Source: a virus
Reading direction: 5' to 3' (one strand)
DNA: 64,000 nt
IMG/VR virus record: IMGVR_UViG_3300035670_000083
Span: 36,285 to 100,284 of that record
Shown here piece after piece: positions 1 to 64,000 of this stretch. Position numbers and translations under genes: made by a program. Positions within the stretch are counted from its first letter, which is position 1; each line of letters opens with the position of its first letter. Under the pieces are notes generated by a model, which was given only the letters and a program-made list of their open reading frames with translations, had not been told where the DNA came from and searched no databases.

Positions 1-24
1 GGAGCTGAAGAATTAATTTTCTAA
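1..24 (+). CDS. possible 3' end of a gene cut by the window edge
   Basis: Read from base 1, the frame gives G-A-E-E-L-I-F and a TAA stop at 22-24, followed by an A-rich gap and the next ATG at 47. A short acidic tail is plausible for a phage structural protein, but eight codons cannot prove coding, and the frame was chosen only because it stays open. No function can be given. Confidence 0.25.
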   Translation, partial: GAEELIF

Positions 25-46
25 AATAAAAAATAAAAAAAAAGAT

Positions 47-259
47 ATGAATCAAAAATACTATGAAGCTTTGAAATTAAGATTTGAAGCTAAAATGAAA
101 GAAGCCGAGGCTAATCTAAGCATTTATCTATCTACCGATAATTTGGCTGCTATCGGAGAACATTCAGATTTAATGGAAGAACAAGAGAAATGGATTGAAG
201 TTTGGGTAGATTCCAAAGATAAACTCGAATCTTTAAAAGAGTTAAAAAAAATAATATAA
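47..259 (+). CDS. small alpha-helical protein, unknown function
   Basis: A 70-residue charged protein rich in Glu, Lys and Leu, predicted by eye to be almost wholly helical (KMKEAEANLSIYL, then EEQEKWIEVWVDSKDKLESL). I do not recognise the family. It sits 4 nt upstream of the next gene on the same strand, so the two are probably cotranscribed with the small repeat protein that follows. The ATG comes after an A-rich leader. Small acidic helical proteins near T4-type head genes can be prohead core components, but nothing here shows that directly. Confidence 0.7.
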   Translation: MNQKYYEALKLRFEAKMKEAEANLSIYLSTDNLAAIGEHSDLMEEQEKWIEVWVDSKDKLESLKELKKII

Positions 260-263
260 TAAT

Positions 264-926
264 ATGAGTAATGATAAAAAATTCGAAAGTTTAACTGTAA
301 AACCAGATGTAAATTTCTTTGAAAATGAAGAAATGTTTAGAGTCTTAGACTTTGATGTTGAAGCTAACTTGGATTCTAAGGTAGAATCTGTTGAAAATTA
401 CATGATGGAAAATACAGGTGAAGGAAAAACTGAGCAAGAGAAAGATTCTCTTTATGCAAATGCTCAACAACTATATCTTGAATATAAAAATGAATTAAGA
501 GAAGCTAAATTCAATTTTTTCTTTAATCGACCACAATATAACTTATTGACTGATTTACTATTGAAAAAATTGGAGTATGATGTTAATACCTTATTCATAG
601 CTTTGGAACTTAATGAAATGTTAAATTCAATTCATGGAACTAAATTTAAAAATGATAACGATTTAGCTGAAATTAAACTAACAGCAACTGAATTAACTTA
701 TGTTTATCATTTGATACAAACACATAAAGTTAAAGGTTTGACTCAACAAGCTTTTACTTTCGCTTCTCTTTTGACTAGAATTGGAGACGCATCAAAAATC
801 ATAAACTATTATGATGCGAAGGCAAAAACTTTAGTTGAAGAGATTCAAAAATGGGCTTTGTCATTAGATGGTGGTCAACTATTGATGTCAGAAGTTTTAC
901 CAAGTCAAGAAACCAATGAAGGATAA
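264..926 (+). CDS. conserved-looking phage protein, unknown function
   Basis: A 220-residue protein with an acidic N-terminal third (FFENEEMFRVLDFDVEANLDS) and a mostly helical remainder with Leu-rich stretches (LLTDLLLKKLEYDVNTLFIALELNEML). There is no signal peptide, membrane segment or recognisable catalytic motif. It starts 4 nt after the preceding ORF and overlaps the next one by 11 nt, the tight packing of a phage operon. The next gene shares the 14-residue scaffold repeat, so a role in head or core assembly is possible by context only. Confidence 0.75.
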   Translation: MSNDKKFESLTVKPDVNFFENEEMFRVLDFDVEANLDSKVESVENYMMENTGEGKTEQEKDSLYANAQQLYLEYKNELREAKFNFFFNRPQYNLLTDLLLKKLEYDVNTLFIALELNEMLNSIHGTKFKNDNDLAEIKLTATELTYVYHLIQTHKVKGLTQQAFTFASLLTRIGDASKIINYYDAKAKTLVEEIQKWALSLDGGQLLMSEVLPSQETNEG

Positions 927-1128
927 CATAAAAGACTTAGTTAGTAGAATTAAAGGATTGAGGCGATTGAGAAATGCCTCAATCCGATATTCTGAATATA
1001 TTTCGGGATCCTTGGATAAAAGCATTTCTTACTCTGATTATTTATCAGATTTGAGTGATTCTTATGGTCCTGATGCAATATCCTATTCAAGTTATTTATC
1101 AGAAAATGTTGAAAAATCAACTAAGTGA
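916..1128 (+). CDS. small protein carrying the prohead-scaffold YSEY repeat
   Basis: A 70-residue protein with a basic N-terminus (IKDLVSRIKGLRRLRN), then three copies of a motif of the form Y-S-[ED]-Y-[IL]-S-x-x-[LV]: YSEYISGSLDKSIS, YSDYLSDL and YSSYLSENVEKS. The same unit (YSEYIAENLDKNIS) is repeated 11 times in the protease-scaffold fusion at 59458-61581. The relationship is direct by eye, so this is probably a minor prohead core protein or a copy derived from the scaffold domain. It overlaps the preceding gene by 11 nt and ends tail-to-tail with the minus-strand gene after it, overlapping 37 nt. Confidence 0.75.
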   Translation: MKDNIKDLVSRIKGLRRLRNASIRYSEYISGSLDKSISYSDYLSDLSDSYGPDAISYSSYLSENVEKSTK

Positions 1129-1334
1129 TTAAAATTTTCTTTTATTTTCTGAGGTAGGTTTTTGTGTTTTGTTTTTGCAAAATCTCTTAAAGCTTTTTTA
1201 CCTTTCTTTTTTCCTTTTTTCATAAAGGATTTAGCTACTTTTTTTATTTCTTCTGGAACATCTTTAGTTTGTCCTGTTGCGTAAGCATAGGCTGCTCCCA
1301 TAAGTCTTTGTTGTGATTTAGATTTAGAAGGCAT
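1092..1334 (-). CDS. DUF3008-like small basic phage protein
   Basis: An 80-residue, very basic protein starting MPSKSKSQQRLMGAAYAYATG. This opening (MP-x-KSK-x-QQ-x-LMG) is the signature of the small DUF3008 proteins found in many T4-type phages. The middle is a Lys/Gly cluster (KKGKKKGKKALRDFAK). The function of the family is not known to me; the composition would suit nucleic acid binding or packing inside the head. The ATG lies just downstream of an AT-rich stretch, and the 3' end overlaps the convergent repeat-protein gene. Confidence 0.7.
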   Translation of the reverse strand: MPSKSKSQQRLMGAAYAYATGQTKDVPEEIKKVAKSFMKKGKKKGKKALRDFAKTKHKNLPQKIKENFNHLVDFSTFSDK

Positions 1335-1361
1335 ATAATTTGAGATATTTTTTATTATATA

Positions 1362-1976
1362 TTAAATTGGACAATGTGATGCGGAGTAAATGAATTTCCA
1401 ATTTCTTTTAATATTCAATCCTAATGATTCTGCTGTTGTTATAATATCCTCTAAACACTCAGAATCTGATCCTCCAACGATTTCAATATTTTCACCTTTT
1501 AATTTTTGAAAAATTTCATAAAGTTTTTTTGGTAAATGGAACCATTTATGATTATTGCCAATATAAACTATTATAGTTCCTTCTTTTGTTGGAAAGAATT
1601 CACCTTTTTTCAATAAATTTTTATTTTCTTTTTCTTTTATGTTGTTATAAACTTTTTTATCCAGTATTTTTTTATAGAAATCGGCATTAACATCATAATT
1701 GTATCTTTTTTCAATTAGTTCTTTTTGATTTGTAAAGTGATATAGATCATCATGGATAGGTATTTCGGGTTCTTCGTGATAAAGGTAATCTTTATCTACA
1801 TTCTTACCTTCTACGTGGTTGTCCCAAATTTGATAAACATTTTCAAAGTTATTACAATGCTTCTTTAATTCGTTTAAATAAAGTTCTGTAAAGAATTTAG
1901 AGAATGACTTTTGTACATCAACAATTATAAGTGAAGTTTTAATATTGTGACTTTCAAATGTTTTAAGATATTTCAT
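1362..1976 (-). CDS. isochorismatase-like cysteine hydrolase fold, N-terminally tagged
   Basis: A 204-residue protein. Residues 1-11 (MKYLKTFESHN) match the recurring N-terminal tag of this genome. After the tag, the strand IIVDVQKSF supplies the aspartate region of isochorismatase-like hydrolases, and near the C-terminus GGSDSECLEDIITTAESLG matches the G-x-x-T-x-x-C-V..T..A...G segment that carries the nucleophilic cysteine. The catalytic lysine is not obvious, so activity is uncertain. A late-promoter-like box ends only about 6 nt before the ATG. If the tag works as proposed, the protein would be packaged in the capsid and injected; its substrate is unknown. Confidence 0.6.
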   Translation of the reverse strand: MKYLKTFESHNIKTSLIIVDVQKSFSKFFTELYLNELKKHCNNFENVYQIWDNHVEGKNVDKDYLYHEEPEIPIHDDLYHFTNQKELIEKRYNYDVNADFYKKILDKKVYNNIKEKENKNLLKKGEFFPTKEGTIIVYIGNNHKWFHLPKKLYEIFQKLKGENIEIVGGSDSECLEDIITTAESLGLNIKRNWKFIYSASHCPI

Positions 1977-1990
1977 ACTATTATATATTT

Positions 1991-2019
1991 AAAAACCCAC
2001 TAAAAATTAGTGGGTTTTT
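1991..2019. terminator. bidirectional intrinsic terminator
   Basis: Perfect hairpin, AAAAACCCACTAA / TTAGTGGGTTTTT with an AAA loop, flanked by A and T runs so that it can work on both strands. It lies just downstream of the Gln-rich gene on the minus strand and just upstream of the tagged hydrolase gene. Confidence 0.85.
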
Positions 2020-2043
2020 AAATAATTTAAAATTTTGTTTTGA

Positions 2044-2691
2044 TTAAAGTGGAAGTTCTTCTTCTCCTTCTTCACCTTCTGTTTCTTCTCCTTCTATTTC
2101 CTCGAATTCTCCTTGTCCCTGAGCTTGTCCTTGCATCTGAGTTTGTCCCTGAGCTTGTCCTTGCATCTGAGCTTGTCCCTGAGCTTGTCCTTGCATCTGA
2201 GCTTGTCCCTGAGCTTGTCCTTGTCCTTGAGCTTGTCCTTGCATCTGAGATTGTCCTTGCATCTGAGTTTGTCCTTGAGATTGTCCTTGCATTTGAGGTT
2301 CTTCTTGCATCTGTCCCTGTCCTTGCATTTGACCTTGTGGTTGTGCTTCCACTTGAATCTGTGCTTGTTGACCTTGAGGTTGAGTCTGTACTTCTCCTTG
2401 TCCTTGTGCATCACCAGTTAAAGCTCCTGCTGGAATTTGATCAACATTTAAGAAGTTCTGTGTTATATATTTTACAACTTCTTCAGCTATATCAACATCA
2501 CCAAAGAATTGTCTTAGGTTTTTACCAGTGTTGTCTTTCACTTTCTTAACATAAGCGTTAATCATTGATTGTGGTATGTCAATCATTGTTCTCACCTTAT
2601 AGATGTCGTTAACTTGTAGAACAGATTCTTTAATGATCTCTTCTTTTCTTTTTTTGGTTTGATAGTTTCCAAATTTTCTAATATGTTTCAT
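2044..2691 (-). CDS. tagged protein with long Gln/Gly/Met repeat tail
   Basis: A 215-residue protein in three parts: an N-terminal tag (MKHIRKFGNYQTKKRKEE), a folded-looking segment at about 20-115 (IYKVRTMIDIPQSMINAYVKK, then FFGDVDIAEEVVKYITQNFL), and a low-complexity tail built of GQ, AQ, MQ and TQ dipeptides, ending in an acidic stretch (EEIEGEETEGEEGEEELPL). The other ORFs in this stretch are frame shadows of the repeat. The tail may be a flexible linker or a packing or adhesion region; no family is recognised. The gene ends at a strong terminator and has a TAATATATA promoter box upstream (+ strand 2711-2725). Confidence 0.75.
   Translation of the reverse strand: MKHIRKFGNYQTKKRKEEIIKESVLQVNDIYKVRTMIDIPQSMINAYVKKVKDNTGKNLRQFFGDVDIAEEVVKYITQNFLNVDQIPAGALTGDAQGQGEVQTQPQGQQAQIQVEAQPQGQMQGQGQMQEEPQMQGQSQGQTQMQGQSQMQGQAQGQGQAQGQAQMQGQAQGQAQMQGQAQGQTQMQGQAQGQGEFEEIEGEETEGEEGEEELPL
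2107..2297 (+). repeat. short tandem repeat coding for Gln-rich tail
   Basis: The + strand shows recurrent CTTGTCCCTGAGCTTGTC and CTTGCATCTGAG units, about 30-36 bases per higher-order unit with 6-base sub-units. The minus strand encodes GQAQGQ and AQMQGQ. Such arrays change length easily by slippage. Confidence 0.85.
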
Positions 2692-2742
2692 ATTAATAGA
2701 TAATTTTTTATATACTATATATTAGTTAAAAAAACTCACTTT

Positions 2743-3300
2743 TTACCGAGTTCCGAAGAATATTCCAAGAACAATTGCTGCTGCTGTGGCAACTCCTGTT
2801 GTTGTCCATCCTATTATTTTTTGGGTATTTGATTTATTGAGATCTTTTTTTAATCCTTCGATAATCTCATCTTTATTTTCTATTTGTTGATTTGTTAAAT
2901 CTAATTCTAAAATCTTTGAGGCAACTTGTTGTTTAAGATTGTTTATCTGTGACTTTTGATTATTTAGTTGTTGATTCAAATTTTCAATTTTTACTTCCTG
3001 TATATGTATTTTTCTATCTTGTTCATCAATAACAGCGACAAAATATGAATCTAAAGAATCACATTTCATGCCTTTTTTCTCAAAAAGTTCTAATAGATCA
3101 GTGTTGTTATCTAATATTTGAAGTTGTTTTACTGTTATTATTACTCCTATTGTATCACCATTTTGTACAAAGTATTCTGGTAAATTTTCTTTATTGAAAA
3201 CAACTGATTCTGTATTTGTTTCAGTAGATATTGTATCTATTTCTTGTGAGAAAACATTTATTGTGATAAAGAGTGATAAGATTAAAAAAATTGTTCTCAT
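2743..3300 (-). CDS. exported coiled-coil protein with C-terminal membrane anchor (spanin-like candidate)
   Basis: A 185-residue protein. Residues 1-19 (MRTIFLILSLFITINVFSQ) form a signal peptide whose end, NVFSQE, is typical of Bacteroidota secreted proteins. Residues about 85-155 are a long coiled coil (IENLNQQLNNQKSQINNL). The C-terminus is a single membrane segment (GWTTTGVATAAAIVLGIFF). It follows the next gene on the same strand by 4 nt; that partner has an N-terminal membrane anchor and a coiled coil. Two adjacent envelope coiled-coil proteins with opposite anchoring resemble a spanin pair used in the last step of lysis, though no lipobox Cys is present. This is an inference from topology. 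Confidence 0.65.
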   Translation of the reverse strand: MRTIFLILSLFITINVFSQEIDTISTETNTESVVFNKENLPEYFVQNGDTIGVIITVKQLQILDNNTDLLELFEKKGMKCDSLDSYFVAVIDEQDRKIHIQEVKIENLNQQLNNQKSQINNLKQQVASKILELDLTNQQIENKDEIIEGLKKDLNKSNTQKIIGWTTTGVATAAAIVLGIFFGTR

Positions 3301-3304
3301 TTTG

Positions 3305-3754
3305 TTATTTTGTTTTTTCTTTGATTGAATCTAATAAAGATTTTCCAGTTCTATTTGGTGGATTTTTTTTAAATTCTTCAATATCTTTATTTAATTTTTC
3401 TTTTTCTGATAAGGCATCTTTCAATTCTTTGTTTTTTCTCATCAGGTTTTTATCAACTTGTATCAATCTAAGGTTCAATTCTTCGTATTCTGATTCAAGT
3501 TTTACTAGTTTGATAGAATCTTTTTCAAATTTCATAAGAAGTGTTTCATATTCTTTTCTTATCTTGTTTTTCTCTTTTTCAATTAATCTATTTTCTTTTT
3601 CAAGTTCTTTTCTTTGTTCTTTGTGAGTATTTCCATCTAACATTGCTTTTGTATAGAAAACTCCACATACTATAAATAGTATAATAATAATAACTGATTT
3701 TAGATCTAATCTAGCGACGAATGTTGTTCCGAACTCTTTTAGGTTTTCTTTCAT
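3305..3754 (-). CDS. inner-membrane coiled-coil protein (i-spanin-like candidate)
   Basis: A 149-residue protein with one N-terminal membrane helix at about 20-38 (VIIIILFIVCGVFYTKAML) followed by a continuous charged coiled coil (about 45-130) and a Pro-containing tail (KKNPPNRTGKSLLDSIKEK). This N-in, single-pass, coiled-coil architecture is that of inner-membrane spanins (Rz-type). The exported coiled-coil gene begins 4 nt downstream, giving a possible two-gene lysis unit. No sequence family is recognised, so structural or membrane-anchoring roles remain open. Transcription diverges from the HAD/ClpS operon. Confidence 0.65.
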   Translation of the reverse strand: MKENLKEFGTTFVARLDLKSVIIIILFIVCGVFYTKAMLDGNTHKEQRKELEKENRLIEKEKNKIRKEYETLLMKFEKDSIKLVKLESEYEELNLRLIQVDKNLMRKNKELKDALSEKEKLNKDIEEFKKNPPNRTGKSLLDSIKEKTK

Positions 3755-3770
3755 GATTTTTAATAATTTT

Positions 3771-3803
3771 TTGATTTAGTATTCAAAAAAATAACTATAT
3801 TTG
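3771..3803 (+). promoter_or_regulatory. Bacteroidota-type promoter for HAD-clpS operon
   Basis: TATATTTG at 3796-3803 fits the Flavobacterium/Bacteroides -7 consensus TAnnTTTG, with a TTG at 3771-3773 about 22 bases upstream as the -33 element. It lies 30 nt before the HAD gene start. This suggests early transcription by host RNA polymerase. Confidence 0.5.
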
Positions 3804-3832
3804 TAAATATATATCAAAAATAAAACTCCCTA

Positions 3833-4360
3833 ATGATTAAAAGAATTGTATCATATGACTTTGATGGAACTTTATGTTTCACACCTGAACCTATTGAAGG
3901 TGAAAAAGTTTGGAAAAAAGAAACTGGAACCGATTGGCCTTATACTGGTTGGTGGTCAAAAAAAGAAACATTGGATTTGAATATTTTTGATATTCCTGTT
4001 AATCAATTTGTTTATAGGAAATATCTTGATGATATGGCTCGTAAAGAGGAAAAGAATGATACTTTTGTATTGTTGGCAACTGGTAGACTTGAAAGATTAA
4101 GAAAAGAAGTTGAAAAAGTTCTGAATCATCATAACTTATCATTTGATAAGGTTTCTCTTAATACAGGTGGAGATACTTATACATTCAAGAAAAGACTTTT
4201 TGAGGATTTGATTAAAGAATATAATCCTGAGGTTTTTGTTATGTATGATGATAGGCATGAGCATTTGGTAAAATTTGAAGAATGGGCGAAAACACAACCT
4301 TGTCGTGTAGAAATCATAGATGTTACTAAGAGTAATAAAACACCAAAAATTATAAATTAA
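3833..4360 (+). CDS. HAD-family phosphatase (Swiss-army-knife RNA repair type)
   Basis: A 175-residue HAD-fold protein. Motif I is YDFDGTLCFTPEP (about 8-20), motif II is the LLATGRLERL region, and motif IV is YDDRHEH near the C-terminus. The W...WPYTGWWSKKETLDL stretch after motif I is the hallmark of the HAD domain found in 'Swiss army knife' RNA repair proteins (HAD_SAK type), related to the phosphatase half of T4 polynucleotide kinase. A 5' or 3' nucleic-acid phosphatase role is therefore likely, but the substrate is not shown. The gene ends 4 nt before clpS and shares its host-type promoter. Confidence 0.75.
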   Translation: MIKRIVSYDFDGTLCFTPEPIEGEKVWKKETGTDWPYTGWWSKKETLDLNIFDIPVNQFVYRKYLDDMARKEEKNDTFVLLATGRLERLRKEVEKVLNHHNLSFDKVSLNTGGDTYTFKKRLFEDLIKEYNPEVFVMYDDRHEHLVKFEEWAKTQPCRVEIIDVTKSNKTPKIIN

Positions 4361-4364
4361 AAAT

Positions 4365-4646
4365 ATGAGTACAATAACAGAAAAAAAATCAAAATCAAAA
4401 GTAGATGAAATACTTTCAAAGCCATTTAAGTTGATTCTTCACAACGATGATTATAATTCCTTCGAATGGGTAATAACTTGTTTGATTAAAGTTTGTGGAC
4501 ATGATCATCAACAAGCTGAGCAGTGTGCTCATATAGTTCATTTTAACGGTGAATGTGATGTTAAAAGAGGTGATTATGAGAAACTATCTGTGATGAAGGA
4601 GAAATTACAGAATGCTGGTTTGTCAGTTACTATAGAATCAAATTAG
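4365..4646 (+). CDS. clpS: ClpS-like protease adaptor
   Basis: A 93-residue protein with the ClpS core: FKLILHNDDYNSFEWVI (about 21-37, the N-D-D-x-N substrate pocket) and HIVHFNGECDVKRGDY (about 56-71, with the pocket histidine). ClpS binds the N-domain of ClpA/ClpC and passes N-degron substrates to ClpP. The CLIKVCGHDHQQAEQC segment is very close to host Bacteroidota ClpS, suggesting capture from a host. The gene is translationally adjacent to the HAD gene. In a phage it could redirect host proteolysis or block N-degron recognition. It ends about 30 nt before the first array element. Family assignment is strong; the role in infection is inference. Confidence 0.85.
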   Translation: MSTITEKKSKSKVDEILSKPFKLILHNDDYNSFEWVITCLIKVCGHDHQQAEQCAHIVHFNGECDVKRGDYEKLSVMKEKLQNAGLSVTIESN

Positions 4647-4672
4647 TAAAGTATATCAAGAAATAGACTGAA

Positions 4673-4699
4673 CCTCACATTACATATACATCTTGTTAT
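4673..4699 (+). repeat. array element E0: 3' half only (left boundary)
   Basis: CTCACATTACATATACATC followed by TTGTTAT at 4693-4699. It matches the 3' arm of element E4 (7071-7096) almost base for base, but the expected 5' arm with TAACG is absent upstream. It marks the left edge of the array next to clpS. Confidence 0.6.
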
Positions 4700-4779
4700 A
4701 TTCAGTAATTTTTAAATTATTTTCAAAAAATCGTTTTTTTTTTTTATTAATATATAGAATATAAATATTATCAGAAGAA

Positions 4780-4818
4780 ATGAAAAATGTAAAACTATAT
4801 AAAGTGGATACGTATTAA
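4780..4818 (+). CDS. tag-only mini-ORF in a cassette
   Basis: ATG to TAA codes for just MKNVKLYKVDTY, essentially the N-terminal tag with nothing after it. It sits in a normal cassette position: a leader starting GTTATATTCAGT that is nearly the same as the one at 5778, a TATTAATATATA promoter box at 4746-4757, then this ORF, then element E1. It is probably a degenerate or emptied cassette rather than a working gene. Confidence 0.4.
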   Translation: MKNVKLYKVDTY

Positions 4819-4833
4819 TTTTTTTATTACACA

Positions 4834-4868
4834 TAACGTTCCGATTATTTGCGTTCGGTGGGGCGTTA
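4834..4868 (+). repeat. array element E1 (compact palindrome)
   Basis: TAACG (4834-4838) pairs with CGTTA (4864-4868), and CCGA pairs with TTCGG across a short loop (ATTATTTGCG region). The 5' flank ACACATAACG is the same as in E8 and E9. It is GC-richer and shorter than the others but keeps the same outer boxes. Confidence 0.55.
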
Positions 4869-4887
4869 CACCACCAATGATTATTAT

Positions 4888-5720
4888 ATGAGTAAAGAAA
4901 TGAGAAGGTTAATAGTTACTTTTAATAAGTTTGTTATTAAAGAAAAGTCTAATAATATTAAAAAATAGTTTCAAAATATGATGCTCCGTATGGAATTATT
5001 TTTGATGGGGAAAACAAAATATTAGTTGGTGATATGCACCAAACACCAGTTGAATTATCTAAAAAACTTGAAAATAAAGTAGTTAATGTTGCAAACAAAT
5101 ATGGTTATTATGGTGAAGGTATTGGTTTGGAACATAACGAAGCAATCACCAAATCATCTTTTTATGAAAGATTAGACCCCAAAAAACATTATGGTTCTTG
5201 GGATAGAAAATTAATTGAAAGTGGTGAAGTACCTGAAGATAAAAAATATTTTTTTTTGTATGCTTTGTTTTCAAATCCAAAAGAAAATCATAGATTAGAA
5301 AAATTATTGGAAAATACGGAAGAAGAAGATACAATTTTTTATGTCTTACTAAAAACTATACCCGATTGGTCAGCAGATATGGGTAAATTTAGTTTAGGAC
5401 AAAAAGAACTAAATAAATTTCTTAAAGAAATAAGTGAAAATGGAATTGATTTTATTCAAATGTCACAACAAAAAGCAGATGAAAAATCATTATCAGAATT
5501 TTTAGATTTAGGAGAAAAATTACAATGGCCTGAAAAAAATTGGCAAGATTATCCAAATATGGCAGGTAAATTTGCAAGAGTGGCGACAACCATTAGAGAC
5601 CAATTTTTAATTAATGCTGGACCTGGGGTTTATTTTGTCGGTGCGGGACATCTTAAAGATATTGTAAAAATGGGCAAAGAAAAAAAATTATCTTTAATAG
5701 GGGGCGAAAAAATCATGTAA
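4888..5720 (+). pseudogene. tagged TraB/TIKI-like protein, frameshifted at an A6 tract
   Basis: The first frame, ATG at 4888, gives a tag-like leader (MRRLIVTFNKFVIKE) and stops at TAG 4966-4968, right after A6 (4960-4965). The downstream frame is open from there to 5720 and contains ILVGDMHQTPVEL and VYFVGAGHLKDI, the two GxxH motifs of the TraB/PrgY/TIKI family. The first motif begins upstream of the ATG at 5034, so an isolated 5034 start would cut the active-site region. One extra A in the tract would join tag and enzyme in frame. This may be a mutation, a sequencing error in a homopolymer, or slippage. Downstream frame 5034-5720 is 228 residues. Family members are metal-dependent peptidase-like or signalling proteins. 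Confidence 0.6.
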
Positions 5721-5733
5721 AAAATATTGTGTA

Positions 5734-5782
5734 TAACGTCCGATGATAAACAATCGCTTTAATGTTGTTTATCATTTGTTAT
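5734..5782 (+). repeat. array element E2 (attC-like)
   Basis: TAACG (5734-5738), spacer TCCG, arm ATGATAAACAA, loop TCGCTTTAATG, arm TTGTTTATCAT, then TTGTTAT (5776-5782). The inner arms pair perfectly over 11 bp. The arms are identical to E7, 3.3 kb away. There is no T-run, so it does not look like a terminator. Confidence 0.7.
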
Positions 5783-5859
5783 ATTCAGTTAAATTTTTTC
5801 AATTATTTCAAAAAACCGTTTTCTTTATTAATATATAAAAGAAAAATAATATTAAAACT

Positions 5860-6534
5860 ATGAAACATATAAAAAAATATGAAACTTTTCTAGAAAAAAA
5901 ATGGATACTAGGAATAAATGAAAACATTTTTGATAAAATTGAATCACTAGTTAAGGGAAAATCAGACTCTGGTAAAATTATATCCGAATTCTTAACTAAG
6001 AACGGAATTAAAGAAACTGGGACTGCATATTCAATTCTCTATTTGGGCGGTGCTAATCCAGGCAAATCCGAATTAAGTCACCCATTTGATTATTTACATT
6101 ATACACCAGGTATCGCTAAGATTACAGAAGATGGTGTTTTAGTATTAAATGATGAAAAATCTAAATCATTAAAAACACCAGATACATTATCATTTCTAGC
6201 AATTATTGAAAAAGATGATATTGTTAAAAATTGGACATTTGGATTAAAACAAGGGTGTAGTGTAAATAAAAATGATTATACTTTTGATTTAACAAAGGAT
6301 ATTTCAACTCTAACTTTTAAAAAATCTATGTGGTCAATGTTGAAACAAACTTGGATTAAAGGAGAAGATGAAGTTGTAGAACTTGATAATGATATTACTG
6401 AACTTAAAGAGGAAGATACTATATCCTTCAAAACCCCTATGAATATGATAACTCTACAACAATGGGTTGATAAGTTGAATGAGACAGGATGGGTTAAAGA
6501 AAATAGTAAATATTTTAAAGAATATATAAAGTAG
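5860..6534 (+). CDS. tagged cassette protein, unknown function
   Basis: A 224-residue protein starting with the tag MKHIKKYETFLE, which ends in the F-L-E form expected of a gp21-type cleavage site. The rest is soluble and not recognised; it contains a Gly-rich turn (ILYLGGANPGKSELSH) and an acidic, Thr-rich C-terminal half. The leader starts at the E2 GTTAT box and has a TATTAATATATA promoter box at about 5828-5839, the same leader type as the first cassette. The coding part is followed by about 80 nt without a clear ORF, then E3. Proposed to be a packaged internal protein. Confidence 0.75.
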   Translation: MKHIKKYETFLEKKWILGINENIFDKIESLVKGKSDSGKIISEFLTKNGIKETGTAYSILYLGGANPGKSELSHPFDYLHYTPGIAKITEDGVLVLNDEKSKSLKTPDTLSFLAIIEKDDIVKNWTFGLKQGCSVNKNDYTFDLTKDISTLTFKKSMWSMLKQTWIKGEDEVVELDNDITELKEEDTISFKTPMNMITLQQWVDKLNETGWVKENSKYFKEYIK

Positions 6535-6616
6535 GCAATAATCCACAAATAAAAAACACCAATTCGTTAAGTGAAATTGATTATTTTATATCCACAATTG
6601 GAAAACGAAACAGAAC

Positions 6617-6666
6617 TTAACGGTTGAGAATATGTGTTCGTTTTAATGACACATATTCTTTGTTAT
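6617..6666 (+). repeat. array element E3 (attC-like)
   Basis: TTAACG, spacer GTTG, arm AGAATATGTGT (6627-6637), loop TCGTTTTAATG (6638-6648), arm ACACATATTCT (6649-6659), TTGTTAT (6660-6666). Inner arms are perfectly complementary but differ in sequence from E2 and E7, while the loop differs from E2 by one base. Pairing is kept although the sequence changes. Confidence 0.7.
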
Positions 6667-6691
6667 ATTTAGTATCAAAAATTTTATACAA

Positions 6692-6934
6692 ATGAAAAAA
6701 TGTAAATGTATTAAAGAATCTTCTTGGTTTTTAATTGATGATTCCTTCGATAAGAATTCTAAATTAAATGGTGGTGGATTTTCTTTTCAAGTAGGTAGTG
6801 AATATGATTATTTTGAAGAAGATACACCATTTGGAAATGGTATGTCGGTTATCCATCCTAAACATGGGAAAGAAAATCCTACTGGTTTTGATGAAAGAAG
6901 ATTCTACGAACACTTTGAAATAATAAACTCATAA
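6692..6934 (+). CDS. small cassette protein, unknown function
   Basis: An 80-residue acidic protein, MKKCKCIKESSWFLIDDSF, with an aromatic-rich middle (GGGFSFQVGSEYDYFEED) and FDERRFYEHFEI at the end. It lacks the usual tag. The compact size and the phrase 'GxxYxxFxxxxP' suggest a small beta fold, but no family is recognised. The leader, GTTATATTTAGTA...TTTATACA-ATG, is nearly the same as that before the 8475 ORF, so the two cassettes share a 5' module. Confidence 0.65.
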   Translation: MKKCKCIKESSWFLIDDSFDKNSKLNGGGFSFQVGSEYDYFEEDTPFGNGMSVIHPKHGKENPTGFDERRFYEHFEIINS

Positions 6935-6952
6935 AATTTTTGATATTGAACC

Positions 6953-7096
6953 TAACGATACTCAGATATATTTAGGTTTTCTTTTTAATGTAGTGTGAGA
7001 TTTGAAACACTACCTGTCAATATACCAACAAACTCTATTAGAAGCACTTACCTTCAATTAACCACCGAATCTCACATTACATATACACCTTGTTAT
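6953..7096 (+). repeat. array element E4 (long, possibly composite)
   Basis: It opens with TAACGATACTCAG, as in E6 and E9, then TTTAGGTTTTC, and closes with TACATATACACC (7078-7089) and TTGTTAT (7090-7096), the 3' arm of E8. Internally TGTGAGATT pairs with AATCTCACA. The unusual length (144 nt) suggests two elements fused after loss of a cassette. About 100 nt inside it hold no ORF. Confidence 0.5.
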
Positions 7097-7204
7097 GTGT
7101 AGGTGTGATTATTTACCACCAAACTCTATTCGGAGAACTGAAAGAAAATTTTAGAAAAAAGAAGGGAGGGAAATTTAATTCAGAATATTTTATATATATC
7201 ATCT

Positions 7205-8020
7205 ATGATACTCAAATTTAATCAGTTTATAACTGAAAGACTTTCCTATTCTGAAGATGTTGAGATGATCTCAAAGATTATAATTGAATACTTATATGGT
7301 AAAGAAAACTGGGAATCAGAAGAAGTGATAAAAATAGATAATTCGGTTATAAATGAAGTAAGAATACAATTCATAGATAATTTAAGTAAGTTAGGAAAAA
7401 AATCATCATTTAATCCAAATAAATCAGATTATAATAATCGTATGATATTTTTAGAATTTGATCCAGATGAAATCACCGAAGGATTGTTAAATCATGAAGT
7501 ATTTCATGGGTGGGAATGGATTCGAAATGAAGGAAAACATTTAACTAATTCTTTTCAATTCGCAATTATTCAATTAAATAATTACTTTGAAGAAGATGAA
7601 AACATATCTGAAATTATTCAACTATTTTATTTAATGTCAGATGCTGAAATTAGATCTCATTTAAATAGTGATATATTTGAATTTAAAAGATGGAAAGAGG
7701 ATAAAAATACCACTTCGATGGAAGAAATAGATTTATTAATAGAGGAAACAGATACATTTCAAAATTATCAATTTGTGAAAAAATTTAATCTAAACGAATA
7801 TTTAAATAAATTGAGTACTGAGAAATTAGATGAATTTATATCAGCAGTTGAACAAATGAAGTATATGAAAGATGGTGAAGAGTCTGAAATTATGGTGAAG
7901 AGATTTTCTGATTTAGAGAGAAGTAAATTTATACAAAAGTTAAATATTATACACAAACAACAAAGTGAAAAAATTACTAAATATTTAGGAAAATTAATAT
8001 TATATTTCAGAAACTCTTAA
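7205..8020 (+). CDS. tagged cassette protein with HEXXH motif (putative metallopeptidase)
   Basis: A 271-residue protein. The tag MILKFNQFITE ends in I-T-E, an ideal gp21-type site. At residues about 97-101, within GLLNHEVFHGWEW, is a HEXXH zinc-peptidase motif. A third zinc ligand is not certain; glutamates in the following helix (EDENISEIIQLFYLMSDAE) are candidates. No wider family is recognised. Its leader starts at GTTATGTGTAGGTGTG and is shared with the 9178 cassette. If packaged, it could be an injected protease acting on a host protein. The motif is visible; the activity and the route are inferred. Confidence 0.65.
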   Translation: MILKFNQFITERLSYSEDVEMISKIIIEYLYGKENWESEEVIKIDNSVINEVRIQFIDNLSKLGKKSSFNPNKSDYNNRMIFLEFDPDEITEGLLNHEVFHGWEWIRNEGKHLTNSFQFAIIQLNNYFEEDENISEIIQLFYLMSDAEIRSHLNSDIFEFKRWKEDKNTTSMEEIDLLIEETDTFQNYQFVKKFNLNEYLNKLSTEKLDEFISAVEQMKYMKDGEESEIMVKRFSDLERSKFIQKLNIIHKQQSEKITKYLGKLILYFRNS

Positions 8021-8041
8021 ATTTTTTTTAGAAAAAATTTA

Positions 8042-8069
8042 TTTGATACATTTTTAATTACTATATTTG
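8042..8069 (+). promoter_or_regulatory. Bacteroidota-type promoter inside a cassette
   Basis: TTTG at 8042-8045 and TATATTTG at 8062-8069 match the -33 and -7 elements of Flavobacterium promoters, 16 bases apart. It would drive the broken small ORF at 8089. This cassette segment therefore has an early-type promoter, unlike the TAATATATA boxes of its neighbours. Confidence 0.45.
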
Positions 8070-8088
8070 CGTATATAATAAAAATAAA

Positions 8089-8342
8089 ATGGAAAATCTC
8101 AAACAAGAAAATAACTACGAAAAATTTGTTATCAGACAGAAGGTGGTTGGGTATTAAAAGAAGGCGTGGCTAAAAAGGAAGAGATAAGTTTTTTTGTTGT
8201 TAGTCCTGATGGTAAAGAACTTACTTGTTTAGATGGTTCAAATATATTCTCTTCTGTTGATAAATCTGATTTGTTAGAATCGTTTAATATGAGGTTTAAA
8301 ACAAACTGTGTTAGTGTAGAAAGACCAAATGTTTTTGAATAA
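8089..8342 (+). pseudogene. small frameshifted ORF
   Basis: ATG at 8089 opens MENLKQENNYEKFVI, but the frame stops at TAA 8155-8157. A different frame is open through the same spot to TAA 8340-8342, giving GGWVLKEGVAKKEEISFF and then VSPDGKELTCLDG. Joining the frames near 8133 would give a protein of about 83 residues. It is probably a disrupted small gene. It lies after the HEXXH gene in the same cassette, with its own promoter just upstream. Confidence 0.45.
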
Positions 8343-8366
8343 GAAAATAATTGAAAAATAATTCAA

Positions 8367-8449
8367 TATAACGGTTGCAAATATGAGAAGTAAATTTTTT
8401 CCATAAAAAAATAGAAAAATCAAAATTTATTTCTTATATTTGTTGTTAT
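8367..8449 (+). repeat. array element E5 (attC-like, long arms)
   Basis: TATAACG, spacer GTTG, a 21-base arm at 8378-8398 beginning CAAATATGAGAAG, a 23-base loop, and a 21-base arm at 8422-8442 ending CTTATATTTG, then TTGTTAT. The arms pair along their full length if two G-T pairs are allowed on the + strand, which points to folding of the + strand or its RNA. Confidence 0.7.
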
Positions 8450-8474
8450 ATTTAGTAAAAATTAATTTATACAT

Positions 8475-8654
8475 ATGAAATACGAAGCACTTAAAAAAGA
8501 ATATTATGCAGTTTATGAAAAAGAACCAAGACACCAGAATGAAAAGAATGGTGTGATACTTGCACCATATAACACGAAAGAAGAAGCTGAACAAGCGAGA
8601 ATTAAATATGGTTATAGTGATGATAACTACTATGTTGATAAACTCATAAATTAA
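8475..8654 (+). CDS. small cassette protein, unknown function
   Basis: A 59-residue ORF beginning MKYEALKKEYYAVYEK and containing LAPYNTKEEAEQARIKYGY, an arrangement resembling small phage proteins in which a sequence of type 'aiyntkeeAeearkky' follows a beta strand. The leader is shared with the 6692 cassette. No function is known. The ORF is short, but its position between two array elements and its regular leader support it. Confidence 0.6.
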   Translation: MKYEALKKEYYAVYEKEPRHQNEKNGVILAPYNTKEEAEQARIKYGYSDDNYYVDKLIN

Positions 8655-8667
8655 TTTTTATTGAATA

Positions 8668-8712
8668 TAACGATACTCAGATATATTTAGGTTTTCTTTT
8701 TAATATATACTA
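8668..8712 (+). repeat. array element E6 (5' arm plus promoter)
   Basis: TAACG (8668-8672) then ATACTCAGATATATTTAGG and TTTTC, followed directly by a TTTTTAATATATAC promoter box and the next ORF. It matches E9 and the first 40 bases of E4. No GTTAT-containing 3' arm follows, so it is a half-site or a different junction type. Confidence 0.6.
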
Positions 8713-8722
8713 AAAACAATTT

Positions 8723-9004
8723 ATGAAAGATAATAAACACATAAAAAGTTTCAACGATCATCAAGAAAACTTGAATATATCTGATGTTAGTGGTAGTGAA
8801 ATATTAAAATATCTTGATGATAAATATCATGTAAAAGATAATCTAATGATTGTTGGTAGATTTGATAAGAACAAAAAATATAATTATATTCAATTGTCTA
8901 ATGAAATATCAAAGGTATTTGGTTTGTCAACACAACAATCATTAGATTTAGTAGAAAAGTGGAAAGATATTAGATTTGAGAAAATTATGAAAAATAGATT
9001 TTAA
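8723..9004 (+). CDS. tagged cassette protein with shared NLNISDVS block
   Basis: A 93-residue protein. The first 25 residues (HIKSFNDHQENLNISDVSG) are close to those of the 10194 cassette protein (NVKSFKEFNENLNISDVSD), and the DNA upstream, including promoter and half-element, is also shared. After this block the two proteins differ completely. Here the rest is small and basic (SNEISKVFGLSTQQSLDLVEKW), perhaps a helical bundle. No function is recognised. The pattern suggests that a common 5' module, promoter plus tag, has been joined to different bodies. Confidence 0.7.
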   Translation: MKDNKHIKSFNDHQENLNISDVSGSEILKYLDDKYHVKDNLMIVGRFDKNKKYNYIQLSNEISKVFGLSTQQSLDLVEKWKDIRFEKIMKNRF

Positions 9005-9018
9005 TATTTAATTATCAC

Positions 9019-9067
9019 TAACGTCCGATGATAAACAATCGTTTTAATGTTGTTTATCATTTGTTAT
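9019..9067 (+). repeat. array element E7 (attC-like, same arms as E2)
   Basis: TAACG (9019-9023), spacer TCCG shared with E2, arm ATGATAAACAA (9028-9038), loop TCGTTTTAATG, arm TTGTTTATCAT (9050-9060), TTGTTAT (9061-9067). The outer flanks differ from E2 on both sides, as expected if the same cassette end now neighbours a different cassette. Confidence 0.7.
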
Positions 9068-9177
9068 GTGTAGGTGTGGATTATTTACTACTAAACTTCA
9101 ATCGGAGAACTGAACAAAAATTTTAAAACAAAAAGAAGGGTGGGTTTTTTAATCTTACTATTTATATATAAAAGAAA

Positions 9178-9606
9178 ATGATGAAAGATTTGAGACAGTT
9201 TATTAAAACAACCATACGTGAGTTTTTGAATGAAGCATACATTGATGAGGATGGTAATTTAAAAGACTTTAATGATAAAATATTCTATGATTTTGATAAA
9301 ATTAAAAAGTTTGTAGATTGGTTTCAAAGTGAATATAGTGATTATACTCATAAACAGGGTTGGTCTATATTCGATTCTGATACAGAAGCACCTAATGAAA
9401 AATATCATAGTGAAAGAACTTTTAATGGTAAAAAATTGAATGGATATTATTGGCAAGTTCAAAGATTAGATTCACCAAGTGATGACGAAGCATTATTTGG
9501 GAAATTACCAAATGATTATAAGGCTGATGATTTAGCAAGAAAGTTAGGTTTAATGGTTGATGAATACGGTGTGGTTTATGGTTGGGATGGACAATCTTTT
9601 TTATAG
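9178..9606 (+). CDS. tagged cassette protein, unknown function
   Basis: A 142-residue protein starting MMKDLRQFIKTTIREFLNEA; this longer tag form ends in F-L-N-E followed by Ala, a good gp21-type site. The body is acidic and aromatic (FVDWFQSEYSDYTHKQGWS, YYWQVQRLDSPSDDEALFG) and ends GVVYGWDGQSFL. No family is recognised. Its leader is the GTGTAGGTGTG type shared with the HEXXH cassette. Either of the first two ATGs could be used. Following the gene, 70 nt hold no ORF before E8. Confidence 0.7.
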   Translation: MMKDLRQFIKTTIREFLNEAYIDEDGNLKDFNDKIFYDFDKIKKFVDWFQSEYSDYTHKQGWSIFDSDTEAPNEKYHSERTFNGKKLNGYYWQVQRLDSPSDDEALFGKLPNDYKADDLARKLGLMVDEYGVVYGWDGQSFL

Positions 9607-9676
9607 TGTGTGGGATTTTTCTTTTAAAATTTTCAACCGAAATATTGATTAGAACGATGAATGGAACACTTACACA

Positions 9677-9767
9677 TAACGGATGGGTGTATATGTAGGT
9701 TTTTTAACTTTAAAATTTAATATATACTTATGAACTGAATAAAAAACTTACATATACACCTTGTTAT
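9677..9767 (+). repeat. array element E8 (attC-like, with embedded promoter remnant)
   Basis: TAACG (9677-9681), spacer GATG, arm GGTGTATATGTA (9686-9697), about 50 nt loop, arm TACATATACACC (9749-9760), TTGTTAT (9761-9767). The outer boxes extend to ACACATAAC and GTTATGTGT, 9 bp. The loop contains TTTAATATATAC and ATG AAC TGA, as though a cassette body had been deleted. Confidence 0.7.
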
Positions 9768-9797
9768 GTGTTAGTAAAAAATAAAAGGAAAAAGAAT

Positions 9798-10103
9798 ATG
9801 AAAAGATTAAAATACATTAAAAGATTCAATGAATCAAATGAAATGGATATTGAAATTGAATTAATTGGTCCTGATATAGATGATATTTTAGATGCAATTA
9901 ACTTCATAAACAATAACTATGATGTGAGTGTAAATCCAACAGATTTTCAAGAAGGTTCTGATATGCCTTATGCTCATAAAAGAAATCAAAATTATTCAAT
10001 TTTTGTTAAGTTAAATCCTAGTGGTGATGAAAAAAGTCATATCAGATTTATTAATGATTTGTTGGATGAAAACGGATTCTCTTGTAGGTTGTATATGATT
10101 TAA
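9798..10103 (+). CDS. tagged cassette protein, unknown function
   Basis: A 101-residue protein from the ATG at 9798, which follows AAAAGGAAAAAGAAT, a plausible ribosome site; an in-frame TTG at 9768 is less likely because the tag starts here. The tag is MKRLKYIKRFNESNE. The body is acidic (MDIEIELIGPDIDDILDAI) and reads like a small alpha/beta domain with 'VSVNPTDFQEG' and a basic patch. No family is recognised. Its 5' box GTTATGTGT is complementary to the ACACATAAC that opens the element after it (E9), as expected for one cassette unit. Confidence 0.7.
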   Translation: MKRLKYIKRFNESNEMDIEIELIGPDIDDILDAINFINNNYDVSVNPTDFQEGSDMPYAHKRNQNYSIFVKLNPSGDEKSHIRFINDLLDENGFSCRLYMI

Positions 10104-10130
10104 TGATATTATTTATTTTCTTATTACACA

Positions 10131-10172
10131 TAACGATACTCAGATATATTTAGGTTTTCATTTTTAATATAT
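10131..10172 (+). repeat. array element E9 (5' arm plus promoter)
   Basis: ACACATAACG, then the ATACTCAGATATATTTAGG stretch and TTTTCATTTTTAATATATA, nearly identical to E6, again followed directly by a tagged ORF. No 3' arm is visible. Confidence 0.6.
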
Positions 10173-10193
10173 AAACAAAAATAATTTAACAAC

Positions 10194-10424
10194 ATGAAAA
10201 GTTCAAATAATGTAAAAAGTTTCAAAGAGTTCAATGAAAACTTGAATATATCTGATGTTAGTGATAGTTTTTTGTCACCCGAAGAATTTTTAATTGATTG
10301 GGAAGGTAAAGATGATTCAACACACCCCAATCAAGATATTAGAGACGAATGGACTAAAAGAATTAATCAATTAAAAATTTATTCAAAAATGGTTCTTGAT
10401 AACACTTTAAAAAATTATCACTAA
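10194..10424 (+). CDS. tagged cassette protein with shared NLNISDVS block
   Basis: A 76-residue protein. Its opening, NVKSFKEFNENLNISDVSD, is shared with the 8723 ORF; after it comes a distinct acidic body (FLSPEEFLIDWEGKDDSTHPNQDIRDEWTKR). It is the last cassette ORF before the recombinase gene, and the intervening 37 nt contain a TATAAATA box. No function is known. Confidence 0.7.
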   Translation: MKSSNNVKSFKEFNENLNISDVSDSFLSPEEFLIDWEGKDDSTHPNQDIRDEWTKRINQLKIYSKMVLDNTLKNYH

Positions 10425-10446
10425 CTATATTATATATGTAATGACC

Positions 10447-10454
10447 TATAAATA
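10447..10454 (+). promoter_or_regulatory. T4-late-type promoter box for recombinase
   Basis: TATAAATA, identical to the T4 late promoter core, lies 7 nt before the recombinase ATG at 10462. A gp55-like sigma is encoded at 52159. Confidence 0.4.
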
Positions 10455-10461
10455 ATTGATT

Positions 10462-11265
10462 ATGAATGAAAAGGGTAAGTCAACTTTAAAGATTTGTGAA
10501 CAAAAACTTAATTATCTAAATTATTCTAAAAGAACGATTGATAATTATTTATCACATATTAATAGATTTTTAAAATCACAAAATAAATCATGTTTGCATT
10601 TATCATCTAATGATTTTCAGTCATATTTAGATAATTACAAATTTACTTCTATATCGCAACAAAACCAAGTTATTAATTCTATTCGATTTCTTTATAAAGA
10701 AGTTCTCGGTAAAAAGTATGATAAAGTCTCTTTCAAAAGACCTAAATCTGAAAAGAAACTTCCACAGGTTATAGATGGTGATTATATAAAATCACAATTA
10801 TCTAAAATTGATAATCTTAAACATAAGGCAATCCTCACACTAACATACTCGGTTGGATTAAGGGTTTCTGAAATAACCAATCTTAAAATTGAAGACATTG
10901 ATTCAAAAAGAATGATCATTCATATAAAAAATGCAAAAGGAAAGAAAGATAGGATTGTTCCACTTTCTGAAAATGTTTTAAATTTGCTTAGATATTATTG
11001 GAAACAATATAAACCAAAAGAATACCTTTTCAATGGATTATCCGGTAGATATTCAATTCAATCCTGTCAGAAAATATACAAAAAATATATTGATGAAAAA
11101 TCATCATTTCATACATTAAGACATTCTTCATTTACTAATTTACTTGAGTCAGGAACAGATTTGCGGATAATACAGAAAATAGCAGGTCATTCAAGCTCAA
11201 AAACAACCGAAATATATACTCACGTTTCAAATCAAATTTTAAGGAAAGTTAAATTACCCATCTAA
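10462..11265 (+). CDS. tyrosine recombinase (XerC/D-like), array-associated
   Basis: A 267-residue integrase. The N-terminal SAM-like core-binding domain spans about 1-95 (LNYSKRTIDNYLSHINRFL) and the catalytic domain about 100-267. All catalytic residues are present: R134 (GLRVSEI), K159 (NAKGKKDR), H217-x-x-R220 (FHTLRHSSF), H243 (AGHSSSKTT) and Y252 (IYTHV). It is shorter than integron IntI and lacks room for the IntI-specific extra helix, so by family it is XerC/D-like. I chose the ATG at 10462 over an in-frame TTG at 10456. It lies at the 3' end of the palindrome-separated cassettes in the same orientation, and its stop overlaps the convergent terminase gene by 12 nt. It is the obvious candidate to recombine the array; that is inference. 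Confidence 0.85.
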   Translation: MNEKGKSTLKICEQKLNYLNYSKRTIDNYLSHINRFLKSQNKSCLHLSSNDFQSYLDNYKFTSISQQNQVINSIRFLYKEVLGKKYDKVSFKRPKSEKKLPQVIDGDYIKSQLSKIDNLKHKAILTLTYSVGLRVSEITNLKIEDIDSKRMIIHIKNAKGKKDRIVPLSENVLNLLRYYWKQYKPKEYLFNGLSGRYSIQSCQKIYKKYIDEKSSFHTLRHSSFTNLLESGTDLRIIQKIAGHSSSKTTEIYTHVSNQILRKVKLPI

Positions 11266-13464
11266 TCCCCAAGATTTTCTAGCTTCTACCATCCTTCTAT
11301 TATAAGAGATTTTATTTCTTCTTATATCCAGTAATTGTTTATAATCAACTCCTTCTTCATATGATATTTTATTTAAAATATCATCAACTTTATTTCTTAT
11401 CTGTATATCTTCTAAATTATCAAAATAATCATCTACCATCCCTCTGAAATCATTCTTACCAAAAATAGATGTTAGGTTAACCAAAGTCATAACCGTATCA
11501 TCATTTTTATTACCATCAGCTTTATAAGTAATATTTCCAGTTCTTGTTGTATGTTTTATAAATGTTGTCATTTCATCTATATTTTCGTTATTATAAATAA
11601 TAATTGATCTATCTTGCATTTTTTCTTGGTAATCTTTCACCATTAGGTTTTTATTCTCACCAACTTTTAATCCTATTTTTTCATCTAACGCATCTACTCT
11701 GTGTTTAAATCTAAAGAATATAGATGATCCATAGTTGTTATTTCCTTCAAATACATTCGGTAAGTGAGCAAGTAACTCATATCCGTATGTATTGACTTCT
11801 AATACAGCTTTTAAATTATCTGTATCAAAATGATCAAAAGCTAAAACATAAAGTAATTCTGATAATTCATTGACGGATATAAGATTGCTTCTATACATTC
11901 CTATTTGTTCAAGTTGAATAAAGTCAAGTATGTTTCTATAATTCTTATTTTGTCTTTCTATTAGATCTATCGGCTTTGATTTTAATTTGAAAATATTTAT
12001 CACCGTATAGTCCTGTCCTAATCCTTCAGATACATCTATACTTAATAGTATCCGATAATTTTTTCTTATTTGTGGATTATAAATTTCTTTATTCGGATGC
12101 CATTTTAGATCTTTGTAAGAGAATTTAAGTTTTTCTTCTATTTCAGGAATTTCCTGCCATTCAAATAATGTTTTTCTATCAGTTAATTCTTTTATTAATC
12201 CATCATCTAATAATGATCTAGATGAGTTAATAAACTTCAAGTCAAATTCTTGGTTAAAAGCTTCTTCACCACCAATATCTTTGATTGTTTGTTTTTTCCA
12301 AGTTGTTATTTCAGCAATTTCTGGTAATTTAATATCATTTATTGTTTCTTTAATGATATCTTCTTCCTGACAATCATCAGAATTAAAAACATGAACAACC
12401 CACTTATTTAACTCGTCATCAAATCTCAGCTCTGATTTATTTTTTGGAAAAGATTCTTTAATCCTACTTAAAACATCTTCTGGTTTGACATTGTAGTGAT
12501 CTAATTTCTTTTGATTCAATCTTATGTATGTCACGAATCTTTTCGGAACTTGCCACCAATAAACTCTTTTTGCCACATAAGATGATTTTTCGCCTTCAGG
12601 CTTTTCAGCTTCTATTAAAAGTTTGTGAAATAAATTAAATCCGTTTGGAGTAGAGGTTATTATAATTTTAGAATTATCGATGTTGGCAATAGTAGGAAAC
12701 ACCGATTTGTAGAATTTATCTGCAATATTATCTGGTAGATAAGCAAACTCATCTAAATATAAAAAGTCAGCAGATTGACCGATAGAAGCGGTTTTTGTTG
12801 TTGCAAATCCTTTTATACGACTTTTATTTTCAAATGACATGAATTTCTCATTCCACTTTTTAATACCTTGTTGTAAGAAAAATGGAAGTCTTTGGTATAT
12901 TTCTTTCATTTTATCAAGGATCTCAGTTGCTGTATCCAACTTATTTGCTGTTACAAGAACGTTTTTGTTATTATTAAAAAGAACAAAATGTAATATGGTT
13001 ATTGCTGATGTGATAGTATTATGTGATAAAATACCATTTGTATAATATCTATGATTTGGATGATCAATAGATAAATCAAACATAGATAGTTTATGATTTG
13101 TTTTTTCTATCATTTTAACTTTTGATATTCCTTGATCAGTTTGTATGTAATCGCCTATTTTTAAATCTTTTATGTATATTTGATTAAAGTCCACATCAAA
13201 TAAAATGTGATTATCAGCACCGTTAAGAAATAGTCCATTTTCTAGTTTTAAATTATATTCACTATAAGGTTGTGTTATATGTATTTGCGGAGCTATTTCA
13301 TAACCAGTGTCTGTTTTCACTGATAAGTTGCAACTTATTGTATTCAATATCTTTTTGGATATATCATGTTCATTCAAATCTAAATTTCTGTATTCGAAAA
13401 CTTCTATATACTCAATTAATTTTTTTATTAAATATATTATGATAAGAGTAAAAAATCTAAACAT
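11254..13464 (-). CDS. gp17: terminase large subunit, C-terminal part, preceded by C-intein
   Basis: A 736-residue ORF. Residues 1-149 are the C-terminal half of a split intein: block B-like GADNHILF (about 82-89), KIGDYIQT, then block F/G SIDHPNHRYYTNGILSHN. The next residue, Thr150, would be the +1 nucleophile. From there the terminase resumes: TITSAITILHFVLF, Walker B FLYLDEFAYL, coupling motif IIITSTPNG, then the RNase H-like nuclease (LLSIDVSEGLGQDYTVI, and a late acidic cluster NKNDDTVMTL). T4 gp17 packages DNA into the head. The other half is at 14408-14914. The start is uncertain because the first residues (MFRFFTLIIIYL) overlap the endonuclease gene by 28 nt. Confidence 0.9.
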   Translation of the reverse strand: MFRFFTLIIIYLIKKLIEYIEVFEYRNLDLNEHDISKKILNTISCNLSVKTDTGYEIAPQIHITQPYSEYNLKLENGLFLNGADNHILFDVDFNQIYIKDLKIGDYIQTDQGISKVKMIEKTNHKLSMFDLSIDHPNHRYYTNGILSHNTITSAITILHFVLFNNNKNVLVTANKLDTATEILDKMKEIYQRLPFFLQQGIKKWNEKFMSFENKSRIKGFATTKTASIGQSADFLYLDEFAYLPDNIADKFYKSVFPTIANIDNSKIIITSTPNGFNLFHKLLIEAEKPEGEKSSYVAKRVYWWQVPKRFVTYIRLNQKKLDHYNVKPEDVLSRIKESFPKNKSELRFDDELNKWVVHVFNSDDCQEEDIIKETINDIKLPEIAEITTWKKQTIKDIGGEEAFNQEFDLKFINSSRSLLDDGLIKELTDRKTLFEWQEIPEIEEKLKFSYKDLKWHPNKEIYNPQIRKNYRILLSIDVSEGLGQDYTVINIFKLKSKPIDLIERQNKNYRNILDFIQLEQIGMYRSNLISVNELSELLYVLAFDHFDTDNLKAVLEVNTYGYELLAHLPNVFEGNNNYGSSIFFRFKHRVDALDEKIGLKVGENKNLMVKDYQEKMQDRSIIIYNNENIDEMTTFIKHTTRTGNITYKADGNKNDDTVMTLVNLTSIFGKNDFRGMVDDYFDNLEDIQIRNKVDDILNKISYEEGVDYKQLLDIRRNKISYNRRMVEARKSWGLDG

Positions 13465-14393
13465 TTTTGTATTGTTTCTTTTTTATTCTTACGATATTCA
13501 GAATCCCATATTACTAGAACTTCAAATCCGTGAGATTTTGCTACATCTAACTTTATTTTATCTTTTTCCCAAATTTCTTCCGATTTTCTTCCCTTTCTGA
13601 AAGGATGTGGATAATCATCACTTTTAAAAATATTTGGATTGGCATGATACTGATCACCATTATATTCAATTATCTTTTTATTTTTAAGATAAACAAAATC
13701 ATACATCCAGATACCACCACCATTCTTAGGTAGTCTAAATTCACCACCATTTGTAGCATATAGAGAATCTTTTTTGTTTATACTAATGGAATCAAATAGT
13801 TGCTGGCTACTTTTTGAGTATCCTTGTTTAAGATTTCCATTTTTAAGTAAAGAATTTTGCCATTTAATCTGCCTTTCTGTAAAAATTCTTTCACCATCCT
13901 CAGTTCCATATTTTTCTATACACTTATCTAAGTTAAATGTAGTTTGTCTTTCTCTTCTTTTTTCAATTGATTCATCTTCTGTAAATCCTTTATCTATCCA
14001 ATATTCTAATTTTGTAGGATTTGGTTTTTCTTCGTTAACTGATTTTATAAAATTTAATCTTTCTTCATCAGATTCATAATTTTTGAATTCTTTTGAAAAC
14101 GGACTTCTACTTTTTCTTTCTTCAGATGTAGTATTTGACTTGTGATTAGGATTTTTTTCACCAGAGAACATATCAGAGAACATCTTTTTATATTTTTCTT
14201 CTTTCATGTGTTTTCCGGAGTTTTTAGTAGTTTGTTTTAAATCTGATTTACACATTAATGGTGATCCCGGAAAAAGTTTTTTATATTCTTTTGATGACAT
14301 TCCATTGTGCTTATGTTTTAAGTGTTTACCATATATCCTTTTGCATTTTTCACCACAAATTCTACAAGTTATTAAGTTATCTATTTCTTCCAT
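13437..14393 (-). CDS. free-standing homing endonuclease between intein halves (Vsr-like)
   Basis: A 318-residue protein. The N-terminus carries a zinc-finger-like unit (CRICGEKCKRIYGKHLKHKHNG); the middle has a NUMOD-like GEKNPNHKS; the C-terminus is a Vsr/EDxHD-type nuclease, with IIEYNGDQYHANPNIF, a following W-x-x-D-x-x-K (WEKDKIKLDVAKSHG) and FEVLVIWDSEY. Endonucleases of this group were described between the halves of fractured, split-intein genes in phage metagenomes. Here the gene lies exactly between the N-intein and C-intein parts of terminase, on the same strand, 14 nt after the first and overlapping the second. A TATATA box directly precedes its ATG. It probably mobilises the intein locus. 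Confidence 0.85.
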   Translation of the reverse strand: MEEIDNLITCRICGEKCKRIYGKHLKHKHNGMSSKEYKKLFPGSPLMCKSDLKQTTKNSGKHMKEEKYKKMFSDMFSGEKNPNHKSNTTSEERKSRSPFSKEFKNYESDEERLNFIKSVNEEKPNPTKLEYWIDKGFTEDESIEKRRERQTTFNLDKCIEKYGTEDGERIFTERQIKWQNSLLKNGNLKQGYSKSSQQLFDSISINKKDSLYATNGGEFRLPKNGGGIWMYDFVYLKNKKIIEYNGDQYHANPNIFKSDDYPHPFRKGRKSEEIWEKDKIKLDVAKSHGFEVLVIWDSEYRKNKKETIQKCLDFLLLS

Positions 14394-14407
14394 ATTTTAT
14401 ATATTAT

Positions 14408-14914
14408 TTATGGCTTCTCACCAATTAGGTAAAGTATATCATATAGTTTTATTTTTATTCTTTCTAATAAAGTTAGATCTCTTTCCAATGATGTTAGAAA
14501 ATAGTATAATCTACCAATACGAGTGTGTATTTCTATATCATTATCCTTCAGAATAATTTCCGTATTAAATGATATACATTTTCCGGTCTGACGGCTGGCC
14601 ATTAGTATATTGAATCTGTTGTTAAAAAAATTATCTAAAATTTCTTCTTGATAATCTCTTAATTTAATTTTTACTGGAGATCCTTTTTCTCCCTTTACCC
14701 AACAATAATTCTCAGCGAAATAATGAATATCCATTTTACATTTAATGTATTCATCGATTTCATGTGGAGTCATTTTAAATGAAAGTCCAGATTTTCTCAA
14801 TCCTATTACCTTTTCATGAAAGGGATTTTCGACATTTTTCAATATCTCACCCATGTTCAACATTTCTATCTTTTCATTTACTAATTTAGTTGTCCATATT
14901 ATTTGTTTCGACAT
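14408..14914 (-). CDS. gp17: terminase large subunit, N-terminal part, ending in N-intein
   Basis: A 168-residue ORF. Residues 1-112 are the start of a T4-type large terminase (KLRDYQEEILDNFFNNR, then LMASRQTGK, the first part of Walker A). Residue 113 is Cys, beginning a 56-residue N-intein (CISFNTEIILKDNDIEIHTR). The intein thus interrupts the P-loop between GK and T, so neither part alone can bind ATP; trans-splicing would be needed to make terminase. The split lies between intein blocks A and B, an early position like that of the AceL-TerL and VidaL inteins rather than the common site. It overlaps the small RHH gene upstream by 29 nt. Confidence 0.9.
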   Translation of the reverse strand: MSKQIIWTTKLVNEKIEMLNMGEILKNVENPFHEKVIGLRKSGLSFKMTPHEIDEYIKCKMDIHYFAENYCWVKGEKGSPVKIKLRDYQEEILDNFFNNRFNILMASRQTGKCISFNTEIILKDNDIEIHTRIGRLYYFLTSLERDLTLLERIKIKLYDILYLIGEKP

Positions 14915-15071
14915 AAACTTTGATTATTTTTCTTGATTCTTTCAAGTGTTTCTTTATTAACTTGTTGACCAAGTGAGATCTATTGATAGAATTTTCTTCA
15001 CAGAACTTTTTCAAATCATTTGAAACTTCTTTATCCAGCGAGAATCCTATATTTTCTTTGTTTAATCCCAT
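14886..15071 (-). CDS. small ribbon-helix-helix-like DNA-binding protein
   Basis: A 61-residue protein: NIGFSLDKEVSNDLKKFCEE is a strand plus helix, and SINRSHLVNKLIKKHLKE is the second helix of a typical ribbon-helix-helix (CopG/Arc) fold. Such dimers bind operators. It overlaps the terminase N-part start by 29 nt, so its translation may be coupled to terminase. It could be an autoregulator of the terminase operon. The T4-like small terminase itself seems to be the divergent gene at 15141. A TATATATA box lies just upstream of the ATG. Confidence 0.65.
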   Translation of the reverse strand: MGLNKENIGFSLDKEVSNDLKKFCEENSINRSHLVNKLIKKHLKESRKIIKVYVETNNMDN

Positions 15072-15108
15072 AATGTATATATAATTAAGTAAAAATGGTA
15101 TTTTTCAG

Positions 15109-15121
15109 TTTAATATATATA
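15109..15121 (+). promoter_or_regulatory. late-promoter-like box
   Basis: TTTAATATATATA, the recurring promoter-like motif of this genome, lies about 20 nt before the small terminase ATG, in a divergent intergenic region; a second TATATATA faces the minus-strand RHH gene. Confidence 0.5.
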
Positions 15122-15140
15122 AGTAAATAAATTTAATCTT

Positions 15141-15740
15141 ATGACTAAAAAAGAAAAAGAAATGAATAGATTGACAGATGAGTTTGATCTTATACAAGAA
15201 GACACCTCTGATTTTGATATAAGCCAGCACTTAGCAACAATGGATGATCTTCCCGACTTAGGACAGATAGAGTTATATGATTATGATGCGGATATTAAAA
15301 CAGCTTCTAAAAAAGGTAATGAGGTATTAGAATCATTAGTTGATCTTTACTTGGGAGAGTTTCCGGAGTTGAAAAATAATCAATATATTAGAAATAAGAT
15401 GAAGGAAGATGCTTTGGTTTATGCTGAAACACTTTTCTTACAGAAAATGACAAGAAAAAACTTTTTATCACAATTAAGACAAGTTGATAATGGTGATAAT
15501 TCAGCAAGAATGCACGAAGTTATAAATCAAACTATTAAGGAAGTAAGAGAAAACTCTAAATTTGCTTCAACAATGAGAAGTGATCTTGAGAAATTCTATA
15601 AAGAGTTGAGAACAGATATAACTGAAGGAATTGTTTCAAAAGGAGATAAAACAAAAGAAGATGATTTTGATGGTGAGATAGTAAATACTTCTCAATTGAA
15701 TGATCTTATTAATGAAGCAATAATGAAGAAAAGGGATTAA
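15141..15740 (+). CDS. gp16: terminase small subunit-like (gp16)
   Basis: A 199-residue, mostly helical acidic protein. Its layout follows T4 gp16: an N-terminal acidic segment with DDLPDLGQIELYDYD (T4 has a similar SDLPGIDGEEIKVYEP), a central helical part with YIRNKMKEDALVYAETLFLQ, and ARMHEVINQTIKEVRENSKF before a final coiled stretch. gp16 forms a ring that regulates packaging by the large subunit. It lies next to, and divergent from, the terminase large subunit genes. The family call rests on pattern and context rather than a strong motif. Confidence 0.6.
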   Translation: MTKKEKEMNRLTDEFDLIQEDTSDFDISQHLATMDDLPDLGQIELYDYDADIKTASKKGNEVLESLVDLYLGEFPELKNNQYIRNKMKEDALVYAETLFLQKMTRKNFLSQLRQVDNGDNSARMHEVINQTIKEVRENSKFASTMRSDLEKFYKELRTDITEGIVSKGDKTKEDDFDGEIVNTSQLNDLINEAIMKKRD

Positions 15741-16588
15741 TCTAAAAATTTGAAATTTTCAAAAGTTTTTATAACATTTGAAAACTCTAAAGGAATCAAA
15801 GTTTCTTCAAATTTATTTGACTTATTGTGTGTGTAAAATTTACATACAACTAAATTTTCTGCATTTCTTATTTTATCTTTAACGATCATTTTAACCTCTT
15901 TTTCACTTTTTAAAAGTAAGTTTTCCAATAATGTGTTTATGTTCTTAGTTAATTCTATTGATTTCTTATCATCGTCATAAAAATAAACCTTTTCATAATC
16001 AGTTATTTCCTCTGATGTTATTTTATCATTTTGGGTTTTAAGTCCTATTAGGTGTTGTAATAGTAATTTAACTTTCTTGTAAGCAATATCATCTTTATCC
16101 TTATTATAAAATGTTTCAGATAGAAAATAATAATCTTTAACTTTTAATCCTATTGATATAAGTTCCTCTTCAATTTTATCTAAGTGTTTTTGATAGTATT
16201 TCTTTTTATTCTTACCGCATATTATGTAAATATCATCATCGGTATTTATTATGTTATTAAACACTTCCATATCAATCTCAGAATCAATCTTTTCAATTAT
16301 TGATGGATTCAAATATTCTTGCATTGAAATAGCAAGATTTGATATGTCTTGTTTATATTTTTTTGATTTTATTTTTAGTTTATTCATAAAATCATTTGGT
16401 AGCCAAAAATTTTCACCATTAAATGATATTTTATTATTATGGCTTCTGAATATTCCTGACTTGAATGATTTAAATTGATATGGTTCAATTTTCATTATAG
16501 GAATGTTTGGATTATCTTTTGATACAATCCAAGGTTTAGTTTTCATATCCAATATTATATCTAAATCTATAAAATGTGCAGATCTCAT
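15737..16588 (-). CDS. HAD-like phage protein, possibly degenerate phosphatase
   Basis: A 283-residue protein from the ATG at 16588; a longer reading frame begins at 16612 but would start inside the promoter-like TATATATA box. The N-terminus reads HFIDLDIILDMKTKPWIV then FKSGIFR and NGENFWLP, a pattern seen in phage HAD-type proteins. DLDIIL stands where HAD motif I would be, IICGKNKKKYY where the TGR motif lies, and YFYDDDKKS where the acidic motif IV lies. The second motif-I aspartate is replaced or shifted, so activity is doubtful. It ends overlapping the gp16-like gene by 4 nt, tail-to-tail. Confidence 0.55.
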   Translation of the reverse strand: MRSAHFIDLDIILDMKTKPWIVSKDNPNIPIMKIEPYQFKSFKSGIFRSHNNKISFNGENFWLPNDFMNKLKIKSKKYKQDISNLAISMQEYLNPSIIEKIDSEIDMEVFNNIINTDDDIYIICGKNKKKYYQKHLDKIEEELISIGLKVKDYYFLSETFYNKDKDDIAYKKVKLLLQHLIGLKTQNDKITSEEITDYEKVYFYDDDKKSIELTKNINTLLENLLLKSEKEVKMIVKDKIRNAENLVVCKFYTHNKSNKFEETLIPLEFSNVIKTFENFKFLD

Positions 16589-16602
16589 ACTACTATATAT
16601 AA

Positions 16603-16630
16603 AAAAACCCACTTAATTAAGTGGGTTTTT
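16603..16630. terminator. intrinsic terminator
   Basis: AAAAACCCACTTAA paired with TTAAGTGGGTTTTT, a self-complementary hairpin with A and T runs on both sides. It ends minus-strand transcription from the 16636-17902 genes. Confidence 0.85.
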
Positions 16631-16635
16631 AGTTT

Positions 16636-17082
16636 TTAAGCTATTTCTTTTTCTAAGGCAAAATTATAAAGTGTTGCCAAGTTAAGATATTTGATAAATC
16701 CTTCTCTTATGTCTTTGAATGTTTTTGATTTTTTTATAATAGAATAAACTAATATTCCAAATTCTTCTTGGAATTTCAAATAACATTCTCCCCAGTTACA
16801 TTTATATTCCTCACCAAATCTCCATTCTTTATCACCACCAGAAAGCCAGTATAACGATTTTGAGGGTTCTATATCATAATAATTTATTTCATCGATTTTA
16901 ATGTTCCATACTGGATCGTTCCAATTTTTCATTTGTAACATTATAGCTATTGCCTCGCCAATATCAGATGTCATTTCATTGCCAATTTCAAAATGATAAC
17001 TATTATATTCTTTACTTATCTTAATCAATTCTGAGTTCCAAACGTTGTTGGGTCTCATCACAGTCACTTTTTTTCTTCTCAT
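16636..17082 (-). CDS. hypothetical protein
   Basis: A 148-residue protein, MRRKKVTVMRPNNVWNSELI, with many Trp residues (NWNDPVWNIKIDEINYYD, LYWLSGGDKEWRFGEEY) and a helical C-terminus. There is no signal peptide, membrane segment or known motif. It starts 11 nt after the MORN-like gene on the same strand and ends at a terminator, so the two share a transcript. The function is unknown. Confidence 0.65.
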   Translation of the reverse strand: MRRKKVTVMRPNNVWNSELIKISKEYNSYHFEIGNEMTSDIGEAIAIMLQMKNWNDPVWNIKIDEINYYDIEPSKSLYWLSGGDKEWRFGEEYKCNWGECYLKFQEEFGILVYSIIKKSKTFKDIREGFIKYLNLATLYNFALEKEIA

Positions 17083-17093
17083 TTTTGTTTTGA

Positions 17094-17399
17094 TTAATTT
17101 TTATATCCTTCAGATTGTAGATTTATACCGGAGTACCATTTACCCTTGAAAACTCCGTTTTCAAATATTCCATTTATAAAATTTCCGTAAAATGATCCAC
17201 CTTTAAATATTCCATAGTGCCAGTCTCCGGTGAAATAATTACCAGAGTGCCAAATTAAAGTATTATTCTTAATCTCGATATTGGCTTCTTCAAATTCTGA
17301 ATCTATAAGCCAGTAGAGCTTAAACTCTTTTAAAATAGAGTTTATTTGTTTTTCCGATTTGATTGATTTATTATCAATTATTAGTTGAGTGAATCTCAT
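17094..17399 (-). CDS. small MORN-like repeat protein
   Basis: A 101-residue protein. After a helical N-terminal part (SEKQINSILKEFKLYWL) come repeated Trp/Gly/Phe/Asn strands: IWHSGNYFTGDWHYG, IFKGGSFYGNFINGIF, ENGVFKGKWYSG. This W-x-x-G-x-[FW]-x-x-G rhythm resembles MORN or short pentapeptide-like beta-hairpin repeats. Such repeats are often scaffolds for protein or lipid contacts. The protein is too short to assign a role. Same transcript as the 16636 gene. Confidence 0.65.
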   Translation of the reverse strand: MRFTQLIIDNKSIKSEKQINSILKEFKLYWLIDSEFEEANIEIKNNTLIWHSGNYFTGDWHYGIFKGGSFYGNFINGIFENGVFKGKWYSGINLQSEGYKN

Positions 17400-17482
17400 A
17401 GTTAGAACATAAATTCTTGTTTTTATATATTAAAACATGATTTTCAGAATACTTCTGATATGGATTTTTTAGGAAAATAAAA

Positions 17483-17508
17483 AAACCCGACTAAATTTAG
17501 TCGGGTTT
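17483..17508. terminator. intrinsic terminator
   Basis: AAACCCGACTAAA and TTTAGTCGGGTTT form a 13-bp perfect hairpin with no extra loop base, downstream of the minus-strand gene at 17528. Confidence 0.8.
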
Positions 17509-17527
17509 GTATTTACTTTAATCTACA

Positions 17528-17902
17528 TTAGAATTTGTGAAGGTATTCAAACTCTTCCATGGTAAGTGAGTTTCTACCGTATTTTGAAACTTTTTCTAAG
17601 ATTGAATCAAGTTCTAAAACAACTGGAAGTTCCAATTCTTCCATACCTTCTATCATCTCAAAGAAACTTGGATCATCGCCAATTCTGAATTCGCCTTCAA
17701 TCTCAATATCATCAATAAATACTTTATCATTTTTATTGATTCTCAAAAACTCAATAAGATTTTTATCATCACCTTCGGCAAAAACTACAACTTTATCTCC
17801 ATTCATTTTACAATCATTTAAGAGACTTAGTGGTATTTTATATTCAGAGAAAATAAATTCAAGTTGAATGAGTGGTTTAGTCAAGTCTATTTTGAATCGC
17901 AT
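17528..17902 (-). CDS. hypothetical protein, early-type promoter
   Basis: A 124-residue acidic protein (MRFKIDLTKPLIQLEFIFSE) ending EEFEYLHKF, with a small alpha/beta look and an acidic centre (EMIEGMEELELPVVLELDS). No motif is recognised. It is a single-gene unit: its own Bacteroidota-type promoter lies upstream (17934-17941), and a terminator follows. Expression from the host polymerase early in infection is likely. Confidence 0.65.
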   Translation of the reverse strand: MRFKIDLTKPLIQLEFIFSEYKIPLSLLNDCKMNGDKVVVFAEGDDKNLIEFLRINKNDKVFIDDIEIEGEFRIGDDPSFFEMIEGMEELELPVVLELDSILEKVSKYGRNSLTMEEFEYLHKF

Positions 17903-17933
17903 TGTCTTAGTTTGTTTGTTTTACAAATATAAT

Positions 17934-17941
17934 AATTTTTT
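17934..17941 (-). promoter_or_regulatory. Bacteroidota-type promoter
   Basis: On the minus strand this reads TATATTTG (TAnnTTTG), with TTTG further upstream in TTTTTTTGATAAAAAATT, fitting -7 and -33 spacing. It drives the 17528-17902 gene. Confidence 0.55.
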
Positions 17942-17961
17942 ATCAAAAAAAGAAATTTAAT

Positions 17962-17972
17962 TTTAATATATA
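17962..17972 (+). promoter_or_regulatory. late-promoter-like box
   Basis: TTTAATATATA about 23 nt before the start of the 820-residue gene, the same motif as upstream of many late genes here. Confidence 0.5.
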
Positions 17973-17994
17973 AAAAAAATTAAATTGTTTCCTA

Positions 17995-20457
17995 ATGCGA
18001 AAAATACTAACAAGAAATCAGTTTTTAGATACTGTAAGAACGCAATCATATACAAAATATACTGGAATTGGTAAAACAAATGAAGCTTTTGCTAATGATG
18101 TGAATTGGGGAGATTCTTGGGTTGGTATATTAATCAGTTCTTTGAATAGAAAAGTTAAAACCAAAAGAAATCTTAAAAAGATGGATGGTGTTATAAAATT
18201 GATAAAAGAGAAATTTGATGAATTGGTAGATTTGTGTAAGATAGAAGTTGACGAGATTACTGAAGCAGTTACAATAACAGCATATTATCTAGATGAACTT
18301 GAAAGATCTATCATTAATAAGATGGAGGTTTCTGAGATTATTATAATTTGTAATCGTCTTATCACATTTATTAATGATTCTGATATTTTTACTGATAAGG
18401 ATTATCTTTTGAAGCCAATAAATAATTTCCTTAATTTTTTGAAGACTATCAAAGTTTCTGACTCTGATGACTCTAATGATGACTCTGATGTTGCTTCTGA
18501 TGATGACTCAGAAAAATCTACAGTCAACCCAGAAGATGATAAATTGATCAATGAGATACTTGCTCTTGATGTTGCTAAGAAAAATCCTTTACAATTAAAG
18601 CCTTATGTTGAAAAGGTAAAAAACTCGATTCAGATAGTTGAAGATCGATTAAAATCACCATCAAAGGTTAAAAGTGGTGTCGATGAAAAAGAGATATCAA
18701 AGATTTTTAATGAGATTATTAAATTAGTTCATCCAGATACTAAACATCCTTTATTTCCAGAAGAAAAATCAACAGATTTTAAAGTAAAGGCTGATGAATT
18801 TAAGAAAAAATATGACTTAGAAAACTTGAAAAATCTTCTTATACAAGTTAAATTGATAATCAAACAAATTGAGATTTATAATAAATTAAAAGAAGGTGAT
18901 AAAAAAGCAATCCAAAGTGAGTTTGATAAAAAAGTTGAATCTATTTACCAAGAATTAGTTAAAAAAGAGAAAGAAAAACAAAAAAAGGCAGGTAAAAATA
19001 CCAATCTAGGTGAGGGAACAAGAAAAAGATTACGTAGAGATGCTGAAGAAATGGCTAGAAAGAAAGAATTAGTTAGCTCTAATGAATCTAAAATATCAAA
19101 TTACTTAGATTTTATTATTGAAAAAGACTTGGTTCCTTATAAGAAGTCAGAAATTGTTAAATCCGAAGGATCTGATAAATCAGACGATTCAAGTGATAAA
19201 TCAGGAAAAGCAGAAAAGAATAAAACCGAAAAAACAGATATTTATGTAGAAATTGATGCTAAATTTAATGAATTTTTCACAGATGAAATAAGATCCAAAT
19301 TTGAAGTTGACGAGGAAACTGGCGAATATATTAAGAAGCAAGGTAAAGTAACTGAAAGTTTCACACTTACTAATGAGAATCAGATAATTGAATTGGTGAG
19401 GTTATTTATGAGAGCTTGGAGAATTCATACACCAGGTAGAATACCATCGGGTAGAACAGGTGGTAAGGTTGCTGGAAGAGTTTTCGACCAATATGAGTAT
19501 GTGGGTAAAGGTAATGAGGGTACTCCAGATGCTCCAGGTCCGGGACCATATAGGAATATTGAAATATATCAAAAATTTGAAACAGCTATGTTTGATATAA
19601 TGGCTGATACAAAATATACATCAACAATTTTTAGTGATGATGCTAAGTTTTATTTCAGTGAAGACAAAAAATCTCCAATAAAATTGTCAGAAGTTACTGT
19701 TGAGAAATTAGGAAGTCGTGGATATAATTCAGAGGATTATATGAAGGCGGCTAAACCTCTAGGTAAGATATTATTAAGGTTTATTAGAAATATGATTGAC
19801 AATCCACAAATGTATAGGGAAGGTTCCATTGGTAAGTTTTTGAATGAGTATTTTGGCATTGGTGGTGATATGAAGGAATCTGAATTACAATTTAAAGGAT
19901 TTGATGATGTTGATAAAAATGCTGAAACAACTGGAAATCAGAGAGATAAGATGAGAGCAAAGTTTGTCAAAATTAATGATCAAGAAGAATATAAATCAAT
20001 AGAAGAAAAAGTCAGAAACGAAAAGGATAAGAATTTTTTATTGAAATTAAAATTCAAAGGAGAGAAAAAAAATACTTACTTGCTTTATTTAGGTTTTTTT
20101 AATAAGAACTATTACTTCTTTAAGACACAAAGTAACGAGATACTTGATAAAAATGGAAGTAGTATTGATATTGAAAAACTACCTTTTGAAAAATTAAATA
20201 CTATTTATATTATCGAAACTGAAGATATTAAAGAATTGAAGAGTCGGGGTAATTTTAAATTTAAACAATCTGGTAATCTTAAAGATAAAGATTCTCTTGA
20301 CAATTTCAAATTTGAAGATTATCAAATAGAAGGTAATAAACCATTCATAGAACAGGATATAGAGATATTAGTGGGATTTAAAGATGAAGAGCCGCTTAAT
20401 GATATAAGTTTTGGTAAACAATACAATTCTATTTTTGAAAAAAAGGTTAAAAAATAA
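17995..20457 (+). CDS. large acidic/basic protein, probably virion-associated
   Basis: An 820-residue protein rich in Lys, Asp, Glu and Ser. The start MRKILTRNQFLDTV resembles the tag loosely. About 150-180 is a Ser/Asp run (SDSDDSNDDSDVASDDDSEK), 290-370 is a highly charged coiled-coil-like region, and 390-410 is another Ser/Asp linker. A more ordered part around 470-640 includes RAWRIHTPGRIPSGRTGGK and FDQYEYVGKGNEG. No family is recognised. It begins a run of three same-strand genes leading to the tail sheath, all with low-complexity linkers, so a structural or internal virion protein is likely by context. Confidence 0.7.
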   Translation: MRKILTRNQFLDTVRTQSYTKYTGIGKTNEAFANDVNWGDSWVGILISSLNRKVKTKRNLKKMDGVIKLIKEKFDELVDLCKIEVDEITEAVTITAYYLDELERSIINKMEVSEIIIICNRLITFINDSDIFTDKDYLLKPINNFLNFLKTIKVSDSDDSNDDSDVASDDDSEKSTVNPEDDKLINEILALDVAKKNPLQLKPYVEKVKNSIQIVEDRLKSPSKVKSGVDEKEISKIFNEIIKLVHPDTKHPLFPEEKSTDFKVKADEFKKKYDLENLKNLLIQVKLIIKQIEIYNKLKEGDKKAIQSEFDKKVESIYQELVKKEKEKQKKAGKNTNLGEGTRKRLRRDAEEMARKKELVSSNESKISNYLDFIIEKDLVPYKKSEIVKSEGSDKSDDSSDKSGKAEKNKTEKTDIYVEIDAKFNEFFTDEIRSKFEVDEETGEYIKKQGKVTESFTLTNENQIIELVRLFMRAWRIHTPGRIPSGRTGGKVAGRVFDQYEYVGKGNEGTPDAPGPGPYRNIEIYQKFETAMFDIMADTKYTSTIFSDDAKFYFSEDKKSPIKLSEVTVEKLGSRGYNSEDYMKAAKPLGKILLRFIRNMIDNPQMYREGSIGKFLNEYFGIGGDMKESELQFKGFDDVDKNAETTGNQRDKMRAKFVKINDQEEYKSIEEKVRNEKDKNFLLKLKFKGEKKNTYLLYLGFFNKNYYFFKTQSNEILDKNGSSIDIEKLPFEKLNTIYIIETEDIKELKSRGNFKFKQSGNLKDKDSLDNFKFEDYQIEGNKPFIEQDIEILVGFKDEEPLNDISFGKQYNSIFEKKVKK

Positions 20458-20468
20458 TAATATATTAA

Positions 20469-21866
20469 ATGTCTGATATTAAAAAAATAAATGAATTTTT
20501 CAGCAAAAACTACGAATTTGATAAGAGAGCTAAAGAAGTTTTTCAGAAATTGATAAAATCTATAGATTCTTTAGATGTTATTAAATATGGTGATCATAAA
20601 AGAGAAGTTTCTGTGAATGGTTCTAATCCTAAATCAAAATCTGATCCAACTCCTAAGCCAAATCCTGATCCCGAACCAAATCCATTACCTGTATCTCCAA
20701 AGCCATTGCCACCTGGACCTGTGACTCCAAAGCCATTGCCACCTGGACCTGTACCTCCAAAGCCATTGCCACCTGGACCTGTACCTCCAAAGCCATTGCC
20801 ACCTGGACCTGTACCTCCAAAGCCATTGCCACCTGGACCTGTGCCTCCAAAGCCTTCACCATTTGAAGAGATAAAGAATTTCAATAGAAATGGGCAAATA
20901 GCTTATGTTCTATCAAAATTTGGTGATGATTGGGATATAACTAAATATACAAAAAAGAAAATTCCACCTCGTGGTAAGTTCAGTGATAATTATATTAAGA
21001 AAATAATTTCTGATAAAGAAACTAGTAAAGATTTAAGAGATTTATTGAAAATCATTTTATATTTTAGAAAAAGTGATTCTAAACAAGATAGATTTTTGAG
21101 ATTCATTGAAAGTCAATTTGAAGGAATCGAATTCGGAAAAAGAGTTAAGGCAATATCAACAAGACCTGCAGTTGATACTGCAGCACCTATAGGTGATAGT
21201 TTTAAATATAATGAATATGAACTTTTAAATGAAAATAATAAAGAGACGTTTAATAAATTTTTAGAAAATCATCCAATAAGTGAAAAGATTTTAAATAAAA
21301 ACAAAATCTTAATTTTAGGACTTATTTCATCTATGTATAGATCAAAGAAAAATCCTAACTATTCTATAGAAATAAAAGGTTTGGATAAAGAAAGTCTTGA
21401 TAAGGTTGAGCGTTTTGCTTTTTCTGATTTAAGTCGTAAAAATTATATCTTTCTTGATGAATCTAAAGTATTCAAATTCTCACAATTTAACGAAAAAATA
21501 GATAGTAAATTTAGAGATAGGGTAGGGACTAAAAAAACAAAAATAGTAAATACCACAAAAAAGGTAATAGATAGCACTATTAAAGATAATGAAACTCAAG
21601 TAGTTGTTCATAAAAACAAAGGTGGTGGAAGAGATTGGAGATTATTCAATGGATCAAGTGATAATTATGTTCTGGTAATAAATGGTGAGCACATGATTGA
21701 CGGTGAAGGTAATCCGAAAGTAAATCCTAAAATAACTAAGGTTTTCTGGGAATTTTTAGATTCTTTAAAAGATATTCAATACTCTTATAAAAAGAAAAAC
21801 TTGAGTGATAAAGAGTATAAGGATAAACTAAATCAATTGAAAACCTCATTCCAGAACAAAATTTAG
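20469..21866 (+). CDS. Pro-rich repeat-linker protein, probably virion-associated
   Basis: A 465-residue protein: an N-terminal helical domain (about 1-55), a linker of Pro-rich repeats at about 60-130 (KPLPPGPVPP repeated), then a folded domain (FEEIKNFNRNGQIAYVL) and a basic C-terminal half with GGGRDWRLFNGSSDNYVLV. The Pro repeat would be an extended, stiff spacer. It starts 11 nt after the previous gene. No family is recognised. The minus-strand ORFs here are shadows of the repeat. Confidence 0.7.
   Translation: MSDIKKINEFFSKNYEFDKRAKEVFQKLIKSIDSLDVIKYGDHKREVSVNGSNPKSKSDPTPKPNPDPEPNPLPVSPKPLPPGPVTPKPLPPGPVPPKPLPPGPVPPKPLPPGPVPPKPLPPGPVPPKPSPFEEIKNFNRNGQIAYVLSKFGDDWDITKYTKKKIPPRGKFSDNYIKKIISDKETSKDLRDLLKIILYFRKSDSKQDRFLRFIESQFEGIEFGKRVKAISTRPAVDTAAPIGDSFKYNEYELLNENNKETFNKFLENHPISEKILNKNKILILGLISSMYRSKKNPNYSIEIKGLDKESLDKVERFAFSDLSRKNYIFLDESKVFKFSQFNEKIDSKFRDRVGTKKTKIVNTTKKVIDSTIKDNETQVVVHKNKGGGRDWRLFNGSSDNYVLVINGEHMIDGEGNPKVNPKITKVFWEFLDSLKDIQYSYKKKNLSDKEYKDKLNQLKTSFQNKI
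20697..20846 (+). repeat. 30-bp tandem repeat encoding a Pro-rich linker
   Basis: Five 30-base units, beginning CCAAAGCCATTGCCACCTGG at 20697, 20727, 20757, 20787 and 20817, with only a few substitutions; a degraded sixth follows. Near-identity at the DNA level points to recent expansion. Confidence 0.9.
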
Positions 21867-21890
21867 GATGTAAAATTTTATATATAGAGT

Positions 21891-22496
21891 ATGAAATGGT
21901 TAAAGAAATACTCTATTTTCTTAGAACAAGATGAAACTTCTGATGATATCAATTCAACAGAAGAAACTTCTTTGATAGATGATAATGACAAAACAAATCA
22001 AGAATCGTTAGATCTCATTCAAAAAGATTTATCAGAATTTGGATCAAAAAAAGGAGTTGTTGAGGATATTTTATCTGATATGGAGAAGAATGATTCTCAA
22101 ATTGATTCTGAATTACAACAAAAGGTTTTTAACAATCAAAGAGAAGATTCTAAAAGAAATAAGTATCTAAGAATGTTAGTATCTCTTCATAAATTAAAAA
22201 GAAGAACAGATAAACTTGCTTTAGCTATTGAAACTGATGTAGAAAAAAAGTCAGAAGTTCAAAAGCAAATCTCAGATCTTATAGAAAGATTCAATCAATT
22301 AGAAAATCCATCTCAGAAAGTCAAAGTTGATTCACAGAGAAAGAAATCAGAAGAATATCTGAAGGAATTGAATCTGAAAATCAATGATAATAAAAAGGAA
22401 TTGGCTTTATCAGAAAAGAACTATGATAAGAAAAAAGAAGATTTTGAGAAACAAATGAAAATAGAAGAGGAAAAGATAAAATCATTACAAAAATAG
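21891..22496 (+). CDS. tagged coiled-coil protein
   Basis: A 201-residue protein. The tag MKWLKKYSIFLEQ has the F-L-E end of a gp21-type site. The remainder is acidic then a long coiled coil (LKRRTDKLALAIETDVEKK, KSEEYLKELNLKINDNKKEL) to the C-terminus. A TATATATA box ends 5 nt before the ATG, giving an almost leaderless transcript. It precedes the tail sheath gene. Proposed as a packaged internal protein or a core-like rod; no family is recognised. Confidence 0.7.
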   Translation: MKWLKKYSIFLEQDETSDDINSTEETSLIDDNDKTNQESLDLIQKDLSEFGSKKGVVEDILSDMEKNDSQIDSELQQKVFNNQREDSKRNKYLRMLVSLHKLKRRTDKLALAIETDVEKKSEVQKQISDLIERFNQLENPSQKVKVDSQRKKSEEYLKELNLKINDNKKELALSEKNYDKKKEDFEKQMKIEEEKIKSLQK

Positions 22497-22514
22497 AAAA
22501 ATATGGTTTTTTTC

Positions 22515-22526
22515 TTTTTATATATA
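22515..22526 (+). promoter_or_regulatory. late-promoter-like box for tail sheath
   Basis: TTTTTATATATA about 28 nt before the tail sheath ATG; same motif as at other structural genes. Confidence 0.5.
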
Positions 22527-22554
22527 CCAATAAATAAAAAATAATTATAAGAAT

Positions 22555-25500
22555 ATGGCAATTCAAATCGGTAAATACAAAAGACCAGGCATCTTTATTG
22601 AAGAGTTTGATCAATCAGTGATTTCAAGCCCTACAGTTGAAGGAATAACAAATACTGTAATTGGTGTTTCGAGAAAAGGACCAGTTAATACTCCAATTCG
22701 TTTAACTAATGTTGCGGATTTAGAAAGAGTATTTGGACAACTTGATAGACAATTGGAAAGAAAGGGTTCTTTCTTCCATAGAACAATATCTAAAATGTTG
22801 GAAGCATCTCCAGTTTTCGCAATCAATTTACTTCTAACTGATGATACTTTGGATACTATTGAGTATCAATCATTATCTTGTGCTACTACAGAACAAAACG
22901 ATATTGAAAGAGAAGGACCTTATAGAAGATTTTTCGATACTACAGGTTTCTGGAGAAGAGATACTGAATCTTTTATAAATCTAACAAAAAATAACGTTGG
23001 TTATGAAAATAGACTATTGAATTTTACAAACTTATCTGATAAGTATGTTACTATTTTTGTTTTCAAATCTGAAAGAACTGGATTCGATATCTCTTTATTG
23101 GATTGGTATGGTGCTCAAGAAAAAGTACCTCCATATGTAAATCCAAAGGATTTAGCATCTGATTATTTAGTTGATGTTGTTGTTATTGCCGGTGATTATT
23201 CTGATTATAGAAATCTTTCTGTAGATCCAAGATTTTCACAATATTTCTCACCAAGTGGTCTTAGAAAAGATCAAGTTAGAAATTTCTCTAATGATAGAAA
23301 TGTTACAACATTGGCTTACGCTGAAGGACTCTCATTGATTCCTTATTTCAGAGATTTGAATGGTAATAATATTTTTATTGAAACTGTTATTAATAGAGGA
23401 ACTGATCAACACGGTGTATTCTGTGCTTTCAACGTTGATTTATTTGAGACTGATTATCCAAATGGATTAGTTGATTTAATTGGTAATAACTTTGTTGGAG
23501 ATGATTTGACAGCAAATCCACCAACATCAGGATTTACTAACTACGGAGAACTTGATTCAAATGATGGTACTTCAGATGGTGAGGTTAAAATCAACTTCCT
23601 TTCTTATAATGAGACTATTACTGAAAGTAATCCTTTCCAAACAACAGTATTGGATAGACCAGGTAATGTTATGGCTTTGTTTAGTGGTACTTCATCAAAT
23701 CCAAGTTCTATAAGTACACATACATTGAATCCAAACAGTGGTTCATTAGGTGGATATTTACAAGGTTATCCAAAAGATGTTGCTGGTAAATATGAAAGAA
23801 CTTATTGGTTTAATGAAGATTATGTTAATGATGTTTATGTTTCTTCTACGGCATCTACTGGACAAACTATATCAGTAACTTATGATGTTGCTACTGATAA
23901 TGGATACGTTGTTATAGGTGGTGAATATGTTTCTATAACTGACACATCTTCACAAGGAGGTTTGAATGGTCAGATTGATTTAGTTTCAACTTACTATTCA
24001 TCTTCATTGACAGTTACTCAATCTTATGTAGCTGCTTTTGTTGTTGATTCTAATGGACAGATTAAGTCTGTTCAGACAACTACACCAGGTGTAAATCCAC
24101 TTGTAAACGCTACTGATGTTGTTTTAGGATATGCTACATTCAGTTGTTTTGCTGGAACTTTCTCTGGTGTTAACTTCGTTCCAGTTTCTATTGATTTTGA
24201 TACAACTTTGAGTAGTGGTGGTGATTCTGCTTATTTACCTTTGGTATATGGAGTAGGTGGTGACTACTATTACACTGTTAATGGTTCACAATCATTGACT
24301 GTAACCTTTGATGATACAAATCAATCAATATCACCAAGAGATTATGAAAGATATAGAAGGTTAAAGACATTCAATCATATGGTAGATTATTTATCTTCTG
24401 ATACAGGAGTTTTACTTTTAGATCCAAATGGTTTATTGGGAGGTGAACAAGAAAAATTAGATTTATCTTTTGTTGAGATAGATAACATAATTAATACTAA
24501 TACACAAAATAGATCATTTGATTTATTGGTTGATGTTCCAGTGACAAATCCATCTACAAATACAGTTGTTGAGGATAATTACGTTGATAATTATTTTGCA
24601 ACAAACTCTGATGTAATCACATTAGCGACTGCTTCTATACCACTTGTTATATATAAGGTAGATGATGAATTCATTCTTGGTAAAGAAAGTGCTATCACTA
24701 AATCTACTCCTGCTGGATTAACTCAAGGAGTAGTTGCAAGGTACTCTACAATGTACCAAAGATACGAACAAGGTTTAATAAACAGCACTGATGTTATTTA
24801 TCAAAAGGTTAATTACTCACCAGTTCAAGTACAATTCATTGCTGGTGAATCTGTAACTGCTTCTCTATCAGGATATGATTATATCGTATTCGGTGTAAAT
24901 CAAAACGAAGAAGATTACTTAGGAAATCCTAGAACTGATATAATAAATCAGAATGATGCTTTCTTTACTGATGTAAATGATTTGTCTGGATATAAATTCT
25001 TATTATCAACTCCTGATAATAGTGGTGTATTCACTTACAAATCAGATGAAGGTTTAAATACAACAATTAATACACTGTTGACTTTACCAGCACCATACAA
25101 CGGATTTGGAAATAACTATACATCAGAACAAAGAGCGGATTTATTAGACACTTTATCTGGACAAGCTTTTGGATTCAGTGCTTCAGCTACTTACTCTTAT
25201 TACGCCTTTGAGGTGAATGAGAATATCACAGAAGAATTTGTAAATGCTGTTAATAACATATTCTCTTATAATTCAAACTTAGCCGATGCTCCAATTTACT
25301 TGGATATGCACTTAGATAATGAATTAAATATGGTTGTTACTTTTGAAGATAATCTTTTACAATCTTCAGTGCCATTTGATAGTGTAGTGACATCTACTAC
25401 TCCAGAACCACTATGGGCAAACTCAACAATAGTAGTTAAATCTTTGGATTCTAATTACAGACAATCTGTTGAAGTTGAATACCCTGCAAACTGGACTCCA

Positions 25501-26808
25501 GAGCCTAATAAGATTCTTGTAAGAGCTAGTAGATATACAGAATTGAGTGTAGGTGATTATTTAGAAGCATTCTATGATGAGTCATCACTTCAACCAAATG
25601 AAATGCCAAGAAAGCTTACAAGAGTTCTTAGAAAAAGACTTTGGAGTGGAGATTCTACTCTAGCTGAAATAACTTGTGATGCAGAAATCAAAATATCTGA
25701 CTTCGGATCAGGTGATAAGCAAACATTTATGTACACTCAACTTGATGACTATGTTTCTACTTATAAAGCTATTAGTTTGAAAGGATTTAGAATAAGACAA
25801 GATTCTTTACCAGATGGTACAGAAACTAAACAATCACAGATTCTTGATTTAGTTGCTAAGGGAACTCCACTTTTCAAAGCAGCTACAAACAAAGAAGCTT
25901 TTGATTTCAGATACTTGATAGATTCATTCGGATTAGGATTGACTGAAAGAAGTAAGCAACAATTAGTTGATATTTGTGGAGAAAGATTGGATTGTTTCGG
26001 TATATTGAATATGCCATCAATGAGATCATTCAAGAATTCTTCATCTCCATCATTTGTTAATAATGAAGGAGTTCTACAAACATCATTTATAGCATCAGGT
26101 GGTGATCCTAATTCATCTCCAGCTTTCCTTTACTCTTTAGGTGATGGAAGAGGTGTTTCCTCAGTTGGTTATTTCACACCATACTTGACTGTAAATGACA
26201 ATGGAAGACCTATTGATGTTCCACCATCAGCTTATGTTGGATTGACTTATATGAGAAAACATAACTCAACAGTTACTAATATTGTTCCTTGGACAATTGC
26301 GGCTGGTGTTACAAATGGTAGAATTACTAATATCGCAGGACTTGAACAGGATTTCAATCCTGAAGATATTGAGAACTTTAATCAGGCTCAAATGAATCCA
26401 ATTGTATTCAAGAGAAATAGAGGATTCACAATTGAAACTGAGAATACAGCTCAAACTCTATATTCATCAGCACTTTCTTTCATTCACGTTAGAGAAGTTC
26501 TTATTGAACTTGAAAGAGAGTTGTCTAGAATGTTACTTGATTTCCAATGGAGATTCAATACTCCTGAGGTTAGAGCAGAAATTAAGTTGAGAGCTGATGT
26601 TATCTGTGAGAGATATGTATCAAGAAATGGACTTTATAACTACTTTAACAAGTGTGATGAAGAAAATAACACTAACGAGATAATAGATAATCAAATAGGT
26701 GTACTTGATACTTATGTGGAGCCAATAAAGGGTATGGGTATTATAGTTAACAATATCACTATTCTTAGAACTGGAGCTATTCAAGCAGGTGGATTTATCC
26801 AACAGTAA
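22555..26808 (+). CDS. gp18: tail sheath protein, unusually large
   Basis: A 1417-residue contractile tail sheath. The N-terminus, KYKRPGIFIEEFDQSV then NTVIGVSRKGPVNTPIRLTN and FGQLDRQLERKGSFF, is the standard sheath start. The C-terminal 300 residues hold the polymerising core: FDFRYLIDSFGLGL, AYVGLTYMRKHNSTVTNIVPW, ELERELSRMLLDFQWRFNT and final ILRTGAIQAGGF. T4 gp18 has 659 residues, so about 750 residues are extra, placed between roughly 200 and 1050 and rich in Thr, Ser, Asn and Tyr (beta-type), probably surface-exposed domains. The sheath surrounds the tube and contracts at infection. A terminator follows directly. Confidence 0.93.
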   Translation: MAIQIGKYKRPGIFIEEFDQSVISSPTVEGITNTVIGVSRKGPVNTPIRLTNVADLERVFGQLDRQLERKGSFFHRTISKMLEASPVFAINLLLTDDTLDTIEYQSLSCATTEQNDIEREGPYRRFFDTTGFWRRDTESFINLTKNNVGYENRLLNFTNLSDKYVTIFVFKSERTGFDISLLDWYGAQEKVPPYVNPKDLASDYLVDVVVIAGDYSDYRNLSVDPRFSQYFSPSGLRKDQVRNFSNDRNVTTLAYAEGLSLIPYFRDLNGNNIFIETVINRGTDQHGVFCAFNVDLFETDYPNGLVDLIGNNFVGDDLTANPPTSGFTNYGELDSNDGTSDGEVKINFLSYNETITESNPFQTTVLDRPGNVMALFSGTSSNPSSISTHTLNPNSGSLGGYLQGYPKDVAGKYERTYWFNEDYVNDVYVSSTASTGQTISVTYDVATDNGYVVIGGEYVSITDTSSQGGLNGQIDLVSTYYSSSLTVTQSYVAAFVVDSNGQIKSVQTTTPGVNPLVNATDVVLGYATFSCFAGTFSGVNFVPVSIDFDTTLSSGGDSAYLPLVYGVGGDYYYTVNGSQSLTVTFDDTNQSISPRDYERYRRLKTFNHMVDYLSSDTGVLLLDPNGLLGGEQEKLDLSFVEIDNIINTNTQNRSFDLLVDVPVTNPSTNTVVEDNYVDNYFATNSDVITLATASIPLVIYKVDDEFILGKESAITKSTPAGLTQGVVARYSTMYQRYEQGLINSTDVIYQKVNYSPVQVQFIAGESVTASLSGYDYIVFGVNQNEEDYLGNPRTDIINQNDAFFTDVNDLSGYKFLLSTPDNSGVFTYKSDEGLNTTINTLLTLPAPYNGFGNNYTSEQRADLLDTLSGQAFGFSASATYSYYAFEVNENITEEFVNAVNNIFSYNSNLADAPIYLDMHLDNELNMVVTFEDNLLQSSVPFDSVVTSTTPEPLWANSTIVVKSLDSNYRQSVEVEYPANWTPEPNKILVRASRYTELSVGDYLEAFYDESSLQPNEMPRKLTRVLRKRLWSGDSTLAEITCDAEIKISDFGSGDKQTFMYTQLDDYVSTYKAISLKGFRIRQDSLPDGTETKQSQILDLVAKGTPLFKAATNKEAFDFRYLIDSFGLGLTERSKQQLVDICGERLDCFGILNMPSMRSFKNSSSPSFVNNEGVLQTSFIASGGDPNSSPAFLYSLGDGRGVSSVGYFTPYLTVNDNGRPIDVPPSAYVGLTYMRKHNSTVTNIVPWTIAAGVTNGRITNIAGLEQDFNPEDIENFNQAQMNPIVFKRNRGFTIETENTAQTLYSSALSFIHVREVLIELERELSRMLLDFQWRFNTPEVRAEIKLRADVICERYVSRNGLYNYFNKCDEENNTNEIIDNQIGVLDTYVEPIKGMGIIVNNITILRTGAIQAGGFIQQ

Positions 26809-26828
26809 TAAGTTATTGAAATAAATTA

Positions 26829-26864
26829 AATCCCTTCAAATTTGATTTGAAGGGATTTTTTTTT
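26829..26864 (+). terminator. intrinsic terminator after tail sheath
   Basis: AATCCCTTCAAA pairs with TTTGAAGGGATT across a short loop, followed by nine T residues. Confidence 0.85.
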
Positions 26865-26921
26865 CAAACATATATCGGTATATTTAATATAGGGATCTGG
26901 TAATAAAAAAATGGTTTTTTT

Positions 26922-26932
26922 TTTAATATATA
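26922..26932 (+). promoter_or_regulatory. late-promoter-like box
   Basis: TTTAATATATA about 22 nt before the tagged 126-residue gene, isolated by terminators on both sides. Confidence 0.5.
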
Positions 26933-26953
26933 ACAAAAAGATAATTTAAAATT

Positions 26954-27334
26954 ATGAAACATTTAAGAAAATTCAATGAAGGTTTTATGGACATCTTTAA
27001 GAAAAAGAAAAAAGAAGAAGATCCTAAAGAAAATTTGGAAAAAATAAGAGTTACTGATTGTGATTTTTGGGCAGAAAAAGGTCGATCCGAAGATACCTAC
27101 TATATCTATCATGGTTGGGGATTTGGTGCTAAGCCAATGGGATATGTTAAAGAAATTGATGGAAACTTAATTCTTAATATGAGAGATTATTTTGGAAATG
27201 GTATAAATAAAGTAAAAGTTAAAAGTGTGGAGCAAGCTCTTAAATACTTGGATAAATTAAACAAAGAGAAGAAACAAAAATATAGAGAGGAAGAAAAAAG
27301 ATTTGATAAGGATATATCAGATGAAGAACTTTAG
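26954..27334 (+). CDS. tagged protein, extended tag shared with 46863 gene
   Basis: A 126-residue protein starting MKHLRKFNEGFMDIFKKKKK. The same opening is found at 46863 (MKYLRKYNEEFMDFFKKKKR), so the match extends beyond the usual tag to about 20 residues. The body has YYIYHGWGFGAKPMGYVKEI, DYFGNGINKVKV and a charged helical tail, and looks like a small domain with aromatic beta strands. No family is recognised. It is a monocistronic unit between two terminators. Confidence 0.7.
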   Translation: MKHLRKFNEGFMDIFKKKKKEEDPKENLEKIRVTDCDFWAEKGRSEDTYYIYHGWGFGAKPMGYVKEIDGNLILNMRDYFGNGINKVKVKSVEQALKYLDKLNKEKKQKYREEEKRFDKDISDEEL

Positions 27335-27363
27335 AAAAAACCTCCCTTTAAGGGAGGTTTTTT
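27335..27363. terminator. bidirectional intrinsic terminator
   Basis: AAAAAACCTCCCTTTAAGGGAGGTTTTTT, a perfect palindrome with A and T runs. It separates the convergent tagged gene and ileS and can stop transcription from both. Confidence 0.9.
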
Positions 27364-27366
27364 ATT

Positions 27367-29583
27367 TTAAAAACTTTCCATAAACACTGAATCAAACTTT
27401 TTAAATTCATAATGTTGATAAGCATCTTCCGCTAAGAATGGTGTCATTGGTGCTAATACTTTCATCATTTTTTCTGCACAATCTTTTAAAACATATTGAC
27501 AATCCATTCTTTCATTTGAATCAAGTTCATATTCATAAAGGAATGATTTCGTAACATCATCTAAGTAAAAAGATGATACTTCTGATACCCATTTCATAAC
27601 TTCTCTAAGAACAAATTTGAAATCATAATCATCATAATATTTCATACAATTTTCATACATTTCTTGATTCATATCTAAACACTTTCTATCCCTCTCAGAT
27701 AGTCTAGGTTCATATCCTTCTTCAAATCCGTACATATTACCTAAAAAGTATTTCATAGTATTCCTCAATTTAAAATAAGAAGAACTACAAGTATTTAGAA
27801 CAGCATCTCCTAATGTAACATCATTTCCATATGATGTTTGTGCTACCCATAATCTTAAAACATCTGTATTTGTTTTTTCTTGAACATCTTTTGGATCAAC
27901 AACATTACCTAATGATTTTGACATTTTTCTTCCCTGTTGATCCATTACAAATCCGTGTGTTAATACTTTCTTATATGGAGCTCTTCCTTTCATCGCTACT
28001 GATGTCAAAAGTGAAGATTGATACCAACCACGAAATTGATCAGATCCCTCTAAATACATATCTGAAACTTCTCCGTTCATTACGGATAACCAAGATGATC
28101 CACTATCAAACCATACATCAAGTGTATAATTACATTTTTCCAAACCTTTTCCTCTCCACTTTACTGGTAAAAGTTCATCATCAGTCAATTCAAACCAAAC
28201 ATCACATCCGGATTCTTCAAATAGTCCATATAAATGTTGATAAACCTCTTTATCTAATACCGGTTTTCCATCTTTAAGAAAAACAGCGAAAGGAAATCCC
28301 CATTGTCTTTGTCTTGATAAGCACCATTTATCTCGTCCTTTCAGCATATTTGTCAATCTGTTTTTCCATCTTTCTTCTGACATATCAACTTCTTCAAGTG
28401 ATTCGAGTGCCGATTCATTCAATTCTTTAAGGTTGAGAAAGAATTGTTCTGTCAATCTATAATATACTGGTTTCTTTGTTCTCCAGTCGTGTGGGTAAGA
28501 GTGTTTGTATTCTTCAGATCTTACCAACATTCCAAGTTGATTCATTTCTTCTACTACATCGTTTGAGTAATCTAAACAGAATTTTCCATTTACTTTTCCG
28601 GAATTATCTGTTAGATCTTCTCCTTCAAGATTGTTTCTTTTACAAACTTCAAAGTCTTCATCACCGTGTGCTGGACAAAGGTGAACTAATCCAGTTCCGC
28701 TATCTGATTTCACAAAATCATCTAATAATACAACTCCTTTTTCTCCTGTGAGTTTATTCACATAATTTAATCCTTCAAGTTCATTTCCTTTGAATTCTCT
28801 TGATGTTTCACCTTCAACAACATCTGAGAATTCACCAACTACATATGTTTGATTTTCTTTTACAACCTCTTTATATGTTAGATTAGGATTTACACATACA
28901 GCTTTATTTCCAAGTAAAGTCCAAGGTTGTGTTGTCCAAGCAACTAACTTTCTTCCATCTTCTAAATCAAATGTAAAGTAAGCAGATACATCAGTTCTAT
29001 CTTGATATTCTAATTCTGATTCAGCAAGAACGGTTCTTGTTGATGGTGAATAATGAACTGGTCTGTTATCAAGATAAACCAATCCTTTATTCATAAGAAA
29101 ATAAAGCAATTCTAATTGTTTTACTTCAAATTCTTTTTTATTGGTTTGATATTTATTTTCCCAGTCGGCAAAAACTCCTAAAGATTTGAATGTTTCCATT
29201 TGTTTTTCAACAAAACCATTTGCTAACTTGTGGCATTCTTTTCTCAAATCTGAATGAGATAGCTTTTCTTTGAATTTTTTCTGAACTGCTAACTCAGTTG
29301 GTAAGCCGTGACAATCCCAACCTGGTCGGAAATCCACTTTATACCCATTCATTAATTTCCATTTGACTACCATATCTTTGAGGACTTTATTTAAAACGTG
29401 TCCAACGTGTAATTCACCATTTGCATAAGGTGGTCCATCATGTAAAAGAAATCTTTTTTGATTTAATTTATTTCTTTCATTTAAAGTATTTTCCCATAAT
29501 TTTAACAATTCTGGTTCTTTTGTTTTGTGTTCAGATCTTTGTGTAAAGTCTGTTTTCGGCATGTTCAATTTTTTTGTTTCCAT
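27367..29583 (-). CDS. ileS: isoleucyl-tRNA synthetase
   Basis: A 738-residue class I synthetase. HDGPPYANGELHVGH (about 48-62) contains the HIGH motif as HVGH; GRKMSKSLGN (about 550) is the KMSKS loop; the CP1 editing domain is present (LVAWTTQPWTLLGNK, and GTGLVHLCPAHGDEDF with its conserved Asp). WDCHGLPTE and FRPGWD are typical of IleRS. Bacterial IleRS has about 930 residues, so the C-terminal anticodon-binding part is short and the zinc-binding tail is missing. I used the ATG at 29583; an in-frame start at 29619 would lie inside the terminator hairpin. It charges tRNA-Ile, whether host or phage. Its leader carries an apparent attenuator. Confidence 0.93.
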   Translation of the reverse strand: METKKLNMPKTDFTQRSEHKTKEPELLKLWENTLNERNKLNQKRFLLHDGPPYANGELHVGHVLNKVLKDMVVKWKLMNGYKVDFRPGWDCHGLPTELAVQKKFKEKLSHSDLRKECHKLANGFVEKQMETFKSLGVFADWENKYQTNKKEFEVKQLELLYFLMNKGLVYLDNRPVHYSPSTRTVLAESELEYQDRTDVSAYFTFDLEDGRKLVAWTTQPWTLLGNKAVCVNPNLTYKEVVKENQTYVVGEFSDVVEGETSREFKGNELEGLNYVNKLTGEKGVVLLDDFVKSDSGTGLVHLCPAHGDEDFEVCKRNNLEGEDLTDNSGKVNGKFCLDYSNDVVEEMNQLGMLVRSEEYKHSYPHDWRTKKPVYYRLTEQFFLNLKELNESALESLEEVDMSEERWKNRLTNMLKGRDKWCLSRQRQWGFPFAVFLKDGKPVLDKEVYQHLYGLFEESGCDVWFELTDDELLPVKWRGKGLEKCNYTLDVWFDSGSSWLSVMNGEVSDMYLEGSDQFRGWYQSSLLTSVAMKGRAPYKKVLTHGFVMDQQGRKMSKSLGNVVDPKDVQEKTNTDVLRLWVAQTSYGNDVTLGDAVLNTCSSSYFKLRNTMKYFLGNMYGFEEGYEPRLSERDRKCLDMNQEMYENCMKYYDDYDFKFVLREVMKWVSEVSSFYLDDVTKSFLYEYELDSNERMDCQYVLKDCAEKMMKVLAPMTPFLAEDAYQHYEFKKFDSVFMESF

Positions 29584-29608
29584 ATTTTTAATTTTTTTTT
29601 TTAACAAT

Positions 29609-29640
29609 AAAAAACCCAAGGACTCTTTTGAATCCTTGGG
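29609..29640 (-). terminator. attenuator (terminator) in the ileS leader
   Basis: On the minus strand, CCCAAGGATTC pairs with GAGTCCTTGGG around an AAAA loop, followed by TTTTTTATTG: a strong intrinsic terminator, yet it lies upstream of ileS, between leader peptide and start codon. Its 5' side (29631-29639, CCAAGGATT) is also perfectly complementary to AATCCTTGG at 29680-29688 within the leader ORF, giving a 9-bp antiterminator that would prevent the terminator. Confidence 0.85.
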
Positions 29641-29664
29641 TTACTATTAGATAATATAATCACA

Positions 29665-29727
29665 TTATCTTTGGGGTATCCAAGGATTTAATCTGTGAAT
29701 TATAATTATGTTTCTTTTCATTTTCAT
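29665..29727 (-). CDS. Ile-rich leader peptide of ileS attenuator
   Basis: A 20-residue ORF, MKMKRNIIIIHRLNPWIPQR, with four consecutive Ile codons (ATA ATT ATA ATT) and a fifth Ile near the end. It is followed by a 7-bp hairpin (AGATAAT / ATTATCT, overlapping the stop) and the terminator at 29609-29640. Codons AAT CCT TGG of this ORF form the 5' strand of the antiterminator. A ribosome stalled at the Ile run for lack of Ile-tRNA would leave this strand free to pair; a ribosome reaching the stop would cover it, so the terminator forms. This is the logic of his/trp/ilv attenuation. Expression has not been shown; the arrangement is visible directly. Confidence 0.8.
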   Translation of the reverse strand: MKMKRNIIIIHRLNPWIPQR

Positions 29728-29731
29728 TTTA

Positions 29732-29739
29732 CAAATATA
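29732..29739 (-). promoter_or_regulatory. Bacteroidota-type -7 box for ileS leader
   Basis: The minus strand reads TATATTTG, four nt before the leader peptide ATG, so the transcript may be nearly leaderless. A TATATAAT stretch just upstream also resembles the phage late box; which is used is not clear. Confidence 0.5.
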
Positions 29740-29758
29740 TTAATTATATATGAATTTT

Positions 29759-31420
29759 TTACACCTTTGTTAAATTTTTTTCAAATTTTATTTTACCACA
29801 ATTCCAAACTTTATTTATTTGTAGTGATGATTCAGAAACACCTGTTATAGATTTTCTAAATCTTGATTTGTGTATCAATTCATTTTGAAAAAGGTATTTA
29901 TAATCTGGTTCAGTCTCATGAATTTTTTCAAATTCTAATTTATAGTATAAATCTCCTTCAGACCAGTCTTTATCTGCATAACTTATTATTCTTGTGGGTT
30001 TAAATTCCTTAATAAAAAAAGAAAGTAATTTTGAAGCTCCTCCAACAACAGAGTAATTTACCTTATTGCAAAACCTAGACAAATTCCATTCGTCATTACT
30101 CATTTTTTTTCTACCCTCGAAATGATCAAATAACATTATTGATACCAATTCATTTCTGTAGTATAATCCTAATTTAATATTTGATTTTACAAACCCTTGT
30201 ATATGATTTTTGTCTAAAAAGTCTCTTATAGATTTGATATCTTTAATCTCTTTTACTTCACATTTTCTTGCTGGTATTTTCTTACTCTTACCAATTATAT
30301 TACTTATCTGTGACTTTATTATTTCTTTCCTATTTGTCCAATCATTTTCCCATATATTTATTATCCTTATTCCTTTTTCCTTGAAATAATTTAGTTTGTT
30401 TATATGGTAATTTTTATCTTTAAATTTATCAGAATGCCAATATATTCCATTGAACTCAAACCCAATTTTAAATTCTGGTAAGTAGATATCTATTTCAAAT
30501 TTGTCTCTGAATGAACTTATTAATTCTCCATCATAGATTGATTCTATGAAATCAAAAATCTCTTTTTCCTTTATGGAAATAAGTTCGTTTATAGGAAAAC
30601 AAATTGTGCATAATGGAATATTGTTTTCTAATCTTGACTTGAAGTTATTATAAAGTATTTCAAATTCATGTTCTTTTTCACAATCACATTTAAAAATAGA
30701 AATACTATTTCCTTTATATTCTTTATAGTTTTCATGATTTGAGATATCATAATTATTTCTGAATGTGTTGGAATTAAAAACATTCATCCTATTTATATTA
30801 GATTTCTCAATATTTAAGGTGCTTTTAACTCCCCATTTTTCTAAATTTGTTGATTCTTTTTTATCTTTTATAGTTTGACTTTGTGAGAAATGTTCTAATC
30901 CCCATTTACTTAAATTGGATTCTTTTTGTTTTTGATAAAATTCTTCAGTTTTTGAGAAGTTTTCAGCTCCCCATTTTTCTAAATTTGTTTGCTTAAATTT
31001 GGATTTTATCTTTTCATTTTGTAATACGTGCTCAACTCCCCATTTTTTTAGATTTGTTTGTTTTCTTTTTTTAAGAATTTTTTCTAATTTTGATTTATCT
31101 ATTTTCCTACCTTTGTTAGGATTTATTTTTTTAGGTTCTAATTCTATTGTTTCTTTGAACTTTTCATTTCCGCACTTACGAGAGCAAGCATATTTATTCA
31201 ATTTACTTTTATAAACTATCCTATTATAATCAACAAATTTCCTTTCATGTTCTTTATTACAATAATCACATTTTACTAAAACGTTTATATTAATTGATTT
31301 AGGTAAATCTATTATCTTAACCTCTATTTCATCTAAAGAAATATCATATCCTAAAGACTCATAGTGTTTTAGTTTTTTGTTAGCAAACGTTTTTACTAAT
31401 ACTGTTTTTGATAATATCAT
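29759..31420 (-). CDS. putative homing endonuclease with TNLEKWG repeats
   Basis: A 553-residue protein. The N-terminus has MILSKTVLVKTFANKKLKHY and zinc-ribbon-like pairs (CDYCNKEHERKF, CSRKCG). At about 115-210 four repeats of the type TNLEKWGVEHVLQNEKIK suggest a modular DNA-binding region. A Vsr-like nuclease core follows: IGFEFNGIYWHSDKFKD and IRIINIWENDW. The C-terminal part contains ARKCEV and VVGGASKLLSFF. Truncated relatives lie at 58459-59345, and another starts at 63479. It sits between the baseplate genes and ileS, its stop directly abutting the ileS promoter, as an insertion in an intergenic gap. Full length, so probably active. Confidence 0.8.
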   Translation of the reverse strand: MILSKTVLVKTFANKKLKHYESLGYDISLDEIEVKIIDLPKSININVLVKCDYCNKEHERKFVDYNRIVYKSKLNKYACSRKCGNEKFKETIELEPKKINPNKGRKIDKSKLEKILKKRKQTNLKKWGVEHVLQNEKIKSKFKQTNLEKWGAENFSKTEEFYQKQKESNLSKWGLEHFSQSQTIKDKKESTNLEKWGVKSTLNIEKSNINRMNVFNSNTFRNNYDISNHENYKEYKGNSISIFKCDCEKEHEFEILYNNFKSRLENNIPLCTICFPINELISIKEKEIFDFIESIYDGELISSFRDKFEIDIYLPEFKIGFEFNGIYWHSDKFKDKNYHINKLNYFKEKGIRIINIWENDWTNRKEIIKSQISNIIGKSKKIPARKCEVKEIKDIKSIRDFLDKNHIQGFVKSNIKLGLYYRNELVSIMLFDHFEGRKKMSNDEWNLSRFCNKVNYSVVGGASKLLSFFIKEFKPTRIISYADKDWSEGDLYYKLEFEKIHETEPDYKYLFQNELIHKSRFRKSITGVSESSLQINKVWNCGKIKFEKNLTKV

Positions 31421-31456
31421 TAACTATATATTATAATTTAACAGGTTTCTCAAAGG

Positions 31457-31708
31457 TTATTGTTTAAATTTATTTGCCATGCTATTCATTTGACTCATAT
31501 AAGAGCTTGGATTAAAATTAGGCATAGATTTTTGTTGTTGTTCTTCTTGTTTATTTCTTTGTTTTTCTTCATCCTCTGATAACTCATTGATAATTGAAAC
31601 ATTTTCCTCTAACATCCAAAAAGGCCAATCATTAATTGCAAACTCATTTACATGATAATGCTTTTGTAAAAGAAGTTTATTCTTTAATAAAGGTCTCAAA
31701 GGCATCAT
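31457..31708 (-). CDS. small protein overlapping gp26-like gene, possible tail assembly factor
   Basis: An 83-residue protein. LLQKHYHVNEFAINDWPFWM resembles the 'YH....I..WPFW..E' segment of tail assembly chaperones, and the C-terminus is Gln/Met-rich (KQEEQQQKSMPNFNPSS). It overlaps the preceding gene by 32 nt in the +1 (or -2) frame. It begins with ATG ATG, so independent initiation is possible; a programmed frameshift making a fusion with the upstream protein is an alternative, but no clear slippery site is seen in the overlap. Confidence 0.6.
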   Translation of the reverse strand: MMPLRPLLKNKLLLQKHYHVNEFAINDWPFWMLEENVSIINELSEDEEKQRNKQEEQQQKSMPNFNPSSYMSQMNSMANKFKQ

Positions 31709-32621
31709 GAATAACGAAAATACCCGACGCTCCGTTGGGAAATGTCATATCAGTGCGGACCTCCACACCGCACGAATAACATTGTTTTTTCAATTCTTTT
31801 ATTCCGAAAGTCATTTTACTGACAGCAGAATTAAGAAATTGAAATGAGATATCATCCATTTGTTGAAATTCTTTCAACTTTGATTTGATACCATCGTTTG
31901 TAATTGAAGATCTTCCAACTAACATAAATGGAATTATTTTCAAGAAAGCCAGATTAGGTTGTCTTTTTTCTTGATTTTCTTTGATAATATAATCAGCAAA
32001 TGCTTTTTGTATTCCAATATTTGGTGGAGTTAATTCAAATTCTTTATCATTTTTAGTGTTGAATATGAATGTTCCTCTGCTTGAATTATAGAATCTATCA
32101 AGTTTTTCATCAATTTGGTGAAAAGAGAAGTTTTCTCTTTTTAATTCGACTGAATTCTCGGCCCCACAAGAACAAGTCACATTGACTGCTAATGCGTTTC
32201 CTTTTTGGAAAGTAAGTTCTCTAATAAGGAAAATTGCATAAAGTCTATCTTGATCTTTCAAATCTAAATAAGATCCCATTTTACCATCTTGGTATTTTAT
32301 TCTTACACAAGCTTGTAACATATCATTCATCTTTTCAACGATATCATAGAAATTATTATCATCTACCATTGCATAAGCTTGAATTTCTTTTACTTGTGCT
32401 GCTCTTACCATTAGAAGTGTTCCTTTTGGATAAAATTTACCACAAGGTAATTCTTTTATATCAAAACTAAGGAATTGAAGATCTTCAACTCTTGAAGTAG
32501 TATTTTTATTTGTCATTGCATCGAAAATATCATTTTCTTCAGTGATATTTTGTTTCGATGATTCAACTTCTTGAATGTGTTGTTTTAGGTAGTCTTCTGG
32601 GGACATATTTTCATTAGGCAT
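31677..32621 (-). CDS. gp26: T4 gp26-like baseplate hub protein
   Basis: A 314-residue protein. The core resembles the T4 baseplate (gp26-type) family: LSFDIKELPCGKFYPKGTLLMVRAAQVKEIQAYAMVDD, then a short Cys pair (CSCGAENSVEL) and later CYSCGVEVRTDMTFP, which together look like a zinc ribbon. gp26 is part of the hub at the tail tip. The N-terminal 50 residues are acidic and probably disordered. It overlaps a small downstream gene in another frame. The family call is by pattern, the position among tail genes agrees. Confidence 0.65.
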   Translation of the reverse strand: MPNENMSPEDYLKQHIQEVESSKQNITEENDIFDAMTNKNTTSRVEDLQFLSFDIKELPCGKFYPKGTLLMVRAAQVKEIQAYAMVDDNNFYDIVEKMNDMLQACVRIKYQDGKMGSYLDLKDQDRLYAIFLIRELTFQKGNALAVNVTCSCGAENSVELKRENFSFHQIDEKLDRFYNSSRGTFIFNTKNDKEFELTPPNIGIQKAFADYIIKENQEKRQPNLAFLKIIPFMLVGRSSITNDGIKSKLKEFQQMDDISFQFLNSAVSKMTFGIKELKKQCYSCGVEVRTDMTFPNGASGIFVIHDAFETFIKE

Positions 32622-32694
32622 ATTATTTGAATTATTTTTTATGCAGTATATATAGTTATATTTTTTTTCTCTTGTTAGTTTAATATATAAGTTT

Positions 32695-33324
32695 ATGGTT
32701 TATATAAAATTATTTGAAAAATTTCAACAAGATGATACTATTCCTGTTGAATTTCATTCAGATTTTAAAAAATTGGAAAAACTTATAAAGAGTAAGAACT
32801 TCAAAGAAGTTAAGAAATTGTTAAGAAAATTCAAAGTTTCATCTAAAAGTGATTATAAGGATTCTATCTTTTTCAAAACTGAATTTCCTTCTGAAGAATT
32901 GGAGAAAAAATCAAAAGTTAAAAATTTATCAAAAAAATGGAAATTGCCATTCAATTTCAATGAGGAAGAATTAGAGAACCTTATTGGAATTTTCATAGAA
33001 GATGAGAAAGTAACTGATATTTTCTTTAAAGAGATTGTAAAGTTGAATCCACAATTAGAAATTTTTAATGATATAAATTTTAAAGAAGGAGATTATTATC
33101 CTAAGAATAATGTTATTGGAGGTGTTTGTTCCAGGTTTAATTTGAGAGATATTTTAGATTTTGTTGATAATAGGAGAAGTATAGATTATGTAGAAGATGG
33201 TAATTATATTTTCAAATCTATTGATGATTTTTACTCGAACATTTATAATTCGGTAAAGAAAAGTGTTAAAGATATAGGATATTTTCCTTCACCTTACACA
33301 TTGATAAAGATTTTAGATAGGTGA
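32695..33324 (+). CDS. tagged hypothetical protein
   Basis: A 209-residue protein starting MVYIKLFEKFQQDD, a variant of the N-terminal tag. The body is basic then acidic and helical (KKLEKLIKSKNFKEVKKLL, EEELENLIGIFIEDEKV), ending FPSPYTLIKILDR. No family is recognised. The TTTAATATATAAG box overlaps the ATG region within 7 nt, the near-leaderless arrangement typical of tagged genes. Confidence 0.65.
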   Translation: MVYIKLFEKFQQDDTIPVEFHSDFKKLEKLIKSKNFKEVKKLLRKFKVSSKSDYKDSIFFKTEFPSEELEKKSKVKNLSKKWKLPFNFNEEELENLIGIFIEDEKVTDIFFKEIVKLNPQLEIFNDINFKEGDYYPKNNVIGGVCSRFNLRDILDFVDNRRSIDYVEDGNYIFKSIDDFYSNIYNSVKKSVKDIGYFPSPYTLIKILDR

Positions 33325-33432
33325 TATTAGAAAAAATTGACTTTTTATTTATTATATATACTTTGTATGAGTGTTAAATATGAGCAAGAGACATATTTAG
33401 TATTAATATATATTAAAAAATAACTTAATGAT

Positions 33433-34059
33433 ATGCCATTACCACATTTTACTCAACTTAACATGACGGGTTCACCTGGCGGTCCAGGTACTCAGCCACA
33501 AGAACCGGTTTATAAGAATTTGTTTGAAATAACTTTTATTCTACCAACAATTTTACAAGCACAGGGTAGAGATCCTGTTCTTTTATTACAACAGGCATTG
33601 AAAGTTAATTTGTCAAATACAAATAAAACTTTAGAGACTACAAAACAAAGATTCAAGTATTCTGAAAGAGCTTTCATCAAGGCTGGTCCTGGAGATACAA
33701 CCGCAGATCTTAACATAGACTTTGAGGTTAATGTTAATAATCAAGGATCTATGGAGGTTTGGAATACATTAAGAGCTTGGTACGATCTAGCTTGGAATTC
33801 TCAGAATGGATATCTTCATTATAAGGCTGATACTATTGGTACTATCGTTGTAAATCAACATGATAAGAAAGGATTGGTTCTAAGAAGGGTAACATATCAG
33901 AACTGTCAATTATTAGATGTGGGTGGATTTGGTGATTTAGAATGGGCTCAATCTGGTGACATTGAAAGAGTAAGTACTAAATTCATAGCAGATTACTGGG
34001 TTGATGAGTACATTGACAATAACTTTACAATTGCTCCTCCATTTGTGGCTGGTTATTAA
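33433..34059 (+). CDS. gp19: tail tube protein
   Basis: A 208-residue tail tube protein of T4 gp19 type. Seen: VYKNLFEITFILPTILQ, FKYSERAFIKAGPGDTTADL, the WNTLRAWYDLAWNSQNG helix and the terminal ADYWVDEYIDNNF, in the order expected for the tube fold. Tube hexamers stack inside the sheath and carry DNA. Its promoter box (ATTAATATATA) lies about 20 nt upstream, and a strong terminator follows, so it is expressed as a single-gene unit, in keeping with the high copy number. Confidence 0.9.
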   Translation: MPLPHFTQLNMTGSPGGPGTQPQEPVYKNLFEITFILPTILQAQGRDPVLLLQQALKVNLSNTNKTLETTKQRFKYSERAFIKAGPGDTTADLNIDFEVNVNNQGSMEVWNTLRAWYDLAWNSQNGYLHYKADTIGTIVVNQHDKKGLVLRRVTYQNCQLLDVGGFGDLEWAQSGDIERVSTKFIADYWVDEYIDNNFTIAPPFVAGY

Positions 34060-34077
34060 AATTGATTATTTTAATTT

Positions 34078-34110
34078 AAAAACCGATAATTTTTATTATC
34101 GGTTTTTTTT
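34078..34110 (+). terminator. intrinsic terminator after tail tube
   Basis: AAAAACCGATAAT pairs with ATTATCGGTTTTTTTT around a TTTT loop. A TATATATAG box for the next gene starts immediately after. Confidence 0.9.
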
Positions 34111-34121
34111 ATATATAGAAC

Positions 34122-34835
34122 ATGAGATATTTGAGTTTATATGGTAATTTTATAAAGAGTAAAATTCTTCTTGAGAACTTCACATTAGATGATTTAGAAA
34201 TGCCTATGTCAAATTTTCTTGATGACTACAATAGTAATATTTCAAATATTCAAAACTTTAATCTCGTTGTGTTGAAAAATCATACAGATACATTAAGACA
34301 CATTTATAATTTGTTTAGATATGATAAAAATTTTGAAAAACTAGATGAAACATTTTTCTCAAATTTAGAAGAAATAGAAAGCGATAAATTGAGAAAAACT
34401 CCTGGATATATTAATCAAAATATAATTTTCACTTCTTCTGATCATCATATAGATATACATATACAAGATAAAATTTATTATGAATATCTTGTTGATCACA
34501 TATATTCATTAATAAAAGAAGAAAGAATAAAATACTATCCGATAGTTAAAGTTGATTTTGATGGAATTAAAATGTTTACAGAGACTAAGGAATTTAAAGA
34601 TTTTAAAGAATCATTGAAATCTATTTTTTATCAGACCGGATTAAGACCGATAGGACACGCTTGGTATGAAGATTATTTAGATGAGGATGATGAAGAAAAA
34701 ATATATCATTTATTTTTTACTGAAGAGTTGATTTTCATAGATTGTGATTCTGATGAAGAATATAAAAATCTTTATAAGATATTTAATTTCAAAGAGGATC
34801 AGGCGGGTAAAGAGTTTTTTGAAATTTTCATTTAA
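34122..34835 (+). CDS. tagged hypothetical protein
   Basis: A 237-residue protein starting MRYLSLYGNFIKSKILLE, a tag variant. The body is acidic and mixed alpha/beta (IIFTSSDHHIDIHIQDKIYYEYL, GLRPIGHAWYEDYLDEDDEEK). No family is recognised. It begins 3-4 nt after a TATATATAG box and is followed by two further tagged genes with little spacing, so the three form one operon. Confidence 0.65.
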   Translation: MRYLSLYGNFIKSKILLENFTLDDLEMPMSNFLDDYNSNISNIQNFNLVVLKNHTDTLRHIYNLFRYDKNFEKLDETFFSNLEEIESDKLRKTPGYINQNIIFTSSDHHIDIHIQDKIYYEYLVDHIYSLIKEERIKYYPIVKVDFDGIKMFTETKEFKDFKESLKSIFYQTGLRPIGHAWYEDYLDEDDEEKIYHLFFTEELIFIDCDSDEEYKNLYKIFNFKEDQAGKEFFEIFI

Positions 34836-34845
34836 TATATACAAT

Positions 34846-35277
34846 ATGAAGTATATAAAAAAATTTGAAAAATTTAATAAAATTAATGAAGAATTCATAG
34901 GATTTGTAGCTGGTGCTGCTCTCTGGGCAATCTATTACATTCTTATAGGTAGAAAATATCCTTTTCTTTCATATAACTTTTTTGAGAATATAAAAAGATG
35001 GTATCAGTTAAGTAAAGTTGTTAAAAAGTACGATAAATTATTGAAAGAATTAGATTCTCAATTCAAAGGAGATCCAGAATTAGAATCTTTTTATAGTGAA
35101 ATTAAAAAACTCGGACATAATTCTATTGGAAGTCAAATTCAAACTAAGCCTGGTGTTTATGTTGATGATTTAAAAGATTATATTTTGAGTAATGTTTCTC
35201 AAGATATTAAATCTGAATTTGAAGAGATGTTAGAAGAGATGAAAGAAGAGATAAATCAAATAGTTCCAAATTTGTAA
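34846..35277 (+). CDS. tagged small protein with a membrane segment
   Basis: A 143-residue protein. I placed the start at ATG 34846, because the tag MKYIKKFEKFNKINE begins there and a TTTAATATATA box lies just upstream; an ORF from 34744 would run out of frame through the preceding gene. Residues about 17-35 (FIGFVAGAALWAIYYILIG) are one membrane helix. The rest is charged and helical, ending EMLEEMKEEINQIV. I-N-E at the end of the tag suits gp21-type cleavage. Unknown function. Confidence 0.65.
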   Translation: MKYIKKFEKFNKINEEFIGFVAGAALWAIYYILIGRKYPFLSYNFFENIKRWYQLSKVVKKYDKLLKELDSQFKGDPELESFYSEIKKLGHNSIGSQIQTKPGVYVDDLKDYILSNVSQDIKSEFEEMLEEMKEEINQIVPNL

Positions 35278-35280
35278 AAC

Positions 35281-36396
35281 ATGAGATATTTAAAAACATA
35301 TGAGAATTTTGAACAACCCGAAGGAACAGGAACAGAAAGCTCTTGGGAAGTTGAAATAGATGGCAATCCTGTAAAGGTAACATTAACTGAGTTGATAGAT
35401 TATATTGATGGTGTTGTTGAGATTGATCCTAATGAAATTAAAGAATTACTTATAGATACTGATAGAGATCCAAAAAGAGTAGATGCGGCGGATTTAGATT
35501 ATCCGATTATTTTAAGTATGAAAAATGGTGAATATAAGAATATAATAGATGGACAGCACAGAGTTGTAAAAGCTTTAAAAGATGAGGTTCCTTTAAAAGC
35601 AAAAATTTTAAATCTTGATGATGCTCCTGAAAAGTATAGAAAAATATTTGATTCAAAATCAAATGAAAGTTATTTTAATTTATATCTTGATTCTAAAATA
35701 GGAGTAGATGAACTTATCAATAGTTTAGAATTAAGAATTGATGAGAATATAATTTCTAATTTTAAGTCTTTTATTGATAAGGGTAAGAAATTAACAGAAG
35801 AATCTATAAATAAGATATTAGGATGGATATCTAAACAACTTGAAGTTGAATCTTATATTTTTGATAAAATTATTGAAAATTTAAAAAAGGTAGGTAGTAA
35901 AATCATAGAACTTTTATTGGCAGTTTTAAAAAGAATAAAAGATTTTAAAGATAAACATCCTAAAATATTCAAAGCGATTGTAATTATTCTTACTATAGTT
36001 ATTATTATACTTATATCTGCGGTTGTTGCTTATTCACAAACCACTGGTCAACCTGTGAGTATTGAGGAATTCGGTATAAACTCAGAGATGTTAGATGCGA
36101 TGATAGGATTCTCATCTCAGTATAAGTTAGATCCAAAAATACAAGCAGCATTGGTTGACTTAAAAGATGGATCAATTGATTTAGATTGGAATAATGTTGA
36201 GACATCTAAATCATATATTGAATCAATAAGAAAATCAATGATATCTATGAAAGATGAGGAATATTTTTGGCATAGATTCAGTAATTGGATTGAAATAGGT
36301 GAAAAATATGTTGATGTAATTCACAAAAAAGTTACAATGGTTGGACAAGATTCAAGTTTTCAAAGTGATACTTATAGTTTTTATACAAAAAAATAG
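35281..36396 (+). CDS. tagged protein with ParB/Srx-like domain and membrane segment
   Basis: A 371-residue protein. Tag MRYLKTYENFE, then at about 80-115 YPIILSMKNGEYKNIIDGQH and HRVVKALKDEVPLKAKIL: the 'xxDGxHRxxKA' box of the ParB/sulfiredoxin-like fold, which binds nucleotides in ParB, DndB and related proteins. A helical region follows (about 150-220), then a membrane helix at about 225-250 (AIVIILTIVIIILISAVVA) and a C-terminal domain ending YSFYTKK. The start lies 3 nt after the previous stop. The combination of tag, nucleotide-binding-like fold and membrane segment is unusual. Function is unknown. Confidence 0.65.
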   Translation: MRYLKTYENFEQPEGTGTESSWEVEIDGNPVKVTLTELIDYIDGVVEIDPNEIKELLIDTDRDPKRVDAADLDYPIILSMKNGEYKNIIDGQHRVVKALKDEVPLKAKILNLDDAPEKYRKIFDSKSNESYFNLYLDSKIGVDELINSLELRIDENIISNFKSFIDKGKKLTEESINKILGWISKQLEVESYIFDKIIENLKKVGSKIIELLLAVLKRIKDFKDKHPKIFKAIVIILTIVIIILISAVVAYSQTTGQPVSIEEFGINSEMLDAMIGFSSQYKLDPKIQAALVDLKDGSIDLDWNNVETSKSYIESIRKSMISMKDEEYFWHRFSNWIEIGEKYVDVIHKKVTMVGQDSSFQSDTYSFYTKK

Positions 36397-36480
36397 AACA
36401 ACAATCATTTAATTTCATATAAACTAAATAAAAATTATGTAGTTTTTCTGCTCATATTTTACAAAAAATAATTTTAAAAT

Positions 36481-37593
36481 TTGAAAGTTTATATGATTAC
36501 AGACACTCATTTTGGTGTCTATTTGAACAATTTAGATAAGTGGCAAAACATGATGGAATCAACTTTTTATGAGTTTGTTATTCCATTTTTGAAAAAAAAT
36601 GTTCAGGAAGGTGATATACTAATACATTTAGGTGATTTATTTGACAATAGAACTAGTATTCCCATAATAACTTTAAATAAGGTAGAAAAAATTCTCAAAG
36701 AAATAAGTCAGATTTTACCAATACATATGATTGTTGGTAATCACGATTTGTTTAATAAAGGTAGTAATGAGGTAAATTCAGTTAGATTATTTTCATACAT
36801 ATCTGATAATATCTACGTTTATGAAAAGACACACACGTTAGAAATATTTGATAAGAAATTAGTTCTTATGCCTTGGGTTGAAAAAAGGTTAGATATGATA
36901 AATGAGATTAAAAATAATTCTGGAGATTATTTATTCTGTCATTCTGATTTAAATGGTTGTAGGATGCACTTGAACTCAGTTGCTCATAGAAATCCAGATA
37001 AGATTGATGTTGATGAGTTTAGAAAATTTAAAAGAGTTTTTTCAGGACACATACACATAAGACAAGTCAGTGATAATTTTGAATTTATAGGATCATTATA
37101 TCAAATGGATAGAAATGATATAGGTGATAAAAAAGGTATAACAGTATTGGATTTAATTAACGGTGAAGTTGAGTTTGTAGAAAATACATATTCGCCTACT
37201 TTTAGAAAATTCACCGTAAAAGAAGAAGATGATGTAGAAAAACTAGAACTCATTAAAGATTCTAAAGATTACATTGATTTGGTTATCTCCAATAATTTGC
37301 TTGTTAATGATAGGAAGTTAAGAAGAAAGTTAGAAACTCTTTTAGAGGTAGGTAGTTTTACCTCTGTTGAGTATTTAGATGATATAGTTTCTGAAGATGC
37401 GTCTGAGAAAGAAGAAGAACTAACTCAAGAAGAGTTAGAGATATCGATACACTTAGACTATAAAGAGTTTATTTCAAATTATATTAAGAATCAAAATTAT
37501 GATAATGATAAGTTCAGAGGTGGTGTATTAGGTGAGTTCAATGAAATTATCAGAATTTATAATGAAAATTATAAATCTAAATCTGATACTTAA
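36481..37593 (+). CDS. gp47: gp47-like (SbcD/Mre11 type) nuclease subunit
   Basis: A 370-residue calcineurin-like phosphoesterase. Motifs in order: ITDTHFG (about 6-12), HLGDLFDNR, MIVGNHDLFN, FCHSDLNG and FSGHIHIRQ, the metal ligands of SbcD/Mre11. gp47 with its ATPase partner gp46 processes DNA ends for recombination and degrades host DNA; gp46 is not in this window. The start is TTG at 36481 (MKVYMITDTHFG), since the next ATG would drop the first strand. The C-terminal 100 residues are acidic and specific to this phage. It converges on the 37590 gene with a 4 nt overlap. Confidence 0.9.
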   Translation: MKVYMITDTHFGVYLNNLDKWQNMMESTFYEFVIPFLKKNVQEGDILIHLGDLFDNRTSIPIITLNKVEKILKEISQILPIHMIVGNHDLFNKGSNEVNSVRLFSYISDNIYVYEKTHTLEIFDKKLVLMPWVEKRLDMINEIKNNSGDYLFCHSDLNGCRMHLNSVAHRNPDKIDVDEFRKFKRVFSGHIHIRQVSDNFEFIGSLYQMDRNDIGDKKGITVLDLINGEVEFVENTYSPTFRKFTVKEEDDVEKLELIKDSKDYIDLVISNNLLVNDRKLRRKLETLLEVGSFTSVEYLDDIVSEDASEKEEELTQEELEISIHLDYKEFISNYIKNQNYDNDKFRGGVLGEFNEIIRIYNENYKSKSDT

Positions 37594-38117
37594 TCTTCTA
37601 AGTCTCCATCATAACCTTCATCATTATTTATTTCAAAGCATATTCTTAGTGTTTCTAGATCCATGCCGAAGGTAACATCTAAGCAATTTGAAAATTCCTT
37701 CAATCTTGGTGTGGTTTTATTTAAAAGAACTGAGAAAAGTTCAACTATTTTCTTTTGTGCTCTAATTGAATCATCTATTGCTAATTTTGCTTTTTCCAAT
37801 TTTGATATTTGATATTCTATATTTGGTATAGTATCTGGATAACCTTCATCATTTATTGATTCAGGTGAATCATAATCTGGAATTATATCCATTAGATAGT
37901 TATAAGAGAATGAGATATCCTCAGGGTAAATATCTAAGTTTAAAGGTGGTAAATTAACATGACAATCAAAAAATGGATCTTCTTCATTTGAATAGTCATG
38001 AAATGATAATTCAATATTTGAAAATTGATCTTCAATATCTACTTCTAAAATTAATTTAAAATCTTCGAAATCTAACTCTTGAGATATATTTTCATTGAAT
38101 TTTTTCAAATGTTTCAT
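37590..38117 (-). CDS. tagged hypothetical protein
   Basis: A 175-residue acidic protein starting MKHLKKFNENISQE, with a tag whose end I-S-Q-E suits cleavage. The body has many Asp, Glu and Ser residues (HDYSNEEDPFFDCHVN, FSYNYLMDIIPDYDS) and a helical C-terminal half. Its ATG overlaps the stop of the preceding gene by 4 nt (ATGA), as do the next pair, so genes 40876 to 37590 form one translationally coupled minus-strand operon. Confidence 0.65.
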   Translation of the reverse strand: MKHLKKFNENISQELDFEDFKLILEVDIEDQFSNIELSFHDYSNEEDPFFDCHVNLPPLNLDIYPEDISFSYNYLMDIIPDYDSPESINDEGYPDTIPNIEYQISKLEKAKLAIDDSIRAQKKIVELFSVLLNKTTPRLKEFSNCLDVTFGMDLETLRICFEINNDEGYDGDLED

Positions 38118-38380
38118 AGTTTTATCAATTTAATTTTTAAGTCACCATTTCCTTTAATTAGTCTATGATAAACTCCTTTTGGTATATATATTTTTTCTTT
38201 TATCAATTTTGGCAATTCATTATCAAGTTGAATTCTCCAATTTGTTTCACCGATTGGTGATATTATACGATCTTCTTTATCGCGATGCCACATAAAATCA
38301 ACTGAGTCGGTTTCATGTTTGAATACTCTTATGAATTCATTTCCTTTAATATGTTCTTCTTCGAATGGTAGTTTCATCAT
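38114..38380 (-). CDS. small cupin-like phage protein
   Basis: An 88-residue protein. FMWHRDKEDRIISPIG and NWRIQLDNELP, with IYIPKGVYHRLIKGNGDLKI, give the 'WHxDxxxR...Q.D....P......PxGxxHR...G.G.L' pattern of small cupins seen in T4-type phages and related to metal-binding beta-barrel enzymes. The two histidines and the glutamate would be metal ligands. The substrate is unknown. It overlaps both neighbours by 4 nt. It has no tag. Confidence 0.65.
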   Translation of the reverse strand: MMKLPFEEEHIKGNEFIRVFKHETDSVDFMWHRDKEDRIISPIGETNWRIQLDNELPKLIKEKIYIPKGVYHRLIKGNGDLKIKLIKL

Positions 38381-38847
38381 ATAAGTTCTTTATTGAAGTC
38401 ATGATCGTATAGTTTACTAAAATCACTATCTGTTGCTATTAGTGCTGGACTACCTTCCATTTCGGCATAAAAAACATTTATTTGTTCTTTTGTACCATCA
38501 GGATTGGTTTTTATTAACCAAGTTTTAGCAATTCTTGATTCATTCGGAAACTCAAGTTTATTAGAAAATAATTTCCATGGTGTTTTAGCCAATCCAAAAA
38601 GGATATTTCGTTTGGATTGATCTAACATCTTTACTGCTTCAGTTCCATCTTCAGGAGTTATAAAGTAATATTTGCCTCTCAATCTTGGTGTGTATTCGTG
38701 TATTGCTTGTGATACATCTGCTCCGGCATCACCAAATTCTTTATCTATTTTCCAAAGGCTCCTTAACTCAGGCATTTTTGCTCTTGGGTATAATCCACGT
38801 ACTTTCAATTCTTCGTTTAGAAATGTATTAAAATTTAATATTTTCAT
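38377..38847 (-). CDS. tagged hypothetical protein
   Basis: A 156-residue protein with tag MKILNFNTFLNEEL, the L-N-E site being ideal for gp21-type cleavage. The body (GLYPRAKMPELRSLWKIDKE, YYFITPEDGTEAVKMLDQSK, NILFGLAKTPWKLFSNK) looks like a compact alpha/beta domain; no family is recognised. It is coupled by a 4-nt overlap to the cupin-like gene and preceded by the gene at 38866. Confidence 0.65.
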   Translation of the reverse strand: MKILNFNTFLNEELKVRGLYPRAKMPELRSLWKIDKEFGDAGADVSQAIHEYTPRLRGKYYFITPEDGTEAVKMLDQSKRNILFGLAKTPWKLFSNKLEFPNESRIAKTWLIKTNPDGTKEQINVFYAEMEGSPALIATDSDFSKLYDHDFNKELI

Positions 38848-38865
38848 TTTTAACTTTTTTTTTAT

Positions 38866-39540
38866 TTACCAGTAGCCGGGATAGGTACGTCCGCCAAATA
38901 AATGCGCAAATTTATTCAAGCGACACGCCCAGTACCCTGGTTTTGTTTTATCTTTCTTTAAGTGACATTTATGGCGGGCGGCAAATTTCTTTCTAGCTTC
39001 TGGATCTGAAACTTTAGCAGATAGTCCACCTTTAACATCACCAAAGGTTACTTTTTTGATATTCTTGGTTTTTGGATCTCTTACATATACATAATACTTT
39101 TTACCACTTCCAGTATTTCTTTTGGGGTAGTTTAATTTTACTTTTTTCCCCTTATACTCAGCGGATTCTAATAAACTTTCAATATTTTCAAATGGTATAT
39201 CCAAAGGAACCATTTTACCTTCATACATTGCAAACTCACCTAAATCTGTATTTTCGAATATATTTTTATCATCTTCTGATAATAATTCTGTGAAATTTTT
39301 TGCTTCTGATATCAATTCAAGGAAAGCTTCAGATCCTGGTCTGAAAACATTATCTAAAATTGATATTTTATTTTCTAAGTGAAACTTTAGATTTTCCGAA
39401 GGATTGAATCCGAATTCAGAGAATTTCTTAATACTTTTTATTTGTTTTTCAATTTCTTTTTCATCTGTTTTTACCACAGGTGTATATGAAGTCAGATCAT
39501 TGAAATCTTCTATATTAAATGTTTTTTCATTTTCTTTCAC
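38866..39540 (-). CDS. phage protein with conserved Cys-containing C-terminal domain
   Basis: A 224-residue protein. The C-terminal 85 residues, KKYYVYVRDPKTKNIKKVTFG, DVKGGLSAKVSDPEARKKFA, ARHKCHLKKDKTKPGYWACR, form a domain found in many T4-type phages of other hosts, often annotated only as structural. The spaced Cys and His (ARHKC...WACR) may bind metal. The N-terminal half is acidic and helical. Its ATG lies in the last 14 nt of the upstream ATPase gene. A virion role is likely; the precise function is not known to me. Confidence 0.65.
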   Translation of the reverse strand: MKENEKTFNIEDFNDLTSYTPVVKTDEKEIEKQIKSIKKFSEFGFNPSENLKFHLENKISILDNVFRPGSEAFLELISEAKNFTELLSEDDKNIFENTDLGEFAMYEGKMVPLDIPFENIESLLESAEYKGKKVKLNYPKRNTGSGKKYYVYVRDPKTKNIKKVTFGDVKGGLSAKVSDPEARKKFAARHKCHLKKDKTKPGYWACRLNKFAHLFGGRTYPGYW

Positions 39541-40876
39541 GTTTGATCAAGTAATTTTTTATAAGAAGTTTCCAGGCTTCTTCTTTTTCGCCTCCAATTT
39601 CAATTATTTCATCATTACCTGCTCTTAAATTTATAGAGTGTATCAAAGTTCTGATATTTAGATCGAATTTGACTGGAAATGTTTCTGTAACATAAATCAG
39701 ATAATTTAAAGCCTCATTCTTAATATCATCATCAAGTTCTGGTGATATTTTCTTCATTATTTGCCTCATTCTATCATAAAGTTCTGATTTTGATAGATTC
39801 ACATCTACGTGTAAAGATCTTGAGAGAATAGCTTTATCGAATTTAGATTCAGGTAAATTAGATATAAAAATTATTTGTCCTTTGAATTGGAATTTATTTG
39901 GCAATTTACTTGGATCCTCTTCATACTTTTGTTGTATTTCTTCATCTGACATTCCAAATGAGTCAAATGTATTTCCTTTGGTATGTTTAGCAATTTCTCT
40001 TACTTTATAAGTATCTAATGCTCCTTTCAATATATTAACAGAGTTAATTTCCGAGAAAACAGCATCACAATCATCAAAAATTATCAATTTATTTCTATGT
40101 TTAAATAAAATTTCATACAATCCAGCAGTAGTGATTGTTCCAGTTGATGTGTAATAATCAGCATTTTCTATGAAATGTATATTAGTTAATGTTTCTTTCA
40201 CGGTTGCTGTTTTACCTACACCAGCTTGTCCAGATATTATCAAAGAATTACTTCTTTTGTAAGCTACTTGTTTTGTATAAAGTTCAATAGATTTAAAAAT
40301 GTCTAATTGTAAATTTTTCATTTTTATATCATCACTTTCAAGTTTTCTAGATTCGTCTGATGCGATTGCTGCTCTTAATCTATCAATTTGTGTTTTGATT
40401 TTTTCTTGGCTTGATGGTTTTCTGGACCTACTCAATTTTAATTCAAGTTCTTTTAACCTTTCATCACTATCATTTTCCTGTAATACTTCTTGTTTGGATA
40501 ATTCTATGAATGATTCAGGATTTTTAAAGAATTCTACAATTTGTGGAAGTGATTTAACAACGGAATTCTCTTCTAAAAAAAGCGTATAATTTGGATTTGA
40601 TTCAAATGTAAATTCATTCCATAAATCAATTGAGTGTATCTCACTTCTTAAATCATTTTCTAACCAATTTAATCTAATAGCAGTATTCTCAAATAAACTT
40701 AAAAAAAGTTGTCCATTAAGTATTACATCATATTTTTTTATTTCGAATATTTCATGATAAGGATAAAATTGAACACCAATATTTCTTTCTAAGTAATATA
40801 TTATTTTTCCTATTGCTTTTTCTTTATCAGAACTTTTGAAGGCTTCTAAAAACATTTCATACTTTTTATAGATCAT
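39527..40876 (-). CDS. tagged AAA+ ATPase
   Basis: A 449-residue protein. The tag MIYKKYEMFLEAF ends in F-L-E followed by Ala, an ideal gp21-type site. The AAA+ domain follows from about 185: Walker A SGQAGVGKT (215-223), Walker B KLIIFDDCDAVF, sensor-like GQIIFISNLPES, and an arginine finger candidate in KAILSRSLHVDVN. Between tag and ATPase is a helical region (about 60-180). It resembles single-stranded phage AAA proteins of unknown role. If packaged, this would be an injected ATPase. It is the first gene of a coupled minus-strand operon. Confidence 0.8.
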   Translation of the reverse strand: MIYKKYEMFLEAFKSSDKEKAIGKIIYYLERNIGVQFYPYHEIFEIKKYDVILNGQLFLSLFENTAIRLNWLENDLRSEIHSIDLWNEFTFESNPNYTLFLEENSVVKSLPQIVEFFKNPESFIELSKQEVLQENDSDERLKELELKLSRSRKPSSQEKIKTQIDRLRAAIASDESRKLESDDIKMKNLQLDIFKSIELYTKQVAYKRSNSLIISGQAGVGKTATVKETLTNIHFIENADYYTSTGTITTAGLYEILFKHRNKLIIFDDCDAVFSEINSVNILKGALDTYKVREIAKHTKGNTFDSFGMSDEEIQQKYEEDPSKLPNKFQFKGQIIFISNLPESKFDKAILSRSLHVDVNLSKSELYDRMRQIMKKISPELDDDIKNEALNYLIYVTETFPVKFDLNIRTLIHSINLRAGNDEIIEIGGEKEEAWKLLIKNYLIKRERK

Positions 40877-40929
40877 AATAAAATTAGTTATTTGTCTTAT
40901 ATATTAAGTTAATAACCGAGAAACTTTAA

Positions 40930-40940
40930 TTTTATATATA
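40930..40940 (+). promoter_or_regulatory. late-promoter-like box for giant baseplate gene
   Basis: TTTTATATATA about 24 nt before the ATG of the 1955-residue gene. Confidence 0.5.
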
Positions 40941-40963
40941 ATTGAAACTCTAATAATAACTGA

Positions 40964-43900
40964 ATGGATAATCTTGTTTTTTACGACAAAGAAGGCAATT
41001 ACTTGAATTTTAATTGGAATCAAACACTTGAAAGATACGAAGGAGATATTTTATTTCACGAAAATTCAAATGATACTTTTAAAACACAAGCTCTTTATAC
41101 TTTTGAGAAAATACCTTCTTTTGAATATGAAGACCAAAATTCATTGACATTAAGAAGATGGCAATTATTCAATGAGTTTGGGTTTCATTTTTATAACTCA
41201 GAATATGTTGATCAGAAAATCACTTTAATAGAACCAACAAATAATAGAAATGATTATTTCTCAAAGTGGATTTATGGTGATAATTTTCACGAGAAGTTTC
41301 CAAATGGAACTCTTATAAGATTCAATCAATCTATTTTTGAATTCACGAATTCTGATAGACTTTATACAGTTGTTTCTTCAAAAAGAGATGCTATATTGAT
41401 AATCTCAACTACTGATAATCAAACATTTAATTCAACTTACCCATTTTTTTCAACTTATCCTTATGGAAATGAAACAATATCTTCAGTTGATGTAATAGGT
41501 ATTTATGATTATGTTAATTCATCAACATTGACTTCAAATTTATCTAATTGGAATGAAAGAGATTTTTTCAATAGACTTTATAAAGAAAGAAAATTAAATA
41601 TTGTAAATTCATTTAATAATGATAATTATCAAATAACAGATAACCAAGTACCTAAAAGGTATATAGATGCTGAAGTAGTTTCTGTTAAAAATGAGAATAT
41701 ACAAGACCTAAGACACTTTGAATGGAGAGGAACAAACCTTCCATTAAATAATGAATTAAACATATCAGTTAAATTACTTACCGACTTACCTGTTATTTAT
41801 ACTGGGATTGTTGAGTTTTATGATTCATTAACACCATTAAATATAGGTGGTTTCAATTATCAGAATGTTATAAGGTTTGGATCAGGAGTTCCAGAAATAC
41901 TTTTACCTGGAGTTCAATTCAATGTTAGAAATACTGCTTTGAACCAACAAAATTATACAGTATCAAGTATTCCTCAATTTTTAGGAAATGCTAATTTGAT
42001 AACTTACAACGAGGGTGTTCAAGTTATTTGGGATAATCGAATTTATCAATGTATTCAAACACATGATTGGGTTTTGAATGCGGTTGATGTTGATTTAACA
42101 CTTCCTAGTCCAAGAACAAATGCTAATCCTGATAATACTGTTTTTTGGTCACCTAATCCAAGTTATGTCCCAGTAAATTCAAATACAACATCAGAAGGTC
42201 CTTTAAATACTGATGTTTATTTGACAAGTGATGTATTTATATTTACTCAATCTTTTACACAATCTTCAGAAATAACTTTAGCATTGGCAGTGGATAGATT
42301 TTCAGAAAGATTATCATCATTGAATATAGATCTTATGTATGAAAATGGAACAATAAGAGCTGATTTGATTTATCCAAGTCAATATGCTTTAGTCAATTTC
42401 ACTGGTTTTGATACTTCGGTTTCGCCGCCAGTATCGACTAATATTACTTCACAAACTAATGTATGGGAAAGAGCAATTGAAGTTGAAGAGAATTTAAATT
42501 TAGAGTATAATTATGATTTTTCAGAAAACTTTGAATATAATTTAGTTTTCACAGACATAGATGAGTTTGGTATTGTTATAACAATAAATGGTGAAAGGTA
42601 TGATGAGGACGTTGAGTTTGTTTTTTCTTCTGGACAGGTTGATATGGAAAGAACAATACATCAAACTCTTATAAATTGGTATCAATCTTGGGCTCCTCAG
42701 CTTGTTTCTTTAGGTATTTTTGTTAGCTTACAAACAATTGATATAATTTCGTTATATTTTAATTCAATTAAATTGGAAACTGAGTATCCGAATATACCAC
42801 TTGATTTTAAAGTTCAAGTTGGAATAACTGCTGATTTTTATATTCAGAATAAAAGACTTCAATTTTATGAGCCTTCTCAGTTGGCTTCAACAATTCCTGG
42901 TTATGCAGGAGCTTCATTCAGTTTAGGAAATTATATTAATATAGTTGTTAATAATCGTTCATATGGTATAACACATTCTTTACCTGATCCTATTTCATCA
43001 CTATCAACAACTCTGGATAATTGGGTTACTACTTATAGTGATATATTGGATGATTTTGGAATTTATGTTGAGAACAATGCTTCATCAATTGAATTCAGAA
43101 CTAAATCACAAACACAAAGATGTGATATAGAAGTAAGAGTCGGTTCTTCTGTTTTGCCAGGAGATAAAAGTTATGAGATAATAAACCTTCAACCAGGAAA
43201 TCACGGAACTCTTTTAACCTCTAATGAGATATTATTGGGAACATTTTCAAGTGCTACTCAATCATTAGAAGGAGCTGGTTTTGCAACTGGTATGATTACA
43301 GGAATAAATGGAACTTTTTACCCTCTACAGAATGTAGAGTATAATATTCTTTATTTAGAACCACAGATTATTAATTTAAGTTATGAAGGTCCTTTCTGGG
43401 GATTGACATCAGGAGTTTGTTTGAATTCACCATTTACTGTTTTAGCTTTTAATTCTGGATTCCAAAAATCTATTTGTGCAACTTCATCACAAGGAGGACA
43501 ATTTAATCAATTCCAATTTAACAGTTCTTTTAATATACAATCACAAAGTACAACATATTCTACTAATTTTATCAATGGTTTAGCTAATATGGTTGATTTG
43601 GTTTGGGTTCCACCGACAAACTCAATTTTTGTCTTAGGTTCTTCTTCAACAACAGGAGATGTATTTGTTTATGATTCAATAACATCAAATCAGATTGTTG
43701 ATTTGAATCTTCCTAATAACTCTCAGCCTTTGAAGATTATTTATAACTGGGTTGATAATTATGTTTGGGCTTTATCTGTTAATCATCTTTGGCAAATTGA
43801 TCCTTATTCTAATAGTGTGATTCAATCATTTCCAATTACCTCTAATGCCTTTAGCTTGGACTTCAATAGAAATAATGGAGAAGTTTGGGTAACAACTAAT

Positions 43901-46831
43901 AATTCAATTCAGATTTTCAACACATCGGGATTGATAACCTCTATTTCTTATGCTCCAGGATTTTATCATCTGGTTTTTAATGATTTTGAAGGTGATTTTT
44001 ATATAAGTAGTAGAAATGGTTTGGATGTTCTTAGATATAATGGAAATACAAGAACACTTTCAAATACATATCCAATAGTTGGATTGACAGCTGATCCTTT
44101 AATTTATGAAACTATAAATGAATCTGTTTATGTTTGGGGAACAAACCTTAATAGAATCGATAATAACTTAGTTATTACTTTATTTCCGACTAGTGGAACA
44201 TTCAATGATTTTGAATTCTCTAATATAACCAATGGAATTTACTTATCTACAGATTCTGAATTCAGTTTATGGGATATCAATAATGATACATATGAATTCA
44301 ATACTACTCCAGGATATTATGGATTCCAGGCTTTGAATTTATATGATGGTGATATTTATATTTCTAACCAAGATCCTGTTAATCCTGGAATTTACACATT
44401 AGGTTCACAAAATGGAAGTTTGAATAATGTTGTATTTTTGTCAGATCCAACGACAAAGATAATTTCCAATCCAGATAGGAATTCAGTTTGGGCTATACAA
44501 CCTAATACAAATGGTATAATAGAGGTTCAACCGTTGGTTACTAATATAATTACACCAATAAGTTCAACTTTTTCTCCTATCACTGCAAATTATTTTGGAA
44601 GTTTGGATCCTAATTTTATACAAAGAAATTATCTTTGGTTACATACAAAAGATTTTTTAAGAAGACCAAGACTTAATTTCAATGGTGATGTCAGAGGAAC
44701 TTTATATTGGAAGTGGTTTTCTGATAATGTTCCTGAGTTCTTTTTGTATGATTTCTCAGGTGACTTACTAAATGAAGGAGGTGTTTTATCATATGTAGGT
44801 CCTAAACCACTACCTAAGGTACATTTGAATAGAAATCCGAATAGAGATATTGATAAGGTTAATTTACCAGAGTATCAACAAACTATATTTCCGATTGTTT
44901 ATGAGGAATTGAGTTATATTGATGATAATGATGATCTTTCTATTGTTCCTGAGCCAATTGAGACTTATATTGGTTTTAATTCACAATTAGAAGGTGGATT
45001 AAGAAGTATTTTACAACTTTATATAAAAGAAGATATTGATTTCACTTTGAATACTAAGTTAGACACAACTGATGTTATGACTTTTCAAACAGTTATAAAT
45101 CAGAATGGTGAAAGAATAGGCGAAATATCATTAGATGTTTTATCAAATTCTAATTTTTTCACTGATGTTAATGGTGTGACAAGAGGATTGAAAGTCGGAC
45201 AACATCTTGCAATTTTTGTGAATGATGTTTCAAATACAAAAAATCAATACATTTCACCTAATAACGGTTATTTGGTTAGAATAAAACAGATACTTTATAA
45301 AAAGATCAGAGTTGAATTCTTCAAAGAAATTGATGCTTTTTCTTTAGAGTCCAGTATTGTTCAGGATTATCCTAAATCAGGACAAGTAACCTATTTATCT
45401 GTTAGATTCAGAGTTTGGGATAAAGAAATCGGAAGATTCAATGTTTATGGACAAACTGAGATTGAGGATATAAGATATAAAATTGAATTAGGAAATGTTG
45501 GTAAATTAGTATCATCTGATGATGTTTATATTTTCAAAGAATATGATATTGAAGAAGAAGGTATAGATTGGACTTTTTTAAATAAAAAGAGAAAAGAGAT
45601 GTTGATGATGAAATCATTAATTTATCCTTATATAGGTTCTTATAAAGCAATTATAAATGCTATCAACTATTTCGGATATAATGATTTAGAGTTAAATGAA
45701 TATTACAGGAATATAAATCCTTTATCAAAGAATTATTTTAAGTTATTTAAAGTTGAGATTCCTGATATTTTTTCTCCTTATGTGGATACTTGGAATGAAA
45801 GTGATTTCTTAAAAAATACTTTTCCGAATCCAAATTATGAAGAAACCAATCTATTCAACTTGACTTATAGAATTACGGATAGACAAGGTAATAATGTTCT
45901 CAATTATACTTTAAAAGAAGTTCAGATAAAACTACAAGGTTTGAAACATTGGCTAGAGAAAAACATTATTCCGATAACACATAAGATATTGGATATAACA
46001 GGAAGAGCTGATTTTGTTGGTACTACAACAATAAGTCATATTGTAAGAGATGTTAATATTATTAAAACACATGAGGATTTTACTCCTGTTTCTTTTAAAT
46101 TAAATGAATTATATTTGATGCCAGTAAATAATGGATCAACTGTTTATAATTGTGTTCTTGATTTTTATTTAAAGGATGATAATAATCAGTTTTATCCTGG
46201 AGTTTCAAAGACATTACCAGATTATTACACAATTGATATCAGAAGTTATCAAATTTACAGAGAATGGTATCCATTCAAAAATTATCAAACTGGTGATAAA
46301 GTTGTTTATTTTAATAAATTGTATGAGTCTCAGATTGATAATAACAAAACAAATAATCCAAGAAAATATGAATCAGTAAATTCTTGGCAATCTGGAACAA
46401 TTTATTCTGTTGGTGATGTTGTTGAATACCAAAGAGATTATTATGTTTATTCTGGGTATGGATTCACTGGTTCGGGTTTAACTGGATCAGCTCCTACGGC
46501 TTCAGTTGTTAGTCCTTTATTGGATTCTGATTTTGGAACAGCTTCTTGGCTGAATATAACAGAATGGAAGCAAATTGATATGCGACCAATTCAGAAAATA
46601 ACAGAAAGAAGAAGGATTGATAATCTTTATCCGTTTAATTTTACTATAGATTCAAATATAGATCCTTATCTTGTTATAGAGGTTTCTTCAGAAAATGGTT
46701 ATGGTGGTTCTTATAGAGATAAGAATAATTATGAGATAAAAGGAATATTGGATATAAGAGAATTAGAATCTTTCAGTAATCTAACATCAAAACAATATAC
46801 TAACTTAGTAATTCCTATTGTTAATCCATAA
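40964..46831 (+). CDS. giant baseplate/tail protein
   Basis: A 1955-residue protein. The N-terminal part is beta-rich, Asn/Ser/Thr-heavy. About 870-1130 holds repeats of the type GEVWVTTNNSIQIFN and GDIYISNQDP, resembling a beta-propeller. About 1550-1600 has MKSLIYPYIGSYKAIINAIN and FGYNDLELNEYYRNI, the 'tail protein I'-like segment found in baseplate proteins that connect wedge to hub. About 1765-1840 has YKNYQTGDKVVYFNKLYES type pairs and SVGDVVEYQRDYYVY, similar to CBM5/12 carbohydrate-binding modules. It is likely a baseplate wedge or fibre-network protein that touches the cell surface. No single T4 counterpart can be named. Confidence 0.75.
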   Translation: MDNLVFYDKEGNYLNFNWNQTLERYEGDILFHENSNDTFKTQALYTFEKIPSFEYEDQNSLTLRRWQLFNEFGFHFYNSEYVDQKITLIEPTNNRNDYFSKWIYGDNFHEKFPNGTLIRFNQSIFEFTNSDRLYTVVSSKRDAILIISTTDNQTFNSTYPFFSTYPYGNETISSVDVIGIYDYVNSSTLTSNLSNWNERDFFNRLYKERKLNIVNSFNNDNYQITDNQVPKRYIDAEVVSVKNENIQDLRHFEWRGTNLPLNNELNISVKLLTDLPVIYTGIVEFYDSLTPLNIGGFNYQNVIRFGSGVPEILLPGVQFNVRNTALNQQNYTVSSIPQFLGNANLITYNEGVQVIWDNRIYQCIQTHDWVLNAVDVDLTLPSPRTNANPDNTVFWSPNPSYVPVNSNTTSEGPLNTDVYLTSDVFIFTQSFTQSSEITLALAVDRFSERLSSLNIDLMYENGTIRADLIYPSQYALVNFTGFDTSVSPPVSTNITSQTNVWERAIEVEENLNLEYNYDFSENFEYNLVFTDIDEFGIVITINGERYDEDVEFVFSSGQVDMERTIHQTLINWYQSWAPQLVSLGIFVSLQTIDIISLYFNSIKLETEYPNIPLDFKVQVGITADFYIQNKRLQFYEPSQLASTIPGYAGASFSLGNYINIVVNNRSYGITHSLPDPISSLSTTLDNWVTTYSDILDDFGIYVENNASSIEFRTKSQTQRCDIEVRVGSSVLPGDKSYEIINLQPGNHGTLLTSNEILLGTFSSATQSLEGAGFATGMITGINGTFYPLQNVEYNILYLEPQIINLSYEGPFWGLTSGVCLNSPFTVLAFNSGFQKSICATSSQGGQFNQFQFNSSFNIQSQSTTYSTNFINGLANMVDLVWVPPTNSIFVLGSSSTTGDVFVYDSITSNQIVDLNLPNNSQPLKIIYNWVDNYVWALSVNHLWQIDPYSNSVIQSFPITSNAFSLDFNRNNGEVWVTTNNSIQIFNTSGLITSISYAPGFYHLVFNDFEGDFYISSRNGLDVLRYNGNTRTLSNTYPIVGLTADPLIYETINESVYVWGTNLNRIDNNLVITLFPTSGTFNDFEFSNITNGIYLSTDSEFSLWDINNDTYEFNTTPGYYGFQALNLYDGDIYISNQDPVNPGIYTLGSQNGSLNNVVFLSDPTTKIISNPDRNSVWAIQPNTNGIIEVQPLVTNIITPISSTFSPITANYFGSLDPNFIQRNYLWLHTKDFLRRPRLNFNGDVRGTLYWKWFSDNVPEFFLYDFSGDLLNEGGVLSYVGPKPLPKVHLNRNPNRDIDKVNLPEYQQTIFPIVYEELSYIDDNDDLSIVPEPIETYIGFNSQLEGGLRSILQLYIKEDIDFTLNTKLDTTDVMTFQTVINQNGERIGEISLDVLSNSNFFTDVNGVTRGLKVGQHLAIFVNDVSNTKNQYISPNNGYLVRIKQILYKKIRVEFFKEIDAFSLESSIVQDYPKSGQVTYLSVRFRVWDKEIGRFNVYGQTEIEDIRYKIELGNVGKLVSSDDVYIFKEYDIEEEGIDWTFLNKKRKEMLMMKSLIYPYIGSYKAIINAINYFGYNDLELNEYYRNINPLSKNYFKLFKVEIPDIFSPYVDTWNESDFLKNTFPNPNYEETNLFNLTYRITDRQGNNVLNYTLKEVQIKLQGLKHWLEKNIIPITHKILDITGRADFVGTTTISHIVRDVNIIKTHEDFTPVSFKLNELYLMPVNNGSTVYNCVLDFYLKDDNNQFYPGVSKTLPDYYTIDIRSYQIYREWYPFKNYQTGDKVVYFNKLYESQIDNNKTNNPRKYESVNSWQSGTIYSVGDVVEYQRDYYVYSGYGFTGSGLTGSAPTASVVSPLLDSDFGTASWLNITEWKQIDMRPIQKITERRRIDNLYPFNFTIDSNIDPYLVIEVSSENGYGGSYRDKNNYEIKGILDIRELESFSNLTSKQYTNLVIPIVNP

Positions 46832-46862
46832 TATATATTAGTAAAAAATAAATATTAGTTAT

Positions 46863-47138
46863 ATGAAATATTTGAGAAAATACAATGAAGAGTTTATGGA
46901 TTTCTTTAAGAAAAAGAAAAGGAAGGAGAGTAGTTACGATTTTAATCATAGAAGTGAAGAATATCGAGGATTTAAATTGAATCAGTCAACCTTTCCAGAA
47001 GATTGGAAGTATGATCCTGAGTGGGCAGGTAAAACAAGATATCAGATATGGACTATACCATCTGATATTGGACCTGCGTATGAGGGTGAGGGTGATATAG
47101 AAGCAGCAAAGAAATTTTTAGATAGTGAATTAAAATAA
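46863..47138 (+). CDS. tagged protein, extended tag shared with 26954 gene
   Basis: A 91-residue protein starting MKYLRKYNEEFMDFFKKKKR, matching the start of the 26954 gene over about 20 residues. The body has FPEDWKYDPEWAGKTRYQIW and a short acidic end (GEGDIEAAKKFLDSELK). The remaining sequence is unlike its relative. It ends 1 nt from the convergent gp25 stop. Unknown function. Confidence 0.65.
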   Translation: MKYLRKYNEEFMDFFKKKKRKESSYDFNHRSEEYRGFKLNQSTFPEDWKYDPEWAGKTRYQIWTIPSDIGPAYEGEGDIEAAKKFLDSELK

Positions 47139-47139
47139 T

Positions 47140-47517
47140 TTAATCAATTAAAGCATAAACTTCATAATCAGCTAATTTGAATTCAACAACCATAACATCT
47201 TGGTATCTTTCTGGATCTTCTTCAAATGTTACATCTAATTGATAATTAACATCTTTAAGTTCTGGTATGTATTCGTTTATTTGATCAATTATAATTGATC
47301 TAACCGCGGGTGCTGATATCTTAGTTTCGTAAAGTAATCTTTCAAGATCTGCTCCGAAATTCGGATCACCAAGTAATTCACCTTTGTTAGTGAAAATTAA
47401 CATTTCATACTTTTGTATGATAACTCTTATCAGATCATCAGTAATTATCTTATTCACTGTGAACTTAGGATGTCCTTCATATCCTATATAAAAGTCTCTA
47501 AAATCGAATTCTGCCAT
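47140..47517 (-). CDS. gp25: baseplate wedge protein gp25
   Basis: A 125-residue protein of the gpW/gp25 lysozyme-like baseplate family. IFTNKGELLGDPNFGADLERL is the family core (N-x-x-G-E-x...P-x-F-G), followed by PAVRSIIIDQINEYIPELKD. gp25 sits at the inner ring of the baseplate and triggers sheath contraction. T4 gp25 has 132 residues, so the length fits. It is minus-strand, convergent with the tagged gene downstream of the giant baseplate gene. Confidence 0.9.
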   Translation of the reverse strand: MAEFDFRDFYIGYEGHPKFTVNKIITDDLIRVIIQKYEMLIFTNKGELLGDPNFGADLERLLYETKISAPAVRSIIIDQINEYIPELKDVNYQLDVTFEEDPERYQDVMVVEFKLADYEVYALID

Positions 47518-47548
47518 GAATTATATATAAAATAATAATATATAGACT

Positions 47549-48496
47549 ATGAAAATTTTAAATTATTCTTCATTTATAAATGAGATATTCAATTATCCAA
47601 AAGAAACACCACATAAAAGTGATAAATCAATTCAATATGAAAAGGATAAATACGCAAAGTATTATGATTCTTTGAATCGTGAGTATGAATTAACTTATAA
47701 ACATTCTGATTTTCAAAAGATTTGGAAAAGGTTGGAAAAGGATTGTAAACCCTTTTTAGATGAGGTAAAAAGAACAAATTCAGATTTGATTTATAGAGGA
47801 GTTTATGGTGGACTTCAGAGTAATGAAACTTATGGAATGGATAAGAAAAAAGTTAGGAAAGATAGATATTCTAAAGATATGAATACAGATATTCAAATTT
47901 TGTTTGATAAAGAGTTTGATAGACAATTTGGTGTTAAATTAAGATCTGAATGTGTTTTTACGACTAAAGATCCTTTACAAGCAGAGGCTTATGCTAGTTA
48001 TTCACGGGAAAGAAAAAGAAAACAACCTTATTTGTTTTTTCCAATTGGTGAATATAAATACTTTTGGAATCCAGATATTGATGATCTTTACACAAAAATT
48101 GAGGATGAACCTTGGTATTACAAATGGTATTATATAAAGGAAATAGATAATATATCTGATTATGATTTAAGTTATGAGAAATCTGATTGGTTTAAGATAT
48201 ATGGTGATCCTGAGAAACAATCTGGTGGTTGGAATAATGTCGATGGTGGTGGAAAGGGGAAAAGAGTAGATGGTGAGTGGATTCCTGATGTTTCGTTTGA
48301 AGATTATGTTAAAAATTTAGTAATTGATATAGAAAAGGAAGGAAAAAGTGAAATTCAAAGAATGGTATCTGGTTATAAGCAGGTTGGATTATCAGAAATA
48401 AAACACCAAGAGATAACTTTTGACTGTAATGAATATTACTTAGTTGATGATGTTTTTCTTTATAAGATATTAAAGAAGTTAAAAAGAATGAAATAA
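47549..48496 (+). CDS. tagged protein, possible ADP-ribosyltransferase
   Basis: A 315-residue protein with tag MKILNYSSFINE (I-N-E site). LIYRGVYGG (about 92-100) could be the ART arginine motif; SECVFTTKDPLQAEAYASYS is where the STS-like motif would be; QEITFDCNEYYLVD near the C-terminus could contain the catalytic Glu. T4 Alt, a packaged ADP-ribosyltransferase, is an obvious parallel, but the Q/E-x-E motif is not perfect, so this is a modest call. The TATATA box lies 5 nt before the ATG. It overlaps the convergent clamp-loader operon by 18 nt. Confidence 0.55.
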   Translation: MKILNYSSFINEIFNYPKETPHKSDKSIQYEKDKYAKYYDSLNREYELTYKHSDFQKIWKRLEKDCKPFLDEVKRTNSDLIYRGVYGGLQSNETYGMDKKKVRKDRYSKDMNTDIQILFDKEFDRQFGVKLRSECVFTTKDPLQAEAYASYSRERKRKQPYLFFPIGEYKYFWNPDIDDLYTKIEDEPWYYKWYYIKEIDNISDYDLSYEKSDWFKIYGDPEKQSGGWNNVDGGGKGKRVDGEWIPDVSFEDYVKNLVIDIEKEGKSEIQRMVSGYKQVGLSEIKHQEITFDCNEYYLVDDVFLYKILKKLKRMK

Positions 48497-48922
48497 TTCA
48501 TTCAATTTATTTTCTCTTAAAACTTGATTTAACGTCAAGTTTAAATCATCCTCAAATATAACATCATATTTATCACCAAATTCAAAAATAACTATATTAT
48601 CATCAAAGAATATCGGAAAACAATTGAATTTCTTTAAAAAGTATCTTTTAGTTATATCTTCGGATTTACAAGTAATAATATATCGATTAATAAATATCTC
48701 TTTATTTTTAAGATTTTTAATTTGATATAATATATCATTATCTAAAATTGTCATTTCTATAGAGTTGTCTCCAAACACTCTTGCCGATCTTCTTTGATGT
48801 CCAGATCTTCCAATCTTTGTATGGAAGTGTGTTCTAATATAGAAAGGATCAATTACGTATCTTACCTTGTCGTATTTGTTGGTTCTTTTATAATTTATCC
48901 CTTCGTATAAATCAAATATCAT
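48479..48922 (-). CDS. hypothetical protein coupled to clamp loader
   Basis: A 147-residue protein starting MIFDLYEGINYKRTNKYDK. DPFYIRTHFHTKIGRSGHQR is its basic part; the C-terminal half is beta-rich (NCFPIFFDDNIVIFEFGDKY). The ATG overlaps the gp44 stop by 4 nt, the place occupied in T4 by the small clamp-loader subunit gp62, but I see no sequence likeness to gp62. A positional analogue or a regulator is possible. The C-terminus overlaps the tagged gene at 47549. Confidence 0.55.
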   Translation of the reverse strand: MIFDLYEGINYKRTNKYDKVRYVIDPFYIRTHFHTKIGRSGHQRRSARVFGDNSIEMTILDNDILYQIKNLKNKEIFINRYIITCKSEDITKRYFLKKFNCFPIFFDDNIVIFEFGDKYDVIFEDDLNLTLNQVLRENKLNELFHSF

Positions 48923-49878
48923 AATAAAATATCTCTGAATTTACCTATTAGTGTCATTCCTAAGATCAAAGGATCTGTTTGTGAGTCTAATTTATCTCTA
49001 AGATCTGAGATAACATAATTACATTTGAATAGAGAATTGACATTTTTATTTTCTTTCAATGACCAATCAATGAATGTTTTACCTAAAATATTAAAAAGTA
49101 AATCTATTTTTTCAGCACCATAAGCTGACATTAAAAAATGATATATTTTTTCATAGCTGGCTGTTTTGTCATAAATAAGATTGTAAGTATCTAATATTAG
49201 TTTATTATTTATATTAGATGTCGTGTTGGACATTTCACCTGTTTCTTTGATATTTTGTAATTCTACAAAAATAGATCTGATGTCTGGAAATTGTTTATTT
49301 ATAAGTGAAACTAAAACTTCTTTGGTAATTGGGATATTTTCTTGTTCTGAGATTTCCATAATTCTTTTGTAAGTTCCAGTTTTTACAAATTTCTCTTCTT
49401 CACTATTCAAACAATCAAAGTTTATTGAAGTGAATCGCGATTTTATCCCATCTGATATTTTATTGAAGTGGTTTGTAGTTAAGATGAATCTCACATTATG
49501 GTGATATTTTTCTATGAATGCTTTAAGTGCGTCTTGATATTGTGGTGAAACTCTTTCAAACTCATCTAAGAAAACATATTTTATCGGATCTTCTGATTCG
49601 AACATAGGAACGGTTTTACAGAATTTCTCAATTTCACTTCTTAAAACATCGATAGATGTATAAAGAGATGAGTTTATTTCCAAGAAAGATTTATCTTTTG
49701 TGTATTTTCCGATAAGAATTCTCGCCAGTGAAGTTTTACCTGTTCCATAATTACCATAGAATATAAAATTCTTAGTAACTCCATTATTAAAATGGTTTTT
49801 AATTCTTAGAGGTAATATAGTTTCTTCTAAATTTTTTGGTCTCCATTTTTCCCAAAGTAAAAGATTATTTATTGACAT
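48919..49878 (-). CDS. gp44: sliding clamp loader large subunit
   Basis: A 319-residue RFC/gp44-type AAA+ protein. WEKWRPKNLEETI is the typical start; Walker A FYGNYGTGKTSLA (about 41-53); Walker B KYVFLDEFERVS; sensor 1 RFILTTNHFNKI; and IKSRF, the SRC-like motif with the arginine finger. Four copies with the small subunit load the gp45 clamp for replication and, in T4, for late transcription. A gp55-like sigma is also encoded in this window, so a T4-like coupling of replication to late transcription is plausible. Confidence 0.9.
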   Translation of the reverse strand: MSINNLLLWEKWRPKNLEETILPLRIKNHFNNGVTKNFIFYGNYGTGKTSLARILIGKYTKDKSFLEINSSLYTSIDVLRSEIEKFCKTVPMFESEDPIKYVFLDEFERVSPQYQDALKAFIEKYHHNVRFILTTNHFNKISDGIKSRFTSINFDCLNSEEEKFVKTGTYKRIMEISEQENIPITKEVLVSLINKQFPDIRSIFVELQNIKETGEMSNTTSNINNKLILDTYNLIYDKTASYEKIYHFLMSAYGAEKIDLLFNILGKTFIDWSLKENKNVNSLFKCNYVISDLRDKLDSQTDPLILGMTLIGKFRDILL

Positions 49879-49938
49879 AAAGAGAAGTTTAATTATTTAT
49901 ATATACTTTATTAAAAAAAAGTGGATTGTTTATTATAA

Positions 49939-50691
49939 ATGGCTAAAATTGGAGAAAGTTTTAATTATGATGATTCTTATTTCAGAGATTTAACAATCTG
50001 TGTTTTAGATACCTTAGAAGGAAGAGTAAAATGGACAAATAAATTTACATCTGGTGATGTTGAAGTTGATGTTCCTTTTTATTATTCATTAACTGGTGAT
50101 GAAAGATTCTTGTTGGATTCTTTTCAAGATGATATCGTATCCAACAATAGGTTTGTTGAATTGAATACGGACATCATTCCAAGAGGGCATATCACTTTGA
50201 CTAATTGGCAAATAAGATCTGATGAATTTAGAAATCCTAATATTTGGTTAAGAAATGTGGTTGAGAATGATCAAGAGGTTAAAAGAGTTTTGAATAAGGT
50301 AAGAGCTATTCCGATAACTGCCACTTATGAATTGACGATACTTTTAAAAACAGAGATAGATGTTTTTAAATGTTCTCAATCCATTATGAATACACTTTGG
50401 TTGTATAAGTATATGTATTTTGAGCATAATTACATGCATATAGATGCTATAATGTTACAACCTGATAACAATCAAATTGAAATCGTAAGAGAGAAAAACT
50501 TGTCAAGTGACAATACTATCAAATTAACCGCTACTATTGAGGTTCAAAGTTATTATCCTGCTTTTGTTACGGATCAGGAAATAAAGCCTTTCAGAACTCG
50601 ATGGTTCAACAATATTATCTCACTCAGAACAGGAAGTCCTAGACCGGGGAATCCTAACGCTGGTTTAGATAACTTAAATAAAAATGACTAA
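49939..50691 (+). CDS. gp15: tail sheath stabiliser (gp15-like)
   Basis: A 250-residue protein. The order of segments follows T4 gp15: DSYFRDLTICVLDTLEGRV, DVPFYYSLTGDERFL, LNTDIIPRGHITLTNWQIRS, ATYELTILLKTEIDVFKCSQ and a closing EVQSYYPAFVTDQE. T4 gp15 forms the hexamer that caps the sheath and tube and connects to the neck. The likeness is of pattern (Y-E-L-[ST]-I, P-R-G-x-[IL]-x-L) rather than high identity. Confidence 0.6.
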   Translation: MAKIGESFNYDDSYFRDLTICVLDTLEGRVKWTNKFTSGDVEVDVPFYYSLTGDERFLLDSFQDDIVSNNRFVELNTDIIPRGHITLTNWQIRSDEFRNPNIWLRNVVENDQEVKRVLNKVRAIPITATYELTILLKTEIDVFKCSQSIMNTLWLYKYMYFEHNYMHIDAIMLQPDNNQIEIVREKNLSSDNTIKLTATIEVQSYYPAFVTDQEIKPFRTRWFNNIISLRTGSPRPGNPNAGLDNLNKND

Positions 50692-50722
50692 CTAAAAATT
50701 GAAAAAATTGACTTTTTTAATG

Positions 50723-50731
50723 TAATATATA
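50723..50731 (+). promoter_or_regulatory. late-promoter-like box
   Basis: TAATATATA, about 28 nt before the ATG of the 426-residue gene, following a T-rich stretch. Confidence 0.45.
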
Positions 50732-50758
50732 GTTATAAGAAAAAATAATATTTTTAAT

Positions 50759-52039
50759 ATGAAGAATCTAAAACTTGAACTTTTCAACTTCAAAAAGTCT
50801 TTGAATTATGAACAAGAAGACGTAGAAAGAGTGATTGAAGGACACTTAAATAACTTTGTTGAGTTTGGTGAAAAACACATGATCCAATCTTTGAACGAGA
50901 AATTAAAACCTTATACTTATGATAAGGACGTAAAAACATTTCTAGAATCATTGAATGATGACATAGCTCAGTATGAATTGGTTTATGAGCTTAAAAGCTT
51001 ATATAATGTATTGAACTCCAAGAATCAAGGAGAACTTTACAGACAACCTATAAATGTTTTATTACAAACAATTAATCTTGAAACTGATCAAGATAGAATG
51101 TCAAAAATCTTAAATGAATTGGCAGTTTATGATTGGGTTCCAGAAGTAAAATTGTTTGTTCATAATTTAACAAAATCACCAGAGAAAAGAAATAATCTTT
51201 TAAGTGGTGGTAAAGCAGAATCTGTTTATACTATTGTAGAGCAAGTTGAAGATGGACATTTGGCTTTTATTAAGGATTCTTGGTTCCTATTATCTGATAA
51301 TGAAATTGAAAAAACTCTTTTAGAAAATCATGTTAAGGATGAATCTAGATTAAGAACTATGAGAAATTTACAAACAGCTCTTCAATTCTGTGAAGTTTCA
51401 GAAAGCAGAGTTGATTTTAGAATCTCTGAGTATCTTACAGTTGGTTTAGGTGTTTCAAATAAAAGTATTTATATCAATGAAGATGAATTGAATGAGGAAT
51501 CTACTTTAGAAAGTATTTTCTCTTCTCCTATTGTTCCTATTGTTAATAAGAATTTCTATCCTTTGATTCAAGAGGTTTCGAGTAATATCGATTCTTTTGT
51601 AGAATTAGATGTTGTTAAAAGAGTTTCTAATTTAGTTAATCCTACTTTGGAGGTTTTTGCTTTCAATTTCAAAGATAATCTTTATGTTTACAGATGTGAT
51701 GAAAGATATGGTTATTCATTCTTTAAATATGAATCAGCTTTAGAGTTGGTTAACGAGGTGAGAAATGAATTGAACTTTGATTTAGGTTATTTCTATGAGA
51801 ATAAGTTAGATTCTGAATTAGTTGCAAAAAGAAAACTTGAAGATAAAGAAAGACAAATTGAGTTGAAATTAGAAGATGTTAACTTCAATATTTCTAAGAT
51901 TAAAGCTTCTATCCAAATGATTGGAGAAACAAAAGTTTTAAATGAGGCTCTTTCTAACTTGGAAAAAAGATCAGAAAACCTTCAATCAGAATTACAAGCT
52001 GTTAAAGAGCTTCAGTACAATGAGAGAATTAAACTTTAA
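50759..52039 (+). CDS. hypothetical protein, probably structural
   Basis: A 426-residue protein: helical N-terminal part (EDVERVIEGHLNNFVEFGEK), a beta-rich middle (ESRVDFRISEYLTVGLGVSN, EVFAFNFKDNLYVYRC), and a long coiled coil from about 355 to the end (RKLEDKERQIELKLEDVN). No family is recognised. It has its own promoter box and a strong terminator, so it is a separately transcribed unit, perhaps abundant. Codon use is like that of the neighbouring structural genes. Confidence 0.7.
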   Translation: MKNLKLELFNFKKSLNYEQEDVERVIEGHLNNFVEFGEKHMIQSLNEKLKPYTYDKDVKTFLESLNDDIAQYELVYELKSLYNVLNSKNQGELYRQPINVLLQTINLETDQDRMSKILNELAVYDWVPEVKLFVHNLTKSPEKRNNLLSGGKAESVYTIVEQVEDGHLAFIKDSWFLLSDNEIEKTLLENHVKDESRLRTMRNLQTALQFCEVSESRVDFRISEYLTVGLGVSNKSIYINEDELNEESTLESIFSSPIVPIVNKNFYPLIQEVSSNIDSFVELDVVKRVSNLVNPTLEVFAFNFKDNLYVYRCDERYGYSFFKYESALELVNEVRNELNFDLGYFYENKLDSELVAKRKLEDKERQIELKLEDVNFNISKIKASIQMIGETKVLNEALSNLEKRSENLQSELQAVKELQYNERIKL

Positions 52040-52061
52040 GTTTTAGTTTATATTTTTTTTT

Positions 52062-52100
52062 AACACCACATTTTTTTTTAAGTGTGGTGTTTTTTTTTTT
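52062..52100 (+). terminator. intrinsic terminator
   Basis: AACACCACA pairs with TGTGGTGTT around a T-rich loop, followed by more than ten T residues. Confidence 0.85.
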
Positions 52101-52158
52101 AAACTTTTTAAAAAAAGTTTTGTATAACATGAAACCTTCAAAAAATTATCAAATATGA

Positions 52159-52524
52159 ATGTATTTAAATAACAAAGACCTCTACGTGGAAATAATCGTT
52201 TCAAAAGCACAAGGAAAATTAACAAGAAAAGCAGAAAGAATGTTAGAAATTCTTGGAAAAGAAACAATAAAAAAAATGAGATATTGGTCTTATGATGATA
52301 AGATGGATTGTTTCCAGTCAGGACTTTTAGATATGTACCAAAATTGGTATAATTTTAACGAACAAAAATCAGTAAACGCTTTCGCTTATTTTACTGAGAT
52401 ATTTAAAAGGGGATTAGCTAAAGGATACAACGAGCTTTACAAAAAGAAAGGGGATGCTGACCATCAGATAAAGTTAGTTTCATTAGAATCATCAAATGAT
52501 GGACAAGGATTACATTCACTTTAA
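52159..52524 (+). CDS. gp55: gp55-like late sigma factor
   Basis: A 121-residue protein. YLNNKDLYVEIIVSKAQGKL, YDDKMDCFQSGLLDMYQNWYNF and SVNAFAYFTEIFKRGLAKGYN are the segments that in T4 gp55 correspond to the sigma region 2-like core. gp55 directs host RNA polymerase to late promoters of the type TATAAATA. The recurring TAATATATA and TATAAATA boxes in this window would be its targets, by inference. An out-of-frame ATG at 52155 stops after five codons; the ATG at 52159 is the one that fits. Confidence 0.75.
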   Translation: MYLNNKDLYVEIIVSKAQGKLTRKAERMLEILGKETIKKMRYWSYDDKMDCFQSGLLDMYQNWYNFNEQKSVNAFAYFTEIFKRGLAKGYNELYKKKGDADHQIKLVSLESSNDGQGLHSL

Positions 52525-52544
52525 ACTAATCAATTTCTAATCTA

Positions 52545-52552
52545 TATAAATA
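52545..52552 (+). promoter_or_regulatory. T4-late-type promoter box for gmd
   Basis: TATAAATA, identical to the T4 late core, 14 nt before the gmd ATG. Confidence 0.5.
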
Positions 52553-52566
52553 GAAAATTTAAATTG

Positions 52567-53607
52567 ATGAGTAAAGTTGCACTAATCACAGGTATCACCG
52601 GTCAGGATGGTAGTTATTTGGCTGAACTTTTATTATCCAAAGGATATATAGTTCACGGAATTAAAAGAAGGAGTTCTTCTTTGAATACTGAGAGGATTGA
52701 TAGTATATATGAAAAAACTAAAGATTCTAACAACTTTTTTTTACATTATGGTGACTTAACAGATTCTACAAATTTAATTAGAATCATTCAAGAAGTACAA
52801 CCAGATGAGATTTATAATTTAGCTGCTCAATCACACGTTAAAGTTTCTTTTGAGACTCCAGAATATACGGCAAATTCTGATGCTTTAGGAACTCTAAGAA
52901 TATTAGAGGCAATTAGAATCTTGAAGCTTGAGAAAAAGACTAAATTCTATCAGGCTTCAACATCAGAAATGTTTGGTAAAGTGCAAGAAGTTCCACAGAA
53001 AGAAACAACTCCTTTTTATCCAAGAAGTCCTTATGGAGTTGCTAAATTATATGCACATTGGATTACTATAAATTATAGAGAATCTTATGGAATTTTTGCT
53101 TGCTCTGGAATACTTTTTAATCACGAAAGTCCAGTCAGAGGAGAAACATTTGTTACGAGAAAAATAACACAAGCAGTTGTTAAAATAAGTTTAGGTTTAC
53201 AAGATAAACTAAAGTTAGGTAATTTAGATTCTGAGCGTGATTGGGGTCATGCAAAAGATTATGTTGAGGGTATGTGGTTAATGTTACAACAGGATAAACC
53301 TGATGATTATGTTTTATCTACTGGTATAAAAATTTCAGTAAGAGATTTTGTAGAGATGTCTTTTAAGCAAGTAGGTATCAATATAGAATGGGTAGGTGAT
53401 GGTATTGATGAGGTTGGAATTTGTTCTGAAACAAAAAAAGTATTAGTTGAAGTCGATCCAAAATATTTTAGACCCACTGAGGTAGATGAACTTTTGGGTG
53501 ATTCTACAAAAGCAAGAAAAGTATTGGGATGGTCTCCTAAATATTCAGTAGAGGATTTATGTAAAGAAATGATAGACTCAGATTTAAAAAAGATTAAAAA
53601 TGGATAA
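52567..53607 (+). CDS. gmd: GDP-mannose 4,6-dehydratase
   Basis: A 346-residue short-chain-dehydrogenase-fold enzyme. [12 protein letters not shown] is the NADP-binding loop; [43 protein letters not shown] and [12 protein letters not shown] (Tyr-x-x-x-Lys) follow in order, with [16 protein letters not shown] as the C-terminal substrate region. It converts GDP-mannose to GDP-4-keto-6-deoxymannose. An in-frame TTG at 52564 is possible, but the ATG at 52567 is preferred. It is full length and overlaps fcl by 8 nt, so the two make the GDP-L-fucose route. Confidence 0.95.
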
Positions 53608-54532
53608 CTTATCAAAAATTTATGTTGCTGGTCACAATGGGATGGTGGGTTCAGCAATAGTTAGAAAATTAGAATCAGAAGGATTTAGTGAAATTTTAAA
53701 ACAAACTTCTAAAGAATTAGATTTAACAAATCAAAAAGAAGTAGATTGTTGGTTTTCTGTTTATAAACCTGACTATGTTTTTTTGGCAGCCGCTAAGGTA
53801 GGTGGAATACTAGCAAATAATGATTTTAAAGCAGACTTTATTTATCAGAATCTACAGATTCAAAATAATGTCATTCATTCTTCTTATAAATATGGTGTCA
53901 AAAAGCTTTTATTTTTAGGTTCATCTTGTATTTATCCTAAATTATCTAATCAACCGATAAAGGAAGATTATCTATTAACTGGTGAGTTAGAAGAAACTAA
54001 TGATGCTTATGCGATTGCAAAGATTGCTGGAATCAAAATGTGTCAATCATATAATAATCAATATGGTACTAACTTTATATCTGTAATGCCTACAAATCTA
54101 TTTGGTAAGAATGACAATTATGATTTAAATTCCTCTCACGTACTTCCGGCTTTGATTCGTAAGATACATGAAGCTAAAATGAATGAATCTAAAACTGTAG
54201 ATATTTGGGGAACTGGTTTACCAAGAAGAGAATTTCTTTATGTTGATGAATTAGCTGATGCTTGTTTCTTTCTTATGAATAATTACAATGATTCTGAAAT
54301 TATAAACATTGGTGTAGGTGAAGATATTTCTATCAAGGAACTTGCTTATCTTATATCTGATATTATCGGTTATGATGGTGACTTTTATTTTAACTCAGAA
54401 AAACCGGATGGAACGCCAAGAAAACTATTAGATGTTACAAAATTGAATAATCTTGGTTGGAAATCTAAACTTTCATTGAAAGAATCGATAAAATTGACAT
54501 ATAATCACTTTTTAAAAGATTTCAATGAATAA
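53600..54532 (+). CDS. fcl: GDP-L-fucose synthase
   Basis: A 310-residue epimerase/reductase. [17 protein letters not shown] is the NADP-binding loop, [12 protein letters not shown] is diagnostic, GSSCIYP precedes the catalytic region, and [10 protein letters not shown] carries Tyr-x-x-x-Lys. It turns the Gmd product into GDP-L-fucose. Both enzymes together imply that a fucosylated or 6-deoxyhexose product is made in infected cells, perhaps to modify a glycan or the virion; no glycosyltransferase is seen in this window. It overlaps the neighbours on both sides by 8 nt. Confidence 0.95.
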
Positions 54533-54833
54533 ATGTTATTTACAAAGATGGGAAGAATCTGAAAGAGGATGGGGTGTCCGTCCGGATGGAGCTTCAATTC
54601 ATATCAATATGAAATATTATAAATCTTATGTAGATTCTATCTATGAGAGTAGAGACTCTAAAAATATTCCTGATGAATATGAAAGGGTATCTGGTCCTGT
54701 ATTAGAGGTTTATATTGAGGATGGTTTATATCATAAATTAGTAGATAAGAAGAATATAAGATTGGGTGAACATCAACTAAACAATTTGATAAATTTAGAA
54801 GAAATGATTTTAGATAAGTCCGAATTTCTTTAA
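54525..54833 (+). CDS. hypothetical protein in the gmd-fcl operon
   Basis: A 102-residue protein starting [28 protein letters not shown], where 'W.ES..GWG.RPDG.S.H' may be a glycine-rich beta turn. It overlaps fcl by 8 nt, so it is translated in the same operon, but it is not a known sugar enzyme. The phrase is seen in small phage proteins of unknown function. The C-terminus overlaps the convergent gp4 gene by 24 nt. Confidence 0.65.
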
Positions 54834-55346
54834 AACTTCTTCTGTTATAACAACAAATTCCCAACCCTTTTTATCACAGAATTTTATCATGGTTTCCCAT
54901 TTTTTCATATTTTTGTGAGCCATTTTAACATCGTATTCTATATTTTTTAGTTTCTTTACAGTAGCATTGTCAGGAACACTTAGTTTCTTTTCTTGTATGG
55001 CTTTTACCATGTTGAATTCTTTTTGAGGCTTTACCTCAGCAACCACTTTTTTAGTTAATTCAGAGCCAGTATCTAACTCATAATAGAAGTCTGGATAGTA
55101 AGTATGTGATTTTAGATTTATGTCTCCACCTTTTTCATAATGGGTTAATTGATATGGTATTGATATACATTCTGCTCCCCATTTCTTAATCTTAGGATTG
55201 TTATCCAACCAAACCATGAATTTTAATTCCCAAGAAGATCTATAATAGATACCACCTTGAGAATTTAGTTTTATTACTTTATCCTTGTATTTAGGAATAT
55301 AATTACCATTGTGATAATTTGAATTACTTGGTTTAGAGTTCAACAT
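54810..55346 (-). CDS. gp4: head completion protein (gp4-like nuclease fold)
   Basis: A 178-residue protein. IYYRSSWELKFMVWLDNNPK, WGAECISIPYQL and HTYYPDFYYELDTG, then VVAEVKPQKEF, are the features of T4 gp4 (also called gp50/65), a head completion protein with an endonuclease-like fold; D in YPDFYY and E, K in AEVKP would be the metal-binding nuclease residues. It completes the DNA-filled head before tail joining. The C-terminal extension (KMAHKNMKKWETMIKF) is basic. Minus strand, overlapping the operon end. Confidence 0.85.
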   Translation of the reverse strand: MLNSKPSNSNYHNGNYIPKYKDKVIKLNSQGGIYYRSSWELKFMVWLDNNPKIKKWGAECISIPYQLTHYEKGGDINLKSHTYYPDFYYELDTGSELTKKVVAEVKPQKEFNMVKAIQEKKLSVPDNATVKKLKNIEYDVKMAHKNMKKWETMIKFCDKKGWEFVVITEEVLKKFGLI

Positions 55347-55361
55347 ATAATATATATTAAT

Positions 55362-56057
55362 ATGGGAGCTCTTGAAGAAAAACGAAAACTAAGTCAAATA
55401 GTTCATGGAAGAGATTTGGTAGATTACTATAAGAATAATACAAATTTCATGTATTTCAAGTATGCTGAATCTGATTCAGATTGTGAATCTATAAATAAGG
55501 TTGATATAAGAACTGGTGGTTTCTACTTCTTACATTATTTAGATGACTCTAATTGGATGAAATATTCTCCTATTTTTTGTTGTGATTGGAGAAAGTTTGG
55601 AAATATGATAGTGATACTTGGTGTCAATTTTAATTTCATTCCTTTAGAGTTAAGAACAAGAATATTCGATAAATTCATAAAAGAAGAAGATTTTGAAAAA
55701 AACTCATTTTTAGAGGTTGATTTCAAAGGAATGTACACTGAATTGTTAAAATATGGATTTGAGTATTCAATACAAGAATATAATGTTGCTCAAATAAAAT
55801 TGGTTCATAGAATCAGTTTAGAACTTTTACCAAGGTTTCTTAATTCATCACATCCTAAAAATACTTATGATCCAGTAAAGTTGATGGAAATATGGGAAAC
55901 AAAACTATCAACAAAAGAACAAAGGCATAAAGAAATCATTTCGTCTGTTTTAAAAGACTTTTATGATGTCAATAAAGATATATCAGAAGGTTATAAAGAG
56001 TTGGGTGATCATATCTCAAGGTTAAGAAAGTCATATCAGAAATATGGTAAGCCATAA
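55362..56057 (+). CDS. conserved-looking phage protein
   Basis: A 231-residue protein. RTGGFYFLHYLDDSNWMKYSP, then NMIVILGVNFNFIPLELRTR, gives an 'F-Y-x-F-x-Y...P...G-x-N-x-x-F-I-P-x-x-x-R' series resembling a protein family conserved in other T4-type phages (often YDxxPLV...GLNxHYLPP). The C-terminal part is helical (KEIISSVLKDFYDVNKD). It lies between gp4 and portal, so a head or DNA-end function is likely. A TATATATA box ends 4 nt before the ATG. The specific function is unknown. Confidence 0.6.
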   Translation: MGALEEKRKLSQIVHGRDLVDYYKNNTNFMYFKYAESDSDCESINKVDIRTGGFYFLHYLDDSNWMKYSPIFCCDWRKFGNMIVILGVNFNFIPLELRTRIFDKFIKEEDFEKNSFLEVDFKGMYTELLKYGFEYSIQEYNVAQIKLVHRISLELLPRFLNSSHPKNTYDPVKLMEIWETKLSTKEQRHKEIISSVLKDFYDVNKDISEGYKELGDHISRLRKSYQKYGKP

Positions 56058-56090
56058 TAATATATAGTTTATAAAAATTAATTAAAAATC

Positions 56091-56306
56091 ATGAATCATA
56101 TTAAAAAATTTACAGAAAATCTTGAAACAGAAGTTCAAAACTCAGAAGATAGAAAACAAAGAAAAAATTCTGATCCTGTTTCAGACAGAAAAGAAGTTGT
56201 ACAATCCGTTATAGATTGTTTAGTAAAAGATCAAAACAATCATCCAGGGTATCAATCTTTCAGAGAAGAATTAGAAGATTTTTTAAGCACATTTCCAAAA
56301 GAGTGA
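56091..56306 (+). CDS. small tagged protein
   Basis: A 71-residue protein starting MNHIKKFTENLETE, with a tag ending L-E-T-E. The rest is highly charged (NSEDRKQRKNSDPVSDRKEV) and ends FREELEDFLSTFPKE. A natural guess is an internal head protein just before the portal gene, in the place where T4 has small core genes. Unknown function. Confidence 0.65.
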   Translation: MNHIKKFTENLETEVQNSEDRKQRKNSDPVSDRKEVVQSVIDCLVKDQNNHPGYQSFREELEDFLSTFPKE

Positions 56307-56320
56307 GGGGAAGTGGATTT

Positions 56321-56331
56321 TTTATATATAC
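56321..56331 (+). promoter_or_regulatory. late-promoter-like box for portal
   Basis: TTTATATATAC about 22 nt upstream of the portal ATG. Confidence 0.5.
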
Positions 56332-56352
56332 TCTTAAAATTTAACACATTTA

Positions 56353-58065
56353 ATGGCATCATATAATCCGGCAAATAACGCAAATCAATTTCAATATAAT
56401 ATAAACTCTGCAGTTGAGAATAGAGGACTTTTTTCAAGAATTCTTAGAAACCTATCATCTTGGAGTATGAATTATGATGATATGATAATGAGAAATCAAG
56501 TTGGTGTTGGTATTAATGAAGATCCTTATTCACAACAAGGTGATTCTATGTATGATTTCTTTTCAAAAAGAGCTGTTGCTTCTATTTTAAATAAGAAATC
56601 TATTCCTTATTTAGATAGAGCCTACGCTGATAAAAGAAGAATTCTAAGAGAATATTCTATAAAAGATGAGATAAGGGATTTTATATCTACGGTGTGTGAT
56701 GAGGCTATTATTTATTCAGATAAAGACTTTTGTAATCCGAAAGCTCTTTCGAATGATTATTCACAGGATATAAAAGACAAATACCAAGAATATTTTGAAA
56801 AGATTTATAATAGATATGGTTTTGCTGATTCTGTTTCGGCGTGGCAAATGATGAAAGATTTTTTAATTGATGGTTATGTTGCTATGGAAATTGTTTGGGA
56901 CGATAAAAAGAAAAACATAATTGCTTTCAATAGACTAAGACCAGAAACAATAACTCCTGCTTACGAGCCTTCAATTGGGATGTTATGGATTCAATATCCA
57001 GAAGATCCACAACTAAGAAGAATATTCTTGGACTCACAAATAGTTTTTATTTCTTATTCCTCACAGAATGATTATTCAGAGACTTCATATGTAGAGGGTT
57101 TGATAAAACCTTATAATCAAGTAAAGATTCTAGAACAAACAAAAATAATGTTCAATATAATCAATGCTACTATTTATCAGAAATTTACTATTCCTATTAA
57201 AGGATTGGGTCGTCAAAGAGCAGAGGAACAAATTGGTCAATTGATACAAGATTATTCTGAAGAAGTAGAATGGGATGATTCTATGGGTACTTTAAGAATA
57301 AATGGACAAAAACACCTTCCTTATAATAAACAATTTTGGTTTCCAGAAGGAGAGGGTGGAACCCCTCAAATGGAACTTATGTCACCACAAGGGCATAATT
57401 TAAATGAGGATGATATGTTAAAATGGTTTTTCAATATTCTAAAAAGAGCTTCTAAGATACCAGCACAAAGATTTCAGTCCGAAGAAAATGGAGGTGGAAG
57501 TGTTTTTGCAGATGCTGCTGAAATAACTAGAGATGAAGCCAAATTTGGTAATTTTGTTCAGAGATTAAGAGCTAACTTCAGAGAGTTGATTGTAAAACCA
57601 TTAAGACTTCAGATGTTAGTTGAATTTCCTGAGTTAAAGGAAGATGAAAGATTTTTGAATGAGGTTGATATAAAATTCTTATCAAATCAATTGTTTGAAG
57701 AGTGGAAAAAACTAGGTAATCTTTCTAAGAAAGCTGAAATACTTTCTCAATTAACTGCTGTTCAAAAATCTGATGGTGAGCCTTATTTCCACATAGAATA
57801 TTTGATTGATACTGTTTTACAATTATCACCAGAAGAAAAAGAAGAAAATATGAAGTATTGGATGAAAGATGGTAAAGGAGCTGGTGCTGGTCCAGAAGGC
57901 GGTGAAGGTGGTGAAGGTGGTGAAGGTGGTGAAGGTGGTGAGTTCGGTGAAGCTGGAGGAGAAGCTGGAGGAGAAGCTGGAGGAGAAGCTGGGGGTGAAG
58001 AACCAGGAGGTGAAGAAGCTGGTGGAGAAGCTGGTGGAGCTGAAGGTGGAGAATTTGAATTCTAA
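56353..58065 (+). CDS. gp20: portal protein
   Basis: A 570-residue portal protein of T4 gp20 type. SKRAVASILNKKSIPYLDRA, DEIRDFISTVCDEAIIYSD, DFLIDGYVAMEIVWDDKKK, FNRLRPETITPAYEP and PAQRFQSEENGGGSVFADAA are the family order. The portal is the dodecameric vertex through which the terminase pumps DNA. From about residue 514 there is a Gly/Glu tail of short repeats (GEGGEGGEGG, AGGEAGGEAGG) not expected for a portal. The gene overlaps the minus-strand gene after it by 4 nt. Confidence 0.92.
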   Translation: MASYNPANNANQFQYNINSAVENRGLFSRILRNLSSWSMNYDDMIMRNQVGVGINEDPYSQQGDSMYDFFSKRAVASILNKKSIPYLDRAYADKRRILREYSIKDEIRDFISTVCDEAIIYSDKDFCNPKALSNDYSQDIKDKYQEYFEKIYNRYGFADSVSAWQMMKDFLIDGYVAMEIVWDDKKKNIIAFNRLRPETITPAYEPSIGMLWIQYPEDPQLRRIFLDSQIVFISYSSQNDYSETSYVEGLIKPYNQVKILEQTKIMFNIINATIYQKFTIPIKGLGRQRAEEQIGQLIQDYSEEVEWDDSMGTLRINGQKHLPYNKQFWFPEGEGGTPQMELMSPQGHNLNEDDMLKWFFNILKRASKIPAQRFQSEENGGGSVFADAAEITRDEAKFGNFVQRLRANFRELIVKPLRLQMLVEFPELKEDERFLNEVDIKFLSNQLFEEWKKLGNLSKKAEILSQLTAVQKSDGEPYFHIEYLIDTVLQLSPEEKEENMKYWMKDGKGAGAGPEGGEGGEGGEGGEGGEFGEAGGEAGGEAGGEAGGEEPGGEEAGGEAGGAEGGEFEF

Positions 58066-58457
58066 GAAAGAAAAAACTTAATTACACTTGATTCTCTAAC
58101 AACTGGATATAACTTTAAATTATTTTTAATTTTGGAATAAGTTTCTCCTCCTTGTGTTGTTAAAAATCTAACATTTACTTTAATTTCTCTTATGATTGAA
58201 TCTTTATTTATTATGATTTGAATTGATTTTATTGCACCAATAGCATCTCTCAAAAGAATATCATCTTTAGAATTACTATCTATAAACATATGTTGAACAT
58301 CAGTTATGTTCAACATACAACTTTCATTCAATATTGAATGTAACTTTATATCTCTTAAAATATCTTTTTGAGGATTCATCCTTTTTATCAGATTTGTCCA
58401 ACTTTCAATTGATTTTAAATCTTCATTTAATTCTACTGAGTATGTAAATTCTTCCAT
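58062..58457 (-). CDS. hypothetical protein
   Basis: A 131-residue protein starting MEEFTYSVELNEDLKSIESW, with HSILNESCMLNITDVQHMF and a beta-rich C-terminal half (IREIKVNVRFLTTQGG). It follows directly after the endonuclease remnant on the same strand, 1 nt away. No family is recognised. It may be a real phage gene near the portal or a leftover of the inserted endonuclease unit. Confidence 0.5.
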   Translation of the reverse strand: MEEFTYSVELNEDLKSIESWTNLIKRMNPQKDILRDIKLHSILNESCMLNITDVQHMFIDSNSKDDILLRDAIGAIKSIQIIINKDSIIREIKVNVRFLTTQGGETYSKIKNNLKLYPVVRESSVIKFFLS

Positions 58458-58458
58458 A

Positions 58459-58812
58459 CTATTTTTTTCTATCAGACAAGGTTTGTTTCATTTTTTTGAA
58501 AATTTCCTTATTCTGAATAGGATATTCAACACCGTATGAATCTTTTAAAGATTCTTTTCTTTTCTTTTCAGAACATTTTCTACAATAGTAATATCCCCAT
58601 TTATTATCATACTTTACATAATTCTTGAATATTACATCTTTAATTATACCACATCCATCACATTCACACTTTATTTTATGATGAGATCCTTTTGATAAGA
58701 GTTCTACCGGTATTTTAATTTCTTCTCCTATTACAACATCATATCCTAAATCATCAAAATATTGAAAATTTGAAGTATTTACTTTAATTGTTATTTCTCT
58801 GGTAAGAATCAT
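58459..58812 (-). pseudogene. endonuclease N-terminal fragment
   Basis: A 117-residue fragment related to the 553-residue endonuclease: MILTREITIKVNTSNFQYFD resembles its opening, CECDGCGIIKDV and CRKCSEKKRKE correspond to its zinc-ribbon region, and SYGVEYPIQNKEIFKKMKQT corresponds to one of its repeats. The nuclease core is missing. It lies directly next to a second, more decayed remnant. Confidence 0.6.
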
Positions 58813-58821
58813 AAAAAACCG

Positions 58822-59345
58822 TTAGAATTTAAAGTATATATTCTGATGTGGCATGTCTCCTAACAATTTTTGATGTAAAAAATCCAGTTCCCACTTTATT
58901 TTCCCGCAATCCCAGACTCTTGGTAAATTCAATTTAGATTCAGATATTCCTGTAACGGACTTTTTGAAATTTGATTTATGTATTCTTATGAAATCAACCA
59001 GATATTTATAATCTGGTTTGGTTTCATAAACTTTTCTAAATTAGTTTCCTTTATTTTATTTTGTATTTCTTTTGATTGTGATATAAACTCAACTCCGAAC
59101 TTTTCTAAGTTTGTTTTTTTGGTTTTTTCTTTTACTCCATCAAGTTGAAATACATTTTCTACTCCAAACTTTTCAAGGTTGTTTTTCTTTAACTTACATT
59201 TTCTACATAGGTATTCTCCATCAGAATAACCATAAGAAGTGTAAAGTTTAAACTTTACACTTTTTTCAATTCCACAGTCATCACATTTGACTGTTATTTC
59301 TTTTTTACTCCATTTCCCTAATCCTTCTATGTTACTAAGTATCAT
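58822..59345 (-). pseudogene. decayed endonuclease with internal deletion and frameshift
   Basis: The first frame reads MILSNIEGLGKWSKKEITVKC then CDDCG, CRKC and TNLEKFGVEFISQ repeats, and stops at TAA near 58988. In the next frame the sequence continues ETKPDYKYLVDFIRIHKSNF, FKKSVTGISESKLNLPRVWD, CGKIKWE, matching the extreme C-terminus of the full endonuclease at 29759 (ETEPDYKYL, KSITGVSESSLQ, VWNCGKIK). So the nuclease core is deleted and a frameshift follows. Its start was placed at 59345; a longer frame to 59558 overlaps the protease gene and is not coding. Confidence 0.7.
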
Positions 59346-59457
59346 ATAAGTTATATATAATTTTACTTCAATTGTCTTTATTCCTATAAAAAATCCACCC
59401 TTTATTTTCTTTGGTTTTTTACAATCAATATATACTAAAAAATAAAGACAAAATTTC

Positions 59458-61581
59458 ATGAAACAAGTCCTAATTGTAGAAAACGCAACTAACTCATTAT
59501 CTCTTAATGAGAATAGTTCACCAAGTAAAGGGGAATATGTTTTGGGTGGAACATTCACTGAGTTCGATATTAAGAATCGTAACGAAAGAATTTACACGGC
59601 AGAGAAGTTTATTCCAGCTTTAGACGAGTTGAACGAAAGGATAAATTCTTTGGGTGTTGTTTATGGTGAGTTCGATCACCCCGACGTGTTTGACACCTCT
59701 TTATCGAGATCTTCACACATTTTAAAGAAGGCTCAATATGTAAGAGAAAATAACCGAGTTGAAGGTGAGATTAGACTTTTAAGTACTTATTGGGGAAAAG
59801 AAGCTAAATCATTAGTAAATGATGGTTGTCCAATATTTGTATCATCAAGAGCTGCCGGTGTTACTGAAGCTAACGGTACAGTTACTTTAAAGAAATTATT
59901 CACTTATGACATTGTAGCAGATCCTGGATTTTCATCAGCTAAGATGAATGTTGTGACTTTAAACGAATCGTTGGGTTACAACAAAAAATCAAATTTCAGA
60001 ATCTACGAGATGACAGATGAATCAAAAATTAATGAATTATTTAATATGAACACAAATGATTTTGTAACAAAGAAACAATTGACCGATTACTCAAACTATT
60101 TAGTTAATGAGTTAGCTTCTACGAAGAAGTCAGTAAAATCGGCATTGACAAAAGGGAATCTAAACCCTAAGAAATTAGAACAACTATTAGAGTATTATGA
60201 TGAACTCAACAACACTAATTCTCAAATTGTTAAGTATTTAGATTACTTAGCTGAGAAAGTTCAAGTTGTTGTTAATGAGAATAACTCATTGAGATCTACT
60301 ACTGATAAATTAATTAAACACAGTGATTACTTAGCAGAGAATTTAGAGAAATCAATCAATTATGCTGAGTACTTAGCAGAGAATCTTGATAAGAACATTG
60401 AGTATGCTGAATATATCGCAGAAAACTTGGATAAGAACATTTCTTACTCTGAGTACATTGCAGAGAATTTAGATAAATCAATCTCTTATGGAGAGTATTT
60501 AGCTGAGAACTTAGATAAGAACATTGCTTACTCTGAGTACTTAGCAGAGAATCTTGATAAGAATATCGAGTACTCTGAGTACATCGCTGAAAACTTAGAT
60601 AAGAATATTTCTTACTCTGAGTACATCGCAGAGCATTTGGATAACTCAATTGCTTATTCTGAATATTTAGCAGAGCATGTTGAAGGAAACATTGCATATG
60701 CTGAGTACATCGCAGAAAACTTAGATGACAATATAGCTTACTCTGAATACTTAGCAGAGAATCTTGACAATTCAATTTCTTACCAAGGATTGATAGTTGA
60801 AAGACTTAATTCTGGTAGATTGAATGAATCAATGGGTGGAGAAAAAGTTCCATCGTTGGAAGATATGGGATTCGAGCAAGTAGAAGAAGAGGAAGAAGAA
60901 ATGATGATGATGGGTGATGAAGATATGTACCCATCAAAAGAAGAAACTCCTGAATTGGATATGATGGAAGACGAAGAAGAAGAATCTGAAGAAGAGGTTA
61001 TGGAATCTCAAGAATCTGAAGAGGAAGAAGAGGAAGAATCATATGAAGTTAAAGGAGACTCTGATACTGAATTATCACAATCTATTGATAAATTGATCGA
61101 AGAAGCTAAAAAACGAAAAGCTGCTGAAACAACCGATCTACACTTTTTAAAGTTCTTAAACAAATCTCAGGTTGATAGTTTCTATAATCTTACACAAGAA
61201 GAGCAAGAAACTGTTAAACTTTATGTAAGCGAAAAAAGTTTCTTCAGTACTAAAGAAGTATTGAACCTGATATCTGAAGCTTTAAGTTCAAAAGAAGAAA
61301 CTCTTGAAGAAAGAGTAATCAGATTGATGCCAGAAAATGTAAAACCGATCTGGAATCAATTAAATGAGAGTTCTAGAAAGTCAGTCCTATCACAGGCAAG
61401 ACTTTACCCAGATGATGTGTTGAAAACAGAATCACAAGTTGAACACTTTTGGTTAACAAGAAATCTCAAGAAAAATGAGTCTGTTACTAAGAAATTAGTT
61501 TCACATGAGGCTTTAATCCAAGAAGATAAATTATCTGACAAGGAGTTAACAGCAATCATGGAAAGATTCAAAAGCCTTTAA
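59458..61581 (+). CDS. gp21: prohead protease fused to scaffold
   Basis: A 707-residue protein. Residues about 20-170 are the T4 gp21-type protease: GEYVLGGTFTEFDIKNRNER, EFDHPDVFDTS (His74) and PIFVSSRAAGVTE (Ser129/130). From about 180 it is a core/scaffold: helical, then 11 tandem 14-residue repeats at 288-441, then a long acidic region (EEEEEEMMMMGDEDMYPS), and a helical C-terminus. In T4, gp21 and gp22 are separate. Each repeat includes Y-[IL]-A-E, which matches the [L/I]-x-E cleavage rule of gp21, so the protease could cut its own scaffold into short pieces. The ATG lies about 25 nt after a TATATAC box. Confidence 0.88.
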   Translation: MKQVLIVENATNSLSLNENSSPSKGEYVLGGTFTEFDIKNRNERIYTAEKFIPALDELNERINSLGVVYGEFDHPDVFDTSLSRSSHILKKAQYVRENNRVEGEIRLLSTYWGKEAKSLVNDGCPIFVSSRAAGVTEANGTVTLKKLFTYDIVADPGFSSAKMNVVTLNESLGYNKKSNFRIYEMTDESKINELFNMNTNDFVTKKQLTDYSNYLVNELASTKKSVKSALTKGNLNPKKLEQLLEYYDELNNTNSQIVKYLDYLAEKVQVVVNENNSLRSTTDKLIKHSDYLAENLEKSINYAEYLAENLDKNIEYAEYIAENLDKNISYSEYIAENLDKSISYGEYLAENLDKNIAYSEYLAENLDKNIEYSEYIAENLDKNISYSEYIAEHLDNSIAYSEYLAEHVEGNIAYAEYIAENLDDNIAYSEYLAENLDNSISYQGLIVERLNSGRLNESMGGEKVPSLEDMGFEQVEEEEEEMMMMGDEDMYPSKEETPELDMMEDEEEESEEEVMESQESEEEEEEESYEVKGDSDTELSQSIDKLIEEAKKRKAAETTDLHFLKFLNKSQVDSFYNLTQEEQETVKLYVSEKSFFSTKEVLNLISEALSSKEETLEERVIRLMPENVKPIWNQLNESSRKSVLSQARLYPDDVLKTESQVEHFWLTRNLKKNESVTKKLVSHEALIQEDKLSDKELTAIMERFKSL
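60319..60780 (+). repeat. 11 tandem 42-bp repeats in the scaffold domain
   Basis: Eleven units of exactly 42 bases with no indels, coding for 14-residue repeats of type Y-[SA]-E-Y-[IL]-A-E-N-L-D-K-N-I-[SA]. Units differ by a few substitutions. Fourteen residues are two heptads, so a helix or coiled coil is expected. Confidence 0.95.
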
Positions 61582-61623
61582 TCTACAGGTTTAAGTAGAT
61601 AATAAAAAAGAATAAAAAAAATT

Positions 61624-63351
61624 ATGTCACATATTAGAATAGACAAACAAAAAGCGGTTAAGAAGTGGACTCCAGTATTGGAGAACATGGGTGTTACTGG
61701 TGACAGAGTTGAATGGATGTCAGAATTGGCTGAATTCCACTCTATTAACGAGAACGCTTACGCTAACGCAACTACTGCAGGTATGGGTGGTGTTTTCTCA
61801 CCACAACCAAGTTCGCTTCCAGGTAACTTAAATCTTGGAAACACAATTGGTGTTAATGGTGTTGGATCAGGTGATCTTGGACAGAACTTACTTCCAGTAG
61901 CTATGAAAATTGCAGCTCAAACAATCGGTCTTGACCTTGTTGCTGTAAAACCTACTCCAGGTCCAAAAATCGATTTACTTTACATCGACTTCCAGTACGA
62001 TGATTTGAATATGACTGGTGGTGCTGGTAGACCTCAAGTATTTAAATTGAATGCTACAACTATTGCGCCAATTAGTGCAACTCTTTCAGCTTATGCAATT
62101 GGACAGGGTGCTAGACTTACTCAAGGTGGATTGGATGGTAGACAAGTATTTGTTGCTTTCAACAGCAGTGGTGCAGGTACAGCAGGTACATTCTACACAG
62201 CGGATCCTGGTGCTGGTGTCAACCAACAAGGTATCTTAGAATTCCTTGGATTCTCAAGAATAGATGGATTGCCAATGTTCAGAGCTTTTAGACAAGCTAA
62301 CTCAACTGTTCAGGGATCATTGTCATACCCATACACATTCACTCAGACTTTGAATACCTTCGATCAGACTGCTATCACAACACAGTTAACAAATGGTAAT
62401 TTTGGTGGATTTACTGCATCTACTTTTGGAACAGCAGCTGTTGAATTGATTTCAGCTCTTGAAGATCACTTACCAGGATTCTCAGCAAACTGGTCATCTA
62501 GTCTTTCTTCAGGTGATTACCCAATGGGTCGTCAACAAGATGATGATACATACTCTGGTGTAATCGGTCCAAAAATCTCTTCTAAATCAGTAGCAGTAGG
62601 TACTATTGAAGTATCAACAGCTCTTAGAAGAACTGAAATCGAGGATATCAAAGCTAACACTGGTATGGATATCGTTCAAAAGATGGAGTCTATCCTTGTT
62701 AACGAACTTTCTCAAACTATCTCAAGACAAATCGTTAAGAGAGTATTTGAATTAGGTGATGCTAACAGAGCAACTGCTCCAGCTTACGGTGGTTCAGCAT
62801 CTTTCACAGGTGTTCCAGGAACAGCAACAATCTTTGACTTAGATACATCATATGTTCTTGCAAATGGTGGTATCGGTGGTGAGACTACTCACGCTGTTCA
62901 AAGAAAGCTTATCACTAAGTTATCTCACGCTTCTAACTACATCGCAACAGAAGGTCGTATCGGACCAGCTCAGTTCGCTGTAACAAACGGGGGTCTTGCG
63001 GCAGCTCTTATGGATATCGCTGGTTACACTATTAACCCAGTTAAATCTAAAGTGAACGGTCAAGGTCAATTATATCCTGTAGGAACAATCGGAGACATTC
63101 AAATCTACGTTGATCCATATCAGAGATACAATGACAACAGAATCGTACTTGGTAGAAAGAATAACCCAGACCAACCAGGTCTTATCTTCGTACCTTACTT
63201 GATGGCTCAGTCTATCAGTGTAATTTCTGAAGCTACTTTCGCTCCAAGAATGTTACTACGTTCAAGATACGCGATTACTGATGTTGGTTTCTTCCCAGAG
63301 AAACAATTCATGACTCTTTATGTAGTTGATGAACAACAATTCCTTAACTAA
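61624..63351 (+). CDS. gp23: major capsid protein
   Basis: A 575-residue capsid protein of T4 gp23 type (T4: 521). KKWTPVLENMGV is the conserved N-terminal helix of the family; VAVKPTPGPKIDLLYIDFQY, VEVSTALRRTEIEDIKANTG, GMDIVQKMESILVNELSQTI, and RYAITDVGFFPEKQFMTLYVV follow in order. In T4, gp21 removes the first 65 residues; here candidate sites lie near ELAEFHSINE at about 35-45. It follows the protease-scaffold gene by 42 nt, probably cotranscribed, and ends at a strong terminator. Confidence 0.95.
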   Translation: MSHIRIDKQKAVKKWTPVLENMGVTGDRVEWMSELAEFHSINENAYANATTAGMGGVFSPQPSSLPGNLNLGNTIGVNGVGSGDLGQNLLPVAMKIAAQTIGLDLVAVKPTPGPKIDLLYIDFQYDDLNMTGGAGRPQVFKLNATTIAPISATLSAYAIGQGARLTQGGLDGRQVFVAFNSSGAGTAGTFYTADPGAGVNQQGILEFLGFSRIDGLPMFRAFRQANSTVQGSLSYPYTFTQTLNTFDQTAITTQLTNGNFGGFTASTFGTAAVELISALEDHLPGFSANWSSSLSSGDYPMGRQQDDDTYSGVIGPKISSKSVAVGTIEVSTALRRTEIEDIKANTGMDIVQKMESILVNELSQTISRQIVKRVFELGDANRATAPAYGGSASFTGVPGTATIFDLDTSYVLANGGIGGETTHAVQRKLITKLSHASNYIATEGRIGPAQFAVTNGGLAAALMDIAGYTINPVKSKVNGQGQLYPVGTIGDIQIYVDPYQRYNDNRIVLGRKNNPDQPGLIFVPYLMAQSISVISEATFAPRMLLRSRYAITDVGFFPEKQFMTLYVVDEQQFLN

Positions 63352-63375
63352 TCTAAGATTAGTAGGTAAATTTAA

Positions 63376-63407
63376 AAACACCTTCCTTTCGGGAGGTGTT
63401 TTTTTTT
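63376..63407 (+). terminator. intrinsic terminator after major capsid
   Basis: AACACCTTCC pairs with GGGAGGTGTT around TTTC, followed by nine T residues. Confidence 0.9.
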
Positions 63408-63478
63408 ATTCAAATAAATAATTTTTTAGTATAAGATAAACGGATCGAAAGTTTCTTGATATATATATATATATTGTA

Positions 63479-64000
63479 ATGAATTGTGAAAGATTAAAAG
63501 AAATAAATGAAATATTAGATGGTAGTTCTAATAGGATGAAATTAAGTTACTTTGATAAAAACTACCCGGAAACTTCAGAAAAGATTCAAAAATTTTGCTA
63601 CAAACTTGATTTACCTTTCAAACAAATGATATGGCATTGGGTTAATGACTATCCAAATTATTATTTATGTAAATGTGGTGAAAAAGTATCATTTAATAGA
63701 AATTGGTTGGATGGTTATAAGAAATCTTGTTCTGCTAAATGTGCTCAAAGTAATGAATCAGCTAAAGAAAAAAGAAAAAAGACAAACTTAAAAAAGTGGG
63801 GAGTTGATAATGTTGCTAAATTAGATTTAATAAAAGAAAAACAAGCTTCCACAAATAAGGAAAGGTATGGTACTACATCATCTTTTCAAAATAAAGATGT
63901 TCGTGATAAATGGAAAGAATCTTTTAAATCAAAATGGGGAGTTGATAATCCCTTCTATTTAGAAGACTTTAAAGAAAAATCGAAGAAAACCAGTTTAAAA
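63479..64000 (+). CDS. homing-endonuclease-like protein, 3' end beyond window
   Basis: 174 residues before the window ends. YPNYYLCKCGEKVSFNRNWLDG and SCSAKCAQSNESAKEKRKKT form a zinc-ribbon-like start; then come repeats TNLKKWGVDNVAKLDLIKEK, TNKERYGTTSSFQNK and SKWGVDNPFYLEDFKEK, the same type as in the 29759 endonuclease. The nuclease core is expected past the edge. It sits immediately after the capsid terminator, in a gap between late genes, like the other insertions in this genome. A TATATATATATAT box lies just upstream of the ATG. Confidence 0.75.
   Translation, partial: MNCERLKEINEILDGSSNRMKLSYFDKNYPETSEKIQKFCYKLDLPFKQMIWHWVNDYPNYYLCKCGEKVSFNRNWLDGYKKSCSAKCAQSNESAKEKRKKTNLKKWGVDNVAKLDLIKEKQASTNKERYGTTSSFQNKDVRDKWKESFKSKWGVDNPFYLEDFKEKSKKTSLK

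Follow-up and report, generated by a model that had tools for sequence, protein, structure and literature searches.

Ribosome-mediated attenuators are known from the amino-acid operons trp, his and ilv and from E. coli pheST, and T-box riboswitches of Bacillota synthetase genes raise the synthetase when its tRNA is uncharged. The phage ileS region described here resembles the former in its leader regulatory codons, its alternative antiterminator and terminator and its predicted control by charged tRNA. It differs from them in that the gene belongs to a phage, the enzyme is free of the sensed amino acid, the attenuator belongs to a group that covers many amino acids and the phage promoter apparently sits just a few bases upstream of the leader ATG. 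With T-boxes it shares the predicted rise in synthetase at uncharged tRNA, but the sensor would be a translating ribosome, without direct tRNA binding. A model for the attenuation of amino-acid operons has been described (PMC1183508). Amino-acid biosynthetic enzymes also tend to hold little of their own product, which has been explained by recovery from starvation (PMC4209129); that bias is a statistical trend in biosynthetic enzymes and tRNA synthetases are unmentioned, whereas we find complete absence, in synthetases, linked to attenuators. Huge phages encode up to 15 synthetases per genome, with the proposed role of charging phage tRNAs (PMC7162821; PMC9723777). These studies cover the same genomes or relatives of them and describe neither the missing cognate residue nor the attenuators. 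The control mechanism is of a known kind, while its combination with complete cognate loss across many synthetases is apparently undescribed: in the open-access literature searched we found no earlier report of synthetases without their own amino acid, or of such enzymes combined with attenuators, and other work is not excluded.

The window analyzed is a 64,000-nucleotide stretch of a 100,284-base IMG/VR record, and all elements of the ileS region lie on its minus strand. Because tail sheath, portal, major head and clamp-loader genes are present, we assign the window to a phage. In an annotated phage collection the closest relative is LR745206.1, an uncultured megaphage of 635 kb; phages above 634 kb have Bacteroidetes as predicted hosts (PMC7162821). 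A search for tRNA genes across the window found none.

The first-pass annotation had described a 20-codon leader ORF with four consecutive Ile codons, a 9-bp perfect antiterminator match and an 11-bp terminator with T6 that shares the antiterminator strand, followed by the ileS start. All of these are present (Table 1), and the leader is conserved. Strand 2 (29688-29680) and strand 3 (29639-29631) are perfect 9-nt complements, and the 11-bp terminator core extends to 13 pairs if flanking pairs are counted. The leader folds with z = −5.9 relative to shuffles, and the duplex between the leader and the terminator arm beats 500 of 500 shuffled sequences (p 0.002). An Rfam scan of the window for known leaders and T-boxes gave no family at gathering score. 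The promoter-like element TATATTTG fits the Bacteroidota −7 promoter consensus, TAnnTTTG. Such a motif stands upstream of 9 of 22 leaders compared to 5% of random 70-nt windows, and a spacing of 4–5 nt between motif and leader ATG is also found in five other leaders.

Table 1 Features of the ileS region and coordinates of other loci mentioned in the text.
Feature	Record	Position	Strand	Sequence and remarks
Promoter-like element	window	29732..29739	(-)	TATATTTG; matches TAnnTTTG; ends 4 nt before leader ATG
Leader peptide ORF	window	29665..29727	(-)	MKMKRNIIIIHRLNPWIPQR; 20 codons; conserved in five related loci
Four consecutive Ile codons	window	29698..29709	(-)	ATA ATT ATA ATT; putative regulatory codons; also part of strand 1
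Strand 2	window	29680..29688	(-)	AATCCTTGG; antiterminator 5' strand; encodes Asn-Pro-Trp
CCAA	window	29671..29674	(-)	small hairpin with TTGG 29683-29680; pairs invariant in six sequences
Strand 1' (anti-antiterminator)	window	29650..29664	(-)	pairs with Ile-codon segment and hides strand 2; MFE fold and RNAalifold, with double compensatory changes
Strand 3	window	29631..29639	(-)	CCAAGGATT; common to antiterminator and terminator
Intrinsic terminator	window	29609..29642	(-)	AACCCAAGGATT-CAAAAG-AGTCCTTGGGTT with T run; stem 29642-29613, T6 29614-29609
ileS	window	27367..29583	(-)	ATG at 29583; 738-aa isoleucyl-tRNA synthetase, zero Ile
Homing-endonuclease gene	window	29759-31420	(-)	phrog_3339; directly upstream of ileS leader
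Hairpin after tail sheath gene	window	26828-26858		perfect 14 pairs with T run; likely terminator
Shortened ValRS	L061	8038-9366		442 aa; well below usual length
ThrRS	L107	7160-8200		read as 346 aa; well below usual length
HisRS-like	L108	10217-10852		211 aa, without His; well below usual length
HisRS-like and PheRS-like pair	G003	~415050-416961		behind one leader
HisRS-like and PheRS-like pair	L108	~10050-11961		behind one leader
SrmL locus	L164	1486-2604		0 or 1 Phe
SrmL locus	L163	1492-2604		0 or 1 Phe
SrmL locus	L097	13818-14897	(-)	0 or 1 Phe
tRNA array of G001	L051	17614-19500		unusual; one of two arrays
tRNA array of G001	L055	16104-18247		unusual; one of two arrays

Five further viral loci, whose IleRS identities run from 97% to 63%, share the run of four Ile codons, the CCTTGG strand that encodes Pro-Trp and the terminator, and they show compensatory changes. 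Their leader peptides are MNFNTIIIIRYSIPWSIPIG (LR745206.1), MKMKRNIIIIHRLNPWTTQR (L004), MLNRNIIIIRRSIPWYKPIG (L006), MRSTCIIIIHRLTPWIFQW (L012) and MNFNSIIIIRKSTPWYKPIG (L013). The IIII run is unchanged in all six ileS leaders, and the four Ile codons, short spacer and xPW (CCTTGG) are invariant down to an IleRS identity of 63–65%. RNAalifold on the six leaders gave 24 pairs, five of them with double compensatory changes, in a structure where the Ile-codon segment pairs with the post-stop segment to form a stem that encloses a small TTGG/CCAA hairpin, followed by the terminator. Over 21 leaders of several genes, antiterminator complementarity reached a combined p of 1.5e-10, where some leaders are close relatives; the related sequences behind the conservation evidence are not fully independent. 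A search of viral contigs for leader-like DNA patterns returned mostly unrelated coding sequence, with L006 as one true homologue.

This conservation bears on the possibility that the hairpin merely terminates the upstream gene and that the Ile-rich ORF arose by chance in A+T-rich sequence. The genome is 71% A+T, so that Ile codons are common there, and the upstream homing-endonuclease gene is followed by a stable terminator. We nevertheless consider such a coincidence very improbable, because diverged relatives whose upstream genes differ still have IIII-xxx-xPW, both strands of the complementary pair and the terminator, and because the runs agree with the downstream synthetase in many genes (see below). 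In L004, nearly the same leader follows a different upstream gene that has its own terminator; the endonuclease gene therefore appears to have been inserted beside a conserved promoter-leader-ileS unit. The invariant PW of the ileS leaders could instead point to translational or peptide-specific control, such as nascent-peptide stalling dependent on Pro-Trp, rather than to attenuation at Ile codons. However, the PW codons CCTTGG are themselves the antiterminator strand, so RNA pairing explains their invariance, and leaders of other synthetases without PW keep both the complementarity and the cognate codons. Translational or peptide-specific control is thus quite unlikely.

The alternative pairings of the attenuator were followed in modelled folds. 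When a ribosome is placed over the Ile codons, the partial transcripts of all six leaders fold into the antiterminator. With the ribosome at the stop codon no antiterminator forms (a weak structure of −1.3 kcal/mol was seen in L006 only) and the full transcript retains the terminator. In the ribosome-free partial transcript, strand 2 is hidden in four of the six leaders and exposed in the window and L004, which, unlike most relatives, favour the antiterminator in this state; in the window the protective stem hides strand 2 in the full-length fold only. Since strand 2 is not hidden without a ribosome, the basal state of these two leaders may depend on their being translated. The reading of the region as the layout of an amino-acid-operon attenuator is supported by the conserved leaders, the compensatory changes and these modelled folds, and the comparison with homologous leaders that the first-pass annotation had proposed as a check finds the Ile run and the complementary strands kept, with compensatory changes.

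On this basis, a ribosome supplied with charged Ile-tRNA would clear the Ile codons, reach the stop and cover strand 2, whereupon the terminator (3:4) would form and ileS would remain untranscribed. When charging falls, the ribosome is predicted to stall on the Ile codons, open the 1:1' stem and free strand 2; the 2:3 pairing would then form in the absence of the terminator and ileS would be transcribed. Both termination and induction by uncharged tRNA are inferred here without RNA data.

The first-pass annotation had missed a second property of the locus, namely that the IleRS of the window (P0001) contains no Ile in 738 residues, where about 60 would be expected. Ile makes up 7.9% on average over the window ORFs. 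The enzyme matches TIGR00392 with 704.9 bits (cut-off 621.4), the match stopping at position 802 of the 861-position profile, and it is shortened at the C-terminus. Among its class I motifs HVGH replaces HIGH while KMSKS is retained, as is the editing-domain motif. Ile is likewise absent from P0002 (735 aa), P0004 (740 aa), P0005 (738 aa), P0006 (742 aa) and a 236-aa IleRS fragment of L004. Of 19 more distant viral IleRS, 18 contain Ile (2.5–7.5%). The exception comes from L036; this enzyme is 841 aa long, only 36% identical and free of Ile, and its gene has its own leader (MKTLNTFVNSIIIIPKLPMS) and terminator. Its nearest plasmid relative, an 847-aa IleRS from a Variovorax plasmid (46.6% identical), also lacks Ile, and the plasmid ileS has a leader frame with Ile-Ile and a 7-nt antiterminator complement. 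In all, Ile is missing from five complete viral relatives of the window enzyme and one plasmid copy, compared to 22–52 Ile in 14 ordinary bacterial IleRS and 22–56 in complete ordinary IleRS of viruses and bacteria together. No Ile-free IleRS was present among the best 14 matches to the plasmid IleRS in 399 genomes of one bacterial order, and a scan of genome contigs for an HxGH stretch without Ile yielded nothing but two ordinary IleRS from bacteria. An AlphaFold model of P0001 built from four sequences had a mean pLDDT of 37 and was not used as evidence.

Codon reassignment was rejected as the cause of the missing Ile, as Ile accounts for 8–9% in the rest of the genes in these genomes. The shortened C-terminus and the HVGH in place of HIGH might be taken as signs of a non-functional enzyme that lost Ile through composition drift or relaxed constraint. 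We give this almost no credence: the remaining genes in the records with Ile-free IleRS hold 8–9% Ile, KMSKS and the editing-domain motif are kept, ordinary complete enzymes keep their Ile, and the loss invariably concerns the cognate residue. That the enzyme charges tRNA-Ile is inferred, without biochemical data.

Cognate loss was surveyed by checking all ORFs of at least 100 codons (n = 2,411) for a shortage of any of the amino acids. The ORFs came from six records: LR745206 (W01), LR756502 (W02), G003 (the record of L013), G002 (L012), G001 (L036) and G000, the window's own. The host and phage status of G001 are unsettled; of its two unusual tRNA arrays (Table 1) one holds at least ten tRNA-Leu and the other many tRNA-Ala together with Arg and Met. 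Nineteen of the 2,411 ORFs are completely devoid of some amino acid, other than Cys, whose expected count is 12.5 or more. Every one of these 19 is a tRNA synthetase that does without its own cognate amino acid, namely Ile (5), Val (3), Asp (3), Asn (3), Phe (2), Thr, Tyr and Arg. Two ProRS contain no Pro, and three HisRS-like proteins contain no His, which is weak evidence because His is rare. Near-complete loss is seen in LysRS (1 Lys in 400 residues), GlnRS (1 Gln in 539), two GlyRS-like proteins (1 Gly) and one AsnRS (1 Asn). GluRS has 6 Glu where 34 are expected, and depletion is partial in SerRS (12 Ser, 30 expected) and LeuRS (18–23 Leu, 33–35 expected); a 285-aa GluRS-like protein shows none. 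In 31 of 35 synthetases none of the twenty amino acids is more strongly depleted than the cognate one, and the depletion extends over ten or more specificities and both classes of synthetase. NCBIfam models served to check the identities, with best matches under the cut-off for Val-, Lys-, His-, Arg-, Gly- and LeuRS; several of these are shortened enzymes. The AsnRS of G001 falls in the aspartate--tRNA(Asn) model and was assigned to Asn because it has zero Asn and an NNDN leader.

Leaders with cognate runs are likewise not confined to ileS. A run-bearing leader with a terminator precedes 12 of 34 synthetase genes compared to 10 of 2,377 other ORFs in the six records, and an upstream terminator precedes 17 of 34 compared to 59 of 2,377. 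The ValRS leaders contain LVVVNVSV, NLVVVTDIV and NNVVVVN, those of AspRS carry Asp-Asp, and those of AsnRS carry NNRN, NNNN and NNDN; further runs are FNFFF (PheRS-like), PLP (ProRS), and NILLLPL and NLLLLAD (LeuRS). In the HisRS-like leader THFHFHF, His and Phe codons alternate, and a PheRS-like gene directly follows the HisRS-like gene, as if one attenuator sensed both His and Phe. Several of the cognate-free synthetases come without an individual leader, and several synthetases that sit within tRNA clusters or operons of G003 likewise have none to themselves. The first-pass annotation, which knew of no phage gene under such control, also missed that ileS is not alone: the layout precedes many cognate-free phage synthetases, and the ileS attenuator is one of a set.

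The missing residues could reflect adaptation to loss of the tRNA, for example through cleavage by a host defence, and not to loss of charging. Huge phages do carry tRNAs and tRNA repair genes (PMC7162821), and G001 codes for a phage-type RNA kinase/ligase-like protein. We regard this explanation as unlikely, because every synonymous codon is gone and not only that of one isoacceptor, because the pattern recurs over at least ten specificities in both synthetase classes, and because a synthetase could not remedy the loss of a tRNA. The loss of all synonymous codons points instead to the amino acid or its charging.

Plasmids carry related genes. The Phe-free phage PheRS-like proteins match NCBIfam NF051887 (PheS-related mystery ligase SrmL) with 423 and 434 bits (cut-off 300). 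The model itself gives no function, but the phage members have zero Phe and a leader with a Phe run, which suggest, from sequence, that the SrmL-type phage protein charges Phe; SrmL proteins may be stand-alone Phe ligases. Plasmid SrmL/PheRS-like proteins contain no Phe (Glutamicibacter) or one (Azotobacter), and SrmL loci with 0 or 1 Phe occur on plasmids and in megaphages (Table 1). On plasmids of Rhizobium and Devosia, Asn-Asn-Asn occurs in the leader frames of AsnRS-like genes (L166, upstream of 1468; L165, upstream of 1501). The Rhizobium enzyme has 4 Asn in 438 residues, and the Devosia gene looks frameshifted. A Paraclostridium copy has an apparent T-box sequence upstream and contains 37 Asn and 17 Asp. 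This contrast between a leader with a cognate-poor enzyme and a T-box with a cognate-rich one is suggestive and not a survey.

Taken together, we conclude with considerable confidence that the ileS region combines a ribosome-mediated transcription attenuator with an Ile-free enzyme, and that this two-part design recurs in related megaphages, where for many synthetases a cognate-codon leader with a terminator precedes an enzyme purged of its own amino acid. As the IleRS has no Ile, its mRNA would be translatable although Ile-tRNA is scarce, and the enzyme would avoid needing Ile-tRNA to make its own producer. A missing cognate residue makes most sense if the enzyme is made when its aminoacyl-tRNA is nearly absent. 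The most likely benefit, which we infer without protein data, is that charging is restored if the host's own synthetase can no longer keep up, is inhibited or has been inactivated. Against the overall reading stand the antiterminator preference of the free partial transcript in the window and L004, the little help that an extra synthetase would give if the amino acid itself were gone, the only partial depletion of LeuRS and SerRS, the undepleted GluRS-like protein and the cognate-free synthetases without leaders.

In broader terms, megaphages and some plasmids probably carry a regulon of "self-exempt" synthetases, each without its amino acid and many switched by an attenuator that reads the same amino acid. 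With such a regulon, the charging of any one tRNA family could be restored after it had almost ceased, for example when a host synthetase is inactivated by a defence, a toxin or an antibiotic. The missing residue and the leader codons together provide a simple substrate predictor for unassigned ligases such as SrmL. Our findings also indicate that both synthetase classes can apparently lose their own amino acid fully, and that a catalytic motif need not be spared (HIGH to HVGH). This is relevant to proteins built from a reduced alphabet and to how synthetases could have existed before the genetic code was complete. Phage synthetases would thereby gain a testable purpose beyond the charging of phage tRNAs, namely emergency replacement at charging collapse.
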